Shown here piece after piece: positions 1 through 64,000 of a stretch of DNA of 64,000 nt. The notes under the pieces were generated by a model that did not search any database, was not told where the DNA came from, and saw nothing but the letters and a program-made list of their open reading frames with translations. Source of the DNA: Chloroflexota bacterium (GTDB taxonomy: Bacteria > Chloroflexota > Anaerolineae > UBA4142 > SHND01); the NCBI GenBank assembly GCA_029778615.1, contig JAKOPZ010000024.1, positions 1 to 64,000 on the forward strand, in the 5' to 3' direction. Within the stretch, counting starts at the first letter, position 1; the number at the start of each line of letters is the position of its first letter. The translations under genes were made by a program, and so were the position numbers.

Positions 1-1
1 C

Positions 2-415
2 GTGTTTGTGATTCTTTTGATTGGCTTGGGAATACCGACAACGCCGTTAGCGTGGTTCACGTTCCTGCTCGCTTCGCTCGCGAGCATTCTTGCGTTGGTT
101 CTGCCGCTGCGCGGAGTACATCAGCAAATGGAGACGGCGAAAAATGCCGCCGCGCGCGAATTGAATCTCGAACTCGCGAAAATCCAGTCCGAACTTTTGG
201 CGGCTGACACACCGGATGCCGCGCGCACGGGACATCTGGCAAATCGCACCAGCACGCTCGTCAACTTACGCAACATAGTCCAGGCAAGTCCGACATGGCC
301 CTTTCGCAACACCCTCGCCGTGACGCGCGCCGCGCTCATTGCGGGCGCGCCGCTCATCTATACCGCGCTGAACGAATTGATTCGAATCTTTTTGATACAG
401 CCCCTCGCAAAATGA
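2..415 (+). CDS. C-terminal part of a membrane protein (5' truncated by window edge)
   Basis: The reading frame is already open at the left edge, so the true start is probably outside the window and the GTG at position 2 is only nominal. The visible 137 residues begin with a hydrophobic stretch (about residues 3-37), continue with a charged amphipathic segment (about 40-70), and end with a second hydrophobic stretch (about 105-132). This suggests two membrane segments flanking a soluble helix. I do not recognise a family. It converges on the minus-strand NHLP-like gene, and only 15 bases separate the two stop codons. Confidence 0.6.
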   Translation: MFVILLIGLGIPTTPLAWFTFLLASLASILALVLPLRGVHQQMETAKNAAARELNLELAKIQSELLAADTPDAARTGHLANRTSTLVNLRNIVQASPTWPFRNTLAVTRAALIAGAPLIYTALNELIRIFLIQPLAK

Positions 416-430
416 CACGCGCGCGGTGCG

Positions 431-661
431 TTATATCCACAACACCGCGCCCTGCAATGTTTTTGTAATCTCCTGAACCTCCACGGCGATACGCTGCACC
501 TCGTCGGGGTCAAGCGATTGCACGTACTTGATTTCTTTGCGCGTCAGTTTGATTTTGAGTTCGGCGGCGGCGGCTTTGGGATTCGCCAGCAGCCGACTGC
601 GATACGCATTGTCGAAAATCGCTCGACTGGCACTTGTTTCGATTTCATCGCGGCTTGCCAT
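431..661 (-). CDS. NHLP/Os1348-type leader-like small protein
   Basis: This is a 76-residue protein. Its middle (about residues 10-55) resembles the nitrile-hydratase-like leader peptide clan, including the Os1348 family: a 'RAIFDNAYRSRLLANP' segment followed by 'LKIKLTRKEIKYVQSLD'. Members of this clan are often precursor leaders for ribosomally made, modified peptides. A strong Shine-Dalgarno AAGGAGG lies 4 nt before the ATG and directly follows the TAA of the upstream gene, so the two are translationally linked. There is no clear Gly-Gly cleavage site and only a short tail after the leader-like part. It may therefore be a stand-alone partner protein rather than a true precursor. The family resemblance is by eye. 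Confidence 0.7.
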   Translation of the reverse strand: MASRDEIETSASRAIFDNAYRSRLLANPKAAAAELKIKLTRKEIKYVQSLDPDEVQRIAVEVQEITKTLQGAVLWI

Positions 662-673
662 GATGCCTCCTTG

Positions 674-1699
674 TTAAAACTTGGTTGCGCGAGCTGTTTT
701 GCGGCGAGCGCGCGGGGACATATCGCTCGCGCGCGGCAGCGTCAAGAGCTCGCCAAATAATTTTTCGGTCGCGCGCGACAATTCTTTTTGATACGCGCGT
801 GCCAACGAATTGTGCGTGTGCCGGAGCGTGCGATGCAGTGTGCAGAGATATGCTGTAATGCCGTGAATCTCGAGTGCGCGATTCAATTCCTGTGCGCGTC
901 GAACATGGCGGGCAATGTTCTCAAAAAAAACGCGCGGCGTTTCACCCGTCATCCACGCCTCTGCTACGCGCGCGCGGTTCGCCGTAACGGACGCGCGGTC
1001 TTGTGGTAAGAGCGAAACGGCGGCGACGAACAAATTCCAACGCCCCGCCTCCAAATCGGCTTGGCAGTCCACCACGTGGTCGTGCAGCACAGCCGCGAGG
1101 AATGCGTGGTCGAGCAATTCATCCAACGCCTCAAAGTGTTCCCATCCGGTCAGTTCGCAAATCGCGCGCGCGGGAATTTTTAACGGCGCGCCCAATTGCG
1201 CGAGAGATTGCGCCGCGTCACTTTCCAATGTATGCAAGGACATTAAATCGCGCATATGCAATTGGTTCACGCGAGCGGTTGCGGCGCGCCATGCGCTCAT
1301 GTGCGCGTCTACGGAAATCCAAAACGGAGAGCCGGGAGAAAAAAAGGGATGGTACACCTCAAGCGCCGCAGCATACAACGCGCCGGCGAGCTCGGTGACC
1401 GAATTCGTTTCGTCGGCGCGCACTTCGGCATCGGCGAGGTCGTCGTACAAACGAATCGCGGCGAGTCCCAGCACATTGCTCAAGACAAACTCGCGCGCAA
1501 TCTTTTTGTCGAGTCCGAACGATTCCCCCAACCAGTACGGTAAGAACCATTCAATTTGCCACCGCGTCGGCGGGATGCGTCGGAGCGTTCGCCGCGCGAG
1601 CGAGGCGCGCGCGGGCGCGACGCGTTGGACGGTCTGCAAGAAATCACGCGCAACGGTTCTGCTAAAATCTTGCGGCACAGGTGAAATTGGACGCGCCAT
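674..1699 (-). CDS. class I isoprenoid-synthase-like enzyme
   Basis: The 341-residue protein is helical and carries two acidic motifs spaced as in class I terpenoid or prenyl synthases. The first is 'RLYDDLADAEV' near residue 85 (DDxxD). The second is 'LHDHVVDCQADLEAGRWN' near residue 205, resembling the second metal-binding motif. In known class I enzymes these motifs bind Mg2+ and the substrate diphosphate. It is not a standard polyprenyl or phytoene synthase, so the substrate is unknown. The ATG at 1699 is preceded by a weak AAGGTG. The stop codon sits next to the Shine-Dalgarno of the NHLP-like gene, so both are probably made from one mRNA, which hints at a modified-peptide or lipid-linked product. 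Confidence 0.6.
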   Translation of the reverse strand: MARPISPVPQDFSRTVARDFLQTVQRVAPARASLARRTLRRIPPTRWQIEWFLPYWLGESFGLDKKIAREFVLSNVLGLAAIRLYDDLADAEVRADETNSVTELAGALYAAALEVYHPFFSPGSPFWISVDAHMSAWRAATARVNQLHMRDLMSLHTLESDAAQSLAQLGAPLKIPARAICELTGWEHFEALDELLDHAFLAAVLHDHVVDCQADLEAGRWNLFVAAVSLLPQDRASVTANRARVAEAWMTGETPRVFFENIARHVRRAQELNRALEIHGITAYLCTLHRTLRHTHNSLARAYQKELSRATEKLFGELLTLPRASDMSPRARRKTARATKF

Positions 1700-1724
1700 T
1701 TTTTTTACTATTTCACCTTACGCA

Positions 1725-1818
1725 TGTCATTTCGAACCCCTCCATCCTTCGGGGTAAACTCTGTGAGAAATCTCAGTTTTTTTCACCGAGATTTCTCGCC
1801 AGACCGCTCGAAATGACA
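1725..1818. repeat. mosaic palindromic repeat
   Basis: This 94-bp intergenic element has perfect 11-bp terminal inverted repeats: TGTCATTTCGA at 1725-1735 and its complement at 1808-1818. Inside are a second inverted pair, GAGAAATCTC and GAGATTTCTC, and a small hairpin ACCCC...GGGGT. The nested arrangement is typical of REP- or MITE-like interspersed repeats. It lies between the peptidase stop and the isoprenoid-enzyme start, both on the minus strand. Confidence 0.75.
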
Positions 1819-1838
1819 ATTCTGCGTAACATGAGTTA

Positions 1839-2972
1839 CTATGGCAAATGCACGTGCGCGTGTCCGTAGCGATTCATAATTTCTACCGTCTCGGAAATCG
1901 GCAGCGCATGGATCAGGTGGTCATCCCGCCCGCGCACGGTCTCGGCTTTGAACAATGAATTGAGTACCGCTTCTTCGGTGGCTTCGACCACCGCGTCGAA
2001 CAGCGCGTTGATGAGCTGCGTGTCTTCGACCACTTGCGCGAGTTCGAGCGTGTGAGCGTTGGAATGATGTGGGCGATTGCGCGCGGTCGAAAACGCTATC
2101 GCAAAATCGCCGCTCGTGTTTCCGCCTTGCGTTCCTGTGCGCGCCAGTCCAAAGGTCGCGCGCATGCCCATCCGTTTCAATTGTCGCGAACTCATTGGCG
2201 CATCGGTGGCGATAACGACAATGACCGACCCCTGCGATTCGCGTTGAATGCGTTCGTCGTAATCAATCAATTCGCGTCCGACGGGAACGCCATCAATCCG
2301 CAGTTTGCGGCGCGAACCAAAATTCGATTGCACCAGCACGCCAACCGTAAAGTGCCCGAGTTCGTCAGGCAGAACGCGCGAGGAAGTGCCGATGCCGCCC
2401 TTGAATTCGTAGCAGACCATTCCCGTGCCGCCGCCGACGGCGCCTTCACTGACCGCACCATCGCGCGCGGACTCGATGGCTTGGTACACGTGCGCCTTGG
2501 TCACGTGGCGCCCGCGAATGTCATTTAGATAACTGTCACTCGTCTCCGCCACAATCGGCGAAATGCCCCACGTAGTAATGCCCATCGCCGTACTGTGTTC
2601 AAACGCCCAATCAATCACCGCGTCGGCAACGCGCGGGACATTCATCGTATTCGTGAGCATCAACGGACCTTCAAATACGCCCATCTCGTCAATCTGCTGA
2701 GTGTTGGTGACTTCGCCGAACCCGTTGATGCGAACGACGGCGCCCGTCACTTTGTCCAGAAACAAATCGCCGCCGTGCGGGAGAATTGCCGTGACGCCTG
2801 TGCGAATCGGTCCTTGCATGGGAACGAGCGCGCCGCTGCCTTGTATGATGGTGGCATGTCCGACGCGTACGCCGTTCACATCCGTAATCGCGTTGTGTGG
2901 ACCTGTTTCGAGAATGCCGATTTCGATGCCGAGCTCGCGCGCGCGGGGGCGCTTGCCAAATTCGTTTTTCAT
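1839..2972 (-). CDS. P1 family peptidase (DmpA/beta-aminopeptidase type)
   Basis: The 377-residue protein matches the P1 family of self-cleaving N-terminal-nucleophile aminopeptidases (MEROPS S58). Visible hallmarks are 'GPHNAITDVNGVRVGHA' near the N-terminus, the Gly-rich 'EGAVGGGTGM' segment, and 'SQGSVIVVIATDAP'. In that last motif the Gly248-Ser249 bond corresponds to the DmpA autoprocessing site, and Ser249 would be the nucleophile. Further downstream is 'GNTSGDFAIAFST'. The frame is open 12 codons further upstream, but the ATG at 2972 gives a length and Gly-Ser position close to DmpA. The likely activity is release of N-terminal D-, L- or beta-amino acids; the substrate cannot be read from the sequence. 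Confidence 0.9.
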   Translation of the reverse strand: MKNEFGKRPRARELGIEIGILETGPHNAITDVNGVRVGHATIIQGSGALVPMQGPIRTGVTAILPHGGDLFLDKVTGAVVRINGFGEVTNTQQIDEMGVFEGPLMLTNTMNVPRVADAVIDWAFEHSTAMGITTWGISPIVAETSDSYLNDIRGRHVTKAHVYQAIESARDGAVSEGAVGGGTGMVCYEFKGGIGTSSRVLPDELGHFTVGVLVQSNFGSRRKLRIDGVPVGRELIDYDERIQRESQGSVIVVIATDAPMSSRQLKRMGMRATFGLARTGTQGGNTSGDFAIAFSTARNRPHHSNAHTLELAQVVEDTQLINALFDAVVEATEEAVLNSLFKAETVRGRDDHLIHALPISETVEIMNRYGHAHVHLP

Positions 2973-3084
2973 GCAAAGATGATAGTTGATGTGCGCGCTG
3001 GTTGTCAATCGCTGTTGGGCGCGTATTTTGTGGTCGCGCGCAAATGGTTACAATATTTATCTCGAATCGCCGCGCGCGAGAAAG

Positions 3085-3090
3085 TATAAT
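3085..3090 (+). promoter_or_regulatory. -10 hexamer TATAAT before the SET gene
   Basis: A perfect TATAAT ends 11 nt before the ATG at 3102. Transcription would begin about 5 nt before the start codon, leaving an almost leaderless mRNA. No good -35 element is visible. Confidence 0.5.
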
Positions 3091-3101
3091 ACGGGGAAAA
3101 A

Positions 3102-3434
3102 ATGAATTCTGCATTTGCTCAAGATTTTTATACTAGACCTGTCTCGCACGCCAAAGGCGTGGGGCTGTTTGCCGCGCGGAAATTTGAGCCGGGCGAAACA
3201 CTCTACGCGCTCGATTATTGGTCGGAACCGGAAATGCCGATGCACGCGACGAATCATTCATGCGAACCTAACGCAGCATTCAACTCAGACAGCGTTCTCG
3301 TCGCGCTGCGCGTCATCTTGCCCGACGAAGAGATTACGTACGATTATTTGACGATTCCGCTGCCCGCCTCGCCGTGGAATTTTGAATGTGAGTGCGGCGC
3401 GGAAAAATGTCGCAGTCGGGTGATTGCAAAATAA
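3102..3434 (+). CDS. small SET-domain protein
   Basis: The 110-residue protein is little more than a SET core with a post-SET cysteine cluster. It has 'HAKGVGLFAARKFEPGE' at the N-terminus, 'NHSCEPNAAF' (the family's NHSCxPN motif that binds S-adenosylmethionine) near residue 50, 'DEEITYDY' near residue 77, and a C-terminal CxCxxxxC cluster ('CECGAEKCRS') like the zinc-binding post-SET. In characterised relatives this fold methylates protein lysines. The small size suggests a bacterial housekeeping or host-independent SET protein with unknown target. The family call is strong; activity is inferred. Confidence 0.88.
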   Translation: MNSAFAQDFYTRPVSHAKGVGLFAARKFEPGETLYALDYWSEPEMPMHATNHSCEPNAAFNSDSVLVALRVILPDEEITYDYLTIPLPASPWNFECECGAEKCRSRVIAK

Positions 3435-3501
3435 ACGCGGTGTTCTGCAAGCGCAACGCGATGGATTGGAAACAGTACAGGACGCATCAGGAGGCAGAGT
3501 C

Positions 3502-4098
3502 TTGATACGCAAAGGATTTACCATAGAAAATCCGCTCACGGGCACGCGGACGATTGTGCTGGAAAGCGATTTGGAAACGCAAGGTCGGGGCTGGTTGGTG
3601 GAAACACGTTGTCCGCCCAATGCTCCGCCCGATATTCCCGAGCACGTGCATTTAACATGGACGGAAACCTTTGAGATTGTTTCGGGCACCGCGTCCTATA
3701 AACTGAATGGCGTTCAGCAAACTGCACAGTCCGGTACAATCATCGTAATGCCGCCCGGTCAGCCGCAAATTCATCCATGGAATGTGGGTGCAAGCGAGTT
3801 GGTCTATCGCCAGCGCGATGAATTTGGGCAAGCCACACCGCAAGCTGTGCAAGATGTTTTGGGAGTGTTTGCAACGCTTGCGGGTCTGGCGCGGCAAGGC
3901 AAAGTGGACCGTCATGGTCAGCCCAAGGACCCGTTACAACTTGCCGTGATGCTGCGGACGTTGAGTCGCTATGATGGTTATGATGCGCGCCTGCCGATTC
4001 CGCTGCAAAAGTTTCTTGCCGCGACGGTGGGCAAGTTCGCCGAGATGCGCGGCTATCGCGCCGTTTATCCGCAATATGTAGATGGACAAGAGGGCTAG
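3502..4098 (+). CDS. cupin-domain protein
   Basis: The frame opens at a TTG at 3424, overlapping the SET gene. However, a strong AGGAGG at 3489-3494 lies 7 nt before an in-frame TTG at 3502, giving a protein that starts '(M)IRKGFTIENPLTGTR', as cupins of this type do. The 198-residue product has cupin motif 1 around 'PEHVHLTWTETFEIVSG' and motif 2 around 'PPGQPQIHPWNVG'. The His and Glu residues could bind a metal. The C-terminal half is helical. It may be an enzyme or a sugar/small-molecule sensor. It lies 67 bases after the SET gene and may share its transcript. Confidence 0.8.
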   Translation: MIRKGFTIENPLTGTRTIVLESDLETQGRGWLVETRCPPNAPPDIPEHVHLTWTETFEIVSGTASYKLNGVQQTAQSGTIIVMPPGQPQIHPWNVGASELVYRQRDEFGQATPQAVQDVLGVFATLAGLARQGKVDRHGQPKDPLQLAVMLRTLSRYDGYDARLPIPLQKFLAATVGKFAEMRGYRAVYPQYVDGQEG

Positions 4099-4298
4099 CG
4101 CTACTTTGTCACTTGACAGGCGGGCGATTCAAATCGCGGCAACTGATGGCGAAATCGGCCTACGCCGATTGAGATTTGGTCCAATTTGGCGCATTTTTCG
4201 GTCTGCGGAGGCAGACTTGGCTATGCGTTGGTGCGATTTCCAATCGCCCAAGAGTTAACGAATATTCCGGAAATCGAATTCTTTTGTGGTGTACAGGA

Positions 4299-4847
4299 AT
4301 GGACGAGCATTTGATTCGCCTTAGCAAGTTCTTGAGCAAAGTCCTGCGCCATCATCCGCAAGGGATTGGTCTGTAGTTGGACGCGCACGGTTGGGCGAAT
4401 GTGGACGAATTGTTGACCGGCGCACAACGCGCGTACATCCACTTAACGCGCGAGGTATTGGAAGAGGTGGTGCGAGAGAACGACAAGCAGCGTTTTGCGT
4501 TCAGCGCGGATGGCACAAAAATTCGCGCGAATCAAGGACACTCTATCGCAGTAGATTTGCAGCTCGTGCCGCAAACGCCGCCGGATATTTTGTTTCACGG
4601 CACGGCAAAAAAATTCTTGCCCAGCATTCAACGCGACGGCTTGAAACCGCGTCAGCGCAACCATGTGCATTTGTCGTGGAATGAGGACACGGCACAGCGC
4701 GTCGGCGCGCGTCACGGTGAACCGGTCGTGTTGCCCGTGCGCGCAGGCGATATGCATCGGCGAGGATTTTTATTTTTCTTGTCGGCGAATGGCGTTTGGT
4801 TGACCGAACGCGTGCCCGTCGAGTATTTGCAAATCCCGGCGCAATAA
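4299..4847 (+). pseudogene. kptA: RNA 2'-phosphotransferase interrupted by an in-frame TAG
   Basis: Read through the TAG at 4374-4376, the frame encodes a full-length (182-codon) KptA/Tpt1 protein: 'RLSKFLSKVLRHHPQGIGL', then stop, then 'LDAHGWANVDELL', 'DILFHGTAKKFLPSIQRDGL', 'HVHLSWNE' and 'RGFLFFLSANGVWLT'. The LRHxP arginine, the HGT histidine and the downstream motifs of this NAD+-dependent enzyme are all present. Only one codon after 'IGL' is lost, where relatives have an ordinary residue. One C-to-T or G-to-T change from CAG or GAG would produce it. It could be a recent pseudogene, an assembly error, or a read-through codon. Translation from the TTG right after the stop would lack the N-terminal Arg. 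Confidence 0.85.
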
Positions 4848-4850
4848 AAA

Positions 4851-4880
4851 ATCTCTGCGTCTACCGCAGAGATTTTTTTT
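4851..4880. terminator. bidirectional terminator between kptA and the LysM gene
   Basis: Two perfect 10-bp arms (AATCTCTGCG at 4851-4860 and its complement at 4866-4875) enclose a 5-nt loop and are flanked by A-runs on one side and T-runs on the other. It can therefore stop both converging genes. Confidence 0.85.
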
Positions 4881-6144
4881 AATAGACCACGAGCGCCATG
4901 TTGTTGAAATAGCCGGAGGTGCGTTCGTGGTTTGCCCAACTGGTAAAACGCACACTGCCGTCATAGGGGTCGTGATAGGTGACACCTTTGTCGCTTGCCG
5001 CGACAATGACGACAGTATGTTCATACGGCGTGAGCGGAATTTTTATGCCGCTCGCAATTTCAATCCACTGCGGGCTTTGAAATGACTCGCGCCATGTGGT
5101 CCACCAAATGACGGGACGCCCCTGTTTCAAGTTCTCCAAAATGCTCGCTTTGAACTGCGGATACGTTTGCCCATAGTACGTTGTGGATTGATGTCCCAGT
5201 TTCTCCAGCCCTTTTTGAAGCGCCTGTGCGTACGCGCCATAATGCGTCAGCCCACCAATCAACTCATAGTTCGTTTCCCCGCGAATGCCTTCGAATGGAT
5301 TGTCACTGCGCGCCATCGCCGCGACGATTTGCGCTTCGCTCAATGCGCCGCGCAGCGCCATGGATGCGGCAGCTTCTTCGCAGGTGAGCGTTTGAGTCTG
5401 ACGATAGCGCGGCACATTTTGAACTTGAATCACTCCCGCCGCAGCAGAATTGTTCGCGGGCGCGTTGAGCGCGGGCGCGGATGCCTGTGTGGACGCGCCG
5501 GCAGAATTTGGAATGACGAGCCGCTGTCCCGAATACACAAACGGCGTCGGCAAATTGTTGGCGATGCGAAGCGCTGCCATCGTCACATTATGCGTGACCG
5601 CGATTCCGTAGAGCGTATCGCCGGGGCGAACAATGTACGTGGTGGTTGTCAGTGTGTTTGCAGGTTGTGTATTCGCGGATGCGTTATCGCTGCTCGCTGC
5701 GCCGGAAGCTGGCGGTGCGACATTTCGCGCGCCGGGAATTTTCAACTGCCAGCCGGTGTACAAAAATCCGTTGGGAGGAATATTATTCGCGTCGGCAATG
5801 GCATTGACCGAAACACCGAAATTGCGCGCGACGGAATACAGCGTGTCACCCGCGCGCACGGTGTAAATACCGCTCGGCGAAACTTGCGCAACCGAAGCGG
5901 TGGCGGTATTGGAAGCAGAGTTGGTGGACGCGCCGGGAATGGTCAAACGTTGTCCCGCATACACCCAACTCTGTGTGGTAATGCCATTCGCCGATGCCAA
6001 TGCCTGTGGCGTGACACCGTACTTGCGCGCAATCGAGTAAAGGGTCTCGCCGTACGCGACAACGTGTGTGGGCGAATCGGCGCGCGCAGACAAGGGGAAC
6101 ATGAACGCGCCCGCGATGAACAAGCCAAGCAGCAGCCATCTCAT
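4879..6144 (-). CDS. secreted protein with three LysM domains and a C39-like peptidase domain
   Basis: The 421-residue protein starts with a signal peptide (MRWLLLGLFIAGAFMFPLSARA). Three LysM repeats follow: 'THVVAYGETLYSIARKYGV', 'YTVRAGDTLYSVARNFGV' and 'YIVRPGDTLYGIAVTHNV'. These usually bind peptidoglycan or other GlcNAc polymers and are joined here by Ala/Ser/Asn-rich linkers. The C-terminal ~190 residues fit a peptidase C39-like (papain-fold) domain, with a Cys in 'TLTCEEAAASMAL', a His in 'PYEHTVVIVAA' and an Asp in 'YHDPYDG'. It is probably a cell-wall-attached protease or peptidoglycan hydrolase. I chose the ATG at 6144 because it begins the signal peptide. A TACAAT hexamer sits exactly 6 nt upstream, suggesting a leaderless mRNA. 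Confidence 0.88.
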   Translation of the reverse strand: MRWLLLGLFIAGAFMFPLSARADSPTHVVAYGETLYSIARKYGVTPQALASANGITTQSWVYAGQRLTIPGASTNSASNTATASVAQVSPSGIYTVRAGDTLYSVARNFGVSVNAIADANNIPPNGFLYTGWQLKIPGARNVAPPASGAASSDNASANTQPANTLTTTTYIVRPGDTLYGIAVTHNVTMAALRIANNLPTPFVYSGQRLVIPNSAGASTQASAPALNAPANNSAAAGVIQVQNVPRYRQTQTLTCEEAAASMALRGALSEAQIVAAMARSDNPFEGIRGETNYELIGGLTHYGAYAQALQKGLEKLGHQSTTYYGQTYPQFKASILENLKQGRPVIWWTTWRESFQSPQWIEIASGIKIPLTPYEHTVVIVAASDKGVTYHDPYDGSVRFTSWANHERTSGYFNNMALVVY

Positions 6145-6209
6145 GCGCGTATTGTAGCAGAAAAGCGCGCGGCGCGCGAGTTGCAAATTCCGCGTTATGG
6201 CGCGCGAAA

Positions 6210-6239
6210 AAAAAGCGAGGTCGCATGACCTCGCTTTTT
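6210..6239 (-). terminator. terminator after the PHP-AlbA gene
   Basis: Perfect 13-bp arms (AAAAAGCGAGGTC at 6210-6222 and its complement at 6227-6239) enclose a GCAT loop and are followed by U's on the minus strand. It separates the PHP gene from the downstream LysM gene. Confidence 0.85.
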
Positions 6240-6240
6240 G

Positions 6241-8640
6241 CTAATGCGGCGGGAGAACGATTTGGTCGTCCAGATTGATGTCGAGTTCGGGGAGCGGGCG
6301 CATTTCGCCGGACGGTCTTTCGACAATGGGCGCAAGCATTTCACCCGACTCAACCTGCGTGGGGACCGACATGGCAATATCGGTGGGCGCGAAGGCAATG
6401 CTGAGCGCGTTCGGTATTTCATCTCTCGGCGCGTTCATTTCTTCCGGCAATGTTTCGGCGCCCAATACGCCCATGTGGCTTGAGGCGGAAACCTCTTTGG
6501 TTTCCTCCATCTCGGATGCTGGCTCACCGAATGTTGACGGAAATTGACTGCGCCCCGGCGCGACCATCAAAACGGGCATCGCGCGTTCGGCTTCCGGTTC
6601 GAGTGGCGACTCTTCTCCGGCGACCGCTTCAGGCACGGAAACATCATCCGAGGCAAACAAATGCGATGCCTCGTGTGCTTCCAGCGGCTCGATTTCAAGC
6701 TCTTGGCTTGCCGCTTCCGGCGTTTCAAATTCCTGCTCACCGAACGTTTCCGTTTCCATCATATCCGTTGTTTCGGACACGCCGTTGTCGCCGTTTTCTT
6801 CTTCCTCTTGAATGATGGGTGTGTCTGCCGCGCTTTCGACCAAATCTTTCCAAACGCCGTGAATGCCGTCGTCGGTGACGCCGTAATAGACATGCAGTTC
6901 GCCTTCCGAATCGCGCTGTACCAGGTCGTACCGCAGCTTGCCCGCGCGTTCGCTCGCCTTGATGATGCCTACATCGCCAATCCATTTAATGTCGGCTTTG
7001 TGCGCGGACTTTTTGTCGTGCTCGGCAATCGCGTACTGCCACAATTTGCGCGCGCTCGAACGCGTAACGTTGTGAATAATGCGATTGTTGCGTAAATCGC
7101 GCATGGTGTATTGATTGGTGCCTTTGGCGCGCGTTTTGGACGAAACAATTTCGACCCCGGTATGCGGCGGTGGGCTTGGCAATTTCGCTGCGGCTTCGGG
7201 CGCGGCGGGTTTTGGCAATTCCTTTTCGTCGCTTAAAGTTTGCTCGGTTTCGACGAACGCTTCTGCTTGTTCCACCGCTCTCACTGTTTCGAGCGGCGCG
7301 TTCTCGACGCGTGCGGCAAATTCTACGGCGAGCGCGTCGCGCACGAGATTCACAATTTCGTCGCGCACGGCAAGCGAGGTCTCGTTTTCCGAACGCACAA
7401 AAATTTGTGTGGAATCGAGAGCGTAAGGGACATCACTGCCGCGCGGAACAATCAATTGCAAAATTTGTTTGCCCGCTGATTTCAGAGTGTCTACTTGCAC
7501 TTCGAGAGTGGGCACAATGTGCTTGTTGATTTCGGCGCGAATAAGGCGTCCCGTTTCAACCGGTTTCTGTACGCCTACAACCGGGTGTCGCACGTTGGCG
7601 CTGGCGCCAACATAAATTGTTCCGCCGTTGGTGTTGGCAAGTGCGACCACATCCTGCAAGATGCGTCGGTCTATGCCATGCTTGCCGACACTTTCGTGAA
7701 ATGCTTGTACAAGTGTGTCGCCTTCTTCGCGCGCGGAATATATCGGGTCGAACTCGTGCGAGGCGGCGGGAACGAATGGGCGCGTTTTGGAAAAATCTTT
7801 TGCCGCCAAAACTTCGGCAATCGCGTCGAACGAAACTTCGGGAATCAAAATTTCGGTGGGACGGTCGCCGACGCCGAGTTCTTGATTGTTGCCCGCGATG
7901 CCGTTCAAGCGATGCGCGTCGCTGCCTTGAATGCAGTGCATCTTGCGCGGGTATTCGGGTTTGGTGCCGCTGAAAAAGAGTTGTGTGCGGCGGCGCGATT
8001 TTGATGTGAGGTCCGTTACTTCGAGCGCGCACAAATTTTCGTCTTGGGTATAGGCGATGCGCGTTTGTCCGCCAAAATCGAAACCGGGCATTGCAACGCC
8101 GTGCGATGAATTCGCGTGCGCGGCGATGGCGAGTCCGCCTGCTTCGGTGATGAGCCGATACGCGGTCAGCACATCGGTGGTCGCGCCGACTTCGCCTGAA
8201 CCGACATCTAATTTTTCGGCGGGCACGTGCAAATTCAACAAGAGATGTTCGAGTTCGCGCACAGTGGTTTCGGGCGGAAAAATTCCGAGCACGTGGAAAC
8301 CGAGTGTGGCGGTCAATTCAAAACCGGGGAGCACGAGAATTTTTTCGCGCAGGCGGCGAAATTCTTTGAGCTGTTGTTTTTCGTCGTCGGTCAAACGATT
8401 GCGGCGTTCCAAGAGCTCAAGGTCTTCGATTTCGTCAATGTAACGCCGATAACCCGCCGCCGTGTTGTGGTCGGTGATGGCGATAATGTCGAGTCCTTTT
8501 TGTTCCGCCTTTTTCAAAATGTCGAGGTACGAAACATTCGGCTCGCGATAGTCCGCCGACGCGGGAGTGTGCAGATGCAGGTCCATCCGTTTCCACTGCG
8601 GCTGGAGATTTTTATTTGGTTGTTTTTTACGTGATGCCAC
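6241..8640 (-). CDS. PHP phosphoesterase fused to an AlbA_2-like domain and an acidic tail
   Basis: The ~799-residue protein has an N-terminal PHP domain with metal-binding motifs '[10 protein letters not shown]', 'ITDHNT', 'LPGFELTA', 'IAAHANSS' and 'QGSDAH'. A Schlafen AlbA_2-like region (about residues 330-470) follows, with '[18 protein letters not shown]' and '[15 protein letters not shown]'. Next comes a conserved-looking segment around residues 540-610 ('[17 protein letters not shown]'). The last ~190 residues are Glu/Ala/Pro-rich and disordered-looking. PHP-AlbA combinations are suggestive of nucleic-acid or nucleotide metabolism. I prefer the GTG at 8640, which is preceded by GGAAGGG; an ATG at 8655 is the alternative. 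No partner gene is adjacent. Confidence 0.8.
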
Positions 8641-9186
8641 GATAAACCCTTCCATGGGTTTGACGATTCATGTAACGGAAAGTCGAATTCTTGAGACGCG
8701 AATCTGCGCGAATCCAAACAGAATTTTTTTGAAATGCGCGTAGCTTCGCGAGACTGGAGCGTGTCTATACGCGTTCCAAATTCAGTTACATCAATCGCAA
8801 AAGGTTAGAGAAGGGGAGGGGCGAATTTTCGACTGCAAAATTCAAGGGCGGGGACAATCGCTCAAATGGTGCGAGGGTTCGTTTCAAATGCTCGGTGAAA
8901 AAGATACCGCGCTTGTAAAATGTTCGAGCGAAATTTTGTGTCTCAGAAATATGGCTCGAAAGCATTCAAATAGGAAACGAAAAAATTGTCCGTCGCGCGT
9001 TGGCAATTCAATTCTGCCAAGGGTTTCAATTCAAATAGCGCAGTGAAATTTCAACGCCATTCCCATCTCGTTTGCATGGGCGACCAGGCTGGTGCGCCCT
9101 TACAGTTTGTTAATTTACGAAAAGGGGCGGAACTTGCATCGGCGTTTCGCCTTGCAGTCGTTCCGCCCCTACCTACTTTATTATAT
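8641..9186. other. 546-bp intergenic region between lon and the PHP gene
   Basis: I see no gene here on either strand. The right part holds a nested palindrome (9124-9169) and a small GGGCGACC...GG-type hairpin near 9080-9104. The left part would contain the promoter of the minus-strand PHP gene, but no clear -35/-10 pair is visible. Base composition is more AT-rich than the flanking genes. Confidence 0.5.
9124..9169 (-). terminator. nested hairpin acting as probable lon terminator
   Basis: Ten-base arms GGGGCGGAAC (9124-9133) and GTTCCGCCCC (9160-9169) enclose an inner hairpin GGCG-TTT-CGCC. On the minus strand the stem is followed by TTTT, 18 bases after the lon stop codon. The nested design also resembles an interspersed palindromic repeat. 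Confidence 0.6.
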
Positions 9187-11676
9187 TCAATTCAGTGAAT
9201 TTGTCATTTCCCGTTCCGCTTCGTGATTGCCGTGACCGTTCATTTCGGCGGGAATGGCTTTGGGTTCGAGCGCCGCGTTCCAAACATCTTCCACACGTTC
9301 CGCGAGCACAAACGTGAGTTCTTTGCGAATTTCTTCGGGCAAATCGTCCAAGTCGCGTTCGTTGCGATTTGGCAGAATCACCGTGTCGAGACCCGCGCGA
9401 TGCGCGGCGAGAACTTTTTCTTTGATGCCCCCGACGGGCAGGACGCGCCCGCGCAGAGTGATTTCACCGGTCATGGCGATATTGTCTTTGACGCGGCGAT
9501 TGGTAAGCAGTGACGCCAACGCGGTTGCCATCGTGACGCCCGCGCTCGGTCCGTCCTTTGGCGTTGCGCCTTCGGGAATGTGCAGGTGAATGTCGCTCTT
9601 TTCAATCGTTTCGGGTTCAAAGCCCAATTCTTTGGATTTACTGCGAACGTACGAGTACGCCGCTTGCGACGATTCGCGCATCACATCGCCGAGTTGTCCG
9701 GTGACAAGAAAACCTTTGCCGCCGGGCATCCGCGTTGCTTCGATGAAAAGAATGTCGCCACCGACGGGCGTCCACGCGAGACCCGTCGCGACACCCGGTG
9801 TTTCGGTACGCTCGCGCACTTCATTGTAAAAACGCGCTTTGCCCAAAAGTTCATGCACCGAATCCATCGTTATTTCAAACGGCGGCTGCTGACCTTCTGC
9901 GATTTTCGTCGCGAGCTTGCGCGCAACGCGTCCGATTTCACGTTCGAGATTACGCACTCCCGCTTCGCGTGTGTAATCGCGAATGATGGTGCGAATCGCT
10001 TGGTCGTCGAACGTCGCTTCTTCGGGTTTCAAACCGTTCTCTTGCAGTTGACGCGGAATGAGATACCCTTTGGCGATTTGCGTCTTTTCGTAATCGGTGT
10101 AACCCGACAGCTGCAAAATCTCCATGCGGTCGCGCAGTGGACCTGAAATCGTTTCGAGCGTATTTGCCGTGCAAATGAAAATCACTTGCGACAAATCAAA
10201 GTCCACGTCGAGATAATGGTCGCGGAAGGTTTTGTTCTGCGCGGGGTCGAGCACTTCGAGCAGTGCGCTCGACGGGTCGCCGCGATAGTCTGCGCCGACT
10301 TTGTCCACTTCGTCCAACATGATGACGGGATTTTTCGTTCCCGCGCGTTTGATGGATTGAATCAAACGCCCCGGCATCGCGCCGATATAAGTGCGGCGGT
10401 GCCCGCGAATTTCCGCTTCGTCGTGCATCCCACCGAGTGACATGCGAATAAACTTGCGTCCCAGCGCGCGCGCGACGGACTGTCCCAGCGAGGTCTTGCC
10501 GACGCCGGGTGGTCCGACGAGCGTGAGAATGGAACCGCGATAGGTGCGCGCTTCTTCATCGGATTGACCGCTGCCGCGTTCGGCGCGCAATTTGCGTACC
10601 GCGAGATATTCCAAAATGCGGTCTTTGATTTCTTTCAAGTCGTAATGGTCTTCATCCAGAATGCGGCGGGCGTTCGGAATATCGAGATTGTCTTCGGTGG
10701 TGACATTCCACGGCAAGTCCACCAGCCAATCGAGATACGTTTTAATGACGTGATACTCGGCGGCGGCGGGCGGCATGGTTTTCATGCGGTCCAATTCGCG
10801 GCGCGCTTCTTTTTCTGCTTCTTCGGGCATGCCCGCTTCGGAAATCTTTTTGTCGTACGCGGTGATTTCTGCTTCTTGCTCGCTGCCTTCGCCCAATTCT
10901 TTTTGAATCTGCTTCATCTGTTCGCGCAGAATATACTCGCGCTGCGTCTTTTCCATCTCGGCTTGCGCCTGTCCGGAAATCTTTTTGCCGAGCTCGAGCA
11001 CGTCCACTTCTTTGGTGAGCAGTGCATCGAGCCGCACGAGCTTGTCATGCGCGTCGTCGAGTTCCAACAATTCCTGCGCCTGTTTCAAATCCATACGCAG
11101 TGACGTCGCAATCATGTAGACGAGTTGGCGCGGGTCTTCGACATTCATCGCCGCCATCAACAATTCTTCCGGCAGCGTTTGGGAAAGATTCACCAGCTTG
11201 CGAAACAGTTCGACAGTGTTGCGCGTTAATGCTTCGGTCTCGACACTCTTGTCAATTTTTTCGGGCGCGAGTTCGATGCGCGCTTTCAAGTACGGTTCGA
11301 GCGCAGAATATTCTTTGATGCGAATGCGCTCCATGCCTTGTACAATCAAACGCACGGTGCCGTCCGGTGCGCGCAGCATCCGATGAATCACTGCCGCCGT
11401 CCCAATTTCGTACAAGTCTTCGGGACCGGCATCTTCAAATTTATCGGTCTTGATGGTCACCAGTCCAATCAAGCGATTGGTTTCTTTGACCACATCATCT
11501 ACAAGGCGCAAAGAGCGCGCCTGTCCCACATTGAGCGGCAAGACCGTCAACGGATAAACGACAACACCCTTTAGCGGGAGAATTGGCAATTCGCTTGGAA
11601 TGGTCGGGTTCGATTCATTCTCCGGCGTCTGGTCTTGCAATTCTTGTTCTTGGTCGTCATTATTTGTAATTGGCAT
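9187..11676 (-). CDS. lon: ATP-dependent protease Lon
   Basis: The 829-residue protein has the full Lon layout. It contains an N-terminal substrate-binding domain ('[19 protein letters not shown]'), a helical middle, and an AAA+ module with Walker A 'GPPGVGKTS' (about residue 390), Walker B '[11 protein letters not shown]' and an arginine-bearing sensor region. The C-terminal serine-lysine protease domain has catalytic Ser in '[10 protein letters not shown]' and Lys in '[12 protein letters not shown]'. It degrades misfolded and short-lived regulatory proteins in the cytoplasm. It follows hsp20 by 39 bases on the same strand, so the two probably form a stress-responsive transcript. A GAGG sequence precedes the ATG. 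Confidence 0.97.
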
Positions 11677-11715
11677 TTTTATTCCATCCTCACTTTTTAG
11701 AACGATAGTGTCGGT

Positions 11716-12177
11716 CTATTTGTAATTCTTTGCTTGCGTATGTCTATCGTCATCTGTGTGATTTACAGTAATCGTTTTGGCTTCGACTTTGGTTTTCGGG
11801 AGCGTAATCGTCAAAAAACCGTCGTTGTATTCGGCATTGATGGCGTCTACGTCATACTGTCCCGGCAGATACACCTCGCTGGCAAAGTCTCCATATTGCA
11901 CTTCGAGGCAGTGGCAGGCGGCGCGTAAATGTTTATCCCGACGTGTCCCGGTCACGCGCAAAATCTTGTCTCTAAATTCCACTTGAAAGTGGTCCGGGTC
12001 CATTCCGGCGATTTCTATCATAATGACTACGTTCTCAGCGGTCTCATAAACGTCCGTTGGTGGTCGCCAATACGCGTGACTGGCTCCGTTTTCCTGTCGG
12101 AAAAAGGAACCCAGCAAGCGCTCCATATTGCCTGAAAAGACCACCAACTCTTGAATCGAATCATTAGGTCGCGCCAT
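11716..12177 (-). CDS. Hsp20/alpha-crystallin family small heat-shock protein
   Basis: The 153-residue protein starts at the ATG at 12177; longer frames upstream run through the promoter. The alpha-crystallin domain (about residues 40-140) shows 'YRPPTDVYE'-like entry ('WRPPTDVYETAENVVIMIE'), 'IAGMDPDHFQVEFRDKILRVTGTR', and the closing 'YNDGFLTITLPK' with the family's G-x-L-type motif. It is an ATP-independent holdase that keeps unfolding proteins soluble. It is the first gene of the hsp20-lon unit. An unusual feature is a Cys pair ('AACHCLEV') in the middle of the domain. Confidence 0.93.
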   Translation of the reverse strand: MARPNDSIQELVVFSGNMERLLGSFFRQENGASHAYWRPPTDVYETAENVVIMIEIAGMDPDHFQVEFRDKILRVTGTRRDKHLRAACHCLEVQYGDFASEVYLPGQYDVDAINAEYNDGFLTITLPKTKVEAKTITVNHTDDDRHTQAKNYK

Positions 12178-12504
12178 GCAAGTTGCTCCGGTGTCCGCCC
12201 CTGGGGCGAACCATAGTTGATAACACTGTTTTAACTTTTTTGCTTGAGATATTATACACGTATACAGCGTTAAGTTTGCTTCCAAGCGATTTTCTTACGG
12301 ATGGAAAACAAACTCATTTCTGCCCGCGACGCTCGCAGCACAAAGCGGGCGCGCTGTTTGAGCGGCGAATCTGACATGCGGTTCGGTGGACTCGATTCGG
12401 CAAGCGAAATTTTTTTCAACTCGATTGGGCGCGCGACGATTGGTTCAGATGTGGGTTTTATCATCACGCGCAACTGAATCTGCCTCACTCCGTCTTGTAT
12501 TTGT
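12178..12504. other. 327-bp divergent intergenic region upstream of hsp20
   Basis: On the minus strand a TATAAT (plus positions 12251-12256) lies about 75 bases before the hsp20 ATG and is the best promoter candidate. The -35 region is weak. I see no CIRCE element (TTAGCACTC inverted repeat). The right half should contain the promoter of the plus-strand nucleotidyltransferase, but nothing convincing is visible. No gene is supported here. Confidence 0.5.
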
Positions 12505-13302
12505 ATGGCATCTTTTTCCACCAATCCAACTCCGCATGACGACGTGAATCGGTTACTCCGCATACTGCTCGAGAATGTTCGGACAATTTTAGGCGAGCAA
12601 TTTGTGGGCATGTATCTGTTCGGTTCGCTTGCGCTCGGCGACTTTGACCGCGCGAGTGATATTGACGTGGCAGTGCTTACCGAGAATGAAATAACGGCGG
12701 AGCAGTTTGCGTCATTGCGCGCGATGCACATTCAACTTGGCGCGCTGGATTCGCCGTGGGCAGACCAAATGGAAGTGTCGTACCTTTCCCGCCGCGCCGT
12801 TCGCCGCTATGACCCCAAGGCACTCCATCCTCAACTTGAGCGGAACAGGGGAGAAACGCTGCGAATGGAAAATCATTTTCGCGTGGTTGAGCGATTTGTC
12901 CTGCGCGAACGCGGGATTGTTCTTGTTGGACCGCCGCTGCGCGAACTGATTGAACCCGTTTCGCAACAGGACTTGCAAAATTCCATGATGGAGATGTTCA
13001 AGGATTGGATTGTGCCGTTAGTGAACGCTCCCGGTGCAAACCCGTTCCATAGTCGCGGCGACCAGTCGTATACCGTTCTTTCGCTCTGCCGTGTGCTCTA
13101 CACGCTCGAATTTGGCGAAATTGTCTCCAAACGCCTGGCTGCGGAATGGGCACTGTCGGTTTTGGGCGAAAACTGGCGCCCGTTGATTGAACGCGCTTTG
13201 CAAGGACGGCAGATTCCGCAATTGCCCTGCGAGCAGGCAGATGCGGACGCCACGTTGGCATTGGCGAGGCGGGTGATGGAGCGGGCGGAACGCGCAAATT
13301 GA
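12505..13302 (+). CDS. aminoglycoside-adenylyltransferase-like nucleotidyltransferase
   Basis: The 265-residue protein has an N-terminal polymerase-beta-type nucleotidyltransferase fold. The catalytic G-S-x10-D-x-D motif reads 'LFGSLALGDFDRASDIDVAV' (about residues 35-55). A helical C-terminal domain follows (about 140-260), like the AadA/DUF4111 group that adenylylates aminoglycosides or other small molecules. Chromosomal relatives are often uncharacterised, so antibiotic resistance cannot be assumed. No clear ribosome-binding site precedes the ATG. It stands alone between hsp20 and sigA. Confidence 0.75.
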   Translation: MASFSTNPTPHDDVNRLLRILLENVRTILGEQFVGMYLFGSLALGDFDRASDIDVAVLTENEITAEQFASLRAMHIQLGALDSPWADQMEVSYLSRRAVRRYDPKALHPQLERNRGETLRMENHFRVVERFVLRERGIVLVGPPLRELIEPVSQQDLQNSMMEMFKDWIVPLVNAPGANPFHSRGDQSYTVLSLCRVLYTLEFGEIVSKRLAAEWALSVLGENWRPLIERALQGRQIPQLPCEQADADATLALARRVMERAERAN

Positions 13303-13353
13303 TTACTTTTTTCCAATATCCGTAGGTTTTTTGCGAAAAAACGCACAAAACTA

Positions 13354-13382
13354 TTGACGCGCGGTTATTAGCGTCGTATAAT
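13354..13382 (+). promoter_or_regulatory. sigA promoter
   Basis: TTGACG (13354-13359) and TATAAT (13377-13382) are separated by exactly 17 bp, which makes this the best sigma-70 promoter in the window. Transcription should start near 13389, leaving a leader of about 160 nt before sigA. Confidence 0.85.
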
Positions 13383-13392
13383 ATTGCGCGAG

Positions 13393-13445
13393 ACGGCTCG
13401 CCCTGTCTCAATTTTGTTGCCATTCGGCAGCGGGGGGCGAGCCGT
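13393..13445 (+). promoter_or_regulatory. structured 5' leader of sigA
   Basis: Eleven-base arms ACGGCTCGCCC (13393-13403) and GGGCGAGCCGT (13435-13445) are perfectly complementary. They enclose a smaller hairpin (GTTGCC...GGCAGC, with one G-U pair). The structure begins within a few bases of the predicted transcription start. It has no U-run, so it is not an ordinary terminator. It may stabilise the mRNA or be a regulatory leader. Confidence 0.6.
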
Positions 13446-13547
13446 AATTATGTTAAGAGCAAGTCTCAAATTGGCTTGCGCGCAACGAATATACAGTGCC
13501 TGAAACGTCGGGAAAGACAACGAAAAAATCGTAGATAGGTGGTGGGG

Positions 13548-14864
13548 ATGGCAACACGTCGAGTCACAAGTACACGAAATGCACGTTCGAGCGGCGCCCC
13601 TGACAAAGCACGCCGCGCGCGCGAGGGACACAGCAGCGGCAACGGAAATGGGAATGGTCACCCTGTGACCTCCTCCGTGGCGGTTGTAACCGCGTCTGCC
13701 GAAAAAACGCATGTGGTTTCCCCACAAACGCGCGCCATCGTGCAGCAATTGGTCGAAAAAGGCAAGGCACAGGGTTGGCTTTCGCAAGACCAGTTATTGC
13801 AAGCGTTTCCTGAAGCGGAATCGAATATCGAACAGCTGGAAGAAGTCTATATTGTTCTCTTTGAAGAAGGCATTCAGCTCGTTGACCAAAATCTTGCGCC
13901 CGATGAAGCAGAGGACAAGCCCGAAGAACCGGCGCAGGTGGACTTGAACGAAATCGGGATTGACGATACCGTTTCGCTCTACCTTAAAGAAATTTCGCGC
14001 ATTCCCCTTTTGCGCGCGGAGCAAGAAGTGGAATATGCGCGCGGCATGGAAACCGGCAAACGCGCGCGCCAGCAGTTGAACCGCTCGTCAGGCATCAGCG
14101 CGGGCGAACGCACCAAACTCGAAGCAAAAATTCGCGAAGGGGAACTCTGCCGCCAAAAATTAATCAAGGCGAATTTTCGGCTTGTCGTATCCATCGCGAA
14201 AAAATATATCGGACGCGGCGTGTCCTTTTTGGACTTGATTCAGGAAGGCAATATCGGTCTGATTCGCGCAGTCGAAAAATTTGATTACAAGCGCGGCTTT
14301 AAATTCTCGACGTACGCCACGTGGTGGATTCGTCAAGCGATTACGCGCGCGATTGCTGACCAAGGGCGCACGATTCGCGTGCCTGTTCACATGTGCGAGC
14401 GCATCAACAAATTGACGCGCGTCTCGCGTCAACTCGTTCAAGAATTGGGGCGCGAGCCAACGCCCGACGAAATCGCCAAAGAACTTGGCACGACGCCGAA
14501 AAAAGTCGAACGCATCATCAAAATTTCACAGCGTCCGTTGTCGCTCGAAATGCCTGTGGGCGAAGAACAAGATTCGCATCTCGGCGATTTCATTCCCGAT
14601 GAATCCACGCTCGGTCCCACCGACGCGGCATCACATCAACTTTTGCGCGAGCAGATGGAAGAAATTCTCACCTCGCTCTCGCCGCGCGAAGGACGTGTGC
14701 TGCAACTGCGCTTTGGCTTGAAGGACGGCAAGAGCCACACGCTCGAAGAGGTGGGCAAAAAGTTTGGCGTGACGCGCGAACGCATCCGCCAAATCGAAGC
14801 CAAGGCACTACGCAAACTGCGTCACCCCTCGCGTTCCCGCAAATTGCGCGATTACCTTGAATAA
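13548..14864 (+). CDS. rpoD: primary RNA polymerase sigma factor (RpoD/SigA)
   Basis: The 438-residue protein carries all regions of a group 1 sigma-70 factor. Region 1.1-like sequence ends in 'FEEGIQLVD', region 1.2 is '[17 protein letters not shown]', region 2 contains '[19 protein letters not shown]', region 3 follows, and the region 4.2 helix-turn-helix is '[20 protein letters not shown]'. It directs RNA polymerase to -35/-10 promoters. The first ~60 residues are basic, low-complexity and Gly/Asn-rich. I chose the ATG at 13548, preceded by AGGTGG, over a GTG three codons upstream. The gene has its own strong promoter and terminator. Confidence 0.96.
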
Positions 14865-14870
14865 CCAACT

Positions 14871-14905
14871 TGGGACAGTGATATAATCACTGTCCCATCT
14901 TTTTT
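14871..14905 (+). terminator. sigA terminator with a -10-like loop
   Basis: Perfect 12-bp arms (TGGGACAGTGAT at 14871-14882 and its complement at 14886-14897) enclose an ATA loop and are followed by TCTTTTTT. The loop region reads TATAAT (14882-14887), so the same bases could serve as a -10 for the next gene. Confidence 0.85.
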
Positions 14906-14919
14906 GCAAGGAGCTTGCC

Positions 14920-15423
14920 ATGTCCGAACCAATGCTCGATTGGGTCTGTGATTTCTTGGAACGCGATGCCGAAGTCGTGGTGCCCGTGCGCCGCTTGTGG
15001 AATGAATATCGCGCGCAGCATCCCGAAGCGGCGTATGATGAATTCGAAGCAGCTGTTTTGGCAGACCCGCGTGTGCAGTTGATGCGCGGCGTTGACCAAA
15101 CTGAGGATATGGACTTTGAAACCGCGCAGGAACGTGACGAGTTCATTGCCGAAATGGAAGAACAGGGTTTTTATCACGGACCGCGCGTCAAGCTCGCCGC
15201 GCGCGAACTCACTGCCGACCATATTGCCGCGCAATTGAAAAAACATACAGACAACATGCTCAAAAATCTTTGGGCAGCGTACGATGTGCGTCCCGAAGAC
15301 CTCACGCCCGAACAAGAGCAACAAATGCTGGACTTGATTGCGGCAGCGCGCGATTTGCAAATGCGAGTTCAAGAGGTCGAACTGCGAGACGACGCCGGGG
15401 ACGCTGAACAAGCAGAGAGCTAG
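14920..15423 (+). CDS. conserved-looking hypothetical protein, acidic
   Basis: The 167-residue, strongly acidic, helical protein has no domain that I recognise. It begins 'MSEPMLDWVCDFLERDAEV', which resembles a small winged-helix-like start, and it ends in a Glu/Asp-rich tail. No signal peptide or membrane segment is visible. A clear AAGGAG precedes the ATG by 6 nt. It sits directly after the sigA terminator, and its promoter may overlap that hairpin. A regulatory role linked to transcription is only a guess from position. Confidence 0.75.
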   Translation: MSEPMLDWVCDFLERDAEVVVPVRRLWNEYRAQHPEAAYDEFEAAVLADPRVQLMRGVDQTEDMDFETAQERDEFIAEMEEQGFYHGPRVKLAARELTADHIAAQLKKHTDNMLKNLWAAYDVRPEDLTPEQEQQMLDLIAAARDLQMRVQEVELRDDAGDAEQAES

Positions 15424-15509
15424 TGCATTCTCCGTTTGGCGCGCTTGGCTGATTTGGATAAAATTATGCGCAAGCGCAATTCAAATTCGCGTGAAATATA
15501 TAGAGCAAA

Positions 15510-15540
15510 AAAAAGACGCAGCTTACACTGCGTCTTTTTT
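15510..15540 (+). terminator. terminator directly before the 15552 gene
   Basis: Twelve-base arms (15510-15521 and 15528-15539) enclose a CTTACA loop and run into six T's. The Shine-Dalgarno GAGGAG of the next gene starts immediately after the T-run. Confidence 0.8.
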
Positions 15541-15551
15541 GAGGAGTTTCC

Positions 15552-16451
15552 ATGTTCAAGAGATTTATCGTTTTGTTGGCGGTTGCCCTCGCAATCCTCG
15601 TTCCCGCCGGTGTGATTTCTGCACAAGGTCCCACGCCAACGCCGACGGCAAGCGGACTGGGCGGCTTTCTCGGCGGCTCGCAATCTGCCATTACGCCCAC
15701 CCCCGCCAAGACCGACCCGGTGACCGAAACATTGAGCAAAGACAATTATGTCGTCATCAGCACCGGCACATGGTACGATGACACGGGGAAACCATCCACA
15801 AATTCGGTCCACGTATTCATGCTCGCCGCCGGGACAGAACCGAAAGGTGACGTCGCGATCAAACAAATCGCTTCGGGTTTTGCCGCGTTGCGCAGTACGT
15901 ATCCGAATGCGACCCTGTTCCATGTCCTCTTGCTGAGCGGTCCGAACATTTACGATGCCTGGACGACCTCCAACGCGCTCCAATTATTGAGCACCAATTT
16001 GGTGACGCCCGACGCGTTTATCAAAGATGTGCTGAATGGAATGAAAACCATCAGCTTGGTTGGCATCTCGACGAGCGCATCGGCGACGGCGACGCGGACA
16101 GCCACCGCGCGTCCCGTTTCGCAGGCGACGGCAACCCGCGCGCCGACGCGTGTGCCCACAACTTCGAGCAACACATGCAACGCGCCTGCCGATAAAGCGC
16201 GCTTGTGGGTCAAGAACGGTTACAGCGGCACAATGCGGTTCACTATCGGCGCGCCTGACGTGGGCTTTCAAAAAGACTATGACATTCCTGCCGACAGTCA
16301 GTATCACTATGTAGATTTGCCGCCGAGCAGCAAGTACACCTATTCCGCATCCATTCCGGGGGTTGGCAAAGCGAGTGCGCGGCTTTTGGATGCTCTCCGC
16401 ATCACGACGCTTTCCGGAGGTCAATGCTACTTTTTGACCTTCACTCCTTAA
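15552..16451 (+). CDS. secreted protein of unknown function
   Basis: The 299-residue protein begins with a clear signal peptide (MFKRFIVLLAVALAILVPA, cleavage near 'VISAQ') followed by a short PTPTPT linker. A first globular region spans about residues 55-165, a Thr/Ala/Arg-rich linker about 170-205, and a C-terminal ~90-residue beta-rich region with two cysteines (about 210-299). I do not recognise either domain. GAGGAG at 15541-15546 gives a good ribosome-binding site, but it lies only a few bases after a terminator hairpin, so its mRNA must start inside or just before that hairpin. Confidence 0.8.
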   Translation: MFKRFIVLLAVALAILVPAGVISAQGPTPTPTASGLGGFLGGSQSAITPTPAKTDPVTETLSKDNYVVISTGTWYDDTGKPSTNSVHVFMLAAGTEPKGDVAIKQIASGFAALRSTYPNATLFHVLLLSGPNIYDAWTTSNALQLLSTNLVTPDAFIKDVLNGMKTISLVGISTSASATATRTATARPVSQATATRAPTRVPTTSSNTCNAPADKARLWVKNGYSGTMRFTIGAPDVGFQKDYDIPADSQYHYVDLPPSSKYTYSASIPGVGKASARLLDALRITTLSGGQCYFLTFTP

Positions 16452-16466
16452 CAAGGTGAAAAAAAG

Positions 16467-16506
16467 AAAGTGGGGCATCTCATAGCGGGATGCCCCACTT
16501 TTTTTC
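16467..16506 (+). terminator. terminator after the 15552 gene
   Basis: Thirteen-base arms (AAAGTGGGGCATC at 16467-16479 and its complement at 16489-16501) with a 9-nt loop are followed by a T-run. It lies 15 bases after the stop codon. Confidence 0.85.
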
Positions 16507-16574
16507 TTTGGCGAGAAGTTCATTCTTTGTTACAATGGTTCAACCCCGCTGAAAAATATTCCCGAAGGTTGCAC

Positions 16575-17198
16575 ATGACGTTTTCCCAAACAACTCTCGC
16601 CGGTTTCAATCAGGAACTCGCGTCCGCATCGCCCGCGCCCGGCGGCGGTTCGGCTGCCGCACTGGCGGGCGCGCTCGCGGCTTCTCTCGTCGCGATGGTT
16701 TGTCGGCTGACCATTGGACGCAAACAGTACGAACAGTACAACGCGGAATTTGAAAACATTCTGCCGCGTGCCGATGCCCTGCGCGAGGAATTGCTCGAAC
16801 TGATTCAACAGGACGCCGATGCGTACTCGAACGTGATGGCGGCGTACCAATTACCCAAAGCGAGCGACGCGGAAAAAAGCGCGCGCGCGGAGGCGATTCA
16901 ACAAGCATTCCGTCACGCGGCTCAAGTTCCCATGCGCGTCGCTAAAGCGTGCGCGGAACTTGTAGACATGGCAGCAACGACGGCGGCGCATGGCAACAAA
17001 AACGCAGCGAGCGATGCCGGCGCGGGTGCGCTCATGGCAGAAGCGGGACTGCGCGCCGCGATGCTGAATGTGGAAATCAATCTCGGCTTTATTCAGGATA
17101 ACGAATTCAATGCCCAAGCTCGCGCGCAGCTCGAACCATTAAAACACGTTGCGGCAAAACGCCAAGCGATTCTTGATACCGTGCAAGCGCGGATATAG
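16575..17198 (+). CDS. fchA: methenyltetrahydrofolate cyclohydrolase (FchA/cyclodeaminase family)
   Basis: The 207-residue protein belongs to the formiminotransferase-cyclodeaminase C-terminal family. It opens with 'LAGFNQELASASPAPGGGSA', where the PGGGS loop binds folate, and contains the family's 'AATTAAHGNKNAASDAGAG' segment near residue 140. As a stand-alone unit it most likely acts as FchA, hydrolysing 5,10-methenyl-THF to 10-formyl-THF. It is followed 23 bases later by formate-THF ligase, which fits one C1 operon. The ATG at 16575 is preceded by GAAGG. A TACAAT at 16531-16536 is a likely -10. Confidence 0.9.
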   Translation: MTFSQTTLAGFNQELASASPAPGGGSAAALAGALAASLVAMVCRLTIGRKQYEQYNAEFENILPRADALREELLELIQQDADAYSNVMAAYQLPKASDAEKSARAEAIQQAFRHAAQVPMRVAKACAELVDMAATTAAHGNKNAASDAGAGALMAEAGLRAAMLNVEINLGFIQDNEFNAQARAQLEPLKHVAAKRQAILDTVQARI

Positions 17199-17221
17199 TA
17201 CATCGCAATCCATTCTCTCCA

Positions 17222-18916
17222 ATGCCCATTCCCGAATCTCCCCTTCCCATCGCGCAGGTCGCGGAAAAAATGGGACTCGAGCGCGACGACATTGAACCGC
17301 ACGGCAAATACCGCGCGAAATTGTCGCCCGATTTGTTGACGCGTTTCGCCGCCAAGCCCAACGGCAAATACATTGTCGTCACGGCGATTACGCCCACACC
17401 GCCCGGCGAAGGCAAAACGACGACGGCGATTGGTCTGGCGATGGGCATGAATCGCATGGGCTATCGCGCGGCAGTCTCCCTGCGTCAGAGTTCACTCGGT
17501 GCGGTGCTGAATTATCGCGGCGGCGCGGCGGGCGGCGGCAGCGCGCGGCTCGTGCCCTACGCGATGCTCAACCTCAACGCGAGCAGTGACCATCATGTCA
17601 TCGGACTGGCAAACAATTTGCTCGCTGCATGTATTGACAATGTTTTGGTGCACGGCAACCCCGCCGAGCTAGACCCTTTTTCGCTTGCGTGGTCGCGCGT
17701 CTATCAAATTAGTGACCGCGCCTTGCGTCAGGTGCTTACAGGTTTGGGCGGACGCGAAAATGGCACCCCGCGCGAAGCGCGTTTTGACGCGGTGACCGCG
17801 ACCGAAGTAATGGCGTTGATTGCCCTTTTGAACGGCGAGGACGAAACATCAACCTTAAAGGATTTGCGCGAACGCGTGGGGCGGATTGTCGTGGGACGCT
17901 CACGGCGCGGCAAATGGATGACCGCCGACGATTTGAAATGCGCGGGCGCGATGACTGCGCTGCTCCAAGATGTGTTGAAACCGAATTTGGTGCAGACCGG
18001 CGAAGGTACTCCCGCGTTTGTGCATACCGCTTCGCTCGGACATATTGCGCATGGCGCGAGCTCTATCCTCGCTGACCGCATTGCGCTCAAGACCAACGAG
18101 TACGTCATCACCGAGACCGGCTACGGCAGCGATTTGGGTCTCGAAAAATTTATGGACATCAAATGTCGCGTCTCGGGGGTGATGCCCGATGCGGTGGTCT
18201 TGGTGGCGACGTTGCGCGCGCTCAAGATGCACGGCGGCGTCGGCAAAGTGGTGGCGGGCAAACCGCTGCCCGAAGATTTGTACAAAGAAAATTTGCACGC
18301 GTTGGAAAAAGGCGCGGCAAATCTATTGAAACATATTGAGAATGTCAAAACGTTCGGACTGCCTGTGATTGTTGCCATCAATCGCTTTGCCCACGATACC
18401 GACCGCGAAATTGCGCGTGTGGAACAGCTCGCGCGCGACGCGGGCGCCGAAGGAACGTACGCGTCCGATGTGTATGCGCGCGGCGGTGCGGGCGCCATTT
18501 CGCTCGCAGAAGCCACCGCGCACGCGGCGCACAAACCTTCCCAAGCGCGCCTGCTCTATCCGAACTCTCTCCCGCTCAAAGACAAAATCGAACGCATCGC
18601 CGCGCAAATGTACGGCGCATCGGGGATTGATTTGTCCGCGACGGCAGAAGATAAATTGAACCAATATGCGGAACAAGGGTTCGGCGACTTGCCCGTGTGT
18701 ATGGCAAAAACGCATTTGTCATTCACACATGAGGAAAAGCACAAAGGGCGCCCCAAAAATTTCAAACTGCCGATTCGCGATGCGCGCCTCGCGGCGGGCG
18801 CGGGTTATGTCATTGCGTTTGCGCACGAAATTCGCACCATGTCGGGAATGCCCGCGCATCCGGCGTTGGAGCAAATTGACATGGACGCGGATGGAAATAT
18901 TATCGGTTTGGACTGA
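17222..18916 (+). CDS. fhs: formate-tetrahydrofolate ligase, divergent
   Basis: The 564-residue protein aligns by eye with formate-THF ligase over its full length. It has the P-loop 'TPTPPGEGKTTTAIG', 'GGAAGGGSA', 'KPNLVQTGEGTPAFVH', 'KMHGGVGKV', and the C-terminal 'LPVCMAKTHLSFT' and 'MSGMPAHPA'. It uses ATP to join formate to tetrahydrofolate. The formate/substrate loop is unusual: it reads 'LRQSSLGAVLNYRGG' where characterised enzymes have REPSLGP and GIKGG. The family's PMEDINLHFTGD segment is replaced by 'PYAMLNLNASSD'. It directly follows fchA, supporting a folate role, but its kinetics or substrate may differ. Confidence 0.9.
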   Translation: MPIPESPLPIAQVAEKMGLERDDIEPHGKYRAKLSPDLLTRFAAKPNGKYIVVTAITPTPPGEGKTTTAIGLAMGMNRMGYRAAVSLRQSSLGAVLNYRGGAAGGGSARLVPYAMLNLNASSDHHVIGLANNLLAACIDNVLVHGNPAELDPFSLAWSRVYQISDRALRQVLTGLGGRENGTPREARFDAVTATEVMALIALLNGEDETSTLKDLRERVGRIVVGRSRRGKWMTADDLKCAGAMTALLQDVLKPNLVQTGEGTPAFVHTASLGHIAHGASSILADRIALKTNEYVITETGYGSDLGLEKFMDIKCRVSGVMPDAVVLVATLRALKMHGGVGKVVAGKPLPEDLYKENLHALEKGAANLLKHIENVKTFGLPVIVAINRFAHDTDREIARVEQLARDAGAEGTYASDVYARGGAGAISLAEATAHAAHKPSQARLLYPNSLPLKDKIERIAAQMYGASGIDLSATAEDKLNQYAEQGFGDLPVCMAKTHLSFTHEEKHKGRPKNFKLPIRDARLAAGAGYVIAFAHEIRTMSGMPAHPALEQIDMDADGNIIGLD

Positions 18917-18960
18917 ACAAAACGATTTGCTTGTATCATGACAAAGGAGTCATTGCAGAA

Positions 18961-20340
18961 ATGAAAAATCACAATTCAACCAACGGTCGTCTGCGCACCG
19001 GCGGCGCGCGCATCGTCACGCCTCCGCCGGGACCCAACGCAAAAAAAATGTTGGCGCGCGACAAAAAAGTTGTTTCGCCTTCGTACCCGCGCGATTATCC
19101 GTTTGTGATGGAGCGCGGACAAGGCGCGCAAGTGTGGGACGTTGACCGCAATCGCTACATTGATTGGATGGCGGGCATCGCCGTCGCCGCGACGGGACAC
19201 TCTCATCCGAAATTGGTCAAGGCGGTCCAAGACCAAGCGGAAAAATTTATTCACATTTCTTCTGATTATTATCACGAGTCCATGATTCGACTCGGCGAAC
19301 GCATTAACGAAATCGCGCCGATGAAAGAAGATGTCGGCGTCTTTTTTGCCAACTCGGGCACCGAAGCCGTAGAAGCGGCAATCAAACTCGCGCGTTACGC
19401 AACAAAACGTCAACGTTTTATCGGATTCCTCGGCGCGTTTCACGGGCGCTCGATGGGGTCGCTTTCCTTCACCGCGTCCAAATTTGTACAGCAGGAACGT
19501 TTTTTTCCGACGATGCCCGGTGTGGTGCATGTGCCGTTTCCCGACCCGTATCGTCCTGTGTTGGATTTAAAGCGCGAAGGCGATTACGGCGACACGGTCG
19601 TGGATTACATCGAGCGCGTAATTTTTCAAACGATTCTGCCGCCGGATGAATGTGCCGCGATTCTGTTGGAACCGATTCAAGGGGAAGGCGGTTACGTTGT
19701 TCCGCCGCAAAATTTTTTCCCGCGTTTGCGCGAGCTGTGTGACAGACACGGAATTATTTTGATTGCCGATGAAGTGCAGTCCGGTGTGGGACGGACAGGC
19801 AAATGGTGGGCGATTCAACATTGGAACGTTGAACCCGACATTGTATGTATCGCCAAAGGCATCGCCAGCGGCGTGCCGCTGGGTTTGATGGCGGCGCGTC
19901 AGTCCATTATGAAAAAATGGGTGCCCGGCGCGCACGGCAACACTTATGGCGGCAATCCGCTCGCGTGTACTGCGGCGCTGACGACGCTCGATTTGGTTGA
20001 GAACGGCATGATGGACAACGCGGCAGAACAGGGTGAATTTATCATGGACGCGCTCGCCGAAATGCAAGTGCGGCATCCATCCATCGGCGATGTGCGCGGC
20101 AGAGGTTTAATGATTGGCGTCGAATTTGTCCAGGACAAGACGACCAAACAGCCCGCGCATCAACTCCGCGAAGACATTGTGCATCACGCGTTTCAAAATG
20201 GCTTGCTGCTGCTCGGCTGCGGACGCAGCACCATTCGCATCGCGCCGCCGTTGATGATTCAAAAACCGCTCGTCGAAGAAGCGTTGGAAATTTTTGAAAA
20301 CGCGGTCACGACGGCGGAAAAGAAACACAAGCTCTTGTAA
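18961..20340 (+). CDS. class III PLP-dependent aminotransferase (GabT/ArgD-like)
   Basis: The 459-residue protein is a class III (omega-type) aminotransferase. It shows 'FFANSGTEAVEAAIKLAR', 'FLGAFHGRSMGSL', 'LIADEVQSGVGRTGKWWA' and the PLP-lysine motif 'IVCIAKGIASGVPLG', followed by 'GAHGNTYGGNPLACTAAL'. This set is typical of 4-aminobutyrate or acetylornithine aminotransferase-like enzymes that use 2-oxoglutarate as amino acceptor. The exact amine donor cannot be read. It lies 44 bases after fhs and may be cotranscribed. The ATG at 18961 is preceded by AAAGGAG at a rather long distance of about 12 nt. Confidence 0.9.
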   Translation: MKNHNSTNGRLRTGGARIVTPPPGPNAKKMLARDKKVVSPSYPRDYPFVMERGQGAQVWDVDRNRYIDWMAGIAVAATGHSHPKLVKAVQDQAEKFIHISSDYYHESMIRLGERINEIAPMKEDVGVFFANSGTEAVEAAIKLARYATKRQRFIGFLGAFHGRSMGSLSFTASKFVQQERFFPTMPGVVHVPFPDPYRPVLDLKREGDYGDTVVDYIERVIFQTILPPDECAAILLEPIQGEGGYVVPPQNFFPRLRELCDRHGIILIADEVQSGVGRTGKWWAIQHWNVEPDIVCIAKGIASGVPLGLMAARQSIMKKWVPGAHGNTYGGNPLACTAALTTLDLVENGMMDNAAEQGEFIMDALAEMQVRHPSIGDVRGRGLMIGVEFVQDKTTKQPAHQLREDIVHHAFQNGLLLLGCGRSTIRIAPPLMIQKPLVEEALEIFENAVTTAEKKHKLL

Positions 20341-20342
20341 GC

Positions 20343-20398
20343 GACGCATGACGAACGACGGATAACGAAAAATGGTCGTTCGTCGTTCGTCATGCGTC
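20343..20398. repeat. heptameric inverted repeat
   Basis: Perfect 18-bp arms (20343-20360 and 20381-20398) form a long hairpin. Both arms consist of 7-base units of the type GACGAAC / TCGTTCG, with four TCGTTCG-like units running from 20376 to 20403. It fills the space between the aminotransferase stop and the glycosyltransferase ATG at 20408. Confidence 0.8.
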
Positions 20399-20407
20399 GT
20401 GCGTCCA

Positions 20408-21163
20408 ATGAATTCCATCACCGTTCTCGACATTCGCGTTGACGATGTGACGATGGCGGAGGCGCTCGCGCAGGTGGACGATTTTATGCAAGAATCGCGC
20501 GTGCACCACATTGTCACCGTCAATCCGGAATTTATCATTGCGTCCCAAAATGACGAGGCGTTTGCGCGAGTGCTTGCCGAAAGTGATTTGAATTTACCTG
20601 ACGGCGCGAACCTTTTGCGCGCGGCGCAAGCGCAGGGCACACCGCTGCGCGAACGCGTGGCGGGAACGGATTTTGTGTGGTATTTGGCAGGACTTGCCGC
20701 CGAAATGGGCTGGAAGATTTTTTTGCTCGGCGGGCGCGGCGGCGTTGGCGGACAAACCGCTTCGCGTTTACAGGCGCGTTATCGCAATTTGAAAATTGCG
20801 GGGATGTTTGAAGGTTCGCCGGACGAACGCGACGAGGGCGAAATCCTTGCGCGCATTAACGAGAGCGGGGCGCAGATTTTATTGGTCGCGTATGGCGCGC
20901 CCGCGCAAGACCTCTGGATTCACCGCCAGCGCGAGCAATTGAAAACTGTGCGCGTCGCGGTGGGGGTGGGCGGCGCGTTCGATTTTATCGCGCGCAAGAT
21001 TCGCCGCGCGCCGGATTGGATGCAGCGTTTGGGTCTGGAATGGCTGTTCCGGCTCGTCTTGCAGCCGTGGCGCGTGCGGCGGCAGTGGGCATTGGTGGTG
21101 TTCACGCTTCACATTTTGCGGCAAGGCAAAGTGCAACACATAAAAAAACTCGAAATCGCGTAA
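20408..21163 (+). CDS. WecG/TagA/CpsF family glycosyltransferase
   Basis: The 251-residue protein is a GT26 family member. It has 'IVTVNPEFIIASQNDE', 'LNLPDGANLLRAAQ', the GGRGGVGG nucleotide-sugar segment, 'LLVAYGAPAQDLWI' and the closing 'VGGAFDFIARKIRRAPDWMQ'. Known members add N-acetylmannosamine(uronic acid) or a similar sugar to lipid-linked intermediates of teichoic acid or surface glycans, acting at the inner face of the membrane. I chose the ATG at 20408; the frame extends upstream only through the heptameric repeat. Its last codons form one arm of a terminator. Confidence 0.92.
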   Translation: MNSITVLDIRVDDVTMAEALAQVDDFMQESRVHHIVTVNPEFIIASQNDEAFARVLAESDLNLPDGANLLRAAQAQGTPLRERVAGTDFVWYLAGLAAEMGWKIFLLGGRGGVGGQTASRLQARYRNLKIAGMFEGSPDERDEGEILARINESGAQILLVAYGAPAQDLWIHRQREQLKTVRVAVGVGGAFDFIARKIRRAPDWMQRLGLEWLFRLVLQPWRVRRQWALVVFTLHILRQGKVQHIKKLEIA

Positions 21164-21180
21164 CGATTTCGAGTTTTTTT
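21142..21180. terminator. bidirectional terminator overlapping the GT26 stop codon
   Basis: Seventeen-base arms (21142-21158 and 21164-21180) enclose CGTAA and are flanked by A- and T-runs. The left arm lies inside the coding sequence and the stop codon is in the loop. It can serve both the plus-strand GT26 gene and the minus-strand response regulator. Confidence 0.85.
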
Positions 21181-21188
21181 GCGCTTGC

Positions 21189-21845
21189 TCATTTGCTCTC
21201 CAGCCGGTATCCTTCGCCGCGTACGGTGACGAGCAGTTTTGGCTTGTTGGGGTCGTCTTCGATTTTTTCGCGCAGCCAACGCATGTGCACGTCGAGCGTA
21301 CGCGTATCGCCGAGATAGTCCGTATCCCAAATCTCTTGCATCAACGTCTTGCGCGTCACAATCGTTCCCGCGTGTTCGATAAACAATTTCAACAGTTCAA
21401 ATTCTTTGGGCGTGAGTTTGTGCGAACGCGACCCGCGCGTCACGCGACGGCGTTCCATGTTCAGCGTCAGGGTGCTCGTTTTAATCTCGCGCGGTGGGCG
21501 ATTGTCCAACGCGGTGCGAACGCGCTGCGATAATTTTTTCGGTGTGGTCGTCTTGGGCAAAACGAGCGCGCCGTTACTGCCCCCTTCCACGCGGTTCACA
21601 TTTTGCGCGAGCAAAATCATAATGGGGTTGGCGCCGCGATGCAGTGAGCGCACCAACCGTTTCACACTCAGACGCGGCGAAGTGGTGTCGAGTACAATCG
21701 CGTCAGGCAAACGCGCTTTGGCTTGCGCGAGCGCCTGCCGCCCACTGTGCGCGGTGAGAATGGAAAATTCTTTTTTGTTGAATGATGTGGCGAGATTTGC
21801 CGTAACCTCTTTATCATTGGCGACAATCAGTACGGTCGCTGACAT
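21189..21845 (-). CDS. OmpR-family response regulator, orphan
   Basis: The 218-residue protein has an N-terminal receiver domain, with phosphoacceptor Asp in 'AIVLDTTSPRLSV' and the conserved Lys in 'ALVLPKTTTPKKL'. It has a C-terminal winged-helix DNA-binding domain ('LTPKEFELLKLFIEHAGTIV', 'WDTDYLGDTRTLDVHMRWLR', 'RGEGYRLE'). The acidic pocket usually holds an Asp pair, but here it reads 'VANDKEV', so one Asp is Asn. No histidine kinase is nearby. TAGGAG precedes the ATG. It probably binds promoters in response to phosphorylation, though the altered pocket leaves that open. Confidence 0.9.
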   Translation of the reverse strand: MSATVLIVANDKEVTANLATSFNKKEFSILTAHSGRQALAQAKARLPDAIVLDTTSPRLSVKRLVRSLHRGANPIMILLAQNVNRVEGGSNGALVLPKTTTPKKLSQRVRTALDNRPPREIKTSTLTLNMERRRVTRGSRSHKLTPKEFELLKLFIEHAGTIVTRKTLMQEIWDTDYLGDTRTLDVHMRWLREKIEDDPNKPKLLVTVRGEGYRLESK

Positions 21846-22250
21846 TGCATACTCCTACAAGCAACAGGGTGTGCCTGTCACTTTATCGTTTGGCGTCCCG
21901 TAACCGCGCGCGCCTATCCCCGGAGGTCACGTCATCAAAAATTTGAACCAAGAGGATTGGAAGATGACGTATCAAGTAGGTCGCGGAGCGATAATGCGGC
22001 GGTGATTATAACTAACCTTAAAGAATTGGCAAACCTTAAGAAACACTAACAAAATGGCTGTGCGAAAACGCTGTGCTGACAAATTCAACTGATTGTTTGC
22101 ATACCGCGAATCCGGTAAATTCATTTTGTTAGTGTTTCTAAGAATTTTGCGCAACCGAAATTTTGCGGGCGAATGATTGACGCACGGCACGCAGCATGTT
22201 AGACTCGTCTTTGTAAGCAAATTGAAATTTGTTTTGCGTTGAGGTTATTT
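21846..22250. other. 405-bp intergenic region
   Basis: This region separates the divergent response regulator and ThDP enzyme genes. It contains an interrupted inverted pair ACGTCATC (21929-21936) and GATGACGT (21963-21970), a possible regulator site, and the 101-bp repeat described separately. I see no gene. Confidence 0.55.
22039..22139. repeat. 101-bp repeat with 18-bp terminal inverted repeats, copy A
   Basis: The ends AGAAACACTAACAAAATG (22039-22056) and its exact complement (22122-22139) define a MITE-like element. About 75 internal bases match a second copy at 30367-30443, sharing TGACAAATTCAA and ATCCGGTAAATTCATT. No coding capacity is visible. Confidence 0.8.
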
Positions 22251-23888
22251 ATGAACATGCACGGTGGGCGCCTCGTCGCGCGCGTTTTGAAAAACGAAAA
22301 CGTTTCCCATCTTTTTACGTTGTGCGGTGGGCATATCGCATCTATCTATGATGGCTGTCTCGACGAAGGCATTGAAATCATTGACACACGCCACGAACAA
22401 GCAGCGGCGCACGCGGCAGACGCGTACGCGCGTCTCACGCGGGGCATTGGCGTTGCGGCAGTCACGGCAGGACCCGGTGTGACCGATGCGGTGACTGCCG
22501 TCGCCAACGCGTATTATGCCAACACTCCGCTGCTGCTGCTCGGCGGCGCCGCGCCGTTGGAACAGCAAGGTCGCGGCGCGTTACAAGAAATGGAACAGGT
22601 CGCGCTGCTGAAACCGATTGCCAAATATAGCATCGCCATTCATCAAACGGAACGCATTCCCGAATTGTTGACGCAAGCCATTCGTATCGCATTGGCGGGG
22701 AAACCCGGTCCAGTTTTTGTTGAGATTCCGTTCGATATTTTGATTCAATTCGTTGACGAAGAAAACGTGAAATTTCCAACGAACTATCGCACCACCGCGC
22801 GCGCGTACGGAGACGTTCAAGAAATCGCGCGTGCAGCGGAACTGCTCGCGCGCGCGGAGCATCCGGTCGTTTTGGCAGGCACGCAAGTGTATTGGGATGA
22901 CGCGTCGGACGCGCTGCAAAAGTTTGTCGAGAAATTTAATTTGCCCGTTTTTCCGAACGGCATGGGACGCGGCACCATTCCGATGAATCATCCGAATTGT
23001 TTGCCGCTCGCGCGCGGCGCCGCATTGCGCGCGGCGGACGTTGTGCTTTCGTTCGGCGTGCCGATGGATTTTCGGATGCGGTACGGTGACTTTGGCGATG
23101 AAACAAAATTGATTCAAGTGGATGTAGACGCGAGTGAGATTGGCAGAAATCGCGCGGTGGATATCGGCATTGCCGGAAACGCGCGCGCGGTCATTGAACA
23201 ATTGTCCGACGCGATTCCCGCACGAGATTTTGGCGATTGGGTTTCGTATTTGCAAGGTGTTGAAGAGGAGAAACGCACCGCGCAAGCCGAATGGGAAAAC
23301 TCGAACGAAATGCCGATTCATCAAATGCGGCTCGCACACGAGTTGAATAAAATTTTGGATGCGGACACCATCATCGTTGCCGACGGCGGAGATGTGGTGG
23401 GGCTCGCGGCTAAAGTATTGACCATTACGCAACCGGGGCAGTGGCTCGACCCCGGACCGCTGGGCTGTCTCGGCGTCGGGCTGCCTTTCGCGTTGGCGGC
23501 GCAAGCGTTGTATCCGCACAAAAAAGTAATCGTGTTGAACGGCGACGGCTCGTTCGGCTTGAACGGAATGGAATTTGATACCGCGATGCGTTTTAATTTG
23601 CCGATTGTGACGGTGATTGGCAATGACGGACAGTGGGGCGAAATTCGTCTGCCGCAAATCGCGTTGATGGGCGAGGAACGCGCGGTGGCGACGGAACTCG
23701 CGCCCAATGCCCATTACGAGAAAATCGCGGACGCGTTCGGCGGGTATGGTGAATTTGTTACGGCGCCCGATGAAATTGTGCCGGCGATTCAACGCGCATT
23801 TGCGAGCGGAAAACCGGCGATTGTGAACGTGATGCTCGACCCGCAGGGGGTGACGAAAGCGGACGCGGTGCGCGCCTATGTGTTGTAG
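22251..23888 (+). CDS. thiamine-diphosphate enzyme, acetolactate-synthase/2-hydroxyacyl-CoA-lyase-like
   Basis: The 545-residue protein has the three-domain layout of the ThDP decarboxylase family. The N-terminal domain has the catalytic Glu in 'TRHEQAAAHAADAYAR'. A central domain follows ('HPVVLAGTQVYWD'). The C-terminal ThDP/Mg2+ motif begins GDGSFGLNG and ends at 'VIGNDGQWG'. It could be an acetolactate-synthase-like enzyme or an oxalyl-/2-hydroxyacyl-CoA lyase. No ilvN-type small subunit is adjacent, which argues against classical branched-chain synthesis. GAGG lies 6 nt before the ATG at 22251. Confidence 0.85.
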   Translation: MNMHGGRLVARVLKNENVSHLFTLCGGHIASIYDGCLDEGIEIIDTRHEQAAAHAADAYARLTRGIGVAAVTAGPGVTDAVTAVANAYYANTPLLLLGGAAPLEQQGRGALQEMEQVALLKPIAKYSIAIHQTERIPELLTQAIRIALAGKPGPVFVEIPFDILIQFVDEENVKFPTNYRTTARAYGDVQEIARAAELLARAEHPVVLAGTQVYWDDASDALQKFVEKFNLPVFPNGMGRGTIPMNHPNCLPLARGAALRAADVVLSFGVPMDFRMRYGDFGDETKLIQVDVDASEIGRNRAVDIGIAGNARAVIEQLSDAIPARDFGDWVSYLQGVEEEKRTAQAEWENSNEMPIHQMRLAHELNKILDADTIIVADGGDVVGLAAKVLTITQPGQWLDPGPLGCLGVGLPFALAAQALYPHKKVIVLNGDGSFGLNGMEFDTAMRFNLPIVTVIGNDGQWGEIRLPQIALMGEERAVATELAPNAHYEKIADAFGGYGEFVTAPDEIVPAIQRAFASGKPAIVNVMLDPQGVTKADAVRAYVL

Positions 23889-23925
23889 AGACGCGTTCTT
23901 ATTTCCTATTCCATTCACTCGCCGT

Positions 23926-23931
23926 TATAAT
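23926..23931 (+). promoter_or_regulatory. -10 hexamer TATAAT before the DPM1-like gene
   Basis: TATAAT ends 8 nt before the ATG at 23940, with no Shine-Dalgarno between them. Transcription would start at or within a base or two of the start codon, giving a leaderless mRNA. Confidence 0.55.
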
Positions 23932-23939
23932 TCCCGCCG

Positions 23940-24707
23940 ATGAAAACAATCGTCGTGATTCCGACGTTCAACGAAGCGGAAAATTTGCGGGCGATTACTC
24001 TGGCGCTTTTGGAACTCGGAATTTTGGATTTGAATGTGTTGGTCGTGGACGATGATTCGCCCGACGGCACCGGCGTTATTGCGGACCAATTGGAACAGGA
24101 ATTGGCGCCGCGCGTGCACGTGATGCACCGTCCCGCCAAATCGGGTTTGGGCACCGCGTATGTGGACGGTTTTACCTGGGCAATGCAGCATGAGGCGGAT
24201 TATGTGGTGCAAATGGACGCGGATTTTTCGCACTCGCCCGCGTACTTGCCCGAATTTTTCAAACGGATGGACAAGTACGATGTGATGGTCGGTTCGCGTT
24301 ATGTGCCCGGCGGCAAATTGGATGAACACTGGAGTTTCGGGCGCTACCTCTTAAGTTGGTGGGCGAACAGTGTTTATGTGCGAATGATTTTGGGATTAAA
24401 GGTGCGTGACGCGACGGCAGGTTTCAAAATGTGGCGGCGCAGCGCGCTGGAAAAAATCAATTTGCAATCGGTGCGCGCAAACGGTTACATCTTTCAAGTC
24501 GAGATGGCATACTTGGCAGAACAAAACGGCTTGCGGATTTTCGAATACCCCATTTATTTTGAAGACCGCCGCATCGGACGCTCCAAAATGGACATGCGCG
24601 TAAAATGGGAAGCCGCGTCGCGGGTGTGGGAAATTCGTTCGCGGTATGGTCCCCTCAAAAAAAATTCTGCCATTGTTTCGCATCAGCTCGAAACATCCGA
24701 AAAATGA
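23940..24707 (+). CDS. polyprenyl-phosphate mannosyltransferase-like GT2 (DPM1 type)
   Basis: The 255-residue protein closely follows dolichol-phosphate mannose synthase: '[17 protein letters not shown]', '[15 protein letters not shown]', the metal-binding '[12 protein letters not shown]', '[10 protein letters not shown]' and '[16 protein letters not shown]'. It lacks the C-terminal membrane anchors found in some family members. It should transfer mannose or a similar sugar from a nucleotide donor to a polyprenyl phosphate carrier on the cytoplasmic side, supplying sugars for surface glycans. The downstream YfhO-flippase gene is consistent with that. Confidence 0.92.
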
Positions 24708-24727
24708 TTCTGTCTTTGAATAGACCA

Positions 24728-24814
24728 CATCCGAAAACCCTAAAATCCAATTCGCTTTGTTGCATCCGGCGCTCAAATTTGGTGTTGCCCAAGTTGGAAA
24801 AACGTTTTCGGATG
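24728..24814. repeat. 87-bp element with 11-bp inverted ends
   Basis: CATCCGAAAAC (24728-24738) and GTTTTCGGATG (24804-24814) are exact complements. A further direct copy of ACATCCGAAAA lies at the 3' end of the preceding gene (about 24687-24697). It looks like a small MITE-like repeat between two plus-strand genes. Confidence 0.6.
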
Positions 24815-24876
24815 CGTTCTAGCAAGAATGGTGATTGAATTTCCACCGCGCATTGTTCCACCTATAGAGGAGCGCT

Positions 24877-27800
24877 GTGAAACGGACTGATTTCGCTGCG
24901 CTCGTTTTTTTTCTCGTCCTCGCGGTTTTGTTTTTTGCGCCGGTGTTGTTTGGCAATGCCACACTGGTGTCGTTCGATAACCTCTATCGCTTTCCGCCGT
25001 GGAGTGCGTCCGCCCAAGCGCAAGGTGTGACGCAAGCATACAATCCGCTCCTCGATGATTTAATCCTCGAAAATTACGCGTGGAAAAATTTCATTCGCGA
25101 ATCCATCCGCGCGGGTGAAATTCCATTGTGGAATCCGTACATTCTCGCGGGGCAGCCCTTTCTCGCGGCAGGACAAAACGCGAGCTTGTACCCGCTTGGC
25201 ATTGTGTTTTACATTCTGCCGCTCGCGCGCGCCTACGCGATTTTTGCCGTACTGCATTATTGGCTCGCGGCTTGTGCGATGTATTTTCTCGCGCGCGTGC
25301 TGGGGCTGCGCGCGTTCGCTTCCGTCGTCAGCGGAATCATTTACGCGTTTAGCGGGTTCATGGTCGTCAGCGTTGTGTTTCCGATGGTAGTGAGCGCGGC
25401 GACGTGGCTGCCTGCGATTCTGGCGTGCGTGGAATTGGCGCTGCGCGAACAAGAGCAGAGAGTGGAGACTGGAGATTGGAGACTGGCGCGGCAATTGTTT
25501 TTTTCATTGTGCGCGGCGATTCTAATCGGCGTCCAATTTCTCGCGGGACATGTCGAAATGTCCTATTACATTTTGCTTGTCCTTACGTTTTATGCGGCAT
25601 GGCGAATTTTGGGAACAACTCTTTCGCTTTATGCGCGCATGATAAATTGGCGCGCGCTGGTGCGCGCGAGCGCGGTCATGCTCGGCATCGTCACGTTGGG
25701 TTTCGCCCTCGCGGCAATTCAAATTATCCCCTTGTATGAATTAGTGCGCGCGAATTTTCGCGAAGGTTCGGTTTCGTACAGCGACGTTGCCGGTTGGGCA
25801 TTGCCGACGCGCCAAATTCTCACTTTTTTCATTCCCGATTTTTTTGGCAATCCGACGCATCACGCATATTTCGACATTTACGATTTCCTTTGGAAACACG
25901 CGCCGCAAGGCACCATTTTTTGGGGCGTCAAAAATTATGTCGAAGCGGGCGCATATGTTGGGATTCTCGCGCTGGTATTGGCAGTTTTAGGAGTTGTCTC
26001 ACGGGTCCAAAGTTCGAGTGCCACGGAAGGTTCGGCGTTCTTCATTCGTCGTTCGTCGCTCTTTTTCTCAACCCTCGCGATTCTCTCTCTCCTTTTTGCG
26101 TTTGGGACTCCGCTCTACGCGATTCTCTTTTACGGACTACCGGGTTGGAATCAATTGCATACGGCGTTCCGTTGGATTTTCCCGTGGACGTTGAGCGTCG
26201 CGTTTCTCGCGGGGGTCGGCGCGCAATATCTCGCGGATAATTTATCCAAGCGCGTTGCTGCATGGATTGGCGCGTTGCTTGCGGTGGGCGGAATCGGAAC
26301 ATTGCTCTTGGTCGCGTCGTCACTCGCACTGCGCGATGTGTTTGTACGAGTCGCGGATGCGTTCGTGAACGCGTCGGATTTGGCGAAACCTGTGTTTGAA
26401 ACGGGACAAGCGTTTTGGTCGTACGAGGCGCGCAATGTGGCGTTGTTTGGTCTGTTTGTTCTGCTCGCGGGAACGATGCTGCTCGTTTCACGCACCGCGC
26501 GTCGGGTGAGAAATATCGCGTTGTGGAAACCGCTTGCGTTGTGCGTACTCGTTGCGGATTTGTTTGTCGCGGGCATTGGTTTTTATCCGCGCGCGGATTT
26601 GAAACTTGCGGAATTTGTGCCGCCCGCGATTCAATTTTTGCAGCAGGATAAATCGCTGTACCGCATTGCGACATACGATTTGCCCGGACAAAAAGTGTTG
26701 AACGCCAACAGCGCGATGCCGTTCGGGATTCAAGACATTCGCGGCTATGACTCGATTATTGCGAAACAATATGTCGAGTACATGCAATTGCTCGCGCCGC
26801 AAGATGAACTGTTGTACAACCGCATCGCCGCGTTTTATGATTTCAAGCCGTTGAGTTCGCCGCTTTTGAATTTGTTGAATGTGAAATATGTGTTGACGAC
26901 GCGCGCGGTGCCAAATCCAAATTACGAGTTGGTCTATGACGATGAAATAAAAATTTACGAAAACAAAAATGTGCTGCCGCGCGCGTTTTTGGTGAATCAA
27001 GCGCGCGTGTTTGACAATCGCGATGAATTGCTGCGCGCGCTGCCAGGCGCGGATGTGACGCGCGAGGTGCTGCTGGAGAATCCCTCACCCCTGACCCCTC
27101 TCCCATTGGGAGAGGGGGGAAATGTGCGATTTGAAAAATACACGGGCAGCGAAGTGATTTTGCAAACGAATGTTGCACAGTCCGCGTATCTCGTTCTCGC
27201 CGACACGTACTTTCCCGGCTGGATTGCCCAAATTGACGGACAGGACACGCCGATTTATCGCGCGGATGGAAATTTCCGCGCGGTCGTCGTGCCGGCGGGT
27301 GAGCATACGGTGCGTTTCAAGTATTCGCCGATTTCGTTTCGCGTCGGTTCGGTGCTGTCGCTCCTCGCGGCGATTGCGGTGATGCTCGCGTTCGTCGCGT
27401 TGGTTTGGCAGCGCTTCGTCCTCGTCGGAAACAAGGCGGAAGGTTCCCAAGTTCGGACTGTCGCAAAAAATTCGCTCGTGCCGATGGGCGCGTCGCTGCT
27501 GATTCAGGTTATCAATTTCGCGCTCGCGCTCGTGTTGCTGCGCGTGCTCGGTCCTGAAAACAACGGACGTTACGCGTTTGCGGTGACGGTGTGGTTTTTT
27601 CTTTCGGCGCTTACGGAATTCGGTTTGGGAATTTTGGTGACGCGTGAAGTGGCGCGTGACCGTTCCCGCGCGAATGTGTTTTTGACGAATGCGATTTTCT
27701 TGCGCGTCGGATTGACGGTCGTTTCGATTGTGCTGCTCGGCGCGGTCATTGCGTTTTATCGCGCGTCGGGAAATCTGGATGAGGAAACGGTTTGGGTGAT

Positions 27801-28935
27801 GGTGTTGTTGTGGGTCTCGTTGTTTCCCAATCATGTCGCGGGCGCGCTGTCGGGCATGTTCTTTGCGTATGAACGTTTTGAATATCCAACCGCGCTTGAG
27901 GTTGCGACGGCATTGGTAAGCGTGGCGCTGCAAATCGCGGTTCTGCTCGCGGGCTATGGGATTGTGGGACTGGCAGGCGTTTCCATTGCGACGAACGTGT
28001 TTACGTTAATCGTGATATGGTACTTGGTGCGACGCTTGTTATTCAAGCCGCACTTCGCGTTTGACCGTGCGCTCGCGCGTTGGATGTTTTTTGAATCGTA
28101 CCCGTTAATGATGAACAATTTGCTCGCGAATTTGTTTTTCAAGATTGATGTATTCTTGTTATTGCCGTTGACGAACGCGACAATTCTAGGTTATTACAAC
28201 GCGGCGTACAAATTTGTGAACGCGTTGAATTTTATTCCATCCAAATTCACGCTCGCGATTTTTCCGATGTTGTCGCGGCTCTCGACGGGTTCGACCGACG
28301 CGATGCGGCGCGCGTTGGTCGTTTCCGTAAAATTGTTGACGTGGATTGCCGTGCCGATTACGGTAGCGACGGTGTTTATTTCCGAACCGTTGATTTTGCT
28401 GTTCGCGGGCGCGGCATACATTCCCGATTCCGCGATTGCGCTGCAGTGGCTCATTTTCTTTTTGCCGTTCAGTTTTATCAACAGCGTGGTGCATTATGTT
28501 CTCATCGCGTTGAATGAACAGCGTTTTCTCACGCGCGCATTTCTCATCGGGCTTGCGTTCAATCTCGCGGCAAATCTGATTGCGATTCCCGCGCTCACGT
28601 ATCGCGGCGCGGCGTTGGTGACGGTGCTTTCGGAATTGGCGCTGCTTGTGCCGTTCTATTACGCGCTCCGCAAACACATGCCGCCTCTCGGCATCGTGGA
28701 TATTTTCTGGCGACCCGCACTCGCGGGGCTGGTTATGGGAATTGTTTTGTATTTCCTTGTCGCGCAAAACATACTCGTCGCGTTGATTGCGGCGTCGCTC
28801 GCGTATGGAGTAACGTTAGTGCTAACGGGCGCGTTGGGCGCGGACGAGTGGTTGTTGGTGGGGAAATTGGTGCCAAAGAGGTTGAGACGTTTTGTGACGA
28901 TTCTATCGCGAGGACAAGTGGTAGAAAGCAGGTAG
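24877..28935 (+). CDS. giant fusion: YfhO-like membrane protein plus MATE/MVF-type polysaccharide flippase
   Basis: The 1352-residue protein starts at GTG with GAGGAG upstream. Residues 1 to about 840 resemble YfhO-family GT-C-type membrane proteins: an N-terminal 'LVSFDNLYRFPPWS' loop, many membrane segments, then an extracytoplasmic domain ending in 'YFPGWIAQIDGQ...RAVVVPAGEH'. Residues about 865-1340 form a 12-to-14-helix polysaccharide flippase ('LRVLGPENNGRYAFAVT', 'LGYYNAAYKFVNALNFIPS'). These are normally separate genes, so this fusion would couple glycan modification with export. Several repeat-like sequences sit in frame (25463-25486, 26041-26061, 27095-27117). The stop codon lies in a tandem repeat. 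Confidence 0.85.
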   Translation: MKRTDFAALVFFLVLAVLFFAPVLFGNATLVSFDNLYRFPPWSASAQAQGVTQAYNPLLDDLILENYAWKNFIRESIRAGEIPLWNPYILAGQPFLAAGQNASLYPLGIVFYILPLARAYAIFAVLHYWLAACAMYFLARVLGLRAFASVVSGIIYAFSGFMVVSVVFPMVVSAATWLPAILACVELALREQEQRVETGDWRLARQLFFSLCAAILIGVQFLAGHVEMSYYILLVLTFYAAWRILGTTLSLYARMINWRALVRASAVMLGIVTLGFALAAIQIIPLYELVRANFREGSVSYSDVAGWALPTRQILTFFIPDFFGNPTHHAYFDIYDFLWKHAPQGTIFWGVKNYVEAGAYVGILALVLAVLGVVSRVQSSSATEGSAFFIRRSSLFFSTLAILSLLFAFGTPLYAILFYGLPGWNQLHTAFRWIFPWTLSVAFLAGVGAQYLADNLSKRVAAWIGALLAVGGIGTLLLVASSLALRDVFVRVADAFVNASDLAKPVFETGQAFWSYEARNVALFGLFVLLAGTMLLVSRTARRVRNIALWKPLALCVLVADLFVAGIGFYPRADLKLAEFVPPAIQFLQQDKSLYRIATYDLPGQKVLNANSAMPFGIQDIRGYDSIIAKQYVEYMQLLAPQDELLYNRIAAFYDFKPLSSPLLNLLNVKYVLTTRAVPNPNYELVYDDEIKIYENKNVLPRAFLVNQARVFDNRDELLRALPGADVTREVLLENPSPLTPLPLGEGGNVRFEKYTGSEVILQTNVAQSAYLVLADTYFPGWIAQIDGQDTPIYRADGNFRAVVVPAGEHTVRFKYSPISFRVGSVLSLLAAIAVMLAFVALVWQRFVLVGNKAEGSQVRTVAKNSLVPMGASLLIQVINFALALVLLRVLGPENNGRYAFAVTVWFFLSALTEFGLGILVTREVARDRSRANVFLTNAIFLRVGLTVVSIVLLGAVIAFYRASGNLDEETVWVMVLLWVSLFPNHVAGALSGMFFAYERFEYPTALEVATALVSVALQIAVLLAGYGIVGLAGVSIATNVFTLIVIWYLVRRLLFKPHFAFDRALARWMFFESYPLMMNNLLANLFFKIDVFLLLPLTNATILGYYNAAYKFVNALNFIPSKFTLAIFPMLSRLSTGSTDAMRRALVVSVKLLTWIAVPITVATVFISEPLILLFAGAAYIPDSAIALQWLIFFLPFSFINSVVHYVLIALNEQRFLTRAFLIGLAFNLAANLIAIPALTYRGAALVTVLSELALLVPFYYALRKHMPPLGIVDIFWRPALAGLVMGIVLYFLVAQNILVALIAASLAYGVTLVLTGALGADEWLLVGKLVPKRLRRFVTILSRGQVVESR
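25463..25486 (+). repeat. heptamer tandem repeat inside the fusion gene
   Basis: Three 7-base units TGGAGAC, TGGAGAT, TGGAGAC run in frame and encode 'VETGDWRL' in a loop between membrane helices. Such heptads normally occur between genes. Confidence 0.7.
26041..26061 (+). repeat. heptamer repeat inside the fusion gene
   Basis: Units TTCATTC, GTCGTTC, GTCGCTC share the TCGTTCG-type heptad of the 20343-20403 repeat and encode 'FFIRRSSL' between two membrane helices. Confidence 0.55.
27095..27117. repeat. palindromic repeat inside the fusion gene
   Basis: CCCCTCTCCC (27095-27104) and GGGAGAGGGG (27108-27117) form a perfect hairpin with an ATT loop. Together with the preceding CCCTCACCCCTGA it gives the in-frame peptide 'NPSPLTPLPLGEGG'. 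This DNA motif is a common interspersed repeat in many bacterial genomes. Confidence 0.75.
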
Positions 28936-28973
28936 CAGGGGACATACTACATGCTACCTGCTACCTGCTACCT
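28928..28973. repeat. heptamer repeat with inverted arms at the fusion gene stop
   Basis: GCAGGTAGCAG (28928-28938) is complementary to CTGCTACCTGC (28958-28968). Three tandem GCTACCT units run from 28953 to 28973. The TAG stop codon (28933-28935) is part of the left arm. It separates two convergent genes and may act as a transcription barrier. Confidence 0.75.
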
Positions 28974-29433
28974 GTTCCCTAAATCTTTCAATCTCGTGTT
29001 CGACGCGAATGCGGCGCAGATGGACTTGGACATTCGGCGCTTTGAGGTTATGCACGTCAATCAACTTGTTCAATTCAGCCGCCTGCGCGCGAAATTGTTC
29101 GACGATTTTTTGCTCAAGCCGCGCGCGTTCGTTGGGGAGCGCGGGAATGTTTTTGAGAAAACGTTCGAGCGGCGCGAATAATTTTGCCCGCGCCGCGTCA
29201 ATCTCTTTGCGCGTTTCAATCCAATCGGGCGCAAAGCCCGCGTTTTTTAAAAGATGGTACGCGAGTTCCCAATCTTCGGGAACGTTCGGGTCCCGCGCGA
29301 GGTCGAGCGGTTTGCCCGCGCCGCGCAAATTATCAAAGTCGCCGCGTTCCATTGCCTCGCGAATTTGTTTGTCCACGACGGATTCGAGGTTGGAAACTGT
29401 CAAACGGGGGCGTTGGGATTTTTCTTGACTCAC
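28954..29433 (-). CDS. DUF1992 (DnaJ-homologue subfamily C28-like) protein
   Basis: The 159-residue protein matches DUF1992: 'VVDKQIREAMERGDFDNLRG', 'GKPLDLARDPNVPED', 'AYHLLKNAGFAPDWIE' and 'RKEIDAARAKL', followed by a helical tail. The function is unknown; some eukaryotic members carry a DnaJ domain, which is absent here. An open frame extends further upstream, but it runs through the terminator of the neighbouring RRM gene. I therefore chose the GTG at 29433. A TACAAT lies exactly 6 nt before that GTG, which fits a leaderless mRNA. Confidence 0.88.
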   Translation of the reverse strand: MSQEKSQRPRLTVSNLESVVDKQIREAMERGDFDNLRGAGKPLDLARDPNVPEDWELAYHLLKNAGFAPDWIETRKEIDAARAKLFAPLERFLKNIPALPNERARLEQKIVEQFRAQAAELNKLIDVHNLKAPNVQVHLRRIRVEHEIERFREQVAGSR

Positions 29434-29450
29434 GCCAAAATTGTACACAA

Positions 29451-29485
29451 AAAACGCTGCGCGCAAATTTTGCGCGCAGCGTTTT
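29451..29485 (-). terminator. terminator after the RRM gene
   Basis: A perfect 17-bp-arm palindrome (29451-29467 and 29469-29485) flanked by A- and T-runs starts only a few bases after the RRM stop codon. Confidence 0.85.
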
Positions 29486-29488
29486 GCT

Positions 29489-29800
29489 TTATCCAAAACT
29501 ACTGCCCCCGCCACCGCCGCCTTCGCGCGGTCCGGCTTTGTTTTGACGCGGTTTCGCGAGGTCCACTTTCAGCGTGCGGTTTTTCAATTGGGCACCGTTG
29601 AACATTCCCTGCGCGCGGCTGGCATCTTCGGCGGTTGCAAATTCGACAAAGCCAAAGCCCTTGCTGCGACCCGAATCGCGGTCAGTGATGATTGCGGCAT
29701 CGGTTACATTGCCGGCGCCATTGAAAAAGTCTTTTAGTTCGTCCACCGTCAATTGATAGGGAAGGTTACCCACATACAAACGCGGGCGATTGCCATTCAT
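29489..29800 (-). CDS. single-RRM RNA-binding protein
   Basis: The 103-residue protein consists of one RNA-recognition motif with RNP2 'RLYVGNLPY' (residues 7-15) and RNP1 'KGFGFVEF' (about residues 47-54). A Gly-rich tail follows. It resembles the cold-inducible Rbp proteins of cyanobacteria and other bacteria, which bind single-stranded RNA. The ATG at 29800 is preceded by AAAGGAG at 8 nt. It ends in its own terminator. The long gene-free region upstream could carry a regulated 5' leader, as in cold-shock genes, but no specific element is recognisable. Confidence 0.95.
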   Translation of the reverse strand: MNGNRPRLYVGNLPYQLTVDELKDFFNGAGNVTDAAIITDRDSGRSKGFGFVEFATAEDASRAQGMFNGAQLKNRTLKVDLAKPRQNKAGPREGGGGGGSSFG

Positions 29801-30456
29801 AGCAAATTCTCCTTTTGCCGAGCGAGGTTCCGCAAAGGCGCGGAACGGACAATGGGTGAAAAAGCAAAAGTAAAAATGGGTGAATCGGGGCGGCGGAGTC
29901 GTTCGCTTGCCCGCGCACACGGGGGCACCATCGGCGCATGGTCAATGGTTTGTTTGAACGACGGATTGACGCCTCGCAATACGCCGCAACTCCTTTCGGC
30001 TCCAAGCATCCTCACGCGCAATTTGCGTTCCTCATCCCAAATTGCCCTTTCGCGTGTCGGACGTTTTTTGCCGTCTGCGTAAAAAACAAGACAACTCACC
30101 CTCTTGCGCTTCGTTGCAGCCAGAGAACGGGACAGAGTTGAAGTTCGAGGAACAAAAGACCGACCGAAGTCATATCGCGCGCGGGGTCGGTTGCCGACGC
30201 GCGATAGGGAGTACCTAAAGTGGAACGATTCATCAAACGGTTACGAGACACAGTGCCGAGATGGCAAAACTATACCACGCGAAAACAATCAATGTCAATG
30301 GGTTTTCCAAGAAAAATTTTCAACTGCTGCGATAACCTGCCGCGCGCCGGTCTCTTGGACCCACGAACAAAATGGCTGTGCAAAAATGCTCTACTGACAA
30401 ATTCAATTGATTCTTTGCACCGCGCGCATCCGGTAAATTCATTGTGTCGACGTTTG
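29801..30456. other. 656-bp region without a supported gene
   Basis: Frames here are short and lack ribosome-binding sites. The left part is upstream of the minus-strand RRM gene and contains a hairpin GTTCCGC...GCGGAAC near 29830. The right end contains copy B of the 101-bp repeat family. I see no promoter that stands out. Confidence 0.5.
30367..30443. repeat. repeat family copy B
   Basis: This stretch matches copy A (22052-22128) at about nine of ten positions, including ACAAAATGGCTGTGC, CTGACAAATTCAA and ATCCGGTAAATTCATT, with a 2-base deletion. The terminal inverted repeat of copy A is degraded here. It abuts the 3' end of the GT-C-like gene. Confidence 0.75.
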
Positions 30457-32061
30457 TTAGGGATTGCGGCGATAGAGTTGGGCGCGTCGTTGCGGCGAAA
30501 CGTACACCAGCGTATAGTTTTCCGCCAATTGGCGCAAGAGAGCTTCCGGCGGCGCAAAGGAATCCCCAAAGGGTTTGTCTTCGGCAATCAACAAAACATA
30601 ATCTACACGCATGTGCGCCGTCTGTTCGTACGCCGCGAGGCGCACGCTTGGATTCCCCGACGCGAGCTCGCGCGCAAAGGCGCGCGGATTGTACGCGGCG
30701 CGATAGCGCAAGGGAAAATAGTCAGTCAATGCTTCGTAATTGGTGAGGTCAATCGCTTGGCGCGCGGCGGCGATATATCCCGCGCCGTGCAAAAGCACGC
30801 GGAGATTGGAGCGGTAGGTGGATTCGTTTTCGGCGTCAACCTCTGTGGTCAAACTGAGTGGGAGCATGACTGAACCAATTGGGATATGCTCCGCCGTCGA
30901 ATACAAATCGGCAAGCCGCAGGGTCAAATTGTTCCATGCCCCCAGCCGAATGATGAGGATACCGACAATCCAAACGCTCAATGCCATTACGCACAGCCGG
31001 CGCCCCCATTTGGAAAACGCGCACGAGCCGAGCCACAAGGTCAAAACAAGAAACGGAAAAATCATCAAACGCTGTTTAACGAAACTCCCGCCTGCAAAAG
31101 CATTGGGCGCCAAAAGATAGACCAAGACATACCCAAGGCAAACCAACAGCAACCCATCCCAAACATTTGACTGACGCCGTACAAAACGGCGGACGAGTTG
31201 CGCCGCGCTCACCGCGCCGGTGCCGGCGGCGAACGCGATGGCAAACCACGCCTCGCGACGGTCAAGCGAAATAACTGTTGACAGCCGCACCAGATTGTAC
31301 AGCGCAGTGTCCCACACGGTCACAATTGAAAAGGGCGTGCCGCTCCCGCGCAAAACGAAAAACGCCAACAGAATTGTTGGTAGTCCAAAAATAATAACGA
31401 GGGGCGTGATGTGATAACGGAGCAAATTGCGAAACGAAATGGGTTGCGTGCGCGCTGCGCGCAGTGCGAACCAACACGCCAACGCGCTGATGCCGAGAGC
31501 TGCCATGACCCACGAAACCACATGCGCCGCATAGACCAACAGCGACAACAACACGAGCGCGCCGAGCGCGCGCAGGTCAAGTGATTCGCGCCGCCGCAGC
31601 CAGTATCCGAGCAGAAAAAGGTACAACGGCAAACTCGCGTACAGGTTATAAAATCCCTTGAACAATACAAACGAGTGGACAAACGGAAAAGCGCAGAGGG
31701 CGAGCCAATCTGCCCCGGGTTGAATCGCGCGCAATGCGTAGCGTAAGGCGAGCGGAAACAAAATGATGCACGCGGCGAGAAAAATTTTTTCGGCGATGGG
31801 CGGCGGCGCGAAACTCATCAGCGCGGCAAGCGCCAGATGTCCGAGCCAATTTGTCGGCACTGCAAAATTGAGTGTATAAAATTTGGCAAACGCGGGGTAC
31901 GCGGGATTTGTATAATTCAGAATAATGTTTGCGTTTTCAACATGCGAGGGTCCATCTTGCGAGGGGAAAAAAGGCAGAACGACGAGCGGCAACAGGTAGA
32001 GCAAAATCAGGCTCCCTAACAAAAGCGCATTGCCGCGTCGCGCAAAAAAAATTTGGAACAT
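30457..32061 (-). CDS. multi-pass GT-C-like membrane protein
   Basis: The ~534-residue protein has about 10-12 membrane segments. The first large loop contains 'FFPSQDGPSHVENANIIL', an acidic loop position typical of GT-C glycosyltransferases using polyprenyl-phosphate sugars. The last ~130 residues form a soluble extracytoplasmic domain. I do not recognise a named family. I chose the ATG at 32061 over a TTG at 32082; neither has a clear ribosome-binding site. It lies downstream of the pyrophosphatase terminator, so it is probably transcribed separately. Confidence 0.8.
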   Translation of the reverse strand: MFQIFFARRGNALLLGSLILLYLLPLVVLPFFPSQDGPSHVENANIILNYTNPAYPAFAKFYTLNFAVPTNWLGHLALAALMSFAPPPIAEKIFLAACIILFPLALRYALRAIQPGADWLALCAFPFVHSFVLFKGFYNLYASLPLYLFLLGYWLRRRESLDLRALGALVLLSLLVYAAHVVSWVMAALGISALACWFALRAARTQPISFRNLLRYHITPLVIIFGLPTILLAFFVLRGSGTPFSIVTVWDTALYNLVRLSTVISLDRREAWFAIAFAAGTGAVSAAQLVRRFVRRQSNVWDGLLLVCLGYVLVYLLAPNAFAGGSFVKQRLMIFPFLVLTLWLGSCAFSKWGRRLCVMALSVWIVGILIIRLGAWNNLTLRLADLYSTAEHIPIGSVMLPLSLTTEVDAENESTYRSNLRVLLHGAGYIAAARQAIDLTNYEALTDYFPLRYRAAYNPRAFARELASGNPSVRLAAYEQTAHMRVDYVLLIAEDKPFGDSFAPPEALLRQLAENYTLVYVSPQRRAQLYRRNP

Positions 32062-32093
32062 GAGTTGGCGGTCCAGGCCCAAATATTTTTTTC

Positions 32094-32144
32094 AAAAAAA
32101 GTGTGGTCCCATTCAGACAAACGTACCGAACGGAACCACACTTT
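32094..32144 (-). terminator. terminator after hppA
   Basis: AAAGTGTGGT (32098-32107) and ACCACACTTT (32135-32144) are complementary. On the minus strand the stem is followed by a run of U's. It lies about 30 bases after the hppA stop. Confidence 0.75.
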
Positions 32145-32172
32145 CAAGCGAACCTTACCTCATTGCAAAAGG

Positions 32173-34362
32173 TCAGATAAAAAGCGGCGCCAGCACGAGC
32201 GTAATCGTCGCGAGCAATTTGATGAGCACGTGAATCGAAGGACCTGCCGTGTCTTTGAACGGGTCGCCGACGGTATCGCCGACGACGGATGCCTTGTGCG
32301 CTTCACTCTTTTTCTTTTCGAGTTTGCCCGTTACGGGATTCAACACGCCTTCGGATTCAATCCATTTTTTCGCATTGTCCCACGCGCCGCCCGAATTGTT
32401 CAACACCGTCGCGAGAATGATGCCCGCGATGGTGCCGACCATCAAGAGACCCGCTTCCGCTTCCCACCGCAAGAGAACGCCAATCAGCACGGGAGCGCCA
32501 ACGGCTAAAACACCGGGCAGAATCATCGCGCGCAATGCGCCGCGCGCGGTAATGTCCACCGCACGCGCGTAATCGGGTTTCGAGGTGCCTGCCATGATGC
32601 CGGGGTCTTCGCGGAATTGCCGCCGCGTCTCTTCGATAATTTTTTCGGCGGTAGAGCCCACCGCGCGAATGGCAAGCGATGAGAACAAGAATATCAACAT
32701 CGCGCCAAGCATCGCGCCGACAAACACTTCCACCTTGCCGAGATTGACCACATGCGCCGCTTCAAAAATCGCTTTGCCTGCGGCGGAATCGGGGGCAACG
32801 CCTTGCGTGACCTGCTGCACCAACGCCACCTTGTCGAGATACGCGCTAAAGAGCAAGAACGCCGCGAGCGCCGCCGAACCAATCGCGTAACCTTTGGTCA
32901 ACGCTTTGGTGGTATTGCCTGCCGCGTCGAGCGCGTCGGTGCCGCGCCGCACTTCTTCCGGCGCGCCGGACATTTCGACGATGCCGCCCGCGTTGTCCAC
33001 AATCGGACCGAACGTATCCATCGCCAGAATAAACGCGGCGGTCATTAACATGCCCATCGTCGCGACCGCCGTGGCGTACACACCGGCAATGTATGGCTCA
33101 ATGCCCAACTGCACTGCCGCTTGGGTGCCGCAAAAGAACGCCGCAATCAACGCAATGCCTACCGAAATCACGGGCAGCGCGGTATTTTCCAAACCGACGG
33201 CGAAACCTGTGATGATGTTTGGACCGGTGCCGCGCAAACTCGCTTGCACAATATCTTTGACCGGGCGAAAGCGTCCTTCGGTGTAATACATCGTTATTAT
33301 CACGAACGCGACGCTGTTCAACAATCCAATAAAGCCCGCAAACACAAACCACCAACTGCCGAGCAGTTGATTGGTCACAATTGCCAAAACAATCGCAGAC
33401 AAAATGACCGAAACGGCAAACCCGCGATACAACGCGTTCGTCGGCTCTTCGCCTTTTTTGTATTGAATGCCGGGAATGCTTGTGGTCGCGATGACGCCGA
33501 CGATGGAAATTATCAGACCGAACGAGCGAATGATGAGGGGAAAGAAAATCCAAACGGGATTGCCGCTCACCGCCGCAATCGCCACGCCCAAAATCATCGC
33601 GCCGATATTTTCCGCGACGGTGGACTCGAACAAGTCTGCGCCGCGTCCCGCGCAGTCGCCCACATTATCGCCGACCAAATCGGCAACCACAGCCGCGTTG
33701 CGCGGGTCATCTTCGGGAATGCCCGCTTCCACTTTGCCCACGAGGTCGGCGCCAACGTCAGCTGCTTTGGTGTAAATTCCACCGCCGAGCTGCGCAAACA
33801 ACGCGACAAAACTCGCGCCAAAACCCATGCCCACAATCAAGTACGGCGCAATCTGCGGCTGACTCAATCCACCGTACAACCAAAACATCACCGCGACGCC
33901 GATGAGGGACAGGCCGACGACGAGGAACCCGGACACCGCGCCGCCGCGCAATGCTACATTCAACGCTTGCGCGACGCCCGAACGCGCCGCGCTTGCCACG
34001 CGCACATTGGAACGCACGGCAACATACATCCCGATGATTCCGGAAAGCGCGCTCGCCGCCGCGCCAACGAGGAACGCGACGCCGGTCATCAAGCCCAAAT
34101 TGAAACCCTTGACCGGAGTTTCTGTAATTTGTTCGGTGGAAACCAGAACGGCGATAATAATCGCTACAACAATGGCGAGCGCCGCAATCGTCGCATATTG
34201 CCGTCGGATAAAAGCGATGGCGCCTTCATAAATCGTATCTGCCACCGCCTTCATCTCTTTTGTGCCTTCGTCGCGACTCAGGACGTCACGCACCAAATAC
34301 ACCACAAACACTACACCCAAAATGCCTGAAATCGGGATGACCCAAAGCCAGGTCGAATCCAT
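32173..34362 (-). CDS. hppA: membrane-bound H+-translocating pyrophosphatase, K+-independent type
   Basis: The 729-residue protein with about 16 membrane segments is a vacuolar-type pyrophosphatase that couples hydrolysis of pyrophosphate to ion pumping. The substrate loops 'GGGIYTKAADVGADLVGKVE', 'DLVGDNVGDCAGRGADLFES' and the C-terminal 'VVGDTVGDPFKDTAGPS' are intact. The motif 'GNTTKALTKG' has Lys at the position that is Ala in K+-stimulated enzymes, so it should be a K+-independent proton pump. AAAGGAG lies 8 nt before the ATG. Such pumps recover energy from biosynthetic pyrophosphate, for example glycan polymerisation. Confidence 0.97.
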   Translation of the reverse strand: MDSTWLWVIPISGILGVVFVVYLVRDVLSRDEGTKEMKAVADTIYEGAIAFIRRQYATIAALAIVVAIIIAVLVSTEQITETPVKGFNLGLMTGVAFLVGAAASALSGIIGMYVAVRSNVRVASAARSGVAQALNVALRGGAVSGFLVVGLSLIGVAVMFWLYGGLSQPQIAPYLIVGMGFGASFVALFAQLGGGIYTKAADVGADLVGKVEAGIPEDDPRNAAVVADLVGDNVGDCAGRGADLFESTVAENIGAMILGVAIAAVSGNPVWIFFPLIIRSFGLIISIVGVIATTSIPGIQYKKGEEPTNALYRGFAVSVILSAIVLAIVTNQLLGSWWFVFAGFIGLLNSVAFVIITMYYTEGRFRPVKDIVQASLRGTGPNIITGFAVGLENTALPVISVGIALIAAFFCGTQAAVQLGIEPYIAGVYATAVATMGMLMTAAFILAMDTFGPIVDNAGGIVEMSGAPEEVRRGTDALDAAGNTTKALTKGYAIGSAALAAFLLFSAYLDKVALVQQVTQGVAPDSAAGKAIFEAAHVVNLGKVEVFVGAMLGAMLIFLFSSLAIRAVGSTAEKIIEETRRQFREDPGIMAGTSKPDYARAVDITARGALRAMILPGVLAVGAPVLIGVLLRWEAEAGLLMVGTIAGIILATVLNNSGGAWDNAKKWIESEGVLNPVTGKLEKKKSEAHKASVVGDTVGDPFKDTAGPSIHVLIKLLATITLVLAPLFI

Positions 34363-34458
34363 TTTGAGGACTCCTTTCGATGATTAGGGTACGGATGCAA
34401 AAAAAACGTCACGCCGCGCCAAAAAAAACAGCTGCGGCGCGACAGTGCGTTGCAAAAC

Positions 34459-34482
34459 AGGAGCGACATGATTGCCGCTCCT
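34459..34482 (-). terminator. terminator after the GT2 gene
   Basis: AGGAGCG (34459-34465) and CGCTCCT (34476-34482) form a 7-bp stem followed by GTTTTG on the minus strand, 12-35 bases after the GT2 stop codon. Confidence 0.6.
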
Positions 34483-34493
34483 ATTTGGCAATT

Positions 34494-35393
34494 TTACCAT
34501 AGGTTCAACTTGAACAAAAGTTTGCGAATTCGCTCGTCCACCGTGTTGGGCGCGCGAATTGTGTCAAGCGTATTCCCGCCCAAACGCAGAATCGTCCAAA
34601 TGAGTGCCAGCGTCTCGGCGCGCATTCGCTCACGCGGCGAAACACTGGAATTCTGCAACAGCGCGCGCAGGAGCGAAAATTCTCTGACGCTGTGCCGCCA
34701 GGTGCGAAGTTTCCATTGCGCGTGGGTGCTGGTGCTGTAAAAACGTTTTTGAATCAAACACTGCGGCGTCCACACAAAACGCCCGGTGCACGCGAGCGCA
34801 AACGTCCACACAATATCCGCCGCATTCGTATCGCGCGTGGCAGGCAGAAATAAATTTTTCTCCACCACTCTGGCGCGCCGTACCATGCCGTGAGAAGCGA
34901 GCCAGAGGTGTTGCTCCAAAAATAATTTGAGCGGCTCGCGCCACGTCCACGCCGCGTCATTAGAAAATGGCGCGGTGGTGCGCGGCGGTTTTTGCACGCC
35001 GTTGGGATGCAAACCAAGCATACTGCCATATGCGAGCACTGCGTCCGGCGCTTGCTCTAATTTTTCGACGAGCACCGAAACAAAATCGCGCGCGTACGAA
35101 TCATCGTGCGGCATCCAAAAAAAATATTTGCCGCGCGCCGCGCGCAAAAGCAAATTGAAATGCTCGACCCAATTGATTTCATCGCGCGCGGCAAAGAAAC
35201 GCACGCGCGCATCGTCGCCATAGCGCGCGTACAGCTGCGCGAGCGCGTTGTCCGCGCAGTGATGGTCCGAGATGAGAATTTCGAGATTCGGATAAGCCAG
35301 AGTGTCCAGGTTCGCGCAGAGAATATCGAAAAACCGCCGCGATTTATAGAGCGGCAGCGCGACCGAAACGAGTGGCAGGCGAGAATCATCCAT
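34494..35393 (-). CDS. GT2 family glycosyltransferase
   Basis: The 299-residue protein has a GT-A fold start 'PLVSVALPLYKSRRFFDILC', the acidic 'EILISDHHCADNAL' segment, and 'YFFWMPHDDSYARDF' where a DxD-type motif is expected (HDD). The C-terminus is helical and lacks obvious membrane anchors. It should transfer a nucleotide-activated sugar; donor and acceptor are unknown. Its ATG overlaps the stop of the FAD-oxidoreductase gene by 8 bases, so the two are translationally coupled, and it ends the operon at a terminator. Confidence 0.88.
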   Translation of the reverse strand: MDDSRLPLVSVALPLYKSRRFFDILCANLDTLAYPNLEILISDHHCADNALAQLYARYGDDARVRFFAARDEINWVEHFNLLLRAARGKYFFWMPHDDSYARDFVSVLVEKLEQAPDAVLAYGSMLGLHPNGVQKPPRTTAPFSNDAAWTWREPLKLFLEQHLWLASHGMVRRARVVEKNLFLPATRDTNAADIVWTFALACTGRFVWTPQCLIQKRFYSTSTHAQWKLRTWRHSVREFSLLRALLQNSSVSPRERMRAETLALIWTILRLGGNTLDTIRAPNTVDERIRKLLFKLNLW

Positions 35394-36624
35394 CGAGATG
35401 CCGGACCAACTGCTGCGCGAGGAGCGGCGCCGTTGTGAATTTTCCTGTATCTACAGAATAATAGCCGTCGTGATGCGTGAATCCGATTTCGTAGCGCTTG
35501 TGCAGTTCACTGTCAAAATCGTTTATGTCCGATTCGCCCCACGCATAAATGATGCCGCCGTCTACGGACTTGACGCGCGTCGCGCCGATGGCAGGAATTA
35601 TTTTTTCAAATGCCGTCATCGTCTCGCGCGCGACCGCGTCCGCGATTTCCGGCGGCGGATTTCCCGCGCACACCGCGTCCCACTCCGACGGCGGCGTAAG
35701 CGTTTGACTCCAGCCGCGCAAACATGCGGGGTACCACGAAAAATAGGTGGGCGCATTCTGATACCGCACCACATCGCCGTAGCGCCCCAACACCATCGTC
35801 AACGAGGGGAGCGCGCGCAGTGTCGCCGGCAGTTCGCCCAACACGCGATACTTGAGTCGCATTACAAATGCGCGTTGCGGTCTCAATCCCAACTGCGCGT
35901 CGAGTGCCAACCGTCCGTCCCACAAACAGTTGATGACAATTTCGGCATCGTCATGCCAGCGCGTGCCGTCGGCGCGTGTGCCGCGCACATGGAATCCATT
36001 CGCCGCGCGTTCAATCGTCTCGACGCGCGTCGCATAGTGTATGGTGATTTCGGGAAACGCCGCCAGCCGCGTGCGAAGGAGGGCGCGAAACCGTGTACGT
36101 TCCAATGCCACTTCGGCTGTTTCAAAACATTCGGCAATCGCGTTCGGCGAAAAAAGGTTTGTCTTGACGCGCGCAGCGGGCTGCCATAGTTTTTTATCGC
36201 GCAAAGAGTTGCCCAAATAATTTGCCGCTTCACCTCCCGCAATCATTTCATTCAAGAAATCTTGCAGGCGGTGATAATGCGCGTACAACGCATCGGGCGC
36301 CAACATGGAATCGCGCGCGATGAGATACACAAAGGGCGCGGACGACATCCTGCGCCAGTCCACCGGCATCTCTAACCAATCGTCAAACAGAGGAGCAAAG
36401 TGCAACGCCGCGCGCAGCATTAGCGCAGAGGTTTGAAAAGAGGAATCGTTCGCGTATACAAAGCCGAGATGAATTTTTCCTTCGCTGCGGAGACTCGTGC
36501 GGAGCATCAAGGCGGGCATTTGGTCTATCACGCGAACATGGTACCCGCGCCGCCGCAGGGCGAGTGCGACCGAGATGCCTTGAATCCCGGCGCCGAGAAC
36601 GAGAACCGAATTCGCGCGCCCCAT
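35386..36624 (-). CDS. FAD-dependent oxidoreductase (DAO family)
   Basis: The 412-residue protein begins with a dinucleotide-binding motif 'VLVLGAGIQGISVALALRRR' and contains 'SLRSEGKIHLGFVY', a DAO-like FAD/substrate contact. The C-terminal 'HHDGYYSVDTGKFTTAPL' would close the FAD site. Members oxidise amines or amino acids or act on hydroxy acids. The substrate here is unknown, but coupling to a GT2 gene suggests a role in making an unusual sugar or modifying a glycan. The stop of the HD-domain gene shares one base with its ATG (TAATG). Confidence 0.88.
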   Translation of the reverse strand: MGRANSVLVLGAGIQGISVALALRRRGYHVRVIDQMPALMLRTSLRSEGKIHLGFVYANDSSFQTSALMLRAALHFAPLFDDWLEMPVDWRRMSSAPFVYLIARDSMLAPDALYAHYHRLQDFLNEMIAGGEAANYLGNSLRDKKLWQPAARVKTNLFSPNAIAECFETAEVALERTRFRALLRTRLAAFPEITIHYATRVETIERAANGFHVRGTRADGTRWHDDAEIVINCLWDGRLALDAQLGLRPQRAFVMRLKYRVLGELPATLRALPSLTMVLGRYGDVVRYQNAPTYFSWYPACLRGWSQTLTPPSEWDAVCAGNPPPEIADAVARETMTAFEKIIPAIGATRVKSVDGGIIYAWGESDINDFDSELHKRYEIGFTHHDGYYSVDTGKFTTAPLLAQQLVRHLDG

Positions 36625-37463
36625 TAGATTTTTACAATCGTCACCAATTTCTTTTCGGTCTCGCCCGTTACGGTCGCTTCCACTTCAACATGGTGTTCAA
36701 TGCCCGAACCTTTGAGCTTGTCTTTCATCAATTCATCCACTTGAAAAATTCCTGCCGAGTTATTCATCACAATCCGAATGCGAATTGGACGCTCTTCGCC
36801 GTGACTGATTTCTACTTTGTCAATCGCCGCTGCCGAGACGGAATGGATATTGACACTGCCGGCTTGAAACGCAATGCGCGAGCGACCTTGCGACATGTCC
36901 AGCGCATCGCCGACGCGCACGATGCCCGCTTCGACTGTCATGGGACGCCCACCGGCGCGATGCGAAATAATCGCATGCAAGACTTCGGAACGGATAATCG
37001 TCGCCGCGCCGATTTCGTACACGTGCTCGAGAATGCGTTTGAGAATCGGCTGTGCGACAAACAAACTGTATTGTTCGTGGTCAATGCGGTGAATGGACAT
37101 GCCCACATCATGCATCAACGCGGCGAGGACGATAACGATTTCTACATCGTTATAAGCAAAGCCTAACGATTCGCCATAATTTTTTACCAGTGAAAATTCT
37201 ACCTGATGGTCGTGCAGCAAACGGACGAGCCGCAGGGCAATGTTGGCGACAATGTTCATGTGCACCGGACCATGGTCGCTCATGCCGAGACGGTCTACGG
37301 CGTTTACGTTTTGTGCGAGCCACAGCGCGTACAGTTCTTCATCCGCGTTCACGTGGTCAATCACCTGCTGTAGTTTGGGCGAATGCTTTAACGGCAGACG
37401 GATACGCGGCTTGTCGCCGGCTGCGATTTCGGCTTGCGCCAATTCAACAATTTTGTCGGTCAT
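36624..37463 (-). CDS. HD-domain phosphohydrolase
   Basis: The 279-residue protein has the HD-superfamily metal ligands: His in 'SDHGPVHMNIVANIA' (about residue 63), the His-Asp pair in 'LAALMHDVGMSIHR' (about residue 114), and later 'HAIISHRAG' and 'VRVGDALDM'. The C-terminal ~90 residues look like a separate alpha-beta domain. Such proteins hydrolyse nucleotides or cyclic dinucleotides; the substrate cannot be read. I chose the ATG at 37463. It lies 65 bases downstream of the phosphatase gene and is coupled to the FAD gene by a TAATG overlap. Confidence 0.85.
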   Translation of the reverse strand: MTDKIVELAQAEIAAGDKPRIRLPLKHSPKLQQVIDHVNADEELYALWLAQNVNAVDRLGMSDHGPVHMNIVANIALRLVRLLHDHQVEFSLVKNYGESLGFAYNDVEIVIVLAALMHDVGMSIHRIDHEQYSLFVAQPILKRILEHVYEIGAATIIRSEVLHAIISHRAGGRPMTVEAGIVRVGDALDMSQGRSRIAFQAGSVNIHSVSAAAIDKVEISHGEERPIRIRIVMNNSAGIFQVDELMKDKLKGSGIEHHVEVEATVTGETEKKLVTIVKI

Positions 37464-37528
37464 TGTGTGGAATACAGACCGCGTAGGTTTCGACAGTGAA
37501 CTCTGGCATAAACCATACGCGGTCTCTA

Positions 37529-38140
37529 TCATCCTCTCAAATGGTCTGTCTCATTCATGAGCGTGACGACATAGACGCCATCGCGTTCTTCAAATTGATT
37601 GATACAACCGACATCCTGACGCACGCGCCAAATGGAATCGTTTGGCAGACCGAGCGCATAGCAGAGCGCGACATGGCAGGTGACGCGGTGTGAAATGAGC
37701 ACGACGGTTTCGCCCAAATGTTCTTTGCACAATTCTTGCAACAAGGTTTCCACGCGCAAGCGCACCAGCCGAAGCGAGTCGCCGCCGGGAAAGCGCACCT
37801 TGCCGGGTGTATGAATCCATTTCTCGTACATGGCAGGAAATTTTGCGCGAATGTCTTCGCGCGCCATGCCCTCCCACGCGCCATAATCAATATCCAACAA
37901 ATCGGCGGTTTCTTGAACTTGGAGGTTGTGGCTTTGTGCGAGTGGCGCGGCAGTCTGAATGGCGCGCGGGAGAGGGCTGGCATAAATCGCGGCGAGCTTG
38001 TGGGCGGCGAGGCGTTGGGCAATCTTGTGCGCTTGGGCAATGCCGTTCTCGTTCAACGGAATGTCGGAGCGTCCGCGAAAACGGTCATCTTTATTCCAAT
38101 CAGTCTCGCCGTGACGGATGAGGATAAAGCGGGTACTTAT
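37529..38140 (-). CDS. histidine phosphatase (phosphoglycerate-mutase-like), probable AUA start
   Basis: The conserved frame contains 'FILIRHGETDWNKDDRFRG', the phosphohistidine RHG motif, then 'IYASPLPRAIQTAAPLAQ', 'DLLDIDYGAWEGM' and 'ETVVLISHRVTCHVAL'. This is a full-length 203-residue histidine phosphatase. The RHG motif lies upstream of the first ATG/GTG/TTG codon (TTG at 38056). Between an in-frame TAA and the motif the only plausible start with a good Shine-Dalgarno (GAAGGAG, 5 nt away) is ATA at 38140. A TATAAT sits about 40 bases upstream. AUA initiation, or a mutated ATG, is therefore likely. It heads the HD-FAD-GT2 operon. The substrate is unknown. Confidence 0.85.
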   Translation of the reverse strand: MSTRFILIRHGETDWNKDDRFRGRSDIPLNENGIAQAHKIAQRLAAHKLAAIYASPLPRAIQTAAPLAQSHNLQVQETADLLDIDYGAWEGMAREDIRAKFPAMYEKWIHTPGKVRFPGGDSLRLVRLRVETLLQELCKEHLGETVVLISHRVTCHVALCYALGLPNDSIWRVRQDVGCINQFEERDGVYVVTLMNETDHLRG

Positions 38141-38178
38141 GAGGACTCCTTCGGAAATTTTGAATTCCAGGTTTTTAG

Positions 38179-38184
38179 ATTATA
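38179..38184 (-). promoter_or_regulatory. -10 element of the phosphatase operon
   Basis: On the minus strand GGTATAATC gives a consensus TATAAT. Transcription would start about 30 bases before the AUA codon. The -35 region is weak. Confidence 0.6.
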
Positions 38185-38373
38185 CCAAACTTTGTGGGTC
38201 GTGGTGCGTGGTGATGGCGCGTTGCGCCGTTCAGATTGGAAATCGCCGTCTGAAAAAAGTTCAAAGCGCGCGGCGATTCTCAATGCAGCGCATTTCGTCT
38301 TTGTTCAGCCGTGAAATTCTATTTCAGGCGAGCCGAGCAATTTGAAATGCGTTTGCCCTATGTTGACGGCGCG

Positions 38374-38402
38374 TTGCAAACGTCCCTGCGCTTTGTTACA
38401 AT
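38374..38402 (+). promoter_or_regulatory. promoter of the ECF sigma gene
   Basis: TTGCAA (38374-38379) and TACAAT (38397-38402) are separated by 17 bp. Transcription would start about 6 bases before the ATG at 38415. The elements look like those of the primary sigma factor rather than of an ECF sigma. Confidence 0.65.
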
Positions 38403-38414
38403 CGCAGCAACAAG

Positions 38415-38984
38415 ATGGCAACTTCGGCAGAAGCGGTCCAGGCAAAACTGTATCAAGAACGCGAGTGGATTGAACGCGTCCAGCGCGGCGACGCGGACGC
38501 GTTTCGCCATTTGTACGAACAGTACGCGCGCTTTGTGTATCGCTACACGCTCCTGCGAATTCACAACGCGCAGGATGCGGAAGATATTACGGCGGATACA
38601 TTTGTGCGCGCGTGGCGTTCGATTCACAAATTTGAATGGCGCGAAATTCCGTTTGGCGCGTGGCTCTTGCGCATCGCGCAAAATCTCATTATTGACAAGA
38701 CACGCAAACCGTTCCAAGTCTTGAGCTGGCTGGCGGCAGAGCGCGGTAAGGAGGAAAACGAATTTTCGCGCATCGAGGACCGGGATGAAATACTTGGGCT
38801 CTTTTCCAAGTTATCTAATGAGCAGCAAGTAATTTTGTATCTGCATTTTTTCGAGGGCTATGACTTGAACCAAGTCGCAGAATTTCTGGGCAAATCGTCG
38901 AATGCGGTTACGGTTGCCCAATTTCGCGCGCTGCAACGCTTACGCGGAGTGTTAAAGGATGTCGAGTACGATGCCGCCAAATGA
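38415..38984 (+). CDS. ECF-like sigma-70 family RNA polymerase sigma factor
   Basis: The 189-residue protein has region 2 ('ADAFRHLYEQYARFVYRYTL', then 'DAEDITADTFVRAWRSI') and region 4 with a helix-turn-helix ('LNQVAEFLGKSSNAVTVAQF', then 'ALQRLRGVL'). It lacks regions 1 and 3, as extracytoplasmic-function sigma factors do. Its last 26 bases overlap the DUF5667 gene, so the two proteins are made together. It should direct transcription of a small regulon controlled by that membrane partner. Confidence 0.93.
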   Translation: MATSAEAVQAKLYQEREWIERVQRGDADAFRHLYEQYARFVYRYTLLRIHNAQDAEDITADTFVRAWRSIHKFEWREIPFGAWLLRIAQNLIIDKTRKPFQVLSWLAAERGKEENEFSRIEDRDEILGLFSKLSNEQQVILYLHFFEGYDLNQVAEFLGKSSNAVTVAQFRALQRLRGVLKDVEYDAAK

Positions 38985-40509
38985 GCCGCGCAGTCCGGAT
39001 GAAACTGCGCGCGCGCCGAAAAATCCGCTCGCGCATCTGACTCTGCCCGAACCCGACGCGGAAACGTTTGCGCGCATCTGGAATGCCGTCGAACCGCAAT
39101 TGACGCCGACTCCCGAACAGCGCGTCGCGGCGCGCTTGAGCGCGGCGGTGTTGGCAGAACCCGACGCGGCGGCGTTGAATCGGATTTGGCAAAAAACCGC
39201 GCGTGAAATTCGCACCCCCGAACGGCGCGCGCTCCCCTTGGCGTGGCGTTATGCTGCGGCATTCGCGCTCGTCATTGTAATTTTGTTGGGCTCGGTGAAT
39301 GCGTTGGCGGCGAATGCGCTGCCGGGGTCTGCGCTTTATGGCGTGAAACGCGCACAGGAAACCGTGCGTGAACAATTCGCGGCGAATGAATCCGCGCGCG
39401 CCCAGTTGGAATTGGAATTTTCGGATGCGCGTTTGAATGAGGCGCGTCGGCTCGTCGCGCAAAACGCGCCGCCCGCGCTCGTGCAACAAGCGCTTGCCGA
39501 TGCAAAAAAACATCTCGATGCCGCCGCGCCGTTTGTTTCCGCGCAAGAGATTACGACGCGTTTCAAGCAACTCGAAACATTTATCCAAGAATTAGGCGCG
39601 CCGTATCAAGGTTCAATACAAGACGTGATTGCAACGCCAACTCGTTTGCCGACGTTACCGCCTGTTGTTTCACCAACTGCATCGCGTGAGATTCCCACCG
39701 TCACCCCGCGCGCGACCCAGACACTGCCGACCCAAGTCCAGACCATTGCGCCGACGTTACAAACAACGCCGAGCCCGACCGGGACGCCAAACCTTTCGCA
39801 AACACCAACGCGTTTTCCCAGCGCGACGCCGACGCCTTCTTTAGCGGTTCCAACTTTTGTTCCAACAGGCACTCTGCCCTCGAGCGTGCCAACATTGCCG
39901 GGCAACCTTGCGGGAGCGACTGCAACACCCGGTGCGGTGGTACCGGAAACGAATACACCTGTTGTTCCAACTTTGCCACAGCCAACCTTGGCGATTCCGA
40001 CTCTTGGCGTACCAACAAATCCACCGCCAACAATTCCCGTCCCGACCGTACCGCTGCCGACCGTTGTCCCGCCGACGCTCCCAATTCCGACGAACATTCC
40101 GCCGACAGTATCATTGCCGACTTTGCCTCCGCCAACGGTGCCTATCCCGACCGTACCACTGCCGACCGTTGTGCCGCCGACGCTCCCAATTCCAACGAAC
40201 ATTCCGCCGACAGTTGTACCTCCAACTGTTGTACCGCCGACAGCGCCATTGCCAACGTTGCCTCCGCCAACAGCGCCCATCCCGACCGTGCCGCTGCCGA
40301 CGATTGCGCCGCCGACGCTCCCAATTCCAACGAGCATTCCGCCGACAGTTGTAGCGCCGACGATTGTGCCGCCAACTGTCGTCCCGCCCACAATCCCGCT
40401 TCCAACCCTGCCCGCACCGACAATTCCACCGCCTACCGTACCGCTGCCGACTGTCCCGCTGCCTACCGTGCCGGTCCCAACTCTGCCGCTGCCAACGTCC
40501 GTTTCGTGA
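38959..40509 (+). CDS. DUF5667 anti-sigma-like membrane protein with Pro/Thr repeat tail
   Basis: The 516-residue protein starts with a cytoplasmic part containing two copies of an 'EPDAxxxxRIW' unit (about residues 31-80). It then has one membrane segment (about 97-113) and a DUF5667 domain ('LPGSALYGVKRAQETVREQF'), as in proteins paired with ECF sigma factors. The last ~310 residues are a Pro/Thr/Ile/Val-rich repeat (units such as PPTVPIPTVPLPTVV) outside the membrane, which could reach into or across the cell wall. The overlapping sigma gene supports an anti-sigma role, sensing wall state. The start at 38959 is preceded by AAAGG; the ATG at 38971 is an alternative. Confidence 0.85.
   Translation: MSSTMPPNEPRSPDETARAPKNPLAHLTLPEPDAETFARIWNAVEPQLTPTPEQRVAARLSAAVLAEPDAAALNRIWQKTAREIRTPERRALPLAWRYAAAFALVIVILLGSVNALAANALPGSALYGVKRAQETVREQFAANESARAQLELEFSDARLNEARRLVAQNAPPALVQQALADAKKHLDAAAPFVSAQEITTRFKQLETFIQELGAPYQGSIQDVIATPTRLPTLPPVVSPTASREIPTVTPRATQTLPTQVQTIAPTLQTTPSPTGTPNLSQTPTRFPSATPTPSLAVPTFVPTGTLPSSVPTLPGNLAGATATPGAVVPETNTPVVPTLPQPTLAIPTLGVPTNPPPTIPVPTVPLPTVVPPTLPIPTNIPPTVSLPTLPPPTVPIPTVPLPTVVPPTLPIPTNIPPTVVPPTVVPPTAPLPTLPPPTAPIPTVPLPTIAPPTLPIPTSIPPTVVAPTIVPPTVVPPTIPLPTLPAPTIPPPTVPLPTVPLPTVPVPTLPLPTSVS
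39990..40505 (+). repeat. Pro/Thr-encoding tandem repeat
   Basis: Imperfect 12- to 30-base units built on CCGAC(C/A)GT and CCAATTCC(G/A)ACGA recur throughout. For example, the segment starting near 40079 recurs near 40189 and 40319. They encode the PPTLPIPT-type tail of the DUF5667 protein and may expand or contract by recombination. Confidence 0.8.
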
Positions 40510-40513
40510 TTTG

Positions 40514-40542
40514 AACGCACTCGAGCGAGTGCGTTTTTTTTA
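40514..40542 (+). terminator. terminator after the DUF5667 gene
   Basis: AACGCACT(CG) at 40514-40523 and (CG)AGTGCGTT at 40526-40535 form a hairpin followed by eight T's, a few bases after the stop codon. Confidence 0.85.
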
Positions 40543-40657
40543 TGTCGGTCGCGCGAGGTCCAGACCAAAACTGTACCTGGCGGATGTAAGAAAATTGCGC
40601 GCTGTTCCGTTTTCTTGGTGTAACGGAATCTCCCCGGCACAAACTCAGGAGGATGCT

Positions 40658-40870
40658 GTGAATCACATTTCATTGATGCCTCATTTGGCGCGCGGTCAGG
40701 TTACAAAAGAGGGCGATGCGGGCGAGCGGGAACACAAGCCCTCGATTTTGAAATTGCTTGCCGCGCAAATCATGCTGCACAAGCGTATGGAAGACCACTT
40801 GTACAACCGCGTGCGTCCCGAAATTGAATTTATTCTAAGCAACGACCCGTGGCGCGAACGCGGTGGCTAG
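40658..40870 (+). CDS. small protein of unknown function (70 residues)
   Basis: A very strong AGGAGG (40647-40652) lies 5 nt before a GTG. The frame encodes 70 residues: a short polar start, a Glu/Lys-rich stretch, then an amphipathic helix ('[20 protein letters not shown]') and '[16 protein letters not shown]'. There is no signal peptide. I do not recognise it. The placement between a terminator and the 40981 gene, together with the ribosome-binding site, supports a real gene. Confidence 0.7.
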
Positions 40871-40932
40871 AACTTGAAATAACAATCCGAGCAATGCGTC
40901 GTTATAGCTTGCAACTTGCCCAATACATATGT

Positions 40933-40967
40933 CGCAAGGCATCACCACGCCAGCGTGATGTCTTGCG
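40933..40967 (+). promoter_or_regulatory. leader hairpin before the 40981 gene
   Basis: Thirteen-base arms CGCAAGGCATCAC (40933-40945) and GTGATGTCTTGCG (40955-40967, one G-U pair) enclose a 9-nt loop. No T-run follows. It ends 13 bases before the ATG at 40981, where it could hinder ribosome access or stabilise the mRNA. Confidence 0.5.
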
Positions 40968-40980
40968 GCAAGAACCAACT

Positions 40981-43900
40981 ATGCAACGTCTGCTGCCCAC
41001 CATCTTCTCGGTTGTTGTTATCGTCCTCGTCTTGATGTTTATTGGTTCCGCCAACAGTCCAATCGCGACTGCCGCGCCCGCACTCGCGCCGAACGTAACT
41101 TTGTTCAGCGACGATATGGAAAGCGGCACGAATGGTTGGACCGTTTCGCATCAAGCGACCGGTGGCGCGGCCTGTGCGAGCGACGAGTGGCATCAAGTGA
41201 CCACCGACAGCCACAGCGCATCGCATTCGTGGTCGAATGGTCCCTACACTGCTTCCACATCGGGAAACTGTTTGAACTATCTCACCTCTCCAGCCATTGT
41301 CACGCCTGCCAACATTTCTGACCTCACCCTCACTTTTTGGAATCATTTTTTTACGGAAGGTCCGCCGACGTGCAACGCGCCGAGCGGCGAACCGCCGTGC
41401 GATTTTGGCATCGTCCAAATTACGACGAACGCGGGCGCGAGTTGGACGGATGTTTCCGCGCGCTTTGAAGGCGGCAGCGCGGTGGACCCGTACGTGCAAG
41501 CATCGGTGCCGCTCGATGGTTTTTACGCGGCGGGCAACACGATTCAACTGCGTTTCAAATTTTCATCCGACGCGACGCTTGCTACACCGCCATATCTCGG
41601 TTGGTTCATTGACGATGTAGAGGTGAGCGGAACAATCAGCGCAAATACATTGACGCCGACCAACACGCCCACGCGAACCAACACGCCCACCAATACGCCG
41701 AACAATAGCTCGCTGGTTTTTGGTCCGGCAACGGTAATTGACCCGCAGCGCACCGAAGGCGAGCCGGTGAACTGGTTCGCGCAAGACGGCAGCTATTGGG
41801 AATCGGGTCCATACGGGACTTCGACGCAGCTTTCGTTCATTCATCGCTCGACGGATGACGGCAATCAATTCAATATCGTGAGTGCAGTTGGACTGCGCCC
41901 CGACCCGCCACCGGGCGGCGGCGATACCGATGTTGTCACCGACGACCAAAATGTGGTGTACTTTGTTGACCTTGAAGCGTTGGTGAATCTCGGCTGCGCG
42001 GTCAGCAATGACAGCGGAAACAATTGGCGCAAGAACGCGTCGTGCATTCCGCAGTGGGCGGTAGACCGTCAATGGTTCGCGGTGGACAATGGCACCACGA
42101 GCGCGGCGACGGACAATACAATTTTCCTCACGTGGCGCAACGCGGCATTGAGTTCGTTCATTTATTCCACACCGGGTTCGCTCGGTTCGAGTGATACGAC
42201 GGGCGGCTTGGTTTATTCCAACGCGTCCGCAAATCCTGTTGCCGCAGTGAACACCGGCGCGCCGTGCGGACAAATGAAATTTGACCCCGTGAAACGCAAT
42301 TTGTACTTGCCGTGCGGCGATGGCAGTTCAATTCAAATCACCAAAGGGCATGTGAATCCCGGACAGCGCACAGGCATTACGTTCACGACGACCAACACAC
42401 CTGCGTCACCCGGCGGCGGTGATACATCGCAATTGTTCCCCACCGTTTCTGTTGACAGCGCAGGCAACGTCTACGCGGTGTGGACGGATTCGGTTGACCA
42501 CAATACGTACTATGCGTATTCCACCGATGAAGGCGCGAATTGGAGCGCGCCGAAAAAATTAAACAGCGGCGACGCGGTCAATACAGTGATGCCGTGGACG
42601 GCGGCGGGCAGCGCGGGGAATATGGTCGCGGTGTGGTACGGCACGAATGACCCGACGAACAGCGACGACATGACGAATTGGTTCGACGACCGCGTCGGTT
42701 CCACCGCGTACAAATGGTACGGTTACGCGGCGACAGTGCAAAACGCCAACACGGCGAATCCGACGATTACGCAAGCGCGCTTTACCGAAAAGCCGATGAA
42801 CTATGGACAAATTTGTACGGGCGGTCTCGGCTGTACGGTTTCGCAAGGCGACCGCACGATGGCGGATTACTTTAATGTCAATCTCGGCAACAACGGACGC
42901 ATTCGCATTGTCTTTAACGACACCACCAGTCAACATCACGGGGCGCATCTTTTTGAAGTGCGCGAATTAAAAGGTCCAAATTTGCGCGGCGGCGCGGCGT
43001 TCAACGACAGCGCGCCGACAAATCCTGTTGCCGACCCGACGGGCGACGCGCAATCGCCGCACTATTCCACATCGGGCGCGGGCGCGAATTTGCCGCAGTA
43101 CGATGTGACGCAATTGCGTTTAAGCGAGCCGAATGCAAACACACTGCGCGTGGAAATGACACTGAACGATTTGTCGAATCTCGCGCCGCCTGCGACCAAG
43201 ACGAATGGATTTTGGCTCACGCGCTTTCAAGCGAAATCCATCGGCGAAGGCGGTGAAGAGTCGTACCGCATTTTCTATGTCGGCGCGGAATCGGCGAACG
43301 GCGGCGCGCCAACCTTTTTCGCGGGCAGCGGCACGGCAGCCACAGAAGATGGCGTTCAAGGCAATGGCTGTCAGACCAACACGCCCGAGAATTGCAAAAT
43401 TGTTTATTATCCCGCTGAAAGTGTGGCGGCGGGCTGCGCGGCGAACAACACGCTCGTCATTGACGTTGACCTCGCGAGCGGTTTTGCAGGGCATCCCATC
43501 AACGAAAATAAATTGTTCAATGTCACCGCGTTCACGGGCGGACGCTTGACCGCGAGCGATGTGTACGCCGACCTCGATTCCACGCGCGCGTTCGATTACA
43601 CACTGGGCGGCAGTGCGCACAGCGCGCCGTGCAGTCCAAATCCTGTTCCGACGCCGACTATTACAAATACCTTCACACCGACGCGAACGCGCACTGCAAC
43701 TCCCACCAACACTTTGACCGCGCCGACGAACACGGCAACGCGCACGCCGACGTCCACTGGCACATTGGCAGCGCCAACAAACACCGCGACGCCAACTCAG
43801 ACGCCGACCGGCACACTCACGCCGCCGACGAGTACAGGGACGCCAACACACACCTCCACTGCCACGACCGTCCCGCCGACAAACACACCGACGCCGACGG

Positions 43901-44982
43901 CAACCATAATCAATCCGACTGTCACCTCAACGGCGACTCCGCTTGTCACGCCCGTTGTGGAAACAGTGCAGGACAACACCACCAAAATTCAATACAACGG
44001 TTGGCGCGGCGTCAATGATTCCAACGCGAGCGGTAATTCGTATCGCGTGAGCAATTTGACGAATGACAAAATCAAATTCCGCTTTGCGGGCAACGCCCTG
44101 CGTTGGGTCACGTATCGCGGTCCGGACCAGGGCATCGCGCGTGTGTACATTGACGGCAAACTCAAGGAAACGGTTGACCTGTACAATGCGGCGCCGCAGT
44201 TCCAATTTGTGCAAGAATTCAAAAAATTGGGCAAGGGCAATCATCTGGTGCTGATTCGCGTGAGCGGCACCAAGAACGCGAATTCCGCCAACACGAGTGT
44301 TGTCGTAGATGCATTTGAAGTGGGCAACACGCGTCTCGAAAATGAAGACACCCGCATCAAGTTCGGCACTTGGCGCGGCAAGAACAATGTCGAGGTCAGC
44401 GGCGGCACGTTTCGTCATTCCGGACAGCTTGGCGGTGTGGCGCGTCTCTCATTCGCAGGCGACAGAATCGAATGGGTCACTGCCAAGGGGCCAAAATATG
44501 GAAACGCGCGCGTGCTGATTGACGGTGTGGACAAGGGCAAGTTCAAACTCTATGCGCCGAATCCACAGTGGCAAGTCGCGTACGCGTTTGACAATCTGGG
44601 CGCGGGGCAGCACGTGATTGAGGTGCGTCCGCTGCATTCCAAAAAGAAAGCGTCGAAAGCATACCTCGTCGTTGTGGACGCATTTCGCGGACCCATCGTC
44701 ACGCGCGCCGACAGCGCGGACAATGACAATCCCGACCTCAACATCGAAAGCAATATCGTCGGCGTGATTGAGAGTGTGGATGCAAACGCGAAAACATTGA
44801 CGATTGTAACGGACGAAGGCACGCGCGTGGTCAAGGTGAACAAGAAAACATCGCTGGAACTCAATGGCAATGATGTCGCGTTGAATCAGCTCCAAGCAGG
44901 CATGATCGTCAGTGTGGACATGAAGGCGGATATTGCGTCAGCGATTGACGCCGATGATTTGAATTCTGCCGACGACGAATAA
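40981..44982 (+). CDS. large secreted protein: MAM/LamG-like domain, sialidase-like propeller, shared C-terminal surface module
   Basis: The ~1333-residue protein has an N-terminal hydrophobic signal ([20 protein letters not shown]). A beta-sandwich domain resembling those of immune-inhibitor-type proteases follows ('[16 protein letters not shown]' to '[11 protein letters not shown]'). After a short TP-linker comes a region with BNR/sialidase-like repeats ('[15 protein letters not shown]'; about residues 240-640). A further beta domain precedes a long Thr/Pro linker (about 880-1000). The C-terminus has two related beta domains ('[11 protein letters not shown]', 'FGTWRGKNN') and a DUF5666-like domain ending '[12 protein letters not shown]'. 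The C-terminal module recurs in the S8 protease. The substrate is unknown. Confidence 0.82.
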
Positions 44983-44989
44983 ATAGATT

Positions 44990-45031
44990 GGAGATGGACG
45001 ACGCGCAGTTGTCCATCTCCGAAATTTTTTT
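44990..45031 (+). terminator. terminator after the 40981 gene
   Basis: GGAGATGGAC (44990-44999) and GTCCATCTCC (45011-45020) form a 10-bp stem followed by GAAATTTTTTT. Confidence 0.85.
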
Positions 45032-45112
45032 GGCGCTAGATGTAATGTTTGTACGCAGATGTTCGTTATTACAAATGCATTGAACTAAATCAAACTCAAC
45101 AAAGCAGCCACA

Positions 45113-48100
45113 ATGAAATACTCACCACGCTTGAACATCGGACTGGTCGTTTTGTTTGTTTTGGTTTTGCTTGTTTCTTCCGTCAAGTTTTCCCCACCCT
45201 TGGCTGCGGCGACTGCGAAATTGCCTCGCCCGACGAATTCCTCGTAAGACGCTCCAAACGCCAAGCCCCTTGCTCCCGGTGTGCATCGGATTTACGGTAC
45301 GGTCACGCGTGTGGAAAAAAAGAAACTCAAAGTTAAAACGCGAAATGGAAAAATCACAATTCCTATCACGGCGAAAACGCTGAATCTGCTTGGCAAACGC
45401 GATGCTCAAGTGAGCGATGTCCGCAAGGGCGACATGGTAGATGCTTTCATTCGTGTCAAGCCGAATGGAAAAATCAAACCCATTCGAGTCCGTATACTGC
45501 AACCTCAAATCGAAGCGCCCAATTCCGCAGAACTGAATTCTTCTGCCGCTGAACTGGCAAATGCACAGTGGACTGCGCCAGAAGACCTCGCTTCGGATAT
45601 GGGAGAAGCACATTCGCTAAGTATGGTGCATGATGGGCAAAATAACTTGTACGGCGTCTGGTACGCCACCAGCCCAAACCCGGGTCTTTATTTGAAAACG
45701 CGCACCAGTAGCGGATGGACGACACCCCAATTGATTTTCAGCACGGACTGGGCAGCTATGCCATCGCTTGGAATTGATGGACAAGGCACACTCCATTTGG
45801 TTTGGACGGGTTTATACGACGAACAATACACTCGAATTTATTATGCGCAAGGCGTTTTCAATGCGACAACCCACTTGTACGAATGGACACAGCCAACCGA
45901 CATCTCCGCTCTAGCTTCAAGCGGATACACTAATTTCGTCTATAGTGCAGAGCTGGTGGTCACAGGCGGCACAAGCCCAATCGTTCACGTTGTTTGGGTC
46001 CAGCAATGGTGTCCGACTGTTGGACTTTAGCGACCGTTTGATTTATCGTGGGTGGCGCTCAAGCAGCGGTTGGTCGAACCGCATCGTTCTGGCAGAAGAT
46101 GCTAACTTTATCCAGTATCCGGTCATCGCAGCGGATAGCATCGGGCGCGTTGGTGTGGGCTATGCCAAACATTATGTCTGTGCTTGTTATGATGCCCACA
46201 TATTTTATCGCGAATGCGCGGCGGGTGATTGTAGCAATCTTGCCCTCTGGAGCGTAGCACTTGAGGTTTCTACTGCGACATCGCTTGCCCCCGACTTGAC
46301 CTTTGATTCCCTGGGGAATGCACATTTCGTCTGGCAAGGATACTTGAACTACAACAAGAGTGTTTTCTATAGTATGCGTGTTGCTGCTGCGCCGACATGG
46401 ACTGCGCCTGAGTCGCTGGCGAATTTGCCGAATCAAATTAATCTGCCAATCACCCCGCGCGTTGCAGCAGGGTCTCTCGACAATCGCTTTGTCGTTTGGA
46501 GCGATAATGTAGCAAATTACACTTCACCGCAGGCATACTATCGGCAATGGAACGGGACCGCGTGGTCGGCAGAAGCGGCAATTGCTGGCAGCGCGAATGG
46601 ATGGAGTGAGGATTGGGCAAGTCTGCTGTTGGATGGGACTAATACCGCGCACTTGTTGTGGTCGGGAATCAATCAGGAGATTTTTTATTCCACGACTGGT
46701 TCGACATCGGTCACCGCGCCGCTGATTTCAATTCAAGTGACGGACAGCGCAAACAATATCGTTACCAGTTTTAACACGAATGACGAAGGATGGTACGAAC
46801 AGAATCCGATCACGGTGACGGTGACGGTCACGAATCCGAGTACGACAGTCATGAATGCAGTGATTCCAATTACCTTTGGCTCGCCGAATGATACAACGCG
46901 TTTTTATCTTTGGTCACAAGAGCAAGCGCCCACTTGTCAAGGTCAAACAACACCTTACAACGAAAGCGATGTATCACATGTTGGATATACAGCAAGTTGC
47001 GCGGTACCATTGAACCCGAGCCAAACTCGTTCATTGCATTGGGGGCTTTGGATGCAACCGTCGCGCGCAGGGCAATTCGATTTGAGCGCGCAGATGCTTG
47101 CTGGTACGTATTCTGGGAGTGATCACAAAACCCTTGCCGTAGAATTGGCACAGATTCATCCGTTTGCACTGATCCCCGGTTTTGGCGGCACACAGCAGTT
47201 CGGAACTGACAAGTTCTACAAACCCCTGCTGGAGACCTTAAAACGAATGGGTTATGAGAATGACCAGACGCTATTTACCGATTTAACGTACGAGCCTTTA
47301 CAGAGTGTTGTAATGACGGGTGAGCAGTTGGCAGCGAAAATGGAGGAATGGGAGACAAAAGCAAGTCAAGTTGAATGGGTTTATCATGACCAAAATGGTC
47401 GAATACCAACCGATCTTCTTGGTCACAGTCTCGGAGTACCTGTAATCCGGTCTTATGTGCAACTGACCCCGCTCGATGATTTCAAACCTGTCTCACGACT
47501 TTTGCTTGTTGGCGGACCAAATAAGGGCACACCTGTAACATATTTAGCGCGCGAGGGCTTGTATGCCGGAGGCATCTTCTCACTGCTCATAGGTCCTGGG
47601 CTTATTTACAAAAGCATCGAATGTGGACTCTATGATCCGCAGACATATATTCAACCTTTAGATGAGGTACGATACAGAACTTTGCACAAGTATGAATGCG
47701 GTATGCATTCAATTGCCGAACTGTTACCAACATCTGATGCGGACACCTCGCCCTATCTGAAGGATCGAAGTGGGAGTACTTTTCCATACCCTGTCCCACC
47801 TGGTTCGCCAAATGGGCGTCAGCATAACCCGCTTTTAGAAAGCGGACCTTCTGACTCCATCAACGATCCGTGGTGGCTGCCAGAGAATCCAAATCCAAAT
47901 ACACACTACTATGACCTCAATAGCTCTGTGCAGCAAGATTTGGCGGATCGGGGAATTTCTATGAACCAGATTCACATCTTTTACAACGGCGCACTTCCGA
48001 CGCATCAAACGTATATCGTTGACTCCCCCAATCCTGCAAGTCTGCTTTGGAGGAATGGTGAGTGGTCAAAGGACGCAGGAGACGTTGAGCAACCAAATAG

Positions 48101-48695
48101 CGGGGATGAGACCATCCCTGAATACAGCGCGGTTGCTTCGGATTTGTGGCAAGGATTACAGGGCCAGCATGATCTTTTTGTTCCAGAGACGCCAGATCCA
48201 AATGCTCGACCTGAGAAGCATACAAATTTACCAGTATACCCAGAGTCTCAACAAGCAATAGGAACTTTACTGAGCGGAAACAAGCCGCCATTCACAAGCC
48301 CGCTTGGGTTATTGAACGATATCGTGCAATCGGAGGGCACTTTCCCGGGCAGTAGTTCTCAGAACAACAGTACATTGGTCATCTATGGAATCGGAGACAT
48401 TGAACTGCTTATGACCGATCCATTGGGCAGGAGAATTGGTGTTGATCCGGTGACAGGGCAACGCGTTGACGAAACCCCTAATGCGCTATACTTTCATCCG
48501 GCAGGCAAAGCAGCAGAGATTGTCGTCTTCGGACCAAGCTCTGGGAATTATGTTGTTCTTGCCACTGGTGTCACCAACGGTGAGTACAAACTGTTGCCAC
48601 TCTTGACCCGAGCCCAAGAGACAATTCCAGTCTTTTACCAGACGGGAATTATTCAGGAAGGTGAAACAATTCCTGCCACCGTTGTAGTGCCGTAG
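45113..48695 (+). pseudogene. secreted lipase-like protein, interrupted by a stop and a frameshift
   Basis: The ATG at 45113 starts a signal peptide ('LNIGLVVLFVLVLLVSSV') in the same frame as a DUF5666-like domain ('IYGTVTRVEKKKLKVKTRNG'), but a TAA at 45245-45247 separates them. Around 46000 the frame shifts: 'SPIVHVVWV' in one frame continues as 'SSNGVRLLDF' in the other, explained by one extra G in TTTGGGTCC. Downstream are sialidase-like repeats, a CARDB-like region and an alpha/beta hydrolase of the LCAT/lipase type ('FALIPGFGGTQ', 'TDLLGHSLGVPVIRSY'). Composition differs from the rest of the window and GATC is common from 46808 to 48447. Assembly errors or real decay could both explain the breaks. 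Confidence 0.75.
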
Positions 48696-48722
48696 GAAAG
48701 CTATAAAAAGGGAGTGCAAGCC

Positions 48723-49793
48723 ATGATTCGTCAAAGATTCCTTCGGTGTGGGGTGATTGCTGTCATCGTACTCGCGTCATGTATTGCGCTCCCTTTTCTC
48801 GCCTACCAATATTATCGCTGGCAATACTGCTGGTTCCCTTTGTTCGGACCTAATATCGAAATTGTAGCATCTGCTTGTCGAGTGCCAATATGGACTAGTA
48901 TCTCGCCCAACGGAAGATACATTGTGTATGGCGCATGGGAAAATCAGCTATGGGGAAAAAGAGGGGCATGGATGCGAGATTCTATGACGGGACGTGAAGA
49001 GTCTCTTGCCAAAACGGGTGCTGGACAATTTTGGTTGAGTGAGAACCTTATGCTTATCGCAAAGCAAGATGGAGACAATCTTTCCCAAAGCATACTAGAC
49101 ATCGATGATAAAAGGATGTCCCCGCTTCGATGGGTTCATGCTATATCGGGCGCGACTACGCGAACGACGGACGGCAAGTTGGTTTTCAGCAACCAAGTTG
49201 TTGAATGGTTTCGCGAGGCAGAGCGGGTTTACTATATTCCTGAGCGACACATTGCGCTTGCCCTCGCACATGATTTCAAGCTTCATCCTGAAGGGAATTT
49301 TTTTTTAGAAACACCACGCACCCATCGCGGTGGTGATGAGGAGGCAATTCTCGCCTTTCTCCAAGAGAATAATATCTCTTACATAGAGATTCAGAACGAA
49401 CCAAGTTACACTTCCCACGATGGCGGATTCCAAGCAGATTTTATCGGCGCAGACATATTGAGGTTCGTTGATGCTCAAGGTAGAGAACTTGCACGAACCA
49501 CCATCCCTCATACTGGTCTTACAACTTTTTACGGCTGGGCGTCAGATGACAGCGGTGTGTATGTGCAAGGATATCAGATTGGAAGTATCTTTCTTTTTGA
49601 ACCTGCGGGACCGAGTCGGCCAGTTCTAAAAATAAATTTGCCAAAAGAATATCTTTCCCCCGAAGCCCGGCAACGCGAAGAGACGCGGCAGGCAGAACAG
49701 TTGCGAATATGGGTGTTGGTTGGTGCTGTGGTGCTATTACTCGGAGGCGCACTATTTGGGACGTGGTGGTGGCAAAAGCGCGTGCGGCGATGA
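48723..49793 (+). CDS. membrane-anchored extracytoplasmic protein of unknown function
   Basis: The 356-residue protein has a membrane segment near each end (about residues 9-30 and 325-347) and a soluble middle of about 290 residues. The middle begins 'VPIWTSISPNGRYIVYGAWE' and contains 'GWASDDSGVYVQG', resembling WD40/TolB-like beta-propeller blades. I do not recognise a named family. The ATG at 48723 is preceded by AAGGGAG. It follows the lipase-like gene by 27 bases and shares its atypical, less GC-rich composition, so the two may have arrived together. Confidence 0.75.
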   Translation: MIRQRFLRCGVIAVIVLASCIALPFLAYQYYRWQYCWFPLFGPNIEIVASACRVPIWTSISPNGRYIVYGAWENQLWGKRGAWMRDSMTGREESLAKTGAGQFWLSENLMLIAKQDGDNLSQSILDIDDKRMSPLRWVHAISGATTRTTDGKLVFSNQVVEWFREAERVYYIPERHIALALAHDFKLHPEGNFFLETPRTHRGGDEEAILAFLQENNISYIEIQNEPSYTSHDGGFQADFIGADILRFVDAQGRELARTTIPHTGLTTFYGWASDDSGVYVQGYQIGSIFLFEPAGPSRPVLKINLPKEYLSPEARQREETRQAEQLRIWVLVGAVVLLLGGALFGTWWWQKRVRR

Positions 49794-49914
49794 ACGCGTT
49801 TCAACTGCGAGTCATTCGACTAGCACTTCTTTTCTCTTGTAATGTTTCCACGCTCACCCCCGTTATAACAATTGTTTGTCTCCAAAAATTTCCCCACACA
49901 GTCAAGGAGGACAC

Positions 49915-52900
49915 GTGTTCCGCTTCAACCTCAAACCTCTCATTATCATTCTCTCTTTCGTCGCGCTCTTTGCGCTTGCCACCGCACAAGCAACGTTCGC
50001 AAATTCGGGCGCGCAGGCGGAAAATCGCGCGCGTTATATAGTGGAATTGACCGACCCCGCGCTCGCAAATTATCGCGGCGGCATCGTGGGACTCGCGCCG
50101 ACGAGTCCACAGCGCACGGGCGCGCGCAAACTGAATGCGGACAGCGCGGCGAGTCGCGCGTACCGCGATTATTTATCGCAACGGCAAGATAACGCGCTCG
50201 CGCAAATTCGCAGCGAAACGGGACGCATCGTTCAAGTGGTGTATCGCTTCGACACCGCACTGAACGCGCTCGTTCTCGAACTCGATGCGGAGGAAGCGAA
50301 TCGCGTCGCGCAATTGCCCGGCGTGAAACGCGTTGTGCGCGATGAAATGCGCGCGCTCGTCACCGACGACGGACCGAATTGGATTGGCGCGAGCGGCATT
50401 TGGGATGGTTCGAGTACGGGAGGACTGCCCGCGAACAAAGGCGAAGGCATCGTCATCGGCATCGTGGATTCGGGCGTCAATTACGACCATCCTTCGTTCG
50501 CGGGTACGGGACCCGTTGACGGCTATGTGTTCACGAATCCGTACGCGCCCGCGTTTAAAGGTGTTTGCGCGCCCGTGACGGGTCTGCCGTTTTGCAACAA
50601 CAAACTCGTCGGCGTGTACGATTTCACGGGCACGACGCCGATGGACGACAACGGTCACGGCTCACATACCGCGAGCACGGCAGCGGGCAATACGGTGAAT
50701 GCTGCGCTGCTCGCACCGACGATTACGATCAATCGTACCATTTCGGGGGTCGCGCCGCACGCGAATCTCATCACATACAAAGCGTGCATTACACCGCCGC
50801 TCGAACCGCCCGATTTTGGACAGCCCGCCGTCGGTGGTTGTCTCGTTTCGAACACGGCAGCTGCCATCAACGCCGCGATTCAAGATGGCGTGGACGTTAT
50901 CAATTTTTCCATCAGCGGCGGCACCGACCCGTACACCGATTTGATTTCGCAATCGTTTTTGTCTGCGCGCAACGCGGGAATTTTTGTTTCCGCATCGGCG
51001 GGCAATGAAGGACCCGGCGCGGCAACCACCGCGCACAATGACCCGTGGACGCTCACTGTCGCGGCGAGTACGCATCGCCGCAAATTTGTAAATTCATTGA
51101 CGAATCTGTCCGGTGGCAACACACCGCCGCCCGGCACCTTAACCGGTCTCTCTGTCACAAGCGGTTACGGTCCCGCGCCGATTGTGTACGCGGGTGCGGC
51201 GCCGTACAACAATCCATTGTGTCAACCGTTCGCGGCAGGAACGTTTTCGGGACAAATTGTGATTTGTGACCGCGGCACAAATGGACGCGTCGAAAAAGGA
51301 CAAAATGTTTTGGACGCGGGCGGCGGCGGAATGATTCTCGCGAACGATGCGCCGAATGGCGATTCACTCATCGCCGACACGCACGTCCTCCCCGCCGTGC
51401 ACATCGGTTACAACGCGGGAAATATTTTGAAAGCGTGGGTGAATGACGGCGGCGCGACGCACACGGGAACGATTGCCGGAACGACGGCGGATACAAACGC
51501 GAACAACGCCGACATTATGGCGTCGTTCAGTTCGCGCGGTCCATCCGTTATCACCGATTTGCTCGAACCCGACATCACTGCGCCGGGTGTGGACATTCTC
51601 GCCGCATGGAAAAGTGAAACGCCGCCGGGCGCAGACCCCGAATTCAATGTCATCAGCGGAACATCCATGTCGAGTCCGCACATGGCGGGTTCTGCCGCGC
51701 TGCTCATCAAATTGCATCCCGATTGGACGCCTGCGGAAATCATGTCCGCGATGATGTCCACCGCGTATCTGAACACATCGCTCGCGACGAACGGCGGCGA
51801 AACGCATCCTGTCTATAAAGAAGATGGCGCGACGACGGCTGACCCGTTCGATACGGGCGCGGGACGAATTGATTTACGCGCAGCGGGACGCGCGGGATTC
51901 GTCTTGAATGAAAGCGACCCCAATTTCACAAACGCGAATCCGACAACGGGCGGCGACCCCAAAACGTTAAACATCGCGAGCATGGCGAATGGCAACTGCG
52001 CGGGTTCATGTAGTTGGACGCGCACGCTGCGCAGCACGCGCGCGGACACTGTGCAGTGGACAGTAACTGCGTCCGTCGCGTGGCTGAGTGCGACGCCGAA
52101 CAGTTTCACGCTCAACGCGAGTCCCGCCACGCAAGATATTGAAATCACCGCCGACACGACAGGGCTCGCGCTCAATCAATGGCATTTCGGCACACTCATT
52201 CTCACGCCAAACAAAGCGGGCGTGCCAAAGGCACATTTCCCGGTTGCGATTTTTGTAACCGAAGGCGGCGGCACGGTTGACGAACGCGTCGTACTGCATT
52301 TTCACGGCAACCCCGGCGCGCCCGCTGAACCGCCAGAGACCAACTGCACGGGCGTTGGCGCGACCGATGTCAGCGCGTGCGACGGACCCTTTTTGCTCAC
52401 GAGCGCGAATCTCTCCAATTCCGGCGCGGCATCGTGGACGGTCGCGAATCCCGCACTCGACGACAATGTTGACCGCGGCGTGAACGACCCGAATTGGGTT
52501 TGGAATCTGGATGCGCCGACCACATTGCAAGGACGCATGACCGTTGAATGGTGGGCATCGTGCGGCGCGTGCGGCGCGCTCGTCGGTTCGGCGGATTGGA
52601 CAATTAGCGTGTGGGCGGACGGCACCAAAGGATTTGAAGAACGCATCACCGCGACGCCGAACACACCGAACATTCCTTCCAAATTAAAAACCAGTGTCAC
52701 GCTTCCACAAATCGTCGCGAACAACACCATCGTTTTGAAAATTGACCCCGTGTATATAGATTCGCAAAACAATACAAACATCTATTACGACTCGACGCAG
52801 ACATGTCCCAACGCGTCAAGTGGTCCATGCGATTCTACGGTACGAATGCCCGTCATCGCGGGTGCGAGCAACACGCCGACGAATACGCCGACCAAAACTC

Positions 52901-54255
52901 CAACTGCCACAGGCACCCTGCCGACGAATACACCGACGCATACCGCAACGGCAACGCGTACGCGCACCGCGACGCCGACCGGCACCCTGCCGACGAATAC
53001 ACCGACAGCTACTCGAACGCGCACGCGCACCGCGACGCCAACCGGCACTTTGCCGACGAATACACCCACACCAACCGGCACCCTGCCGACGAATACACCT
53101 ACAGCAACTCTCACACTGCCGGCTAGTACGGCGACAAACACGCCGACGCAAACGGTAACACCCGGCGGTCCCACCGTTGCACCGACGAAAACCGCGACCA
53201 TTCCGCCCGAAGCGTGCAGCGGCACAACGTACGATGATACCGATTTGCAACTGCGCTTTAACGGCTGGCGCGGCGTCGCCGACGCGAACGCGCACGGCGG
53301 CTCGTATCATGAAAGCAACACAAACAAAGATTCCCTGAAATTCCGATTCAGCGGCAAGACGATTTCTTGGTTCACCATGCGCCGCCCCGATGGCGGCATC
53401 GCCGAGGTGTACATTGATGGAAAACTACAAGAGACTGTTGATTTGTATGCGGCGAACGCGCAGGCGTACAAACGCGCGTACAAGAAACTGGGCGCGGGCG
53501 CTCACGTAATTCTCGTGCGCGTGACAGACCGGAAAAACAACGCGTCGTCGAATCGTTTCGTCACGTTCGATACGTTCAAGGTGAAAGCGAAATACGCGCA
53601 AGATACCGCACTCGCCGTGAAATACAGCGGCTGGAAAGGCAAGAACAACAATCAAGCTTATAACAATGGCTATCGCCGCGCGGGTTCCAAGCGCGCGAGC
53701 GTGACGTTTACGTTCACCGGCAATTCGATTGCATGGCTCACCGCGCGCGGTCCGAATCTCGGCAAAGCGCAGCTCTGGCTCGACGGCGCGAATCGCGGCA
53801 CGTACGATTTGTACGCTTCGAACGCGCAATCTCAAGTGCCCGTCTGTTTCACCGCGCTTGGCAACAACACACAGCACACGATTCAAATCATGCCGCTCAA
53901 CAAGAAAAACAAACAGTCGTCGGGCAAAGCGATTGTGGTAGATGGTTTTCGTGGTCCCGTCACCGCGCAAGAACCGTCCGACGCACCGCCGAGCGCGGAG
54001 GAGGGCGAAGCGTTGGTTGGCGTGATTACGAATGTGGACGCGGACGCGAACACCGTCGAAATTCAATCCGCAGAAAATGACGCGCACATCACGCTGACGG
54101 TCAACAAAGACAGCGAAATGTTTTTGAACGAACGCGAAGTGAACGTGCGCGATGTACGCGTAGGATGGATAGTGAATCTCGAGTATGACCGAACGACGAA
54201 TACAATTCTTGCGCTCGACGCGGATGATTTGAAAAGCGCGGACGACGCGGAATAA
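49915..54255 (+). CDS. secreted S8 (subtilisin-like) peptidase with PA insert and C-terminal surface module
   Basis: The ~1446-residue protein starts at GTG with AAGGAGG 4 nt upstream. It has a signal peptide ('[19 protein letters not shown]'), an inhibitor-I9-like propeptide and a subtilase domain with Asp in '[14 protein letters not shown]', His in 'NGHGSHTAS' and Ser in '[12 protein letters not shown]'. A protease-associated domain is inserted ('[20 protein letters not shown]'). FnIII-like domains follow, then a Thr/Pro/Asn linker (about residues 985-1100), two beta domains ('[11 protein letters not shown]', 'YSGWKGKNN') and a DUF5666-like domain ending '[13 protein letters not shown]'. 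It should be an extracellular, surface-held protease. Confidence 0.93.
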
Positions 54256-54258
54256 GAA

Positions 54259-54292
54259 AAATGGGAGCGATGTTGTTGCATCGCTCCCATTT
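54259..54292. terminator. bidirectional terminator between S8 and the small basic gene
   Basis: Fourteen-base arms (AAATGGGAGCGATG at 54259-54272 and its complement at 54279-54292) enclose TTGTTG. The genes on both sides converge on it. Confidence 0.85.
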
Positions 54293-54294
54293 CA

Positions 54295-54543
54295 TTATCT
54301 CGAAGATTTTGAGGCTTGCGGCGTATTGGCAATCTCGCGGTAATACCCTTCGACCTTTGTGCCGTCGGCGCGCGTATATCCGCCGACCCAAGTGCGCTGC
54401 CTCGAATGCGGCGCGGGTTTTTTCGATTTGTCATTGCTGCTGAATTTGTTGCTCTTGACACGCGATTGATTTTTTTTGTTGACGGCAGCGCGTTCCATTT
54501 TCCATGCGCGACCGCTTGGACGATTGTTGTTTTGTTTTGCCAT
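54295..54543 (-). CDS. small basic protein of unknown function
   Basis: The 82-residue protein is rich in Lys, Arg, Asn and Ser. It has a low-complexity first half and a C-terminal motif 'WVGGYTRADGTKVEGYYRE' that I have seen as a short repeat-like element in phage-related and bacterial small proteins. Its high charge suggests nucleic-acid binding, but this is only inference. GGAGG lies 4 nt before the ATG. It is transcribed toward the S8 terminator. Confidence 0.75.
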   Translation of the reverse strand: MAKQNNNRPSGRAWKMERAAVNKKNQSRVKSNKFSSNDKSKKPAPHSRQRTWVGGYTRADGTKVEGYYREIANTPQASKSSR

Positions 54544-54656
54544 AGTTCCTCCAAGTACGTAACGTTGTACGCGCGTGAACGTGACGCGCTTTTGATGCGC
54601 GAGCGGCAAGTGTGTTACAATCGCGTGAATGACTCTCTCCACAATCATAAACGCTT

Positions 54657-56228
54657 ATGAACCCATCCTCTACGCGCACTAAATTTCCGCGCCGCAGCGG
54701 CGTCGTTTTGCATCCCACTTCATTGCCCGGAAAATTTGGCATTGGCGATTTGGGCGATGCCGCGTATCAATTTGTTGATTGGCTCGCGGAGGCAGGGCAA
54801 AGCTATTGGCAAGTCTTGCCGCTTTCGCCAACGGGTTATGGCGATTCGCCGTATCAAGGACTGTCCGCGTTCGCGGGCAATCCCATGCTGCTCAGTCCCG
54901 AAAAATTATTGCAGCGCGGACATCTCGACGCGGGCGATTTGGAAACCGCGCCTGCCTTTCCAAACGAACGCGTGGATTTTGGTTGGCTCATCCCGTGGAA
55001 ATTTCAACTGCTCACGCGCGCGTACGAAAATTTCAAAACGCGCGCGTCGGACGAACAACGCGCCGCGTTTGATAATTTTTCCCTCGCGCAAGCCGCGTGG
55101 CTCGAAGATGCCGCGCTCTTTCTCGCGTTAAAAGAGACGCACAATCGCAGCGCGTGGTACGATTGGGAACCCGACCTGCGCGCGCGTGAGCCCCAAGCCA
55201 TCGCGCGCGCGAAACAAACGCTCGCCGATGAAATCGCGCGGCAAAAATATTTCCAGTGGATGTTTTATGAACAATGGCTCGCCGTCAAACAGTATGCGAA
55301 CGACAAAGGCATTGACATCATCGGCGATATTCCAATCTATGTCGCGCGCGATTGCTGTGATGTGTGGGCGAACCCGCAATTGTTCGCGCTGGATGAAAAC
55401 TTGAATCCCGAATTGGTTTCCGGTGTGCCGCCCGATTATTTCAGCGTGGACGGACAATTTTGGGGACATCCTTTGTATCGCTGGGATGTGATGGAACGCG
55501 AAGGATACAAATGGTGGATTGAACGATTCAAGAGTGTTTTCACGCTCGGCGATGTCGCGCGCATTGACCACTTTCGCGCGTTCTATAATTATTGGGAAAT
55601 TCCTGCCAATGCAAAAACCGCGCGCGAAGGACATTGGAAATACGGCGCGGGCGGAAAACTTTTTGACGCGGTGCAGCGAGCCCTTGGAGATGTCCGCATC
55701 ATCGCGGAAGATTTGGGCGACTTTGATACGGAATCGCGCGCGGGACTCGACGCGCTGTTGGAACAGTACAATTTTCCCGGAATGAAAATTATACAATTCG
55801 CGTTCGGAGGCACGAGCGAAGCCGCGTTTCTGCCGCACAATTACACGCGCGCGTGGGTGGTGTATACCGGCACGCACGACAACGATACCGCCGTCGGTTG
55901 GTGGAACAGCGCGAGCGAAAGCGAAAAACATTTTACGCGGCAGTATCTCAACACCGACGCGCATGACATTGCGTGGGACTTGATTCGCGCGGCGTGGGCA
56001 TCGGTTGCGAATACCGCATTGACGACGATGCAGGACATTTTGCGTCTGGGCAATGAGGCGCGCATGAATCTGCCCGGCGTTTCGGGTCCGCCGAATTGGT
56101 GCTGGCGAATGCAAAATGGCGCGGCAACTGACGCACTCGCCGTCGCGTTACGTGAAATGACGCACATTTACGGACGCACGGCGCCGCTGACGGAACTGCA
56201 GGATGCCCAAGAGCGTTTTAATACGTGA
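54657..56228 (+). CDS. malQ: 4-alpha-glucanotransferase (amylomaltase, GH77)
   Basis: The 523-residue protein is a standard-length bacterial GH77 enzyme. It has 'SGVVLHPTSLPGKFGIGDLG' at the start, 'IDIIGDIPIYVARDCCDVWA', the nucleophile Asp in 'VARIDHFRAFYNYW', the acid/base Glu in 'VRIIAEDLGD', and the stabilising Asp in 'YTGTHDNDTAVGWW'. It moves alpha-1,4-glucan segments between chains, working in glycogen or maltodextrin metabolism in the cytoplasm. A TACAAT (54616-54621) upstream is a possible -10. No other glycogen genes are adjacent. Confidence 0.97.
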   Translation: MNPSSTRTKFPRRSGVVLHPTSLPGKFGIGDLGDAAYQFVDWLAEAGQSYWQVLPLSPTGYGDSPYQGLSAFAGNPMLLSPEKLLQRGHLDAGDLETAPAFPNERVDFGWLIPWKFQLLTRAYENFKTRASDEQRAAFDNFSLAQAAWLEDAALFLALKETHNRSAWYDWEPDLRAREPQAIARAKQTLADEIARQKYFQWMFYEQWLAVKQYANDKGIDIIGDIPIYVARDCCDVWANPQLFALDENLNPELVSGVPPDYFSVDGQFWGHPLYRWDVMEREGYKWWIERFKSVFTLGDVARIDHFRAFYNYWEIPANAKTAREGHWKYGAGGKLFDAVQRALGDVRIIAEDLGDFDTESRAGLDALLEQYNFPGMKIIQFAFGGTSEAAFLPHNYTRAWVVYTGTHDNDTAVGWWNSASESEKHFTRQYLNTDAHDIAWDLIRAAWASVANTALTTMQDILRLGNEARMNLPGVSGPPNWCWRMQNGAATDALAVALREMTHIYGRTAPLTELQDAQERFNT

Positions 56229-56567
56229 TACGGGCAAAAAAGGGGCAGAAAATAATTTGCGCCTTTGCATCCCTTGTGCTACTATCGCCCCCGCTTCACG
56301 AGAGGCGAAACGCCAATTGGCGGATTTTCCCGTTTCGCTCTCGCTTCACCCGGTCATTGTGAAATTTTTGTAACGTGGCAATTCCCGCCTGTATCCATTC
56401 CACGTCAAGCAGAGAAACGTTTCGGGTTTCTCCCGCTCACCGTTCACGCTTCCCCCGTCCCGTTGAAAAGCTTGCGCGCAAGGCACGTTTGCGCGTGATG
56501 GATTTGTACGGGGATGGGCGCGTTTCCTCCGCCCTGAACGGTAGTCCCGACAAGGAGATTGCAAGTT
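56229..56567 (+). other. 339-bp region: promoter and long leader of the glycosidase gene
   Basis: TTGCGC (56257-56262) and TACTAT (56280-56285) with a 17-bp spacer form a promoter, giving a leader of about 275 nt. The leader contains a bulged hairpin (CGAGAGGCGAAACG... with ...CGTTTCGCTCTCG, about 56300-56343). I do not recognise a known riboswitch. No gene is supported. Confidence 0.55.
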
Positions 56568-59495
56568 TTGAATGCTCAATCTAATCCCGCTCAAGGATTC
56601 GCGAATTGGTTTCGCAAGCACCCCGGCACGGCGCTGGTCTATTTTATTGTCTTGCCGCTGATGGCGTGTGCGGTCTTGATGCTGCCGCCCATCGCGCTGC
56701 CTGCGCGCATCGCTAACGCGGGCTATATCTCTGTTAACCCCAAAGGCACCACCGTCACCAACGCGGACGGATTCGAAATTACGATTCCCGAAAACGCCGT
56801 CAAGAACGGGACCTCGATTCGCGTTTCCACACAGTCACTGGAAAATTTCCAAAAGAGCGATTTGGCGCGCACCCTGCCCATGTATCTCGAACCGCGCAGT
56901 GCGTTGTATCAATTGTCGCTGCAAGGCGAACAGCCGCAGCAGACGCAATTGATGGTGCCGCTGCCGACGGACGTGGATTCGTACGACACGCTCGATTTGT
57001 TTGCGTTATGGAATCAACGCTGGTTCAAAATTCCGTTCTATATGAATATGGACGACGAACGATTTGAATCCACGTTGAACTTTGCCCCCGAAGCCGTGTT
57101 GGTCGTAAACACGCTGCCGCTCGCGCCGGTGATTGCTTCCAACATTCCGAACCGTACCACGCCTTCAGACCAGATGGATAATTTGTTGGTGCAGGTCAAT
57201 CCGCAAGGGCTGCAAATTGCCGATGAAGGAAGTATTGCCGGAGACCCCGTAAGCATTCAGGAAACCAATCCCGTATCGGTGTTTGCGGTATTGCCAACCG
57301 TGACCAATGTGGACGCGAACGGCGTGCGGACAGATTTGGTCGGGAACATGATGGTTGACGACGCACAGCGCGCCGCGCACATTAGCGCGTTGGTGGACCT
57401 CGCGGTGCAGCGAGTCTATCGCGGCTATAACATTTCGTACGAAGGAGTGAGCGCGAGCGACGAACCGTACTTTACCGCATTCATCAAAGACCTCGCGCGC
57501 GAACTGCACGCGAAACAAAAAATTCTGAGCGTCACGTTACCCGCACCCACACCTATCTCCGAAGAGGAATTTGACACGGGTGGTTACAACTGGGCGCTCA
57601 TCGGGCGTTACGCCGACCAAGTAAAAATTCCGCTGTTGAGCGACCCGGGCGCGTATGACGGTGAACCGTCGCTGCAATACCAATATCTCAAATGGGCAGT
57701 CAGTCAAATTGACCGCAGTCGAATTCAATTGCTCGCGTCGGTGCAAGGACGTGACAGTACTGCCCAATCCTTTTCACCCGTACAGTTTGGCGACGCGTTG
57801 AAACTGGTCGGCGCGGTGAATGTGCCGCCGGACGCGCAGCCCGGTACCAAAGTGACGTTAGAATTGCAAACCCTCAAAGACGCGGGCGGTATTCAAGTGA
57901 ACGAAGCGAGCGGTCTGTTTTATTTCAATTATCAAGATAAAGCCGGCGTCGCGCATACCGTCTGGCTCGAAAACGCGGACTCGCTTGCCAAGAAAATTTC
58001 GTACGCGCTGCAATTTAATCTCGGCGGCGTCGCGTTGAGTGATTACGACGCGCAATCGAAAATTGACGAACGCATTTGGACGGTGCTCGAAAATTACAAA
58101 TCCATGCAGCCCACAGTAGTTGAAAATCGGTTACAGTTGGTATGGAGCGTGGATAAAAATCAAATCGGCACTTCGTCCGTCACCGACCCAAAAATTACAT
58201 GGAACGCGCCCAAAGATGGCGACCAACATCAAGTTGAAGTAGCGCTTTCGGTGGATGGCGGTGTCACTGCCGGTCAACCGGTGGGCAGTGTGGTGAAACT
58301 CGCGCAGCTTGCGCCAACACCGAAACCAACCGAGCCGCCCGAAGCGACGCAACCGCCGGCAAAAGTACAACCGACCAAAGCGCCCGCGAACAATGCGCCA
58401 AAACCGACAACACAGCCTGCCGCGAATCCGACGCCGAAACCGCCGCCTCCGCCATCGGGAGGAAATTTCAGCGGACAAAATCTTTTCAATTACGGCATTC
58501 AATTGGATTGGACCAACAAAGACCGCGATGCGGAATTGAGTCAGGTCAATAACATGGGTTTCCGCTGGGTCAAGATTCAAGTGCGTTGGTGCGATATGGA
58601 AGGTTCGCGCGGCAACGCCGATTTGGGCTCGACGGATGATTTCATCAACAAAGCCGCCGCGCACGGCGTCAAGGTCATCTTTAGTGTCGTGTGTGCGCCC
58701 GCGTGGTCTCGCGCAGATGGCGGCGCGGGCGGTTCCGGTCCGCCGGACGATATGCAGGATGCAGCAAATTTCATGGGCGGACTCGCGGGCAAATACTGCA
58801 ACAGCGCGCTCGGCGCGATTGAAGTATGGAACGAACACAATCTTTTGACCGAATGGCATGGCAAACCGTTGTCCGCCGCGTTGTATATGGACATGCTCAA
58901 GAAATCATACGCTTCCATCAAAGCGGCATGTCCGAGCATCGTCGTCATTTCCGGCGCGCCAACGCCAACCGGTTGGAATGACGGCGTAGTCGCAACTGAT
59001 GACGCGGTGTTCCTCGAGCAGATGTATCAAAACGGACTGAAAGATTATTCCGACGCGATTGGCGCGCATCCGAGTGGTTTCAATGTGCCCGCGCTGTGCA
59101 ACATTCTCGACCCCGCGTGCAATCGCCCCGAAGCATCATTCCGCGCACCGTTCGATAGTCGCCATCACAGTTGGGGCTTTTTGGGAACGATGTTGACCTA
59201 TCGCCAAATTATGGTTTCGCACGGTGACGGCAACAAACAAATTTGGCCCACCGAATTTGGCTGGCCCACGCACACGGGCGGTTCCTGCGGCGGTGGTCCC
59301 TGTCATCCGGCTGGCGCGGACAATTCTCCCGAACAAGCCGCGCAGTGGTATGTGGAAGCCTATCAATGGGCAAAGCAGCAGGGCTGGGTCGGCGTGATGA
59401 CCGCATGGCAGTTGGACTTTGACCGAGGCGAACTCGATGCGTTTCGCATTCTCGGAAAACCGGCGTACGACGCGCTGGCGGGAATGCCAAAGTAG
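56568..59495 (+). CDS. membrane-anchored protein with two glycosidase-like domains
   Basis: The ~975-residue protein has an N-terminal membrane segment (about residues 22-48). A beta domain comes next, then a GH18-like barrel region with 'YRGYNISYEGVS', where the family has DxxDxDxE, so only the Glu is retained. A Pro/Thr/Lys linker (about 585-640) leads to a C-terminal GH39/GH5-like barrel with 'AIEVWNEHNLLTEWHG' (acid/base Glu after Asn) and 'IWPTEFGWPTHTGG' (nucleophile Glu). I prefer the TTG at 56568, 10 nt after AAGGAG, over a TTG at 56559. It probably acts on extracellular polysaccharide, perhaps its own envelope glycan. Confidence 0.85.
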   Translation: MNAQSNPAQGFANWFRKHPGTALVYFIVLPLMACAVLMLPPIALPARIANAGYISVNPKGTTVTNADGFEITIPENAVKNGTSIRVSTQSLENFQKSDLARTLPMYLEPRSALYQLSLQGEQPQQTQLMVPLPTDVDSYDTLDLFALWNQRWFKIPFYMNMDDERFESTLNFAPEAVLVVNTLPLAPVIASNIPNRTTPSDQMDNLLVQVNPQGLQIADEGSIAGDPVSIQETNPVSVFAVLPTVTNVDANGVRTDLVGNMMVDDAQRAAHISALVDLAVQRVYRGYNISYEGVSASDEPYFTAFIKDLARELHAKQKILSVTLPAPTPISEEEFDTGGYNWALIGRYADQVKIPLLSDPGAYDGEPSLQYQYLKWAVSQIDRSRIQLLASVQGRDSTAQSFSPVQFGDALKLVGAVNVPPDAQPGTKVTLELQTLKDAGGIQVNEASGLFYFNYQDKAGVAHTVWLENADSLAKKISYALQFNLGGVALSDYDAQSKIDERIWTVLENYKSMQPTVVENRLQLVWSVDKNQIGTSSVTDPKITWNAPKDGDQHQVEVALSVDGGVTAGQPVGSVVKLAQLAPTPKPTEPPEATQPPAKVQPTKAPANNAPKPTTQPAANPTPKPPPPPSGGNFSGQNLFNYGIQLDWTNKDRDAELSQVNNMGFRWVKIQVRWCDMEGSRGNADLGSTDDFINKAAAHGVKVIFSVVCAPAWSRADGGAGGSGPPDDMQDAANFMGGLAGKYCNSALGAIEVWNEHNLLTEWHGKPLSAALYMDMLKKSYASIKAACPSIVVISGAPTPTGWNDGVVATDDAVFLEQMYQNGLKDYSDAIGAHPSGFNVPALCNILDPACNRPEASFRAPFDSRHHSWGFLGTMLTYRQIMVSHGDGNKQIWPTEFGWPTHTGGSCGGGPCHPAGADNSPEQAAQWYVEAYQWAKQQGWVGVMTAWQLDFDRGELDAFRILGKPAYDALAGMPK

Positions 59496-59556
59496 AAAAT
59501 CGAAAAAGCAGCGACGCAAAAAACGCTCGCTGCTTTTTTATTTTCGCGAACACGGA

Positions 59557-59562
59557 TATACT
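59557..59562 (+). promoter_or_regulatory. -10 hexamer TATACT before the ProRS-like gene
   Basis: TATACT ends 7 nt before the ATG at 59570, with no Shine-Dalgarno between them, which suggests a leaderless mRNA. Confidence 0.5.
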
Positions 59563-59569
59563 TGCTGCG

Positions 59570-61069
59570 ATGCGTTACTCTCAACTCTTTGCCAAGACCA
59601 AACGTGATGCGCCCGCCGACATCACAGACGAAACATTGCGGCTCGCCTTTCGCGCGGGCTTGATTCGTCCCCTCGAACGCGGTCAATTCATTTATCTGCC
59701 GCTCGCCGCGAACGTAATCGCGCAAATGCTTGCCATGCTGCGCGGGGATTTGCGCGAATTGGGCGCGCAGGAAATTCGCGGCACGCCGCAGCTTGATTTT
59801 CAAGCCCTCGCTGCGGCGGAACTCTATTCGTATAAACACATGCCCGCGCGCGTGTACTGGCGCAGCGGCGGCGTTACGCGTTTGCATCTTGTATCGCTGG
59901 AAACCAGCTTTGACACGGCAAACGAAACGGTGCAGGCGTTTGAAAAAACAGCGCGCGATTTTTTCGAATACGCGGGCGTCGAACCGCAGGTGGCGCGCGA
60001 TGTAGGCGATGCGCGCATGTGGTACGCGATAGCGCCGCAGTTGAATCTCGAAATTTTGAAAAGTGATTCTTACGCGGCGACGCGCGCGGCGGCGACTCTA
60101 TTCAAAGCGCCCGCGCCGCAAGAACCACCCCTCCCGCTGGAACAAGTGGAAACACCGCACTGCGACACCATCGAAGCGCTCGCGCGCTTTTTGAACGTAC
60201 CCGCGAGCCGCACGGCAAAAGCCCTTTTTTATTCTACCGGCGAGCAGATTATCTTTGCAGTGATTCGCGGCGATTTGCAGATTGATGAAGAAAAAATCAA
60301 ACGCGCGTTGGGTGTACAAACGCTGCGCTGGGCGACGGATGACGAAATCGCGCGTGTCGGCGCGACGCCGGGCTATGCCTCGCCCATCCACACGCGCGGG
60401 GCAATCATTATCGTGGATGATTCAATTGTGAATTCGCCCAACCTCGTCGCCGGCGCGAACAAGGCGGGCTATCACATTTTGAACACGAACGTCCCGCGTG
60501 ATTACAAACCGAATGTTGTCACCGATATTGCTCTCGCCCGTGTCGGCGATACCGCGCCGATGGGAAACGGAACGCTTGAGCTTGTACGCGGCGTCGCGCT
60601 CGGAACGCTTTCGGCGCCGCGCGCGCTGGACGCGAATTTTCTCGACGTGAACGGCAAGACGCAAAAACAAATCGCCGTCAGTATGGAACTGAACCTGGGC
60701 GCGATTTTGCTCGCGCATCTCGCGGCGCATCACGACGACAAAGGCATTGTCTGGTCGCGTTCCATTGCGCCCTATGATGCCTACATTGTCGCTTTGAACG
60801 CCGACAAACCCGAAGTCGCGGACGCGCTCGAAAAAGTGGACGACGCGCTGACGCTCGCGGGTTTGGAATCCCTCATTGATGACCGTAATGAAAGCGCGGG
60901 CGTCAAATTTAACGACGCGGATTTGATTGGTCTGCCACTGCGTATCACCATCGGACCGAAAACAGTCGCGCAAGGCGCTGTGGAAATCAAAACGCGCACC
61001 GAACCAAGTGCGCGCGTGGTTGCGTTGGAAGCGGTGGGCGACGAGTTGAACAAGTGGATTGGAATTTGA
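59570..61069 (+). CDS. ProRS-like protein with YbaK-type editing domain but degenerate catalytic core
   Basis: The 499-residue protein follows bacterial prolyl-tRNA synthetase from end to end: 'RAGLIRPLERGQFIYLPLA', 'LRELGAQEI', a YbaK/INS editing insertion (about residues 185-345, 'GANKAGYHILNTNVPRDYK') and the anticodon-binding end ('DDRNESAGVKFNDADLIGLP'). However, about 50 residues after motif 1 are missing, including the T-x-E-E proline loop. The motif 2 segment FRDE...R is replaced by 'ARVYWRSGG', and the GCYGIGV-SR motif 3 by 'AVSMELNLGAILLA'. Aminoacylation is therefore unlikely. The editing domain looks more intact, so it may clear mischarged tRNA. No second proS is in view. Confidence 0.8.
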   Translation: MRYSQLFAKTKRDAPADITDETLRLAFRAGLIRPLERGQFIYLPLAANVIAQMLAMLRGDLRELGAQEIRGTPQLDFQALAAAELYSYKHMPARVYWRSGGVTRLHLVSLETSFDTANETVQAFEKTARDFFEYAGVEPQVARDVGDARMWYAIAPQLNLEILKSDSYAATRAAATLFKAPAPQEPPLPLEQVETPHCDTIEALARFLNVPASRTAKALFYSTGEQIIFAVIRGDLQIDEEKIKRALGVQTLRWATDDEIARVGATPGYASPIHTRGAIIIVDDSIVNSPNLVAGANKAGYHILNTNVPRDYKPNVVTDIALARVGDTAPMGNGTLELVRGVALGTLSAPRALDANFLDVNGKTQKQIAVSMELNLGAILLAHLAAHHDDKGIVWSRSIAPYDAYIVALNADKPEVADALEKVDDALTLAGLESLIDDRNESAGVKFNDADLIGLPLRITIGPKTVAQGAVEIKTRTEPSARVVALEAVGDELNKWIGI

Positions 61070-61647
61070 TGCTGCGGATTTTTTTATTTGGCTTGTTGGG
61101 GCTTGGCGCATGGATTGGCTTGCACGTAACGTGGACGATTCGTTCCGGGTTAGAGGCACAGCCGCGTCCTTCGGATGTGGCGGTGATTTTGGGTACGCGC
61201 GTTTCGCCAAATGGTGTGCCTTCGTTTTGGCTGCGCGGACGCCTTGAGCGCGGACTGGAATTGTATCAAGCAGGCACGGTGAAACATATCATCGTGAGCG
61301 GCGGACTCGGGCGCGAGGGACACCAAGAAGCCGACGTAATGCGCGAGTACCTGATTGCGCGCGGGGTTCCCGCCGAAAAAATCTTTACCGACCGCGCGGG
61401 CGATGATACGTTTGCCACCGCGCGGAACGCGAAAAAAATTATGGACGCGCAAAATTTCCAATCGGCGGTGATTGTTTCGCATTACTATCATCTTCCGCGT
61501 GCGCAGCTCGCGTTCAAACGGTTCGGTATTGTCAACGTGTCCGCGTCGGGCGTGGTCACAAACCCGCGTTGGAAGGATGTGGGCAATCTGCTGCGCGAGT
61601 TTGCCGCGTTTTATTTTTATGCGCTGAGGAATTATGCCGCGACGTAA
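61069..61647 (+). CDS. YdcF/SanA family (DUF218) membrane protein
   Basis: The 192-residue protein has an N-terminal membrane segment (about residues 2-22) and a DUF218 domain ('DVAVILGTRVSPNG', 'IIVSGGLGREGHQEADVMRE', 'EKIFTDRAGDDTFATARNAK', 'IVSHYYHLPRAQLAF'). Members are linked to envelope integrity, possibly acting on lipid-linked intermediates, but no activity is firmly known. Its ATG shares one base with the TGA of the ProRS-like gene and its end overlaps era by 14 bases, so the three form one translationally coupled unit. Confidence 0.9.
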   Translation: MLRIFLFGLLGLGAWIGLHVTWTIRSGLEAQPRPSDVAVILGTRVSPNGVPSFWLRGRLERGLELYQAGTVKHIIVSGGLGREGHQEADVMREYLIARGVPAEKIFTDRAGDDTFATARNAKKIMDAQNFQSAVIVSHYYHLPRAQLAFKRFGIVNVSASGVVTNPRWKDVGNLLREFAAFYFYALRNYAAT

Positions 61648-62572
61648 ACAAGAATCCCCAAAGGACCCAAGTGCCGAATCACCCCCAGTCCATCGCGCGG
61701 GCTTTTGTGCCATCGTCGGACGTCCGAACGTGGGCAAGTCCACGCTGTTGAATTTGTACGTCGGCGCCAAAGTCACAATTGTTTCCGACAAACCGCAGAC
61801 GACGCGCCGCGTGGTGCGCGGCATTTTGACGCGTCCCGACGCGCAAATTGTGTTTGTAGACACGCCCGGCATTCATCGCCCCATTCACCCGCTTGGAAAA
61901 TTTATGGTGCGTTCGGCGGCGGACACGCTCGACGATGTGGATGTTGTCGTGTTCGTCGTAGACGGCTCCAAGATGCCGACGCGCGAAGATGAAGACATTG
62001 CCGAAATGTTGAATGACCGCGTACGCGTCCCGGTGCTGCTCGCATTGAATAAAGTAGATTTGCTTAAACGCGATGCCATCGGCGAAATCACACAGGCATT
62101 TTTTGATTTGGTGGAACACGAAGATTGGATGCGGATTTCGGCGACGAAAAAAGACAATACGGATAAACTTTTGGAAATGATTTTGACGCGTCTGCCCGAA
62201 GGTCCCGCGCTGTTTCCCGAAGATGAAATCACCGATACGCCGATGCAATTTCTCGCGGCAGAGCTCGTGCGCGAACAATTGCTCATCAATACGCGTCAAG
62301 AAATTCCGCACTCGATTGCGGTGCAGGTGGACGAATGGGAAGAACGTTCCGCGCAGTTGACGTATGTGTCCGCGACAATTTGGGTGGAAAAAGACTCACA
62401 AAAGGCGATTGTGATTGGCGAACGCGGCAGCATGTTGAAAAAAGTAGGACAAGCCGCGCGCAAAGAAATCGAAGCATGGCTCGGACATCAAGTGTATTTG
62501 GAACTCATCGTCAAAGTGCGTCAACAGTGGCGGCGCGATGACCGAATGCTGCGTGAGTTGGGCTATGAATGA
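61634..62572 (+). CDS. era: GTPase Era
   Basis: The 312-residue protein has the G1 motif 'IVGRPNVGKSTLLN', switch region 'SDKPQTTRRVVRG', G3 'DTPGIH', G4 'NKVD' and G5 'SATKKDNTDKL'. The C-terminal KH domain contains 'IWVEKDSQKAIVIGERGSML' and 'LELIVKVRQQWRRDDRMLR'. Era binds 16S rRNA and helps assemble the 30S subunit. The N-terminal ~20 residues are a short basic extension. Its overlap with the DUF218 gene places it in an operon with the ProRS-like gene. Confidence 0.97.
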   Translation: MPRRKQESPKDPSAESPPVHRAGFCAIVGRPNVGKSTLLNLYVGAKVTIVSDKPQTTRRVVRGILTRPDAQIVFVDTPGIHRPIHPLGKFMVRSAADTLDDVDVVVFVVDGSKMPTREDEDIAEMLNDRVRVPVLLALNKVDLLKRDAIGEITQAFFDLVEHEDWMRISATKKDNTDKLLEMILTRLPEGPALFPEDEITDTPMQFLAAELVREQLLINTRQEIPHSIAVQVDEWEERSAQLTYVSATIWVEKDSQKAIVIGERGSMLKKVGQAARKEIEAWLGHQVYLELIVKVRQQWRRDDRMLRELGYE

Positions 62573-62604
62573 GAGTTATAAAAATGGACAGGACAAATTT
62601 CTCA

Positions 62605-62632
62605 TTGAGTGAATTCTTGAACACGCGATAAT
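62605..62632 (+). promoter_or_regulatory. promoter of the 62671 gene
   Basis: TTGAGT (62605-62610) and GATAAT (62627-62632) are 16 bp apart, followed by a ~35-nt leader with AGGAG before the ATG at 62671. Confidence 0.5.
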
Positions 62633-62670
62633 GGAGTGTCTCATTTATTCCCGGCCTCACAGGAGCAGAT

Positions 62671-63183
62671 ATGTATCAATTCAAGTTTCTTCAACGACTG
62701 GCGGCATTGGTGGTGCTGCTGCTTGCCGTCACGTCCGTGTTTGCAATCCCCGCGTTAGCGGGACCGCCCGTCAAAGGTGCAATCTTTACAACAGACGCAT
62801 CGTGTGGGGTGGTCAACGCCAACCATTATGACTTGAAAGAAGATGTTTATTTGGTTGGCGGTCCGGCAAAACCGGGTGCGGCAGGGTTGCCGGACGGGTA
62901 CTATTATCTCAAGATTACGGCACCGAACGGCAAGCTGTTGGGAACGAGTGTTGGGAGCGGCAACGATACCCCGATTCATGTGACCAACGGTGAATTCGAC
63001 CAATGCTACAATTTGTATTCGCTGCTTGTTCGCGCGAGCGATGGCACGACAGGTTATGACGATACACCGAACAACGGAGGCGAATACAAAGTGTGGGTGA
63101 GCAACGAGTCGAGCTTTAGGAATAACAGCACCAAGACGGATAATTTTCAGGTGACTCCCGGCGAAGTCATCGGTCCGTTCTAG
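62671..63183 (+). CDS. secreted protein of unknown function
   Basis: The 170-residue protein begins with a signal peptide ('LAALVVLLLAVTSVFAIPALA', cleavage after 'ALA'). The mature part of about 135 residues is polar and beta-rich, with 'LPDGYYYLKITAPNGKLLGT' and 'GGEYKVWVSNES', like a compact Ig-like or prealbumin-type sandwich, and two cysteines. I do not recognise a family. AGGAG lies about 6 nt before the ATG. It has its own promoter and terminator. Confidence 0.85.
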   Translation: MYQFKFLQRLAALVVLLLAVTSVFAIPALAGPPVKGAIFTTDASCGVVNANHYDLKEDVYLVGGPAKPGAAGLPDGYYYLKITAPNGKLLGTSVGSGNDTPIHVTNGEFDQCYNLYSLLVRASDGTTGYDDTPNNGGEYKVWVSNESSFRNNSTKTDNFQVTPGEVIGPF

Positions 63184-63200
63184 GAAAATTTTTAGAGTAA

Positions 63201-63248
63201 AATAGGACTTGCGCTTTTGTGTTACACAGCGCAAGTCCTATTTTTTTT
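63201..63248 (+). terminator. terminator directly before the GrpB gene
   Basis: Fourteen-base arms (63201-63214 and 63229-63242) enclose a loop that itself contains TGTG-TTA-CACA. Eight T's follow and run straight into the ATG at 63249. Confidence 0.85.
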
Positions 63249-63770
63249 ATGCCTGAAGCGATTATCATCACTTTATACAACCCGCAATGGGCTATTCAAT
63301 TTCAGGGCGAACGCGCAAGCATCCTAGCCGCGTTTGGTGAATTGAACGCGCACATTGAACACATCGGCAGCACGGCGGTTGTGGGACTTGCGGCGAAACC
63401 GATTATTGATATAGCCATCATTGTTGCATCGGCAGAGGATGCAATCCGCGCGATTACGCCGTTGGTGCGGTTGGGTTTTACCTGTTTTGGCGAAGCGGAA
63501 ATCCCCGGACGGATTTATTTTCATCGGCACGCCTACGCGCCGTGTCACATTCATCTCTATGTGCGCGGCAATCCCGAATTGGAACGCCATTTGCTTTTTC
63601 GCGATTATTTGCGCGCGCATCCCGAAACCGCGCAGCAGTATGCGGATTTGAAATTCGCGCTCGCGGAAAAATTTCGCAATGACCGTCCCGCGTATACCGA
63701 AGCGAAAACGGAATTTATTCGCGGCGTTGAAGCGATGGCGCGCGACGAACGCGCAAAGGGGAGGTTGTAA
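63249..63770 (+). CDS. GrpB family (UPF0157) nucleotidyltransferase-fold protein
   Basis: The 173-residue protein has the GrpB signature 'AHIEHIGSTAVVGLAAKPII' followed by 'DIAIIVAS', then 'IYFHRHAYAPCHIHLYVRG' and 'FRDYLRAHPETAQQYADLK'. The family has a nucleotidyltransferase-like fold with unproven substrate; some members are fused to dephospho-CoA kinase. The ATG at 63249 directly follows the T-run of a terminator and has no Shine-Dalgarno, so expression needs read-through or a promoter inside the hairpin. The stop overlaps the next ATG (TAATG). Confidence 0.92.
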   Translation: MPEAIIITLYNPQWAIQFQGERASILAAFGELNAHIEHIGSTAVVGLAAKPIIDIAIIVASAEDAIRAITPLVRLGFTCFGEAEIPGRIYFHRHAYAPCHIHLYVRGNPELERHLLFRDYLRAHPETAQQYADLKFALAEKFRNDRPAYTEAKTEFIRGVEAMARDERAKGRL

Positions 63771-64000
63771 TGAGTTCACCTTTTCCCGGCATGGACCCGT
63801 ATCTCGAAGGCGAGCTGTGGATGGAGTTTCATGACCGTCTTGCAAATCAAATCAGTGAGCAATTGCTCAAGTCACTGCCGGAACGCTACACCGCGCTTTT
63901 GAACAAACATTATTGGCTCGATGATGGCGCGCTCGAAATTGTCTCCGACGCGCGCAGCGGCTTTTATCCCGATGTACATGTGGTTGAAGCATCGCGCGCG
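63770..64000 (+). CDS. DUF4058 protein (N-terminal part, cut by window edge)
   Basis: The 77 visible residues start 'SSPFPGMDPYLEGELWMEFH', the hallmark of DUF4058, and continue with 'QLLKSLPERYTALLNKH' and 'DARSGFYPDVHVVE'. The family is common in Cyanobacteria and Chloroflexota and has no known function. It resembles PD-(D/E)XK-type nuclease folds in its D/E-rich N-terminus, which is only an inference. It is translationally coupled to the GrpB gene through a TAATG overlap. The rest lies beyond position 64000. Confidence 0.92.
   Translation, partial: MSSPFPGMDPYLEGELWMEFHDRLANQISEQLLKSLPERYTALLNKHYWLDDGALEIVSDARSGFYPDVHVVEASRA

Follow-up and report, generated by a model that had tools for sequence, protein, structure and literature searches.

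What remains of a prolyl-tRNA synthetase (ProRS) when the motifs of its catalytic site are gone, and why would such a protein be kept? The question is raised by an open reading frame (ORF) of 499 amino acids, read from an ATG at 59570-61069 on the forward strand of the window, by which we mean the whole 64,000-nucleotide stretch of Chloroflexota DNA analysed here; its position and length are as first described. A preliminary description of this DNA had proposed a synthetase turned into an editing or regulatory factor.

A bacterial-type ProRS with a lost catalytic site

The only Pfam matches in the protein are tRNA_edit (residues 195-307, 85.1 bits against a gathering cut-off of 25.5) and HGTP_anticodon (residues 404-495, 63 bits); the class II core family tRNA-synt_2b is not matched. 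The protein scores 281 bits with the proline--tRNA ligase model NF006625, whose cut-off is 558, and 199 bits with TIGR00409, whose cut-off is 306.7. In phmmer searches residues 1-70 and 164-483 align to solved bacterial ProRS structures, including 5znj and 2j3l. Judged from its sequence, the ORF is a descendant of a bacterial (type II) ProRS. An AlphaFold2 model (11 sequences, mean pLDDT 77.8) superposes on Enterococcus ProRS with a Z score of 28.6 over 488 residues (rmsd 6.6), which suggests that the overall architecture is kept around a shrunken core and agrees with the earlier claim that the protein spans the bacterial ProRS architecture. The features of this pseudo-ProRS, for which we use the name ProRS-ed, and of its surroundings are as follows.

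59503..59539, forward strand: terminator-like hairpin and T run, separating the pseudo-ProRS from the upstream ORF (sequence and folds; similar in most congeners)
59557..59562, forward strand: TATACT, a -10-like box, 7 nt 5' of the ATG
59570..61069, forward strand: pseudo-ProRS ('ProRS-ed'), 499 aa (ORF, Pfam, family models, phmmer, congeners)
59570..60061, forward strand: shrunken N-terminal class II core remnant, residues 1-164 (alignments to intact ProRS; AlphaFold2)
60152..60490, forward strand: INS/YbaK-like aminoacyl-tRNA editing domain (INS), residues 195-307 (PF04073, 85-88 bits)
60218..60220, forward strand: codon of K217, aligned with K279 of E. coli ProRS
60416..60418, forward strand: codon of D283, aligned with E. 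coli D350
60473..60475, forward strand: codon of H302, aligned with E. coli H369
60605..60775, forward strand: C-terminal core remnant with motif 3 lost, residues 346-402 (alignment)
60779..61054, forward strand: anticodon-binding domain (ABD), residues 404-495 (PF03129, 63 bits)
61054..61647, forward strand: ydcF-like (DUF218) gene, its start overlapping the pseudo-ProRS stop at 61069
61634..62572, forward strand: era GTPase gene, starting before the ydcF stop at 61647

In the alignment with E. coli ProRS the protein has a deletion that runs from motif 1 to the T-x-E loop, with only TPQLD opposite GPTHEEV. The motif 2 loop (FRDE...REF) is replaced by SGGVTR, and motif 3 (MGCYGIGVTR) by AVSMELNLGA, with the loss of its arginine. 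The N-terminal remnant is accordingly without the T-x-E loop and has a short turn for the motif 2 loop; in the AlphaFold2 model the strands at residues 94-111 are joined by a tight turn. The window protein and its five congeners match at most one of the five catalytic residues (T109/E111, R140/E142 and R450), and that within a gapped stretch; otherwise these positions are deleted or substituted. The loss of the T-x-E-E loop, the motif 2 arginine region and motif 3 claimed in the preliminary description is therefore borne out, and the intact catalytic residues named there as a refutation are absent from the alignment. The protein has neither the class II motifs nor the NF006625 and TIGR00409 scores of a functional bacterial ProRS, and it has both the tRNA_edit match and the equivalents of K279, D350 and H369 that mark a deacylase of the INS superfamily.

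Sequencing error is excluded as the cause of the motif loss, since the same stop-free ORF occurs in five congeneric genomes at 68-77% identity, in the order upstream ORF, pseudo-ProRS, ydcF, era. The dN/dS ratio among congeners (Nei-Gojobori) has an overall mean of 0.18, with 0.12 for INS, 0.17 for the ABD and 0.35 for the core remnant; these values are rough, as some pairs are near synonymous saturation. The gene is clearly under purifying selection in the genus, and most strongly so in INS. A decaying pseudogene would account for the lost synthetase motifs, but it is contradicted by the full-length frames in six genomes, the dN/dS of about 0.18, the conserved synteny and promoter-like box, and the persistence of INS and ABD over long times in many families; we reject this reading as highly improbable. 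The YbaK-like domain and the anticodon-binding end had been described as better kept, and indeed all editing positions tested are retained and INS is the slowest-evolving part.

The coupled operon with ydcF and era that had been proposed holds in part. The genes overlap in the window and their order is kept in six of six genomes of the genus, but it is not conserved beyond the genus, where the link with ydcF and era finds no support as a clue to function. The TATACT box so close to the ATG, kept in five of six congeneric genomes, suggests leaderless transcription starting at the pseudo-ProRS ATG. The upstream ORF (56559-59495, 978 aa) has a weak match to glycosyl hydrolase family 18 and adjoins the pseudo-ProRS throughout the genus.

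Charging and editing proteins of the genome

Five class II core proteins of the genome match PF00587 and were read as ThrRS, SerRS, an archaeal-type ProRS, GlyRS and a HisZ-like protein, identities that come from reading the ORFs, with family models applied to ProRS only. The archaeal-type ProRS scores 542 bits with TIGR00408, above the cut-off of 437, and its motifs TSE, FRYE and GLSTR are intact. Pfam finds no editing domain in it, and its gene lies on a different contig from the pseudo-ProRS. The second intact proS whose presence the preliminary description had asked to be checked is thus found, and the pseudo-ProRS is not the sole proS of the genome.

PF04073 is matched by three further, free-standing editing proteins: one of YbaK type (138 bits to TIGR00011), one of ProXp-x type and one closest to 3op6. 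A ProXp-ala probe has no match in this genome. A UGG tRNA-Pro gene was read in the genome with G35/G36 and C1-G72/A73.

Degenerate ProRS across Anaerolineae

In a survey of 150 genomes of the class Anaerolineae, TIGR00408 is above its cut-off in 108 and NF006625 in 70. We collected 121 near-full-length bacterial-type ProRS, including a small number that came from congeners and relatives not in the survey, and scored the five catalytic residues, calling a protein degenerate in the strict sense if three or fewer were kept. Sixty-nine are intact and 52 are not, and 48 of the 52 keep three or fewer. All 52 degenerate copies (48 of 48 in the strict set) are in genomes with an archaeal-type ProRS. 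The intact copies counted divide into 35 with and 32 without it (Fisher p 1.4e-10, a value that ignores phylogeny and for which three congeners and one split gene were placed by inspection), and no degenerate copy occurs among the 32 genomes with the bacterial type only. An independent-pairs test of the co-occurrence had too few informative pairs, the archaeal-type ProRS being widespread. The bacterial- and archaeal-type proS genes are adjacent in several genomes of the class (L023, L034, L063, L103, L095, L086, L119). Genome G082 has two intact-looking bacterial-type ProRS (L081 and L160), one of them very divergent within the class, in addition to the archaeal type.

The degenerate proteins are not degenerate throughout. 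Of the columns conserved in at least 95% of the intact enzymes, the 48 strict copies retain a fraction of 0.97 in INS and 0.96 in the ABD, and 0.31 and 0.35 in the two parts of the core. None of the 52 degenerate copies varies at the equivalents of K279, D350 and H369 (E. coli numbering); in the ABD, D510, R512 and F520 are invariant in the 48 and K519 is kept in 98%. Between families, degenerate proteins share an identity of 0.45 in INS and ABD and of 0.15-0.23 in the core, the core of intact enzymes having 0.61-0.63. The proteins of family f28, of about 392-416 aa, have dropped nearly all of the core, so that INS and ABD are almost joined. Other lineages (G102, G106, G057) show milder changes, and these copies may still be active. 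They offer some support for the window protein being a still-active ProRS with unusual motifs, but here T-x-E, FRDE and motif 3 have gone or given way to other sequence, and the genome has a second, intact ProRS; we reject this reading too, as scarcely credible.

In the bacterial-type ProRS L120 (genome G114) the synthetase residues are intact, INS is divergent and the H369 equivalent is an aspartate, possibly the opposite loss, with editing gone and charging kept. The near-identical pseudo-ProRS genes L139 and L140 come from genomes of two families (G049 and G144), which probably reflects the misbinning or misassignment of one of the two genomes.

On a tree built from the INS and ABD columns alone, the state must change 13 times under the loose definition and 12 times under the strict one (parsimony), and strongly supported branches force at least 6 of the 13. 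Constraining the 48 degenerate proteins to one clade makes the tree 399 log units worse (AU p 1.2e-10; quick tree, LG+G4), and a single origin of the degenerate forms is rejected. Families f22, f31 and f36 each include both intact and degenerate copies. Beyond the class, degenerate copies of 525-530 aa turn up in three genomes of f57, other members of which have intact ones; Chloroflexus aurantiacus, a culturable organism, probably also carries a pseudo-ProRS. The same conversion arose several times independently among Chloroflexota.

Archaeal/eukaryote-type ProRS mischarges alanine, and ProXp-ala is the usual stand-alone editor of Ala-tRNA-Pro where ProRS is without INS. The ProXp-ala probe, a consensus that recovers bacterial ProXp-ala from the PDB at 183-199 bits, found no ProXp-ala that could make the pseudo-ProRS redundant among the 150 genomes surveyed; its best score there was 52 bits, whereas true ProXp-ala reaches 199. 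The pseudo-ProRS is the sole tRNA_edit match in nine genomes of the streamlined families f5, f10 and f11, eight of which were checked further. The retention of INS and ABD, the lack of a ProXp-ala match in the class sample, these nine genomes and the G35/G36 of the tRNA-Pro together point to trans-editing of Ala-tRNA-Pro. We therefore propose, with a probability of roughly 0.8, that the window protein is a dedicated trans-editing enzyme, predicted to hydrolyse Ala-tRNA-Pro with its ABD providing tRNA specificity. The editing half of the earlier proposal is much better supported, through the kept catalytic positions and the slow evolution of INS; the regulatory half did not fare as well.

The proposed course is that the editing-free archaeal-type ProRS, present and intact, took over the charging of tRNA-Pro, and that the bacterial ProRS already there afterwards ceased to activate its amino acid, a step visible in its lost residues. 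The pseudo-ProRS would have been kept since its INS would hydrolyse erroneous Ala-tRNA-Pro. The ABD would bind the proline anticodon (G35/G36) and bring the mischarged CCA end to INS, and Ala-tRNA-Ala would be spared through this anticodon reading. The core remnant is probably a spacer or a dimer scaffold. The INS of E. coli ProRS, in which K279A is an editing-defective mutant, has no intrinsic recognition of tRNA-Pro; it relies on the ABD for the reading of G35 and G36, whereas the acceptor stem makes no difference to it. Specificity through the ABD, sparing Ala-tRNA-Ala, has been shown for this enzyme (PMC3973320).

The presence of YbaK-like, ProXp-x-like and 3op6-like free-standing editors in the same genome counts against a role as the alanine editor. 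ProXp-x can also act, though less strongly, on Ala-tRNA-Pro (PMC11295145), and the INS of the pseudo-ProRS is therefore perhaps not the only Ala editor here. Three genomes (G058, G140, G153) have the archaeal-type ProRS but lack both a bacterial-type enzyme and any match to tRNA_edit; they may do without proline editing, which would make the function dispensable in some lineages.

A trans-editor with another main substrate, Cys-, Ser- or Abu-tRNA-Pro rather than Ala, would agree with the relaxed amino-acid specificity among INS-superfamily domains (PMC11295145), and genomes with the pseudo-ProRS as their sole tRNA_edit protein are also without YbaK. We consider it unlikely, given descent from an Ala-specific bacterial ProRS INS with its conserved columns kept, and given that this genome already has the YbaK-type and ProXp-x-type proteins for Cys and Abu. 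Less likely again is a structural or regulatory partner, held in a complex with the archaeal-type ProRS in the manner of HisZ or pol-gamma-B and serving scaffolding or control rather than hydrolysis. That most lineages keep a core remnant, and that a class II-like sheet is still predicted for it, would suit such a partner, as would the adjacency of the two proS genes in several genomes having an intact bacterial-type ProRS; but the hydrolytic domain is the most constrained, with catalytic residues invariant in all lineages, the f28 lineage has kept INS and ABD without nearly all of the core, and the archaeal-type gene of this genome is on another contig.

For the wider group we think it fairly probable that these are anticodon-reading trans-editors with about six or more independent origins in Chloroflexota, each beside an editing-free archaeal-type ProRS, reduced down to about 400 residues of INS and ABD and perhaps paired with the archaeal-type ProRS. 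If this is true, charging and proofreading of one synthetase are repeatedly separable once a second, editing-free enzyme is present, and the selective value of Ala-tRNA-Pro editing is made plain. PMC3973320 leaves open how anticodon recognition is relayed across about 70 angstroms to the INS site, and the natural minimal proteins, with INS and ABD and little or no core, could be used to probe this signal. The pseudo-ProRS genes are likely to be mislabelled proline--tRNA ligase in genome annotation.

Comparison with known systems

The ancestor is the bacterial (type II) ProRS of NF006625 and TIGR00409, with which the pseudo-ProRS has its domain order, INS and ABD in common; unlike it, the pseudo-ProRS has lost the class II signature residues and lies far under both curated cut-offs. 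Streptomyces ProRSx is likewise a duplicated bacterial ProRS, but its catalytic domain is retained and the tRNA that it charges is unusual; it is the sole ProRS entry in a review of synthetase duplication, in which genes without a catalytic domain were set aside (PMC9437257). In the open-licence literature we found no report of a ProRS-ed class, of ProRS editing in Chloroflexi, of degenerate ProRS-like proteins or of synthetase duplication in Chloroflexus.

The hydrolytic domain of ProXp-ala (5VXB) and of other free-standing INS-superfamily deacylases is homologous to the INS of the pseudo-ProRS, and the substrate expected for ProRS-ed is that of ProXp-ala, Ala-tRNA-Pro. The window protein is not itself a ProXp-ala, being multi-domain and derived from ProRS. 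The free-standing deacylases are mostly single-domain and, if they read any part of the tRNA, it is the acceptor stem (PMC11295145, PMC3973320), whereas ProRS-ed has its own ABD; a 2024 review describes the members of the superfamily other than the ProRS INS as single-domain (PMC11295145). MCP3 of Trypanosoma brucei, as is proposed for ProRS-ed, is a trans-editor of Ala-tRNA-Pro with more than a bare INS-type domain; its addition is an N-terminal extension, it is not a former synthetase, and it is promiscuous on Ala-tRNA-Ala unless AlaRS protects this tRNA (PMC11286415).

Archaeal ThrRS-ed, the Ser-tRNA(Thr) hydrolase of Sulfolobus (NF011500), is also a synthetase paralog with no working catalytic core, and the way of working proposed for ProRS-ed resembles its own. 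In both ThrRS-ed and ProRS-ed the editing and anticodon-binding domains are kept and a separate charging enzyme stands alongside, as expected of a synthetase-derived trans-editor; in our genome this is the intact archaeal-type ProRS. Membership of the ThrRS-ed family is excluded by descent, since NF011500 gives the window protein 12 bits of 362 and its best family is ProRS. ThrRS-ed comes from ThrRS and has an unrelated editing domain, whereas ProRS-ed comes from ProRS with INS and is bacterial, has several origins and keeps a large core remnant in most lineages.
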